Positions 1 through 23,034 of a stretch of 23,034 nt of DNA are shown piece after piece; position 1 is the stretch's first letter; each line of letters begins with the position of its first letter. The stretch comes from a virus: positions 1-23,034 of IMG/VR virus record IMGVR_UViG_3300048586_000098, one strand, 5' to 3'. Position numbers and translations under genes: made by a program. The notes beneath the pieces are model-generated. The model did not search any database. It was not told the DNA's origin and was given only the letters and a program-made list of their open reading frames with translations.

Positions 1-2
1 CC

Positions 3-815
3 GAACGCAAGCGCAAGGCCGAAGAGAACCGCCGCCGCAACCTCGAGCGTGCCGAGCGTGAGCGGCAAGAGGCCATCGCCTCGGCCCGCGAGATCTGGGA
101 AGCGGGGCGCAAGGCGCAAGGAAGCCAGGTGCATGACTACTTGCGCCTGCGGGGCATTACTCCCGAGTTGTACCCGACCCTGCCGGTCTGCCTGCGGTTC
201 CATCCGGATCTGCGCTACACCGTCCAGGTCGATCGAAAGTGGGTCGAGGTTCACCGTGGCCCGGCAATGCTGGCGGCGATGCAAGGTGCTGACGGCCGAT
301 TCCGCGGCGTGCATCGCACCTGGTTCGATCTCGATCGACCGAAGGGCAGACCCGCGATCAGCCACCCGGTCACAGGCGAGCCAGTCAAGGTCAAGAAGAC
401 CCTCGGGTCGCTGAAGGGCTGTGCGATCAGACTCACGCCGCCGGCACAAACCATTGTCATGGGCGAAGGGATCGAAACCACGCTGACGGCGCTGGTTTCT
501 GGTGTTCCGCCCGGGGCTGCCTATTGGGCCGGGATCAGCATGGGCAACATGGCCGGGCAGCGGCAAATGGGCGTTGGCCTGAAGTTCGCGGGCCTGCCTG
601 ACCTGACCGATACCGAAGCCTTCGTGCCGCCGCAGGGCGTTCGCAGGCTGATCTATGTGGAGGATGGCGACAGCGATCCTCGATCGACGCGCGCCCAGAT
701 GCTGGCCGGGCTGCGCAGGGCGATGGCCCTGCGGCCGGGGCTGAAGGGCCAGATTGTCCGCGCCGGTGAAGGTGTGGACCTGAACGATGTTCTGATGGGG
801 GATGGGAATGACTGA
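3..815 (+). CDS. Toprim-domain primase-like protein (5' truncated by window edge)
   Basis: The frame is open from the window edge to the stop at 813-815, so the beginning of this gene lies outside; 270 codons are visible. An internal GTG at 129 could be read as a start, but the preceding frame encodes a charged Arg/Glu-rich helix that looks like protein, so the gene probably continues upstream. The Toprim core is visible: a GEGIET motif (around base 460) and a later YVEDGDSD acidic motif (around base 655), giving the conserved Glu and Asp-x-Asp metal ligands of primases and topoisomerases. The segment before it resembles the part that precedes Toprim in phage primase-like proteins. It overlaps the start of the primase-helicase gene, so the two probably form a split primase/helicase pair that starts phage replication. 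An N-terminal zinc-binding part, if any, is outside the window. Family call is secure; exact activity is inferred. Confidence 0.85.
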   Translation, partial: ERKRKAEENRRRNLERAERERQEAIASAREIWEAGRKAQGSQVHDYLRLRGITPELYPTLPVCLRFHPDLRYTVQVDRKWVEVHRGPAMLAAMQGADGRFRGVHRTWFDLDRPKGRPAISHPVTGEPVKVKKTLGSLKGCAIRLTPPAQTIVMGEGIETTLTALVSGVPPGAAYWAGISMGNMAGQRQMGVGLKFAGLPDLTDTEAFVPPQGVRRLIYVEDGDSDPRSTRAQMLAGLRRAMALRPGLKGQIVRAGEGVDLNDVLMGDGND

Positions 816-2661
816 TCCGGTGGATCGGGTGCGCGCCGTGATGGCGCAGCCTGTGGACGTCGACATGCCAGAGGATCTGGTGGTGGAGACGACGATACCC
901 CCGCATGACGAACTGGACGATCGGTTCGGCGACGAGGATGCACCCTATCCCGGTGACGACGCGCCGCCCCCTGACCCCCATGATGAGGATGATGACCCAA
1001 CCCTGCAGGACTGTGTCGAGCTGCCGCTGAATGACTTCGGCAATGGCAGCCGGTTCTGTGCCCACTTTGGGCAGGATGTCATCTGGGTTCCTACTCTGGG
1101 TTGGCACATCTGGTGTGGCACCCATTACGCGCTCGATCGGCACGAATTGGGGGTGCGGTCCAAGGCACAACAACTGGGCGAGCTGATTGCGCGGGAGATC
1201 CCGTGGATACGGCTGGAAGACTGGCAGATGGATGCGATCGGGCGAGAGCCTGAACTTCGCAGCCGTCTGGCGGAGTTGCACGCCACTGTCGGCGAAGATG
1301 GCAAGCGCACGTCAGAGACCGATGACGAGATTGCCAAGGTCATGCGGCAGATCTCGGCCCTGACTGACCTGAAGAAAGCCCTCGCGGACAAGCGCAAGGC
1401 GCACCGGAACTTTGCCCGCACCGCAGGTAACACGGCGCGGATCGATGCCGCGCTGAAGGAAGCATCGCCTCATATCGCGGTCACGCATGAAGAGCTGGAT
1501 GCCGATCCCCTGGCGGTGAACTGCCTGTCAGGCGTCATGCGGTTCTCGATCGACGTCGACCCGGAAACCTCGGTCAAGACGGCCATGGTCAAGCTCGATC
1601 CGCATGATCGCGCACAGCGGATTTCAAAGGTCGTACAGGCCAAGTATGACGACAAGGCCAAGTGCCCCAAGTTTCTGGCCTTCCTCGAGCGCGTCCAGCC
1701 ATCCTGGGAGATGCGGCAGTTTCTTCAACGATGGTTCGGCCTGTCTCTGACCGGCTTGCCCGTGCAGGCGCTGACCTTCTTCTATGGTGCGGGCGCGAAC
1801 GGCAAATCCGTGCTGGTCGAGCTGATGGCCCGCCTTCTGGGCGAGTATGCCGCCGAGATCCGGATTGAGACGCTGACCGGCAAGCATACTCAGAACGGGG
1901 CACAGGCCACGCCTGACCTTGTCTATCTGGTCGGCGCGCGGATGGCCCGGGCCTCTGAGCCCAAGGAAGGCGAGCAGCTGCAAGATGCGCTGATCAAGTC
2001 GATCACCTCGGGCGAGCCGATCATGGTGCGGCCGAACTACGGGTCATTCTTCCGGCTTTACCCCTACTTCAAGCTGACAATGTCAGGAAACCACAAGCCT
2101 GACATCCGCAGCACCGATGATGGCATCTGGCGCCGCATGAAGCTGGTGCCGTGGGATGTGCAGATCCCGGAAGCTGAACGCGACCAGAACCTTGGCGCAA
2201 AGCTGTGGGAAGAGCGCGACGGCATCCTGCAATGGCTGGTGCATGGGCTGCTCGACTTCCTCGAGGGCGGGCTGCGTGAGCCGGATGCGGTGCGCGATGC
2301 CACGCTTGAGTATCGAGAGGACAGCGACCCGGTCGGGTCATTCATTGCCAGCTGCTGTGACTGCACCGGTGAGGCAACAGACCGGATCCCGGCGCGCGAG
2401 CTCATGCTTGCCTTCAACTACTGGCTCGATTGCAGGGGCGAGGGAAAGTGGTCTGAGCGCCGCGTGTCATCCAGGCTGAAGGACAAGGCCGGACGATGGA
2501 AAAGCCCACGCGACGGCAAGGGTTACACCTCGGTCAAGTCCAGCGGCGTGATGACCTATGTGGGCATCAGGTTCGATGAGGAGTTCGGCCGAAGGTATCG
2601 CGATGTTCCCCGCGATCAGGAAGGACGCCCGATTACGGGCCGAGTTGCCCATGTCGACTGA
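808..2661 (+). CDS. P4/D5-type phage primase-helicase (SF3 helicase)
   Basis: This is a 617-residue replication protein. Residues 1-60 are very acidic and probably disordered. The middle carries a D5_N-like region, followed by a superfamily-3 helicase core: Walker A GAGANGKS at about residues 327-334, an acidic Walker B-like stretch (ARASEPKEGEQ), sensor motif SGNHKP and the arginine-finger region GIWRRMKLVPW. Family knowledge: such proteins form hexamers that unwind DNA at a phage or plasmid origin. The start at 808 is preferred over ATG 802 because the GGGGG at 797-801 sits 6 nt before 808. The gene overlaps the upstream Toprim gene by 8 nt, implying coupled translation. Directly downstream is the symmetric hexamer array, the obvious candidate binding target. 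Primase activity probably needs the upstream Toprim partner, since no primase active site is clear in the N-terminal half. Confidence 0.9.
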   Translation: MTDPVDRVRAVMAQPVDVDMPEDLVVETTIPPHDELDDRFGDEDAPYPGDDAPPPDPHDEDDDPTLQDCVELPLNDFGNGSRFCAHFGQDVIWVPTLGWHIWCGTHYALDRHELGVRSKAQQLGELIAREIPWIRLEDWQMDAIGREPELRSRLAELHATVGEDGKRTSETDDEIAKVMRQISALTDLKKALADKRKAHRNFARTAGNTARIDAALKEASPHIAVTHEELDADPLAVNCLSGVMRFSIDVDPETSVKTAMVKLDPHDRAQRISKVVQAKYDDKAKCPKFLAFLERVQPSWEMRQFLQRWFGLSLTGLPVQALTFFYGAGANGKSVLVELMARLLGEYAAEIRIETLTGKHTQNGAQATPDLVYLVGARMARASEPKEGEQLQDALIKSITSGEPIMVRPNYGSFFRLYPYFKLTMSGNHKPDIRSTDDGIWRRMKLVPWDVQIPEAERDQNLGAKLWEERDGILQWLVHGLLDFLEGGLREPDAVRDATLEYREDSDPVGSFIASCCDCTGEATDRIPARELMLAFNYWLDCRGEGKWSERRVSSRLKDKAGRWKSPRDGKGYTSVKSSGVMTYVGIRFDEEFGRRYRDVPRDQEGRPITGRVAHVD

Positions 2662-2686
2662 TTTCCCCGCACCCCATTTGCAAGGT

Positions 2687-3023
2687 TTCAGGGAGCATAG
2701 GGAGCATCCGCCTATCGCAGGGAGGATCTTCGCGGCCATGGGGTCCGGGGGGATATTCCTGCGAAAGCAGTGTGTTGCCAGCGTGCCAGGGAGTTCAGGG
2801 AGGATAGGGAGCAACTTCCGCGCTACGTATATGAGAGGCCATCATAGGGGGTTGAAGGGTAAGCCTGAGGCCGCTGTTCATATGCGTTATGGGAAAATAG
2901 CTCCCTATCCTCCCTGTCCTCCCTGCCTGCCTATCAACCATCTGGAATGGCTTGCATTTCTCTGCGTTTCACCTCGTTTCCGTTCCTCCCTGATTTTCTC
3001 TTTTCCTCCCTATCCTCCCTGAA
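2687..3023. repeat. Mirror-symmetric array of twelve AGGGAG/CTCCCT iterons (candidate replication origin)
   Basis: This gene-free stretch holds six AGGGAG hexamers starting at 2690, 2699, 2719, 2788, 2797 and 2806, followed by six CTCCCT hexamers (the reverse complement) starting at 2901, 2910, 2919, 2986, 3006 and 3015. The left block is arranged pair-single-triple and the right block triple-single-pair. Units inside pairs and triples are exactly 9 nt apart, and the single lies 20 nt from the pair on both sides. A 17-nt perfect inverted repeat (2796-2812 and 2900-2916) forms the inner arms. A further near-palindrome (2825-2834 with 2878-2887, 9 of 10 matches) shares the same centre near 2856. 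A purine-rich tract follows at 3021-3069. Position directly after a P4-type primase-helicase suggests iterons of the phage origin; this is inference, and an operator or large cruciform is the alternative. Confidence 0.75.
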
Positions 3024-3075
3024 AGGAAAAGCGAGAGACAAGATAGAGTGAGAGAAAAAGACTGAGGCACAAAAT

Positions 3076-3882
3076 ATGGGTCAGCGAGCAATGAAGGCAG
3101 GGACAGTTTCCGGATTGGTCAGTGGGTCAAATGAATTGGACCAAGGGCGCGAGGCCGATAAGGCCGCATGGAAGGCCAGAGTTGGAGAATGGCAGGCCCG
3201 GGTCACCGAAGAGGCCAAGAGGCTCGCGCGGGTGCTGGCACTGTCCGTGCCGCCCGAGGCCATGCAGGCCGCCCCTGTGGCCCCTGCGCGCGGCCCCATG
3301 CGTCTGGAGGATAACTGGATCGTGGGGCTTGGTGGTGCTCGGCGCCGGGACGGTGCCCATTGGCGTGATGTCTGTCCGCTGGAAGCCATGGTCGTTCAGG
3401 CCGCGCGCCGTCATGCCAGCCGCGGGACCGATGCCCCGTTCGTGCCGCCCTTCACGCCGGGGCAGATCGCCATCGCCGCCTACTATCGGACGCTTGTGGA
3501 GTGGCGTGAGGGATCGGCCATGAAGTGCGCCTCGCTCGAGGCTGGCCGCTCAGGCGGTGGTGCCGGTGGTCTGTTCATCGATACCTACATCGAACGGGGT
3601 GCCACACTTGCCCGCCTGCAGGACCGCATCGGCACTGTGGTGGTCATGGACGTGCGGCGGCATATGGATCGCGGCAATGCCCGGCGTCCGATCTCGGCGC
3701 GGCAAGCAGTCGATTCGGTTGTGCTGGCCGGGAAGGATCTGACATCGGTGCTCGCGGCCCATGGCTGGGCCACCAAGGCAGAAGGCGGTTGGGCTGCCCA
3801 AGGCAAGCACAGAAAGGAATTGCGCAAGGGTATCGCCGCCGCGCTGGACCGTATGCAGGGCTACTTCGATGAAGGGGCTTGA
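3076..3882 (+). CDS. Phage protein of unknown function, possible DNA-binding C-terminus
   Basis: This 268-residue protein has no family I recognise with certainty. ATG 3076 has a GAGG at 3064-3067 with suitable spacing; a second ATG at 3091 is possible. The N-terminal 75 residues are charged and helical, with an Ala/Pro-rich linker. The middle (about residues 75-165) contains a Trp-containing conserved-looking segment. The C-terminal 65 residues (ISARQAVDSVVLAG, then LRKGIAAALDRM) have a helical pattern that loosely resembles DUF6456-type C-terminal domains of alphaproteobacterial regulatory proteins; that resemblance is weak. The gene lies between the replication origin candidate and the packaging module, where many phages place a late-gene regulator or antiterminator. 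A regulatory role is therefore plausible but unproven. Confidence 0.6.
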   Translation: MGQRAMKAGTVSGLVSGSNELDQGREADKAAWKARVGEWQARVTEEAKRLARVLALSVPPEAMQAAPVAPARGPMRLEDNWIVGLGGARRRDGAHWRDVCPLEAMVVQAARRHASRGTDAPFVPPFTPGQIAIAAYYRTLVEWREGSAMKCASLEAGRSGGGAGGLFIDTYIERGATLARLQDRIGTVVVMDVRRHMDRGNARRPISARQAVDSVVLAGKDLTSVLAAHGWATKAEGGWAAQGKHRKELRKGIAAALDRMQGYFDEGA

Positions 3883-3927
3883 CGCTTAGTACCGTCGCAT
3901 GCAACTACTTCGTCATTATCCAAAGGT

Positions 3928-3960
3928 GCGCCCGCAGGTCAGTCCTCGCGGGCGCTTCCT
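3928..3960 (+). terminator. GC-rich hairpin between the early genes and the HNH gene
   Basis: GCGCCCGC (3928-3935) and GCGGGCGC (3948-3955) form a perfect 8-bp stem. Inside the 12-nt loop, AGG and CCT can add three pairs across a single bulged C. The downstream sequence TTCCTATTT is only weakly T-rich, so this is a poor intrinsic terminator on its own. It falls in the 100-nt gap before the HNH gene. It could be a transcription boundary or part of a packaging (cos) region. Confidence 0.5.
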
Positions 3961-3986
3961 ATTTCCCAGACATGGATGGCGTCACG

Positions 3987-4370
3987 ATGGCCAAGCTCAG
4001 GATGCTGCGCGATGGGACGCATCGCATGCCTTCGCAGCTCGGCTTCCTCGATCGGTCCAAGGCGCAGGTGTCTCGCGAGCGGGATGCCGCCTTGTCGTGG
4101 CGCTCCTGGTACAAGACGGCGCGGTGGCAGCGGCTTCGCTGGTCGGTACTGGTGCGAGATCTGTTCACCTGCCAGCGGCCCGCCTGCGGCGTCACGCTCA
4201 GTGACACCTCGCTGTTGGTCGCTGACCACAAGGTGCCGCATCGCGGGGATGCTGACCTATTTTGGGATGACAAGAACCTGCAGTGCCTGTGCAAGGCCTG
4301 CCACGACCGGGAAAAGCAGCGGGAAGAGGCGGCGTCACGCACCCGCCCGGCAGGGGGAGGGGGGGTCTGA
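3987..4370 (+). CDS. HNH endonuclease next to terminase
   Basis: This 127-residue protein carries a complete HNH signature: zinc-ligand cysteines C62/C67 and C102/C105, the catalytic Asp80-His81, Asn97 and His106 (numbered from the start at 3987). Trp-rich residues 38-52 (SWRSWYKTARWQRLRW) are typical of terminase-linked HNH proteins. The frame opens as far up as a TTG at 3879, but that stretch includes the hairpin and is not protein-like. ATG 3972 and ATG 3987 are the realistic starts; 3987 has a weak GGATGG upstream. Family knowledge: in HK97-type cos phages, HNH proteins encoded beside the terminase help it cleave DNA at cos during packaging. The location just before TerS fits this role. 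It could instead be a homing-type nuclease, but the context argues against that. Confidence 0.88.
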   Translation: MAKLRMLRDGTHRMPSQLGFLDRSKAQVSRERDAALSWRSWYKTARWQRLRWSVLVRDLFTCQRPACGVTLSDTSLLVADHKVPHRGDADLFWDDKNLQCLCKACHDREKQREEAASRTRPAGGGGV

Positions 4371-4427
4371 TCTCTGGGAGGCCCCGGCCCCTAGACCGGT
4401 GTGTGACCTCATCTGGAGATTTTTTTC

Positions 4428-4958
4428 ATGGGCGACGGTGAAAATCGGGATGATGTGATCGGCTTCACCTTCTGGGGCGATCCTGTCTACCGTGTCCTGA
4501 CGAAGCGCGGGCGGCCTCCGTTCGAATGGACAGAGGAAAACTCGTTTAAAGTCAGCATGTTGCTTGCCGCCGGTTGGTCCAATGACCGGATTGCCAGCAC
4601 CATCCTCGATCCTCGGACTGGAATTAAGATCAGCGTTCCGACGCTGAAGCGGTATTTTAGAGCCGAGCTATCTGCCCGAGACCATGCGCGAGATCAGCTG
4701 AGGGCGAAGCAGATGATGACGGCCGCTCAGGCCGCCTTCGGCGGAAACGTTGGCGCGATGCGGCTGCTGGATCAGCTGATCGAAAAGAACGACCGCATGG
4801 AGGCCGAACGCAATGTGGGAAGCCGCCCGCAGGCCGCCGCGCCGCAAGCTGCGGATCGCCCAGGCAAGAAAGCCATGGATCGCGTTAAGGCCGAGGATGC
4901 GGAGGCCGCGTTGCTGGCTGAGCTGAATCACGAAGCGGCGAGCCATGCTCGACAATAA
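4428..4958 (+). CDS. terS: Terminase small subunit
   Basis: This 176-residue protein recognises phage DNA for packaging. Residues 25-82 contain a helix-turn-helix pattern (LLAAGWSNDRIAS, then SVPTLKRYFR) preceded by the RGRPPFEW segment seen in many alphaproteobacterial small terminases. The C-terminal half is helical and charged, fitting the oligomerisation and large-subunit contact region. GGAG at 4415-4418 lies 9 nt before the ATG. It overlaps the large subunit gene by 14 nt. Assignment rests on the DNA-binding motif and on position between the HNH and TerL genes, since small terminases diverge quickly. Confidence 0.85.
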   Translation: MGDGENRDDVIGFTFWGDPVYRVLTKRGRPPFEWTEENSFKVSMLLAAGWSNDRIASTILDPRTGIKISVPTLKRYFRAELSARDHARDQLRAKQMMTAAQAAFGGNVGAMRLLDQLIEKNDRMEAERNVGSRPQAAAPQAADRPGKKAMDRVKAEDAEAALLAELNHEAASHARQ

Positions 4959-6642
4959 CGCGATTCCACGCTTCGCCTGTCCGGACTGGTGGGAACGCAT
5001 GCAGCAGGGACTGCCGCCGATGGCGAGCGTCCCGATTAACGAAGTCCGAGCGCAGAGGGCTCTGACGTTCTTCAACCGGCTCCGCTTGCCTGACGTGCCG
5101 GGAAATCCCCGGATGGCGGACGCTTGCGGTGACTGGTTCAAGGATATCCTTGTGGCCTTTCTGGCCAGTGAGGATCCCGAGACCTTCCAGCCCTTGGTCT
5201 GGGAATTGCTTTGTGAGGTGCCAAAGAAGAACTCGAAGACGACCTATGCTGGCGGGCTAGGGCTGACCGCGCTCTACATGGAGGACGCACCGAACCGGCA
5301 GATGCTTATGGTCGGACCATCGCAGGCGATCGCTGGCCGATGCTTCGGCCAAGCGAGCGGCATGATCCAACTGGATAAGCAGCTGAGTGCGATCTTCCAC
5401 GTCAACGAATCTGAAAGTGAGATCACGCGACGGCAGACAGGCACCAGCCTGACAGTGAAAACCTTCTCGACGAACATCGTGACCGGCGAGATCCCGGTGC
5501 TTACGATCATCGACGAGGTGCACGAGCTGGGCAAAATGCCCAAGGCCGCCGCTGTGATGCAGCAGATTCGGGGTGGGGGGATCACTAAGCAGCGCGGCAA
5601 GCTGCTGATGATCACCACGCAAAGCGACGAGAGCCCGGCGGGGGTTTGGCGCACCGAGTTGGATAAGGCGCGCAAGATCCGCGATGGGCGTGGCGGGCCA
5701 TCGCCCATCATGCTGCCCGTACTCTATGAGTTTCCTCTAGAGTTGCAGCGCGATCAGGATTTCTGGCGCGACCGCCGCAACTGGGGCCTTGTGCTGCCGA
5801 ACCTTGGTCTTTCGATCGACCCACAGGCCTTGGTCGATGACTACGACAACAACGGTCGCGTGACCAAGCACGCGGAACAGATCTGGGCCAGCCAGCATCT
5901 GAACATTGAAATAGGTGTCGGGCTCTCAGCAGGCTGGCTTGGCGCGCAATACTGGGATGACTGTGTCGAGACCGGCCTGACGCTGGACGAGTTGATCGAG
6001 CGGTCAGCGGTTGCCGTCCAGGGGATCGATGGCGGTGGCCTTGATGACCTCTTTGCCGAGGCCGTAATTGGGCGATGCCGCGAGACGGGTCATTGGCTGC
6101 ACTGGGCGCGCGCTTTTGCGCACCCCGAAGTGTTCGAAGAGCGCAAAGAGATCGCGGCCCGCCTGCGGAACTTCGAAGAGGATGGCGATCTGGTCGCGCT
6201 GAAAGACGATGATACATCCGGCGATGTGAGCCGGGTGGCAGAGACTGCCGCCAAGCTTCTGGCTGCTGGTCTACTGCCTGAACAGGGGGCGATCGGGGTC
6301 GACACCACGAACAGTGCAGCGATCCAGTTCCAGATGTTCAACAAGGGGATCACGTATGAGCAGCTGGTGATCGTCGGTCAGGACTGGCGGCTTTCACCGG
6401 CCATCTGGGGCCTCGAACGGATGCTGAAGCAAGGCACGTTCCGCCACTGTGGACAGGCTCTCATGGCGTGGACAGTCGGCAACGCGAAGCCAGAGATCAA
6501 AGGATCCGCGGTGCGGATCACCAAGGAAGTGGCCGGCAAGGCCAAGATTGACCCGCTGATGGCGACTTTCAACGCCTTCATGCTGATGCTGCGCGACCCG
6601 GTTGCCGCCGGGCCTGCCGCCTTCGAATATACAGGGATGTAA
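4945..6642 (+). CDS. terL: Terminase large subunit
   Basis: This 565-residue packaging motor has both expected halves. The ATPase carries a Walker A variant PKKNSKTT (residues 93-100), Walker B TIIDE (Asp190-Glu191) and coupling motif MITTQSDE (about 222-229). The nuclease half starts near residue 355 with GIDGGGLDD, giving the acidic residues Asp362 and Asp367/368 of the RNase-H-like fold. Length and motif spacing are those of HK97-type (Terminase_1) large subunits. The protein pumps DNA into the prohead through the portal and cuts it at the ends. The start is the ATG overlapping the terS end; no better start is nearby. Confidence 0.96.
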   Translation: MLDNNAIPRFACPDWWERMQQGLPPMASVPINEVRAQRALTFFNRLRLPDVPGNPRMADACGDWFKDILVAFLASEDPETFQPLVWELLCEVPKKNSKTTYAGGLGLTALYMEDAPNRQMLMVGPSQAIAGRCFGQASGMIQLDKQLSAIFHVNESESEITRRQTGTSLTVKTFSTNIVTGEIPVLTIIDEVHELGKMPKAAAVMQQIRGGGITKQRGKLLMITTQSDESPAGVWRTELDKARKIRDGRGGPSPIMLPVLYEFPLELQRDQDFWRDRRNWGLVLPNLGLSIDPQALVDDYDNNGRVTKHAEQIWASQHLNIEIGVGLSAGWLGAQYWDDCVETGLTLDELIERSAVAVQGIDGGGLDDLFAEAVIGRCRETGHWLHWARAFAHPEVFEERKEIAARLRNFEEDGDLVALKDDDTSGDVSRVAETAAKLLAAGLLPEQGAIGVDTTNSAAIQFQMFNKGITYEQLVIVGQDWRLSPAIWGLERMLKQGTFRHCGQALMAWTVGNAKPEIKGSAVRITKEVAGKAKIDPLMATFNAFMLMLRDPVAAGPAAFEYTGM

Positions 6643-6643
6643 C

Positions 6644-7945
6644 ATGGGCCTGATGAATGCGTTTCGCCGTGCATCTGCGCGGTCGATTGCGGCTGCCCGC
6701 GTGGAGCCCGTGCTCTCGGCAGCTGTTCCTCAACAGAACGTGCAGAGCGAATCCCAGTGGCGCGGCTTTACGCCGATCGGCGGCGTGAGCAAGGCGGGCG
6801 TCAGGGTCAACGAGGCGACCGCGCTTTCGATCCCGGCAACCCTGCAGGCCCTGCGTATTCTCTGCGGCGTCTTTGCCATGACGCCGCTTCACTACTACCG
6901 GAAGGCCGAGAGCGGGCGATTTCTTGAGGGAAAGGAGCCCATCGAGCGCCTGCTCGCTGGCCAGCCCAACAGCCACCAGTCGGCCTTCGAGTTCTTCGAG
7001 CTCGGCATGTCGGATCTGTTGCTGGCCGGAAATTTCTATTCCTACGTGTCGCGCAACAACCGCGGCGAGGTTGCCGCCCTGACCCGTCTGAAGGCGGGCT
7101 CGGTCGTGGTGGCCGAGTACTTCGATCGCGCGAGCGGCACCATCCTGTTCTACGATGCGACCTTGCCTGACGGGTCGCGCGAGCGTTTCCCTGCGCGCGA
7201 CATCTGGCATGTGAAGGGTTTCAGCCGTGACGGGATCGTCGGGCTCAATCCCGTGACCTATGCCAAGGATGCCCTGGGCGGCGCCATTGCCACCTCGGAC
7301 CATGCGTCAAGGTTCTGGAACAAGGGCGGTCGGCCTTCGACGGTGCTTACCACCGAACAGAAGGTCGGGCCGGAAGACAAGAAGCGGATCCGCGATGACT
7401 GGAGCAAGCTCTACACCGGGCCGGATGGTGATCTCGTCGCGGTGCTGGATCAGGATCTGAAGGCCAATTTCCTTACCCACGATCTGAAGTCGAGCCAGTA
7501 CCTCGAAACCCGGCAGTTTCAGGTGGTGGATCTGGCGCGCATTTGGGGTGTGCCGCCGCACCTGATCTTCGATCTGTCGCGCGCCACCTTCAGCAACATC
7601 GAACAGCAGTCGCTCGAGTTCGTGATCTTCCACCTCGGCCCGCACTATGCGCGGTTCGCTACGGCTGCGACCCGGCAATTCGCGGCGGAAGGTTTCTACT
7701 TCGAACACCTGACCGATGCGCTGGTGCGCGGCGACATCAAGAGCCGGATGGAGGCGTACTGGCTCCAGCGGCAGATGGGCATGGTCAACGCCAACGAACT
7801 TCGCAGCCGCGAGAACGAGCCAAACCTGCCAGGCGCAGCGGGCACGGAATACTGGCGTCCTTCGAACATGGGCATCGCGGGGCAGCCCGTCGAGCCGCAA
7901 CCGGTGCCCCGGGTGGCACCGCAGGAGACCAAAAATGCGGAATGA
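6644..7945 (+). CDS. HK97-family portal protein
   Basis: This 433-residue protein matches the HK97-type portal layout: a short charged N-terminus, the segment VNEATALSIPATLQALRILC, the DIWHVKGFSRDGIVG region, GGRPSTVL, and the GVPPHLIFDLSRATFSNIEQQ signature characteristic of this family. Portals form the 12-subunit ring at one capsid vertex through which DNA passes. ATG 6644 follows an AGGGA and gives a natural MGLMNAF start; the frame opens slightly upstream inside terL but without supporting signals. It overlaps the protease gene by 11 nt. Confidence 0.96.
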   Translation: MGLMNAFRRASARSIAAARVEPVLSAAVPQQNVQSESQWRGFTPIGGVSKAGVRVNEATALSIPATLQALRILCGVFAMTPLHYYRKAESGRFLEGKEPIERLLAGQPNSHQSAFEFFELGMSDLLLAGNFYSYVSRNNRGEVAALTRLKAGSVVVAEYFDRASGTILFYDATLPDGSRERFPARDIWHVKGFSRDGIVGLNPVTYAKDALGGAIATSDHASRFWNKGGRPSTVLTTEQKVGPEDKKRIRDDWSKLYTGPDGDLVAVLDQDLKANFLTHDLKSSQYLETRQFQVVDLARIWGVPPHLIFDLSRATFSNIEQQSLEFVIFHLGPHYARFATAATRQFAAEGFYFEHLTDALVRGDIKSRMEAYWLQRQMGMVNANELRSRENEPNLPGAAGTEYWRPSNMGIAGQPVEPQPVPRVAPQETKNAE

Positions 7946-8882
7946 ACTCTCGGCCGTTGTCGCGGCCATCCGCGCCCAGCCTTGGGCGATCATCCCCGAG
8001 TATCTGGCGGCGATCGAGGCAATCGCGGCGCGCGCGCTGGATGCTGATGTTCTCGAACTGCTGCGGCGCGACGGCCACGAGGCAAGCATCGGCGGCAGCT
8101 GGTCAGCCCTCGCGGCGGTCGGCGAGCGGCTTGAGGGCTCGGCACGATCGACGCACCGGGACGGCGCTGCGGTCATTCCGATGCTTGGCGCCATCTTCCC
8201 GCGGTCCAGCATGATCTCGGCGTCGGCGGACGGCACGTCGCTCGATTCCATGATGCGCGACATGCGCGTCGCGCAGGCCAGCGAACGGATCGATCGGATC
8301 GTGCTGCTGGTCGATAGCCCCGGCGGTGTCGTCTCCGGGCTCGGCGAGGCGGCCGACGCGATCCAGAGTTCCAGCAAGCCGGTGACAGCTTTTGTCACCG
8401 GTCAATGCGCTTCCGCCGCCTATTGGCTGTCCAGCCAAGCGGGCGAGATCGTGATGGATCGCTCGGCATATGCCGGATCGCTCGGCGTCGTCGCGACCAT
8501 TTCGCGGCAAGAGGCGCCCGGCGCGGACGGCCGGCGCAGCTATGAGATTGTCAGCACCGGCGCCCCGCACAAGCGGGCCGATCCGTCGACCGAGGAAGGG
8601 CGCGCTGCGCTTCAGGCGGATGTTGATGCGATGGAGGCCGTGTTCTTCGCCGATGTGGCGCGGGGTCGGAAAGTCAGCCTCGAGACGGTCCGCAATGAGT
8701 TTGGCAAGGGCGGCATGCTGGCCGCTGAAGCCGCGATCAAGGCCGGAATGGCTGATCGCATCGGGACGCTGGAAAGCGTCCTTTCCGCGAAATCTGGGCG
8801 CACCCGGATGAATACTGGGGGTCGCCGTGCGTTGGCCGCCGCCGAAGTGGAGATGCGGCTGCGGGCCGCTCAAGGAGTCTGA
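7935..8882 (+). CDS. S49-family (SppA-like) capsid maturation protease
   Basis: This 315-residue ClpP-fold serine peptidase has the S49 signatures: LLVDSPGG (125-131), the nucleophile region CASAAYW with probable catalytic Ser160, AGSLGVVA, and GAPHKRADP with probable general base Lys213. Residues 1-75 are an extra helical N-terminus. GGAG at 7924-7927 lies 7 nt before ATG 7935; the frame is open far upstream inside the portal gene, but there is no signal there. Family knowledge: placed between portal and capsid, these enzymes process the scaffold-like part of the capsid protein during head maturation. No separate scaffold gene is visible; the coiled-coil N-terminus of the capsid protein probably does that job. 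Confidence 0.94.
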   Translation: MRNELSAVVAAIRAQPWAIIPEYLAAIEAIAARALDADVLELLRRDGHEASIGGSWSALAAVGERLEGSARSTHRDGAAVIPMLGAIFPRSSMISASADGTSLDSMMRDMRVAQASERIDRIVLLVDSPGGVVSGLGEAADAIQSSSKPVTAFVTGQCASAAYWLSSQAGEIVMDRSAYAGSLGVVATISRQEAPGADGRRSYEIVSTGAPHKRADPSTEEGRAALQADVDAMEAVFFADVARGRKVSLETVRNEFGKGGMLAAEAAIKAGMADRIGTLESVLSAKSGRTRMNTGGRRALAAAEVEMRLRAAQGV

Positions 8883-8883
8883 A

Positions 8884-10188
8884 ATGGACAAGATCGCGAA
8901 GCTGAAGGCCCGCCGCGCGGGCATTCTCGAGAAGATGCAGGCCATCGTTGCGGCGGTGCCTGACGATGCGGAAATGACGGCGGATCAGAGCACCGAATTC
9001 GATGCCCTGAAAGCTGAAGACGACAAGGTTGCGGCAGAGCTGGCCCGGGCCGAGGATTTGGAACGCCGCCAAGCTGCAGCTGCCCGTCCCGCGCAGCCCC
9101 TGCCGGGCGTCACCGCGCCTGTTGCCGGTGCGCCCGCCCCGGCCGAGCCAAAGGAAAAGGGCCTGACCTTCGCCCGCATGCTGCGGACGGTGGTCGCCGC
9201 AGGTGGCAACGTGTTCCTGGCGCAGCAGATCGCTGAGGCCAATGGCGATTCCGGTCTGTTTGCCAACCAGAACATGGGGTCTGGTCAGGCTGGCGGCTTC
9301 CTGGTGCCGGAAGATGTTTCCAGCGAGGTCATCGAGCTGCTGCGCCCGGCCAGCGTTGTCATGGCGATGGGGCCGCGGGTCGTTCAGATGCCGAACGGGA
9401 ACCTGACGACCAACCGCCGCGCGACCGGCGCGACCTTCGGCTATTCCGGGGAACAGGAGGATTTTCCCGCGACCGGCTATGCCTATGGTCAGATGAAGCT
9501 GTCGGCCAAGAAGCTCTCGGGCATCATTCCGATCTCGAACGACCTTCTGAACGCCGCCGGCGTGGCCATCGACCGCATGATCCGCGACGATGTCGTCATG
9601 GATGCCGCCCAAGTACAGGATCGGTACTTCCTGCGCGGTGTCGGGACCGAGAATTCGCCGCGCGGCCTGCGTTGGCAGCATCTGGGCACGCCATTCGAGG
9701 CCACCCATGTTCTGGTGATGACGGCAAGTCCGACGATCCAGACCGTGGACAACGACCTCGGTCGCTTGGAATTGGCCCTGGGCAATGCCAATGTTGTCTG
9801 GACATCGGCGCATTGGGTGATGTCGCCGCGGACCGCGATGTTCCTCACCAACCTGCGCGACGGGAACGGCAACAAGGTTTACCCGGAAATGTCGGACGGG
9901 ATGCTGCGTCGGAAGCGGGTGCACGTCACCACCGAGATTCCGGACAACCTCGGCGCTGGCACCCACTCGGAAATCATGCTGGTGGCGCCGCAGCATGTCG
10001 TGGTCGGCGAGCACACCGGCATGGAAGTCGCCCTGTCGACCGAAGCTGCCTACAAGGATGCCAGCGGCACGATGCAGGCGGCGTTCTCGCGCGATGAAAC
10101 CCTGCTGCGCCTCAAGATGCAGCATGACATCGGCCTGCGCCATCTGCCGGCGGTTTCGATCCTCACCGGCGTGACCTGGACGCCCTGA
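8884..10188 (+). CDS. HK97-fold major capsid protein
   Basis: This 434-residue protein builds the head. Residues 1-67 are a charged coiled coil (KIAKLKARRAGILEK onward), the likely delta/scaffolding domain removed by the upstream protease. After a Pro/Ala linker comes the HK97 fold, with hallmarks GGFLVPEDVSSEVIELLR, VVQMPNGNLTTNRRA, KKLSGIIPISNDLL and DRYFLRGVGTENSPRGL. AAGGAG at 8872-8877 lies 6 nt before ATG 8884 and decides the start; an in-frame ATG-like start at 8827 falls inside the protease gene. The protease and capsid genes are separated by only one base. A strong hairpin follows the stop. Confidence 0.97.
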   Translation: MDKIAKLKARRAGILEKMQAIVAAVPDDAEMTADQSTEFDALKAEDDKVAAELARAEDLERRQAAAARPAQPLPGVTAPVAGAPAPAEPKEKGLTFARMLRTVVAAGGNVFLAQQIAEANGDSGLFANQNMGSGQAGGFLVPEDVSSEVIELLRPASVVMAMGPRVVQMPNGNLTTNRRATGATFGYSGEQEDFPATGYAYGQMKLSAKKLSGIIPISNDLLNAAGVAIDRMIRDDVVMDAAQVQDRYFLRGVGTENSPRGLRWQHLGTPFEATHVLVMTASPTIQTVDNDLGRLELALGNANVVWTSAHWVMSPRTAMFLTNLRDGNGNKVYPEMSDGMLRRKRVHVTTEIPDNLGAGTHSEIMLVAPQHVVVGEHTGMEVALSTEAAYKDASGTMQAAFSRDETLLRLKMQHDIGLRHLPAVSILTGVTWTP

Positions 10189-10192
10189 GCCT

Positions 10193-10213
10193 AGGGGCGG
10201 CATCGCCCCTTTC
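10193..10213 (+). terminator. Hairpin terminator after the capsid gene
   Basis: AGGGGCG (10193-10199), a GCAT loop and CGCCCCT (10204-10210) form a tight 7-bp GC-rich stem followed by a short pyrimidine tract (TTTCCTCCC). It lies 5 nt after the capsid stop and 47 nt before the next start. The T-run is short, so it probably terminates only part of transcription and would raise capsid mRNA relative to downstream genes. Confidence 0.65.
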
Positions 10214-10259
10214 CTCCCTTTGGCATCAACGCCCCTGAGTGGGGTAATGGAGACTGAAC

Positions 10260-10721
10260 ATGACCACGCAGATCCGCAGCATCGGAGATCTCATCTCCGT
10301 GCGCCGCGCTGCTGCCAACACCGCCGTGACGGCGGGGGGCGGTGGCGACAACACCGAAGTGGTGGGGGTCATCCTCGACCGCGCCGCTCTTGGTTTTCCG
10401 CAATCCTGTGTCGTGGCGATCCCGTTCACGGCCACCCTTGCGGCCACCCAAACGCTGACCATCGCCTGGGACATGGACGAGGGTGACGCCTCGAACCTGT
10501 CTGATGCCGAGGTGCTGATCAGCGCCGCAGCGCAGGTGGTGGCCACTGGCCCCGCAGGTGGTGGCACCGTGACCGGCACCTTCGAAGCCAACGTGAAGCT
10601 CGGCGGGGCTGGTCGCTATGTGCGGCTGAATTTCACGCCGAACCTGTCGGCATCTGGCACTGATACCGCAGCCCTCTCGGCGGTTATCGCTTTCGGCGGC
10701 GCGGACCGCTTGCCGCAATGA
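10260..10721 (+). CDS. Putative head decoration / structural protein
   Basis: This 153-residue protein is rich in Ala, Thr, Gly and Val with alternating beta-strand-like patterns (FTATLAATQTLTIAWDMD, VRLNFTPNLS). It has no catalytic motif, signal peptide or membrane segment. GGAG eleven bases before the ATG supports the start. It sits directly after the major capsid gene, the usual place for decoration or capsid-stabilising proteins. That function is inferred from position and composition only; I do not recognise the family. The stop overlaps the next start as ATGA. Confidence 0.75.
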   Translation: MTTQIRSIGDLISVRRAAANTAVTAGGGGDNTEVVGVILDRAALGFPQSCVVAIPFTATLAATQTLTIAWDMDEGDASNLSDAEVLISAAAQVVATGPAGGGTVTGTFEANVKLGGAGRYVRLNFTPNLSASGTDTAALSAVIAFGGADRLPQ

Positions 10722-10996
10722 AGTGCGTTCGCTTTATCCGCTCCCACCTGATGTATCAGCCCGGCGAGACCGCCGGGTTTGATGACGCGGTGGCGGACGC
10801 CCTCATTGCCCAAGGCCGTGCCATCGACCTGGCTGCGGCGGAAGCTGCTGATCTTGCCGCTGCCGAAGCCGAAGCCAGGGAAGCTGCCGACAAGGCTGCT
10901 GCTGAAGCCGCCGACAAGGCCGCTGCTGAAGCCGCTGCCAAGGAAACCGCCGACAAGGCCGCGCGCGGCAAAGACGGTAAGCCTGGGGAGGCCTGA
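10718..10996 (+). CDS. Small Ala-rich coiled-coil protein of the head-tail junction region
   Basis: This 92-residue protein has two parts. Residues 1-40 (FIRSHLMYQPGETAGFDD, then ADALIAQGRAID) match a short motif common in small proteins between capsid and connector genes of HK97-like phages, with the pattern 'Y-x-x-G-E-x-A-G-F ... A-x-x-L-x-x-x-G-x-A'. Residues 42-85 are an Ala/Glu/Lys repeat that should form a long helix. A 24-nt DNA tandem repeat underlies it. The function is unknown. The start overlaps the upstream stop by 4 nt (ATGA), so translation is coupled. Confidence 0.8.
   Translation: MKCVRFIRSHLMYQPGETAGFDDAVADALIAQGRAIDLAAAEAADLAAAEAEAREAADKAAAEAADKAAAEAAAKETADKAARGKDGKPGEA
10880..10951 (+). 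repeat. 24-nt coding tandem repeat (8-residue EAADKAAA unit)
   Basis: Two adjacent 24-nt units at 10880-10903 and 10904-10927 differ at only a few third-codon positions and encode EAADKAAA twice. A third, decayed unit follows. The repeat lengthens the Ala-rich helix of the small protein and could change copy number by slippage without breaking the frame. Confidence 0.75.
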
Positions 10997-10998
10997 GA

Positions 10999-11571
10999 AT
11001 GCGTCTGACACTCGCCACGGCCCCCGCCCAGACACCGATCTCGGTTGAAGAAGCGAAGCGTCAGTGCCGGATCACCTTCAATGACGAAGACGATGTGATC
11101 GCCGGGATTGTCGATTCCGTGGTGAGCTATCTCGATGGCCCGGAAGGCGTGCTCGGCCGGGCCATCGTGACTCAGGTTTGGCAGCTTGAATTGGCGGCCT
11201 GGCCGTCCTGTCTGGTTTTGCCGGTCGAGCCAGTGCAGAGCGTCACGGTGTCCTATCTCGACACCAGTGGCACGGCGCAGAACCTGTCCGATGCGTCGTT
11301 CTATCTGTCATCCTGGCCAAGACAGCCAAGTGAGTTGCACTGGGCCAAGGGTGTCACGCTGCCCGATGTTTCGGCCACCGCACCTTTCCCGGTCATCATC
11401 CGGATGACCGCGGGCTATGGCGCCGCAACGTCCACGCCGGCGGCAATCAAGCGCGCCATGCTTATGCTTACCGAGCACTGGTACAACAACCGGGGCCTGA
11501 TTGGCGATCGAACAGCGGAGCTTCCTCTTTCAGTCGGCGCCCTGATCGCGCCATATCGCAGGATGCTGTGA
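10999..11571 (+). CDS. Head-tail connector protein (phiE125 gp8 / HK97 gp6-like)
   Basis: This 190-residue protein matches the phiE125 gp8-type connector: the start LATAPAQTPISVEEAKRQCR, an early helical bundle (DEDDVIAGIVDSVVSYLDG), the VTQVWQLELAAWP strand, LPVEPVQSVTVSYLD, and the C-terminal helix with AIKRAMLMLTEHWYNNRG. Such proteins form the ring below the portal that joins head and tail. The Trp/Tyr-Asn-Asn-Arg helix near the end is characteristic. It starts 2 nt after the previous stop and overlaps the next start by 1 nt. Confidence 0.92.
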   Translation: MRLTLATAPAQTPISVEEAKRQCRITFNDEDDVIAGIVDSVVSYLDGPEGVLGRAIVTQVWQLELAAWPSCLVLPVEPVQSVTVSYLDTSGTAQNLSDASFYLSSWPRQPSELHWAKGVTLPDVSATAPFPVIIRMTAGYGAATSTPAAIKRAMLMLTEHWYNNRGLIGDRTAELPLSVGALIAPYRRML

Positions 11572-11909
11572 TGCAGACTGGTGATCTGACATTCGATCTC
11601 GCCTTCGATGCACCGATTTCGGCGCAGAACGGCCAAGGTGGAATGCTGCAAGGCTGGTTCTCGCAATATCAGTGCGCCGCGCATGTGCGCTTTCTGCGCG
11701 CGACAGAGACCGTCATCGCCTCACGGTTGGCTGGCCGTCAGCCCGTGGTCATCACTGTGCGCAACTGCGCTGCAGCGCGGGCTGTGACCGTTGATTGGCG
11801 GATCCGCGATGTGCGTTCAGCGCTGATATTCAACGTCCGCGTGGCTCCGGTTCCGTCGCAGGATCGTGCCTGGCTGGAGATCATGGCGGAAAGCGGGGTG
11901 CCGGTATGA
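11571..11909 (+). CDS. Phage head-tail adaptor / head closure protein
   Basis: This 112-residue protein fits the head-tail joining family (Phage_H_T_join type, like SPP1 gp16): mostly beta, with the sequence order AHVRFLRATETVIASRLAGRQPVVITVRNC, then VDWRIRDVRSALIFNVR, then AWLEIMAESGV. The 'R-G-x-R-Y/F-x-I' style core is visible as DWRIRDVR. ATG 11571 shares its A with the preceding TGA; a GTG one codon earlier is possible. The next gene overlaps by ATGA. The neighbours (connector before, tail-completion protein after) match the canonical order. Confidence 0.87.
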   Translation: MQTGDLTFDLAFDAPISAQNGQGGMLQGWFSQYQCAAHVRFLRATETVIASRLAGRQPVVITVRNCAAARAVTVDWRIRDVRSALIFNVRVAPVPSQDRAWLEIMAESGVPV

Positions 11910-12310
11910 GCGAAAGCAACGCCCTGCAGCGTCTGATCTTCGAACGGCTGTCGAGCTTCGCCGCAGTGACCGCGATTGTCGGCACCCGCATCGCGGATGC
12001 GCCGCCGTCGACGTTGGCGCAGCCGTCCATCACCTTCGGCCCGTCCGATGTGGTGCCCGAGGACTTCACCTGCTTTTCGGGTCGGGTTGAGACGATCCAG
12101 ATCGATTGCTGGTCCGAGGCGCAGGACGGCAAGCGCGAGGTCAAGGCGCTGACAGATGCGGTCTACAAGGCCCTGCACCTCTACAATGCCGAGCCCGTCA
12201 GCGGCGCGCTGGTGCTGATGCGTGTAGGCCTTATGCGGGTTCTCGATGATCCGAAAGGAGGGTTCCATGGCATCGTGCAGGTGGAATGCGAGATGGAGGA
12301 TGCCGAGTAA
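11906..12310 (+). CDS. DUF3168-type tail completion / terminator protein
   Basis: This 134-residue protein matches the DUF3168 family (SPP1 gp17-like): a N-terminal helix with LQRLIFERLSS, then AIVGTRIADAPPS, ITFGPSDVVPED, TIQIDCWSEAQDGKREVKAL and a final strand with VQVECEME. These proteins cap the tail tube and dock it to the connector. The ATG overlaps the previous stop by 4 nt. The order adaptor, then this protein, then HK97-gp10-like is shuffled among siphophages but always in this block. Confidence 0.9.
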   Translation: MSESNALQRLIFERLSSFAAVTAIVGTRIADAPPSTLAQPSITFGPSDVVPEDFTCFSGRVETIQIDCWSEAQDGKREVKALTDAVYKALHLYNAEPVSGALVLMRVGLMRVLDDPKGGFHGIVQVECEMEDAE

Positions 12311-12714
12311 TGGTGCAGGGCCTCGATCGACTGAATGCACGGTTCAACGCTATTCCCAAGCGCGTCCGCGATGCCGCCGAAAAGGAACTGGAACGCAGCG
12401 CTGCCGAGATCGTCGCCACGATGAAGCGGTTTGCCAGTCGGGGGCGCACGGGAAAGATGGCCGACAGCATCGGCTGGACCTGGGGCGATGCGCCGGCGGG
12501 CACGATGAAAGTCGGTTCGGTCGGTGGCAAGGTCTATGGTTCCATGTCCATCACGATCTATGCCGGTGGCAAGGAAGCCTTCTATGCCACCTATCAGGAG
12601 TTCGGCACGAAAGAGATGCGGGCACACCCGTTCTTTTTCCCGGCATGGCGCGCGCACAAGAAGAAGGTCAATGCCCGCCTGAAACGGGCAATGACCAAGG
12701 CGATCAAGTCCTGA
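12310..12714 (+). CDS. HK97-gp10-like head-tail / tail-completion protein
   Basis: This 134-residue protein matches the HK97 gp10 family: N-terminal LDRLNARFNAIPKRVRDAAEKELERSA-type helix, then the GRTGKMADSIGW motif, and the C-terminal signature YATYQEFGTKEMRAHPFFFPAW followed by a basic helix. The start ATG shares its A with the preceding TAA. Family members act at the head-tail interface during tail attachment. The assignment is strong because the E-F-G-T-x-x-M-x-A-x-P-F motif is diagnostic. Confidence 0.94.
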   Translation: MVQGLDRLNARFNAIPKRVRDAAEKELERSAAEIVATMKRFASRGRTGKMADSIGWTWGDAPAGTMKVGSVGGKVYGSMSITIYAGGKEAFYATYQEFGTKEMRAHPFFFPAWRAHKKKVNARLKRAMTKAIKS

Positions 12715-12718
12715 TCCC

Positions 12719-12891
12719 ATGAAAATCCTGATCCTCGCCCCTGCTGACTATCGGTCAGCGGCGGGGTGACGCTTGCCTTCACGGCAGGTTCAACCGTTTC
12801 CGTGCCGCGCCACATTGCAAAGGCGCTGGTCGCGGAAGGCAAAGCCGAGGCCATCCCGGCGAAACGTAAACCCGCCATCAAAGGAGACTGA
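12719..12891 (+). pseudogene. Small phage gene with a frame disruption
   Basis: ATG 12719 encodes MKILILAPADYRSAAG and stops at TGA 12767-12769. Directly behind, in another frame, coding resumes as VTLAFTAGSTVSVPRHIA, then KALVAEGKAEAI, ending at TGA 12889-12891. Joined, the parts give a plausible protein of about 57 residues with the same general pattern as the small protein at 10718 (short strand, AG, V-P, then A-x-A-L-x-x-x-G-x-A). The break lies at the GGGG run 12763-12766; reading one of those G bases twice would restore the frame. Possible causes are a natural one-base loss, a sequencing or assembly error, or -1 ribosomal slippage. The 5' part lacks a strong ribosome site, but it begins 4 nt after the preceding stop, so coupling is possible. 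Confidence 0.6.
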
Positions 12892-12894
12892 CCT

Positions 12895-13344
12895 ATGGCG
12901 ACCGGCAGACAGACGACCCGCCTGATTGTCCAGCTGGGCAATGGGGCTACCCCGACCGAAGTTTTCGCGCACACCTGCGGCAGCAATACCTACAACGTGA
13001 AGCTGACCAACAACTTGGGCGAGCACACGGTCATGGATTGCGATGACCCTCTGGATGTTCCCGCGGTTATCCTTCGCCATCTGGAGAGCCAAGACACCAG
13101 CGTAACCATCGCGGGCATGGTCACCACAGAGGCTTGGCCGGTCTGGCGCGCATGGGCCGACACCGCCGCCGAAAAGAACATCCGCATCCTCATGGATGAG
13201 AGCCTTGCCAACAATGGCGGCTACTGGACCCTGCCCGCGCTCCTCGGCGAGTTGGAGCTGGTCAAGGAAAGCTCGGGCAAGGTCCAGTTCACCGCTACGA
13301 TCTCTGGCGCTGGCCAGCGCGTCTGGACTGCGGCGGCCGCCTGA
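12895..13344 (+). CDS. Major tail tube protein
   Basis: This 149-residue protein resembles siphophage tail tube proteins of the TP901/HK97 type: a beta-rich layout with EVFAHTCGSNTYNVKLTNNLGEH-like strands, a central Trp-rich segment, LANNGGYWTLPALLGELEL and a terminal strand VQFTATISGAGQRVW. AAGGAG at 12881-12886 lies 8 nt before the ATG and is the strongest ribosome site of the tail block, fitting a highly expressed structural protein. It ends overlapping the next start by 1 nt. Confidence 0.88.
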   Translation: MATGRQTTRLIVQLGNGATPTEVFAHTCGSNTYNVKLTNNLGEHTVMDCDDPLDVPAVILRHLESQDTSVTIAGMVTTEAWPVWRAWADTAAEKNIRILMDESLANNGGYWTLPALLGELELVKESSGKVQFTATISGAGQRVWTAAAA

Positions 13345-13904
13345 TGGAGCTGATCAGGGAATGGGCGGGGCGCGAGAGGCTTTTTGCGCTCCGGGTCGGC
13401 GATGTTCTTGACCTTGAGCAGGCCTGTGGCACCGGCAAGGAACGTGCCGCGATCGGTGCGATCTTCATGTCGGTCGGCACCGGTCGTTTCGGCGCTGGCG
13501 AGATCTACCACACGATCCGTCTTGCGCTGATCGGTGGTGGGCTCGAGCGTCTGAAGGCCGACCATCTGATGCGAGAGTATTTCGATAAGAAGCCATACCT
13601 CGCCCACGCCTCGCTCGCCATGGACATCCTGACCGCCCTGATGGCTGGGATCGAGCCATCGGAGGGCGAAGTCGGTGGGGATCCGAAACCCCTGAAATTC
13701 AGCGAGGTTTCGCAGATCTGCCAGACCTTCCACATGTCGCCCAATGACCTGCGGGCGATGCGGTACGACGACTTCGTCAACATGATCCGGGGCTTCAACG
13801 CCGGGTCGAAGCGGAAAGTCGAATTCCTCTCAGACGAGGAATTCGCCGACATCCTCGCCAAATACGAGCCGGAGGCACTGGAGAATGGCAAAGCAGACGG
13901 CTGA
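13344..13904 (+). CDS. GTA-gp10-like tail assembly protein fused to a chaperone-like C-terminus
   Basis: Residues 1-105 match the 'gene transfer agent family protein' (GTA gp10 type): LREWAGRERLFAL-like start (here IREWAGRERLFALRVGD), LDLEQACGTG, FGAGEIYHTIRLALIGGG and the following helix. After an acidic linker (residues 105-120), residues 120-155 (SEVSQICQTFHMSPNDLRAM, then FVNMIRGFN) resemble the second tail assembly chaperone that in GTA-like phages is usually a separate small gene. In this position such proteins bind the tape measure before tail tube assembly. Both parts are one continuous frame of 186 codons, so no ribosomal frameshift is needed. The start shares one base with the previous stop, and the end overlaps the tape measure by 20 nt. 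Confidence 0.82.
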   Translation: MELIREWAGRERLFALRVGDVLDLEQACGTGKERAAIGAIFMSVGTGRFGAGEIYHTIRLALIGGGLERLKADHLMREYFDKKPYLAHASLAMDILTALMAGIEPSEGEVGGDPKPLKFSEVSQICQTFHMSPNDLRAMRYDDFVNMIRGFNAGSKRKVEFLSDEEFADILAKYEPEALENGKADG

Positions 13905-15930
13905 CGAGGCGCTTGTCGTCCGGCTGGAGGCCACCCTCGCCAAGTTCGAAGGCCAGATGAAGCGGGCGCAGGCGGTCACCAATCAGACCTCGACCGGCAT
14001 GGAAAATCGCTTCGGCGCGGCCAGCCGCAAGATGGCCGCTGATGCTGATCGCGCGGCTAAGTCGGTCTCGCGTATCGGTGGCGGTCGATCTGCCATGATC
14101 CAGAACATGAGCTTTCAGCTGCAGGACGTCGCCGTGCAAATGGCAAGCGGTACCAGTGCCTCGCGCGCGCTCAGCCAGCAGCTTCCGCAGCTGCTGAGTG
14201 GGTTTGGGGCGTTGGGTGCGGTCGTCGGCCTTGCAGCTGCCGCTGGCATCCCTCTGATCTCGATGCTGATCGGCGCGGGTGACGAGGCGGTTTCTCTGGA
14301 CGATGCGATCAAGGGGCTGACGCAAGCGTCCAGCGATTATCGCGATGCGGTGGAGTCTGTTCTGACGCCCATGGGCGAGATGTATGCCAAGTTCGGCCAG
14401 AACGCCGAAGCTGCCCGTGAAATTCAGGAAGTCATGCTGCAGCTGGCGAAGGTCCGGCTCTCTGACAGCATCGCCAAGGTCGGACAAGGCGTTGAAGACG
14501 AACTCGGCGGTCTGCAATCCATGGTCGATGAGTACCGGTATCTGCAAGATGTCGAGATGAAGACACCCGGCATGGAATATGCTGCTGCGGATGCCATGAA
14601 GGACATCATTTCCGATATCCGCGAAGAGTGGGGCATGACCTATGACGAGGCGGCGCGGGTCGCGGACGCCATCGATCAGATGAACACGGCGCTGGCCAGC
14701 GGGGATGAACAGGCCAAGGCCGAGGCGATGAAGGAGATGGCCCTCGCGCTCGGAGATGGCCTCGACAACGGGATTGGCCTGTCGGAAGAAAGCCAAGCCC
14801 TGCTGGACAATACGGCCCGCGCAGCGATCGAGCAGCAGAGTTTTGCAGCCCAGACAGCAGATGCGGCCCGAAGCGCACAGGACATCGCCAATGCCCCGAT
14901 CGCGGGGAACATCGGCGCCGGCGCAGATCAAGCGGGTCGCCTGGCAGGGAACATGGCCGCCGCTGCCGATGCCGCGAGAATGCTCGCGGCACAGCAGTCC
15001 TTGGCGGACAAGGGCAAAGTATATTCTGGTCGTGGTGGAGATCCACGCACATCCAACCAGCAGGGCTATGGCGAGTTCGGGCGGGACAACCTGGATACGA
15101 TCATCACCGATGAACGCAAACGCCTGAGCGGCGGCAGCGGCGGCAAGGGTGGTGGCGGGTCCAATCGCGACGAGTATGCGTCCGCGATCGAGAATGTGCA
15201 GAAGCGCATCGACACGATGAAGGCCGAGACGGCGGCATATCTGGAGGCGGCGAGCGCCCAGAACCTTTATGGCGATGCGGCGGAATATGCCAAGCAGAAG
15301 GCCGTCCTGCTGATCGCCGCGCAGGAAGAGGGCAAGGCCATCACGCCCGAACTGTCGGCACAGATCGAGGAACAGGCCCGCGCATATGCACAGGCAGCTC
15401 TCGAGGCCGAGAATGCCAAGGAGAAGATGGATGAGATCGCCGATGCCAGCGAGCGCGGCAAGGATGCCCTTGGCGAGGTCTTTGGCTCGATTCTCGAGGG
15501 ATCTGACGCGGCCAGAAAGGCCATTGCCAACCTGCTGATGGAGATTGCGAAGGCTCAGATGATGAAAGGCGTCTTCGGTCTGATCGACTCGATGCCTGGT
15601 GGCGGCGCCATTACTCAGGCCATCGGCGGGGCGATGTCATTCGATGGTGGCGGCTATACGGGCGGCGGTTCCAGGTCTGGCGGACTGGATGGCAAGGGCG
15701 GCTTTCTCGCCATGCTCCACCCGCGCGAAACGGTGGTCGACCATACGAAAGGCCAGCGCGGTGCATCTGGTCCTTCCAGCGTGGCAATCAACGTCAACGT
15801 GGCCGGCGCGCGCGGCAATGCGGAGATCGAGCAAATGGTCGCCTCCGGCGTTCGTCAGGGCATTGCTCAGTACGATCGGCAAATGCCGGATCGACAGAAG
15901 AGCATCGTTCGTGACGGAAGGCGGCGCTAA
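13885..15930 (+). CDS. Tail tape measure protein
   Basis: This 681-residue protein sets tail length. It starts with a predicted coiled coil (EALVVRLEATLAKFEGQMKR), has a hydrophobic segment at about residues 101-130 (LSGFGALGAVVGLAAAAGIP), long Ala-rich helical regions to about residue 400, a Gly/Ser linker (SGGSGGKGGGG) and a second helical region. The C-terminal FDGGGYTGGG, then FLAMLHPRETVVDH is the usual tape-measure ending. The family's rule of roughly 1.5 angstroms per residue suggests a tail near 100 nm. GGAGG at 13871-13875 supports the start, which overlaps the chaperone end. Confidence 0.94.
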   Translation: MAKQTADEALVVRLEATLAKFEGQMKRAQAVTNQTSTGMENRFGAASRKMAADADRAAKSVSRIGGGRSAMIQNMSFQLQDVAVQMASGTSASRALSQQLPQLLSGFGALGAVVGLAAAAGIPLISMLIGAGDEAVSLDDAIKGLTQASSDYRDAVESVLTPMGEMYAKFGQNAEAAREIQEVMLQLAKVRLSDSIAKVGQGVEDELGGLQSMVDEYRYLQDVEMKTPGMEYAAADAMKDIISDIREEWGMTYDEAARVADAIDQMNTALASGDEQAKAEAMKEMALALGDGLDNGIGLSEESQALLDNTARAAIEQQSFAAQTADAARSAQDIANAPIAGNIGAGADQAGRLAGNMAAAADAARMLAAQQSLADKGKVYSGRGGDPRTSNQQGYGEFGRDNLDTIITDERKRLSGGSGGKGGGGSNRDEYASAIENVQKRIDTMKAETAAYLEAASAQNLYGDAAEYAKQKAVLLIAAQEEGKAITPELSAQIEEQARAYAQAALEAENAKEKMDEIADASERGKDALGEVFGSILEGSDAARKAIANLLMEIAKAQMMKGVFGLIDSMPGGGAITQAIGGAMSFDGGGYTGGGSRSGGLDGKGGFLAMLHPRETVVDHTKGQRGASGPSSVAINVNVAGARGNAEIEQMVASGVRQGIAQYDRQMPDRQKSIVRDGRRR

Positions 15931-16583
15931 TGGCTCAGGTCTATCCTATGTCGGTCTCGGCCTTCTTCGAGGGCCTCAAGGTCATGCGCGCGTCGTTTGA
16001 TCTGCCGGATACCAACATAGTCACTCGTTCTGCCGGCGGGGATGAAATGCGCGCATCTAGTGGCGCGCGGCTGTGGCGCGTGCAGCTGGAGCTGTCGCCT
16101 GCGCGGCACCGTAGTGCCGAACAGATCCGAGCCAAGCTGCACCTGTTGCGTCAGCCCAGTGCCTCGCTGCTGATCCGCCCAAAGCCATGCTTTGCCCCGG
16201 CCTACGATCCGACCGGCACCCTGCTCGGAAGTTCCGCGGTGGTTTTGCACACGGTGCAGTCCAACCTGCGCGATATCCGGCTTGGGGGGCTGCCCTCAGG
16301 CTACACGCTGGCACCGGGGGATTATCTGTCGTTCACCTATGGCACCGATCCGACGCGCTACGCCTTCCACCAGGTTGTGTCGGGGGCGGTTGCAAGCAGT
16401 GGCGGGGTCACGCCTGACTTCGAGGTGATCCCGCCCATCCGGCCGGGATACGCCATAGGCGAGCCGGTTCGTTTGATGAAGCCCTGGATGCGAGCCAAAC
16501 TTGTTGACGGTTCCACCGGCGCGGCGGGCGTGGCTGTGACGGACGGCATGAGCTTGACCCTGCGGCAGACACTCGGGAAGTAG
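15930..16583 (+). CDS. Tail protein, distal-tail-like by position
   Basis: This 217-residue protein has no enzymatic motif. It is beta-rich, with segments ARLWRVQLELSPARHRSAEQ, a central GDYLSFTYG and a C-terminal strand with MSLTLRQTLGK. In GTA-like tails the gene directly after the tape measure encodes the distal tail protein (DUF2460 in the Rhodobacter GTA). The sequence here is not obviously DUF2460, so this may be a functional analogue. The ATG shares its A with the tape measure stop codon TAA. Structural role likely; exact family uncertain. Confidence 0.72.
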   Translation: MAQVYPMSVSAFFEGLKVMRASFDLPDTNIVTRSAGGDEMRASSGARLWRVQLELSPARHRSAEQIRAKLHLLRQPSASLLIRPKPCFAPAYDPTGTLLGSSAVVLHTVQSNLRDIRLGGLPSGYTLAPGDYLSFTYGTDPTRYAFHQVVSGAVASSGGVTPDFEVIPPIRPGYAIGEPVRLMKPWMRAKLVDGSTGAAGVAVTDGMSLTLRQTLGK

Positions 16584-16584
16584 C

Positions 16585-17178
16585 ATGCGGACCTATGAGA
16601 GCATAATCGCAAACAATCTTAGCGACCGCAGTGGTCTATATGTGCGGCATCTGCTGTGGATACGCGCCAAGAACCGCGACACGCTGGCGACGGAGACAAT
16701 TGGGCTTTGGGATGGCGACGATCACGCAGAGTTCACGATTGATAGCGTGGTGCGTCAATACTACGGGGCGGGGACACTGCTCGCAGTGCCAGATCTGACG
16801 GCGCGTGCCGGGCTTGAGGTCTGGCAACCAGAAGTGAGCGTGTCGGGCATCGCGCCGGAGGTGGAGATCGCCCTGCGCGGCTATGAGCCAAAGCTGGCCC
16901 CGGTGGAGATCCATCGGGCTTTCTTCCACCCCGACCAAGGCACGCTCCTTGGCAGCCCAGTGCGGATCTTCAAGGGCTGGATTGACGGCGTGTCGATCCC
17001 GACGCCCGAGGAAGGCGGCGATGCAACGGCATCGATCACGCTGGCCAGCAACAGCCGGGGCCTGACGCGGGTTATCCCGGCCAAGAAGTCGGACGAGGCG
17101 TATCAGCGCCGGTCGGGCGACAGGATCATGCGCTATGCCGACATCGGCGGCACGGTAAAGGTGAGGTGGGGCACATGA
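16585..17178 (+). CDS. Tail-tip / baseplate hub-like protein (DUF2163-like)
   Basis: This 197-residue protein shows features of DUF2163-type hub proteins of GTA-like tails: a N-terminal beta region (FTIDSVVRQYYGAGTLLAVP), the VRIFKGWIDGVSIPTPEEGG segment that links two beta domains, then ITLASNSRGLTRVIPAKKSD and a basic C-terminus ending GDRIMRYADIGGTVKVRWG. It is shorter than typical DUF2163 proteins. It begins 1 nt after the previous stop and overlaps the next gene by ATGA. Position before a small peptidase-like gene and a large tip gene matches the GTA order. Confidence 0.72.
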   Translation: MRTYESIIANNLSDRSGLYVRHLLWIRAKNRDTLATETIGLWDGDDHAEFTIDSVVRQYYGAGTLLAVPDLTARAGLEVWQPEVSVSGIAPEVEIALRGYEPKLAPVEIHRAFFHPDQGTLLGSPVRIFKGWIDGVSIPTPEEGGDATASITLASNSRGLTRVIPAKKSDEAYQRRSGDRIMRYADIGGTVKVRWGT

Positions 17179-17591
17179 CGACCAAGACGAAAGACTGGCA
17201 GCACCGCCTGACCGCCTATCTGTCGAGTATCCACCGGCTGCCGTTCGAACCGGGCAAGCTCGACTGCGCGATCTTCACGGCGGGCGCTGTTCTGGCAATG
17301 ACCGGCGTTGACCATGCGCGCGGCTGGCGGGGCAAATACCGCAGCCTCGCGAAGGGCCTGAAGGCGCTGCAAGACAAGGGCCATGCTGATCACGTCGCAT
17401 TGGCGGCTTCGCTTTACCCCGAGGTGCCGCCGATCATGGCGCAAGAGGGCGATATCGCGGTTGTCCCGTCTGACGGGGTGGATGATGTCGAGGCGCTTGG
17501 CATCGTGCAGGGCCATTCGATCTACGTCATGTCGCGCGGCGGCCTCGTCCTAGTGCCGCTCACCACTGCCAAGCGGGCTTTCCGGGTCTGA
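17175..17591 (+). CDS. NlpC/P60-like tail protein (DUF6950 type)
   Basis: This 138-residue protein resembles small NlpC/P60-like tail-tip proteins. PGKLDCAIFTAGAVLAMTG carries the Cys expected as nucleophile, and GDIAVV followed by GHSIYVMSRGGLVLVPL is the beta core; the C-terminal TAKRAFRV is typical of DUF6950 members. A His is present in QGHSIYV, but whether it takes the catalytic place cannot be told from sequence alone. In related tails this protein opens peptidoglycan for DNA entry or is a structural relic. ATG 17175 overlaps the preceding stop (ATGA); a GTG three codons upstream is less likely. Confidence 0.78.
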   Translation: MTTKTKDWQHRLTAYLSSIHRLPFEPGKLDCAIFTAGAVLAMTGVDHARGWRGKYRSLAKGLKALQDKGHADHVALAASLYPEVPPIMAQEGDIAVVPSDGVDDVEALGIVQGHSIYVMSRGGLVLVPLTTAKRAFRV

Positions 17592-17592
17592 T

Positions 17593-20469
17593 ATGCACAT
17601 CATTTCTGTGATCTTCGCCGCCTTCTGGGCGGTTTTTCTGCTTGCGGAACCGGCGCACGCTGGCCCGGTCGGCATGCTCTTTACGGCCGTTGCCAAGTTG
17701 GCCGCTGCCAACGTGGTCGTGGGCGCGCTGATCAAGATCGGCGTAAGCATCGCGCTGTCGGCGTTGTCCTCGGCGCTGCTCGGCAAGCCACGATCGAGCG
17801 GCATCCAGACCGACACGACGCAGGAGGGTGGCACGCTCAGCCAGTCGTTCATCGTCGGGCGCTATGCAACGGCGGGCACGCGGATCGCGCCGCGCATGAC
17901 TTTCGGATCGAACAACCGCGACATGTTCGACGTGATCCAGATCAGCGACCTGCCGATCACCGGGATCTCGCGCATCTCGATCAATGGCGCCTGGCGGGAC
18001 ATGAATACCGGTGTCTCGTGGGACGGGATCACCTTCGACGCGGCGGGCGAGCTTTACGCGGCTGACCTGTTCCTCGGCACGCAGACGACCGCATCGCCCC
18101 GCCTGATGGCGAAGTATTCGAGCGGGGTAGAGCGCCCGTGGCAGTCCGACATGATCGGCAGGAACATGGCCTATGCGGTCATGTATCACTACTTCAAGAA
18201 GGAAGAGCATTCCTCGTGGCCGGAACCGCTGTTCGAGGTGCAGGGGATCAAGCTCTATGATCCGCGCAAGGACAGCACCATCGGCGGCAGCGGCGCGCAT
18301 CGCTGGAACAACAAGGCGACGTGGGAATGGACCGAAAACCCGGTCGTCATCATCTACAATATCCTGCGCGGGATCGAGCTTCCTGACGGTCGGGTCTGGG
18401 GCGGCAAGTGTGATGCCGAGGACCTGCCGCTGTCGGTATGGGCCGCCGCCGCGAACAAGTGCGACGAGCTTGTCACGCTGGCCGGGGGCGGCACGCAAGC
18501 CCGCTATCGCTGCGGGTTTGAGATCAAGGTGGCTGAGGATGAGCCTGCCGAGATCATCGAAGAGCTGCTGAAGTCCTGCGCTGGTTCCATTGTTGAGATC
18601 GGCGGCACCTACAAGATCCGCGCCCACGGGCCGGGCCTGCCGGTCTACTTCTTCAGCGATGACGACTTGCTGGTTACTTCGGGACACGAGTTCAACCCGT
18701 TCCCCGGTCTGGCCGAGACCTATAACACGATCAATGCCAGCTATCCCGAGCCGTCGAGCCTGTGGGAGAGCCACGACGCGCCCGAGCGGACGAATGCCAC
18801 ATGGGTGACCGAGGATCAGGGCCGCGTGCTGCCTGTGTCTGTGAGCCTGCCCGCCGTGCCGTTCGCGCGGCAGGTGCAGCGCCTGATGCAGGCATGGCTG
18901 CGCGATAACCGCCGCTGGCGCAGGCACACGATCACCCTGGGCCACTATGCCGCCGGGGTCGAGCCGCTGGACGTGGTGGCATGGACGAGCGAGCGCAACG
19001 GCTACACGTCCAAGCATTTCGACGTGGCGCAGGTGGTCGAGAATGCCGCTCTGGTGCAGCAATGGGAAATCCGTGAGGTCAACCCGTCCGACTACGATTG
19101 GGAGACGACCGACGAGCTGCCGACCTATGTGCCGTCGGTCATTCCCAACGCGCGGGTGGATCAGCCTGTGCCGGGCTGGACGGTTTCGCCTGCGCAGGTG
19201 CTGGACGGTGCTGGTCGGCCTCGGCGCGCTGCGCTGCGGTTCCAGTGGGATGGCGACGAGATCGACGCGGACAGCATCCGGGTGCAGATCCGCGTGCAGG
19301 GCCTGACGAATACCTGGGCCTATACCATTGCGGACGTGGACGCCGGGGACGTGGTCTATTCGTCAGGCATCCTGCCGAGCGTGACCTATGAGGCCCGCGC
19401 GCGCCTGGTGCAGCCCGGCCCGACGCAGTGGTCGGCGTGGATGGCTGCGACGACTGCTGATCTGACGTTTGGGCCACGGGATATCCCGTCGATAGACTGG
19501 CAATCTCTGCTGCCAGATAGCGCGATGGCAAGTGGCGCACCGGGCTCGCTTGGCAGCGTGTGGGGCAAGATCGGCGGGACCGCCTACGACACCTATTGCA
19601 CCTATGGGGCGCAGACTGATTTCGCATTGCTGGCCGGGAAGGAAAACGCCTCCCACTGCGTGCGCATCGGGGCAGTTCCGGCATCAGCGGCCACAGTGGG
19701 TTTCGGAACGCAGGGCAACGACAACCGGATCGAGGTCGAACCGGGCGAGACATACCGCGCATCGTGTCGGGTGTACTTCGCCGGGGGGCGGACATTCGCG
19801 CGCGTGGCGATTTCGTGGCGCGGGATCACCGGCGCCGAGATTTCGGTTTCGACCGGGACGACATTCGACCTGACGGCGAGCGGCCAGTGGCTGACGGTAT
19901 ATGGTGATTTTGTCGCGCCCGCTGGTGCTGTTTACGGCATCCCGCGGTTCATGCGCGTTGCGAATGACCTCAATGCTGGCAACGCCTATTTTGCCCGCCC
20001 GCGCGCGATGCGCAGGAACTTCAAGGATGTGACGAACGACGGTGACGTGTCGCTGCAGTGGAACAGCTACACTGCTGCGTGGGTGACCTTCTCGGGGAAC
20101 ACCGGGAACTTCATCGAGACCATCACGATCAGTGATCCTGATGTCTGCGGAAAACAGGCATTTGTCACCTTCATGGCGCAAGTCGGCCTTGAACGCACCG
20201 GGTCGGCGGGAAGGGCCAGAGGGACCGTCGATATCTCAATCGATGATCTATCAAGCATCACATCCATGTCATTCTTTGACGTCCAGCATCGCGTCGCGGT
20301 CAATGAGGAAATCCAGTTCCCGCTGACCCTGACACGCAAGGTCACTCTACCTAATACGGTTCCTTTCGTGATCCTGATCGGTGCGTCTGGCCTCAATGAT
20401 GTCACCGGCGCCGGCAACGTCTTCCGCTTGCGCTATCGCCGCACCGAAGTGAGCGTAATCAAGAAATGA
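17593..20469 (+). CDS. Large tail-tip / host-specificity protein (J-like)
   Basis: This 958-residue protein is the likely receptor-binding tip. The N-terminus is a signal-peptide-like segment (MHIISVIFAAFWAVFLL, then AEPAHA) followed by a second hydrophobic stretch to about residue 64. Residues 65-510 form the tip body with family-like phrases such as ISDLPITGISRISING, ENPVVIIYNILRG and PFARQVQRLMQAWL. Residues 520-625 look like a fibronectin-III-type domain. Residues 640-815 look like a jelly-roll, carbohydrate-binding-like domain (PGETYRASCRVYFAGG). The remaining C-terminus is beta-rich. These last two are typical of receptor-contact modules and probably vary between relatives. The start lies 1 nt after the previous stop. 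Confidence 0.9.
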   Translation: MHIISVIFAAFWAVFLLAEPAHAGPVGMLFTAVAKLAAANVVVGALIKIGVSIALSALSSALLGKPRSSGIQTDTTQEGGTLSQSFIVGRYATAGTRIAPRMTFGSNNRDMFDVIQISDLPITGISRISINGAWRDMNTGVSWDGITFDAAGELYAADLFLGTQTTASPRLMAKYSSGVERPWQSDMIGRNMAYAVMYHYFKKEEHSSWPEPLFEVQGIKLYDPRKDSTIGGSGAHRWNNKATWEWTENPVVIIYNILRGIELPDGRVWGGKCDAEDLPLSVWAAAANKCDELVTLAGGGTQARYRCGFEIKVAEDEPAEIIEELLKSCAGSIVEIGGTYKIRAHGPGLPVYFFSDDDLLVTSGHEFNPFPGLAETYNTINASYPEPSSLWESHDAPERTNATWVTEDQGRVLPVSVSLPAVPFARQVQRLMQAWLRDNRRWRRHTITLGHYAAGVEPLDVVAWTSERNGYTSKHFDVAQVVENAALVQQWEIREVNPSDYDWETTDELPTYVPSVIPNARVDQPVPGWTVSPAQVLDGAGRPRRAALRFQWDGDEIDADSIRVQIRVQGLTNTWAYTIADVDAGDVVYSSGILPSVTYEARARLVQPGPTQWSAWMAATTADLTFGPRDIPSIDWQSLLPDSAMASGAPGSLGSVWGKIGGTAYDTYCTYGAQTDFALLAGKENASHCVRIGAVPASAATVGFGTQGNDNRIEVEPGETYRASCRVYFAGGRTFARVAISWRGITGAEISVSTGTTFDLTASGQWLTVYGDFVAPAGAVYGIPRFMRVANDLNAGNAYFARPRAMRRNFKDVTNDGDVSLQWNSYTAAWVTFSGNTGNFIETITISDPDVCGKQAFVTFMAQVGLERTGSAGRARGTVDISIDDLSSITSMSFFDVQHRVAVNEEIQFPLTLTRKVTLPNTVPFVILIGASGLNDVTGAGNVFRLRYRRTEVSVIKK

Positions 20470-21002
20470 GCGAGCGCGTGCTTTTCACCATCCGCGATGC
20501 CGCTGGTGTCGTGGTTCGCACCGGCATGTGCGGTCGCGATGATCTGGCCTTGCAGGCGCGCGAGGGCGAGACGGTCGAGGAAGGCCATGCCGAACAGATC
20601 GAGGTGCCGGAAGTCCTGCCGCTTGACCGCGTGAAGGCGCGTGCAGTGGCGCGGGTCAATGAGATCGCGGCCACGATCCGGGGGCAATACATCACGGTCA
20701 TTCCCGGCCAAGAGATGATCTACCTCGCCAAAGAGGCCGAGGCGGTGCGCTATCTGGCGGAGACGCCCGAGCCCACCACGCTGGACGGCTATCCAATGCT
20801 GGCTGCCGAGGTCGGGATCACCGCCCCGACCGCCTACGAGCTGGCGCAGCTGTGGGCCAACATGTCGGCGCTGTGGCGGGGCATCGCGGCGCAAATCGAG
20901 ACTGCCCGGCTGGGCGCCATCTACCAGATCGAGACGGCGCCCGATGCGGCGGCGGTCGATGCCATCGTCGCGGCCGCTGTGGCTGCGCTGGTGGCCAACT
21001 AA
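20466..21002 (+). CDS. Tail-associated protein of unknown role
   Basis: This 178-residue protein begins with a beta region (VLFTIRDAAGVVVRTG) and continues as a long helix-rich part (VKARAVARVNEIAATIRGQY, then LAKEAEAVRYLA, then LWANMSALWRGIAAQIETA) similar in style to small tail-fibre-assembly or fibre-end proteins of other phages (DUF4376-like). It has no signal peptide or enzymatic motif. Its ATGA overlap with the tip gene suggests stoichiometric co-expression and a chaperone or accessory role at the tail tip. I do not recognise the exact family. Confidence 0.7.
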   Translation: MSERVLFTIRDAAGVVVRTGMCGRDDLALQAREGETVEEGHAEQIEVPEVLPLDRVKARAVARVNEIAATIRGQYITVIPGQEMIYLAKEAEAVRYLAETPEPTTLDGYPMLAAEVGITAPTAYELAQLWANMSALWRGIAAQIETARLGAIYQIETAPDAAAVDAIVAAAVAALVAN

Positions 21003-21026
21003 GACGAGAAGACGAGCGGGGCAGCG

Positions 21027-21377
21027 GTGAGTGACTTCCAGACGATATTCAGTGAGCGCGGGCTGATCCTCGCGGTATTCGGGGCATTGGGCGGCGCGGT
21101 TCGATCCGCCGCCCTCAAGACGACTTGGCGCGAGGGGATGCGGGTCGTGTTCATCGGCAGTGTTACGGCGTTCTGCGTCGGGGCCTTCGGGCCGCAGTTG
21201 CTCAAGCCGTGGCTTGGGGAATTGCCCGAGAACGGCCCAAGCAGCGGCACCCTCGGGATGCTCTGCGCCTCTGCCTTCTTCGTCGGCCTGTTGGCCGTGA
21301 CCATCATCGAGAGGCTCGCCTCGGGCAAGCCGATCCTTGCCAGGGAGGATGAACCGGATGAAGCAGCGGGAAAATGA
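21027..21377 (+). CDS. Holin-like three-TM protein
   Basis: This 116-residue protein has three likely membrane segments: about residues 12-28 (GLILAVFGALGGAVRSA), 39-56 (RVVFIGSVTAFCVGAF) and 76-94 (LGMLCASAFFVGLLAVT), with a short charged C-terminus. Size, number of segments and position after the tail genes fit a class I-type holin that makes holes in the inner membrane for the endolysin. The start is GTG 21027, with a GGGG-containing purine stretch upstream. It overlaps the next small gene by 20 nt. A role as another small membrane protein cannot be excluded. Confidence 0.75.
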   Translation: MSDFQTIFSERGLILAVFGALGGAVRSAALKTTWREGMRVVFIGSVTAFCVGAFGPQLLKPWLGELPENGPSSGTLGMLCASAFFVGLLAVTIIERLASGKPILAREDEPDEAAGK

Positions 21378-21519
21378 CACGCAGGGCGCGGCAAAGCCCA
21401 TCCTGCGACGGCCCAAGGCCAGCCCCTGCGAAGACTTCTGGCACACGCTCGCGGTCGGCGTGCCGATCGCGGGGCTGCTGTTCCTGATCCTGCCCGGCCT
21501 CTTCGCCCACTTCTTCTGA
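21358..21519 (+). CDS. Small one-TM lysis-cassette protein
   Basis: This 53-residue protein has a basic N-terminus (MKQRENDTQGAAKPILRRPK) and one hydrophobic C-terminal segment (about residues 30-52, LAVGVPIAGLLFLILPGLFA). GGAGG at 21344-21348 lies 9 nt before ATG 21358; ATG 21349 is too close to it. The overlap with the holin-like gene suggests a partner such as an antiholin or accessory pore protein. There is no lipobox or long periplasmic helix, so it is not a standard spanin. Confidence 0.65.
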   Translation: MKQRENDTQGAAKPILRRPKASPCEDFWHTLAVGVPIAGLLFLILPGLFAHFF

Positions 21520-21568
21520 TAGGTCGACGTGTCTGGCTCATGAAGATAGCAATGATAACGAATGCAAA

Positions 21569-21592
21569 GGGCCACCCAAAGGTGGCCCCATA
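21569..21592. terminator. Hairpin between convergent lysis and toxin genes
   Basis: GGGCCACC (21569-21576), a CAAA loop and GGTGGCCC (21581-21588) form a perfect 8-bp stem. It lies 50 nt after the last + strand lysis gene and about 120 nt beyond the end of the - strand toxin gene, so it can serve transcripts from both sides. On the - strand the stem is followed by TTTGCATT; on the + strand the T-tract is poor. Confidence 0.6.
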
Positions 21593-21609
21593 CAGCACCG
21601 ATCCGAGAG

Positions 21610-21627
21610 TTTGCATTCACTCAAATT
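21610..21627 (-). repeat. Inverted repeat arm 1 bracketing the toxin gene
   Basis: The 18 bases here, read on the - strand, match 22175-22192 on the + strand at 16 of 18 positions, with a perfect 12-nt core TGAGTGAATGCA. The two arms enclose the whole toxin gene. A shorter GAATGCAAA also occurs at 21560-21568, making a local inverted repeat around the hairpin. Confidence 0.7.
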
Positions 21628-21707
21628 GGACCGGTGGCCCCTGGTGGGGTCTTAATGCGGATGACGTGAGCAGAGCCGCGAACAGCCGTTATCTACAGTG
21701 TTATGTG

Positions 21708-22160
21708 CTAATTTTCAAGAGGCGGTGCGGGCGGTGGGTCAACATGCTTCACCAGAGAGCTCATGCCGAGACCGTGAAGAACGCACTTCTGTATCGACCG
21801 CAGCGTTTCGTCTGGAAGGGCACTTTTCTGATATTGGCGCCCTTCAGCGTTCTTTCCGAGGCGGAGGAGTTCAACTCGGTGAAATCCAACAGAATACACC
21901 ATGTCACCCTTCACCCATCTCTCTCCATCACCCCATCCCGCCGGCAGAGGGAAGGGGATGCGCAAGGACATGTGGAATGGCTTTATGATCGCAGGCTTGG
22001 TGGTGGAGAGGGGAACAACCGTCACGAGGCTTTCACGACCGCCCATCGCCTTGGACATAACAATGCAGAGGCGCTGCTTGATCATTTCTGGCTGCTTGAA
22101 GCCCGGTTCGAATCGTACACAAACGATTGATCCATACTGCGGGTGAAACTGGATGGGCAC
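21708..22160 (-). CDS. PemK/MazF-family toxin, orphan
   Basis: This 150-residue protein is on the strand opposite to all other genes. It matches the alphaproteobacterial PemK/MazF-type toxin pattern: start MPIQFHPQYGSIVCVRFEPG, FKQPEMIKQRLCIVMS, TVVPLSTTKPA, WVKGDMVYSVGFHRVELLRLGK, then KCVLHGLGM. The family's conserved Arg (here Arg30) and the PLST element (51-53) are kept; the usual K-R-R-P is K-Q-R-L here. Family members cleave mRNA. The start is GTG at 22158-22160 with a weak AGCAGG upstream. No antitoxin gene is visible on either side. It lies between the holin-like pair and the endolysin, is less GC-rich than its neighbours and has its own promoter candidate, so it looks like an acquired cargo ('moron') gene. 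In the phage it may interfere with the host or with competing phages. Confidence 0.85.
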   Translation of the reverse strand: MPIQFHPQYGSIVCVRFEPGFKQPEMIKQRLCIVMSKAMGGRESLVTVVPLSTTKPAIIKPFHMSLRIPFPLPAGWGDGERWVKGDMVYSVGFHRVELLRLGKNAEGRQYQKSALPDETLRSIQKCVLHGLGMSSLVKHVDPPPAPPLEN

Positions 22161-22174
22161 CGATATGCCTGCTT

Positions 22175-22192
22175 AATGTGAGTGAATGCACA
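22175..22192 (+). repeat. Inverted repeat arm 2 bracketing the toxin gene
   Basis: Partner of the arm at 21610-21627 in inverse orientation: core TGAGTGAATGCA at 22179-22190, 16 of 18 bases matching overall. It lies between the toxin start codon and the promoter candidate, so it could also act as an operator for the toxin gene. Confidence 0.7.
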
Positions 22193-22195
22193 GGC

Positions 22196-22224
22196 AATCT
22201 AATTCTGTGACGCTGCTGACACAA
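22196..22224 (-). promoter_or_regulatory. Candidate promoter of the toxin gene
   Basis: On the - strand TTGTGT (22224-22219) and TAGATT (22201-22196) are separated by 17 nt, close to a sigma-70 -35/-10 pair. It points at the toxin start about 36 nt downstream. This is a weak consensus match; its position and the lack of any other - strand gene upstream support it. Confidence 0.45.
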
Positions 22225-22270
22225 GGCAGCGATCACTGCCCGTAAACAGGCTGAAAACAAGACGATCCCG

Positions 22271-22295
22271 GCCCCGCCATCGCGCGGGGCTTTTT
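22271..22295 (+). terminator. Strong intrinsic terminator before the endolysin gene
   Basis: GCCCCGC (22271-22277) pairs with GCGGGGC (22284-22290) around a 6-nt loop and is followed by TTTTT (22291-22295). This is the best intrinsic terminator of the window on the + strand. It lies only 14 nt before the endolysin start, so endolysin mRNA must come from read-through, antitermination or a start site within or after the hairpin. Confidence 0.85.
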
Positions 22296-22309
22296 CATTG
22301 GAGACTGAC

Positions 22310-23011
22310 ATGCCCGACCTCGATCTGGGCCACACCCGGCTGATCATCGCCACAGCCGACCGGCTCGGCCTGTCCATTCAACAGACGGCCTATGTGCTGG
22401 CCACGTCCTTTTGGGAAACCAACCGGACCATGCAGCCCGTCGAAGAGGCCTATTACCTCGGGGCCAAGGCCGAGCGGTATCGGCAGGGTCTGCGCTATTA
22501 CCCGTGGCATGGGCGCGGCTTCGTGCAGCTGACCTGGGAACGGAACTACATCCGTGCCGGGCAAGAGATCGGTGTCGACCTGATCACCGATCCGGATCGC
22601 GCCATGGATCCGCAGATCGCGGCCGAGGTGCTGGTGCGCGGCTCGCGGGATGGCTGGTTCACCGGCAAGAAGCTCTCGCACTACATCGGCACCGCCAAGG
22701 CCGACTATGTCAGCGCCCGGCGCATCATCAACGGCACCGATTGCGCCCGCCAGATCGCCGATATCGCGCTGGACTATGAAAACGCCCTGACGCCCGAGCC
22801 CGACTACCCCGCCATTCGCCGCGGCTCGCGCGGTGCGGCCGTGGCCGAGGCGCAGGGCCTGCTGGCCGCCACCGGCTATGAGGTCACGCCCGATGGCATG
22901 TTCGGTTCCCGCACCGATGCGGCCATGCGCGCTTTCCAGAAATCCGTAGGCCTGACGGCTGACGGCATCTGCGGTCCCAAGACCTGGGCCGCGCTTCTCC
23001 CTGAAGGCTGA
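22310..23011 (+). CDS. Endolysin: GH19-type lysozyme domain plus peptidoglycan-binding domain
   Basis: This 233-residue cell-wall hydrolase has a GH19 (chitinase/lysozyme-like) domain at about residues 5-160: LATSFWETNRTMQPVEEAYYL holds the probable catalytic Glu36 and Glu45, and HGRGFVQLTWERNY is the GH19 hallmark. Residues 168-230 form a PG_binding_1 domain (RRGSRGAAVAEAQGLLAATG, then GMFGSRTDAAMRAFQKSVGL). No signal peptide is seen, so it depends on the holin for export. GGAG at 22300-22303 lies 6 nt before ATG 22310; a TTG at 22298 is less likely. It cleaves the glycan strands of peptidoglycan at the end of infection. Confidence 0.93.
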   Translation: MPDLDLGHTRLIIATADRLGLSIQQTAYVLATSFWETNRTMQPVEEAYYLGAKAERYRQGLRYYPWHGRGFVQLTWERNYIRAGQEIGVDLITDPDRAMDPQIAAEVLVRGSRDGWFTGKKLSHYIGTAKADYVSARRIINGTDCARQIADIALDYENALTPEPDYPAIRRGSRGAAVAEAQGLLAATGYEVTPDGMFGSRTDAAMRAFQKSVGLTADGICGPKTWAALLPEG

Positions 23012-23022
23012 AAGGAAACCCC

Positions 23023-23034
23023 ATGAACGTCCTG
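23023..23034 (+). CDS. Start of a further gene (3' truncated by window edge)
   Basis: ATG 23023 follows an AAAGGAAA ribosome site 11 nt after the endolysin stop. Only MNVL is visible, so the product is unknown; position suggests another lysis-linked gene such as a spanin. Confidence 0.5.

Follow-up and report, generated by a model that had tools for sequence, protein, structure and literature searches.

A mirrored two-armed iteron array behind a D5-type helicase gene, a probable replication origin in alphaproteobacterial phages

In phage P4, primase and helicase are fused in one protein, alpha, and the iterons and the separate crr element of P4 differ from the array described here. In PICI origins, two sets of iterons follow directly upon the 3′ end of the initiator gene (PMC6092414), and the origins belonging to SaPI Rep and Cch2 are found at the corresponding position (PMC7581432). 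The same position is occupied by the origin of pRN1, where an essential element with inverted arms lies behind the primase/SF3-helicase/winged-helix gene, and for both pRN1 and the Bordetella phage BIP-1 a stem-loop has been proposed as the origin (PMC4234260). On our best reading of the sequences, the array described here would be an origin of the known iteron/D5-helicase kind, and the novelty would lie in a rigid, mirrored and diversifying array carried by full-sized phages.

The array was found in a viral DNA stretch of 23,034 nt (positions 1 to 23,034 of the IMG/VR record IMGVR_UViG_3300048586_000098), hereafter the window. It lies in the spacer between a helicase gene and the gene of a 268-aa protein, p268 (Table 1). 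The first-pass annotation had attributed the upstream region to a P4-type primase-helicase; the D5/SF3 helicase was recognized as such, while the primase turned out to be encoded by a separate upstream gene. The p268 protein gave no Pfam or PHROGs match, and its homologues were detected at 36 of 100 array loci, the arrays elsewhere doing without it. Further on come a gene of HNH type, assigned through its homology to RcapNL, then a TerS-like one and the genes of TerL, portal, protease, capsid and tail. At the gene that follows the array, the sequence GGCACAA(A/G)ATATGG is conserved immediately ahead of the start or across it (3066–3079 in the window, approximately 8255–8268 in L007 and 127–141 in L067); it is possibly a ribosome-binding or terminase site.

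Table 1. Positions of genes and sequence elements in and around the array (window coordinates)
Feature	Position	Strand	Basis
Toprim/DUF7146 primase, cut at window edge	3..815	+	profile matches
D5/P4-type SF3 helicase, proposed initiator	802..2661	+	Pfam D5_N 1.4e-19; phrog_1156 2.4e-127
G-block CCCCGCACCCC (GGGGTGCGGGG on - strand), directly behind helicase stop	2665..2675	-	
Outer AGGGAG pair, left arm	2690..2704	+	sequence; matching position in relatives
Single AGGGAG, left arm, 20 nt from pair	2719..2724	+	sequence
G-block GGGGTCCGGGG, left arm; right arm without mirror copy	2740..2750	+	
Inner AGGGAG triple, left arm, 9-nt phase	2788..2811	+	sequence
Inner box TACGTATATGA, left of axis	2824..2834	+	sequence; box type in relatives
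Axis G-block GGGGGTTGAAGGG, imperfect copy, spans centre 2856	2847..2859	+	
Inner box, mirrored copy (TAACGCATATGA on - strand)	2878..2889	-	sequence; box type in relatives
Inner triple, right arm (CTCCCT on +)	2901..2924	-	sequence
Single unit, right arm	2986..2991	-	sequence
Outer pair, right arm	3006..3020	-	sequence
268-aa protein (p268), directly behind array	3076..3882	+	

All twelve AGGGAG units of the original description were recovered at their coordinates and on their strands, in the order 2-1-3 in the left and 3-1-2 in the right arm around an axis at 2856. The distances proved to be equally accurate: the clustered units are phased at 9 nt, the single unit is 20 nt from the pair in both arms, and the distance from the single unit to the triple is 69 nt in one arm and 67 nt in the other. 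The 17-nt perfect inverted repeat corresponds to the arms 2796–2812 and 2900–2916, and the second inner inverted pair, ACGTATATGA at 2825–2834 and TCATATGCGT at 2878–2887 (9/10 matching), has its centre at 2856 in common with it. That the array is not random was also upheld, since shuffling the 414-nt spacer (2662–3075) yielded on average 0.65 and at most 5 AGGGAG units compared with the 12 observed, and no 6-mer together with its complement exceeded 9 copies. Only three more AGGGAG copies occur in the 23 kb outside the array. Exact unit doublets were restricted to the array in the window, which is itself a fragment, and in ten other records, each checked whole. Structured RNA was considered as a candidate and rejected, as the array gave no Rfam match at E up to 1.

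The IMG/VR records were searched for the pattern of two AGGGAG at 9 nt, a gap of 75–105 nt and two CTCCCT at 9 nt. This mirrored-doublet pattern was present in 58 viral contigs, while a letter-reversed control of identical composition matched only one. An SF3 helicase of the same type is encoded on 56 of the 58 contigs: 48 carry it in the fetched stretch, two have a divergent D5 (L013, L028), and in six it is located elsewhere on the contig. The two exceptions are L056, which is cut 90 nt from the contig end, and L025, where no match was found in the 17-kb contig. The array lies nearly always just 3′ of the helicase stop, its centre usually 134–231 nt behind it. At four loci (L031, L061, L166 and L071, the last being RR1-A), extra genes stand between the helicase and the array, which persists there at a distance of 0.7–3.8 kb; the intervening genes of L031 and RR1-A include an Ant-type antirepressor.

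Since a search by AGGGAG finds only arrays written in that word, 147 non-redundant helicase loci, collected by protein similarity only, were screened for mirrored 6-mer doublets of whatever sequence. Doublets without mismatch were found at 66 of them, with a spacing of 9 in 62 of the 66, compared with 0/2940 in shuffled sequences, none in the helicase gene and 4/142 in the DNA 1–1.7 kb further on. When one mismatch was allowed, 87 of the 147 loci exceeded the 99% point of the shuffles. The frequency of arrays was 39/52 at a helicase identity of at least 42%, 45/77 at 33–42% and 3/18 below 33%; thus, by this search of the 147 loci, some D5 helicases, above all those below 33% identity, have no array. 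Some of the negatives contain an array that is degenerate or displaced (L155 and L170, recognized by eye; L166, at 744 nt).

The units were diverse at the protein-found loci (e.g. GGGGAG, GGGACG and CGAGGG), while the geometry was similar. Most six-plus-six arrays follow the steps 9, 20–23, 66–69, 9 and 9 in the left arm, 81–106 across the centre, and 9, 9, 65–67, 21–22 and 9 in the right arm, with few loci deviating from this series; the modal number of units per arm is five or six. Over all arrays, 1006 units are oriented in the expected way and 111 in the opposite way. In some clades (L012, L017, L029, L035, L040, L044 and L051), the outer cluster has its single unit reversed, mostly symmetrically in both arms, and this is a second version of the geometry. 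Relatives with 68% and 63% helicase identity have no AGGGAG doublet arrays; theirs keep the layout but are written in GGGGAG and GGGAAG. Other units are GGGACG in RcapNL, GGGCCTGAC in Pthi1 and GGACAGCTA in RR1-A, and a search for an AGGGAC unit across mixed records was informative for L172 only. It had been proposed that absence of the array beside the same primase in close relatives would speak against the idea. AGGGAG is indeed absent there, but the array is kept as GGGGAG, GGGAAG or GGGACG, so a word-based test of absence would have misled, because the closest relatives write the same array in other words.

Besides the units, two further types of elements are shared by the relatives. TACGC[AG]T boxes are located beside the axis (62 sites within the 500 nt compared with 6.6 expected), and blocks of GGGGT, one or two bases and GGGG occur 107 times across the loci where 2.4 were expected. 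By a looser pattern applied to 106 loci, G-blocks were found on the reverse strand behind the stop in 59, forward in the left arm in 54 and forward on the axis in 50, while the right arm was nearly free of them. The proposed mirror symmetry thus holds for the twelve units but not for the G-blocks, which in the window are confined to the left half and the axis. Being specific in position and strand, the G-blocks break the symmetry and give the element a polarity. If they were primer starts, which is speculation, priming would run rightwards from the blocks on the axis and in the left arm and leftwards from the block at the stop codon.

According to an AlphaFold model, the helicase carries a C-terminal winged helix at residues about 508–605, the fold itself spanning 510–601. 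In Foldseek searches with the full helicase, AsfvPrimPol and the poxvirus D5-type helicases ranked first, whereas the C-terminal domain alone gave the RFX1 DNA-binding domain as best hit, followed by AsfvPrimPol, both matches being weak (E > 0.04); the origin-binding domain of P4 was not matched by this domain in Foldseek. The helicase profile also matched the solved DNA primase chain 7ola, which we take to be SaPI5 PriRep1, across its SF3 and C-terminal parts. Partial Mantel tests on 100 loci, which compared unit similarity with the similarity of helicase parts given the rest of the protein, revealed that the C-terminal domain (508–605) tracks the unit (0.231, reached in 0/300 permutations), also within the 48 closer relatives (0.198, 1/300 permutations). 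The other four helicase domains, including the N-terminus, SF3 core and lid, gave no significant positive signal, and neither did the upstream primase or TerL as covarying partners. Inside the C-terminal domain, the signal peaked at residues 573–588 with a shoulder at 551–565; in the AlphaFold model, the peak coincides with the predicted wing (strands 576–580 and 583–587) and the shoulder with the helix before it (552–562). In RFX1, DNA recognition is mainly a function of the wing. Weaker covariation with the unit was seen for p268 (0.19, 8/300) and TerS (0.19, 5/300), and linkage of the genes could be the source of part of the covariation between the unit and the winged helix. However, it is the final 20 aligned residues of the helicase, those nearest to the array, that carry the signal, and the lid domain gives none.

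The array also persists outside the setting of a single phage type. Its units and geometry are unchanged across two large-terminase families (34 loci with phrog_9 and 40 with phrog_15), being thus independent of the terminase type. On the Methylobacterium plasmid NZ_CP089299 (L236), a D5 helicase gene is followed by mirrored GCGAG doublets (0/1000 shuffles), and no terminase or portal was detected by tblastn. Its cargo comprises ParA, a resolvase, an S24 regulator, a type I-E CRISPR-Cas set and chromate resistance genes, and the D5 helicase with its array is the sole replication gene recognized, a case suggestive of autonomous replication with this initiator. The phage-like plasmid pP88_h of Phaeobacter inhibens (L235) encodes a D5 helicase with a clearly scoring GGGGCA array; repA/repB partition genes, an acyl-homoserine-lactone synthase and an autoinducer-binding regulator are also present on it. 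Tritonibacter p5 has degenerate mirrored repeats just below the threshold, the Bradyrhizobium plasmid loci L238 and L241 showed no array by the test used, and no 9-nt repeats were found at the Thermaerobacter plasmid locus L240.

Considering the conserved position and geometry, the covariation of the unit with the winged helix, the two terminase families and the plasmid that retains both helicase and array, the region 2665–3020 is very probably a replication origin, a two-armed iteron array that directly follows its initiator gene and would be read by the tail of the helicase. The first-pass annotation had interpreted the array as a site with two arms to which a hexameric helicase binds, and hence as an origin. 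The comparative data support this for the helicase encoded next to the array, but not the claim that the origin is bidirectional: no inflection of the GC skew was seen there, and the G-blocks polarize the element. In the putative course of events, the C-terminal winged helix of the helicase would read the 9-bp units, and each mirrored arm of five to six units would seat one helicase ring, so that the two rings would face each other across about 90 bp. This centre would hold the second pair of boxes (TACGYRT) and the region of melting and priming, where the separate Toprim primase would then prime; bidirectional forks are likewise a putative step. The average G+C content of the array centre is 53% compared with 63% in the gene, i.e., lower, though not strongly AT-rich.

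Because the array lies between the replication and packaging genes, it could also be read as a packaging (cos/pac) site composed of cosB-like sites for the small terminase subunit. The terminase genes usually follow about 2–3 kb beyond the array, and the weak tracking of the unit by TerS similarity points in the same direction, as does a 26-nt cohesive end annotated within the right arm of the array of RcapNL. In this Rhodobacter phage (L067, NC_020489), the annotated end (40464–40489 and 1–26) lies in the gap that separates the inner triple from the single unit. The annotation is uncertain since the genome was listed as circularly permuted in a later paper (PMC8601537); either cos overlaps the origin in RcapNL or the ends are an annotation artefact. 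Packaging appears improbable, as identical units and geometry are combined with two terminase families, TerL similarity does not track the unit, and the Methylobacterium plasmid keeps helicase and array with no detectable terminase. Even less probable is that the array serves as an operator, bound by p268 or another regulator, from which the late genes or the 268-aa gene are controlled. The boundary between replication and packaging genes would suit such a site and p268 similarity weakly tracks the unit, but p268 homologues were detected at only a minority of the array loci, no sigma-70-like promoter or terminator was found at the array (a weak test in this group), and the plasmid retains helicase and array without late genes and p268.

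An extruded hairpin or cruciform, in which the repeats would be a by-product of pairing, has a precedent in pRN1 (PMC4234260) and would account for the 17-nt perfection of the inner arms, for a fold 5.6 sd better than that of shuffled sequences, and for the matching of spacer positions 7–9, which is about 0.70 in mirror-paired and about 0.59 in unpaired spacers. Mirror complementarity is, however, limited to about 35–70 nt from the axis (0.81 at 50 nt and about 0.3, near background, beyond 70 nt), the outer clusters too contain direct-repeat units in fixed phase, and the units covary with the winged helix. A stem-loop origin is thus unlikely and weaker than an origin recognized through iterons, although pairing may play a secondary role, since the match is slightly better in the paired than in the unpaired spacers.

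Beyond the single locus, it is possible, albeit doubtful, that these arrays represent a class of phage origins, widespread but previously unrecognized, that is built on a fixed chassis of five to six iterons per arm, one hexamer on each, forming a head-to-head double ring in DNA. The word, diversifying with the wing, would give each lineage a private replicon identity, and the GGGGTnnGGGG blocks would set polarity or primer starts. No paper describing such arrays was found in a literature search that covered few subscription journals; the new features are the conserved rigid geometry, the diversifying unit, the inner TACGCRT boxes and the asymmetric GGGGTnnGGGG blocks. If the origin reading is true, an overlooked intergenic gap of many alphaproteobacterial prophages becomes a predictable origin, and about a hundred natural pairs of word and winged helix become a source for the recognition code of D5-type helicases. 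The face-to-face placing of two hexameric SF3 helicases and the direction of a symmetric origin then also become testable questions.

Compared with the described systems, the P4 alpha system shares a P4-type helicase, a winged-helix origin-binding domain and repeated sites with our locus (PMC4234260), but here primase and helicase are separate genes, and one compact mirrored element stands behind the helicase gene. The likeness to pRN1 and BIP-1 consists in the inverted arms and in the position of the element behind a primase/SF3-helicase/winged-helix gene, whereas no iterons figure in the stem-loop descriptions of those origins. In BPP-1, which is nearly identical to BIP-1 (PMC4234260), we found mirrored repeats GCCTCGTTT with a 9-nt period flanking a palindrome that contains TACGTGTA, about 460–580 nt behind the primase gene (L243, approximately 26600–26710 of the record). 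The Rep-ori systems of SaPIs and PICIs (SaPI5 Rep and the E. coli PICIs) resemble the array in having the ori directly 3′ of a D5/SF3-type initiator gene and two iteron sets around a centre. In these systems, the iterons are recognized through the C-terminal domain of the initiator, apparently by two hexamers, and the same is proposed, from sequence comparison, for the helicase studied here. Unlike them, the present arrays have a fixed 9-nt phase with fixed cluster steps, inner boxes and asymmetric G-blocks, and a centre that is not strongly AT-rich as in PICI origins; because of this centre, we regard the array as working like a PICI origin rather than as being one. A further difference is that they are carried by full-sized tailed phages as well as a plasmid, so the two-armed organization, described as unique to PICIs, now extends to ordinary tailed phages and a plasmid.
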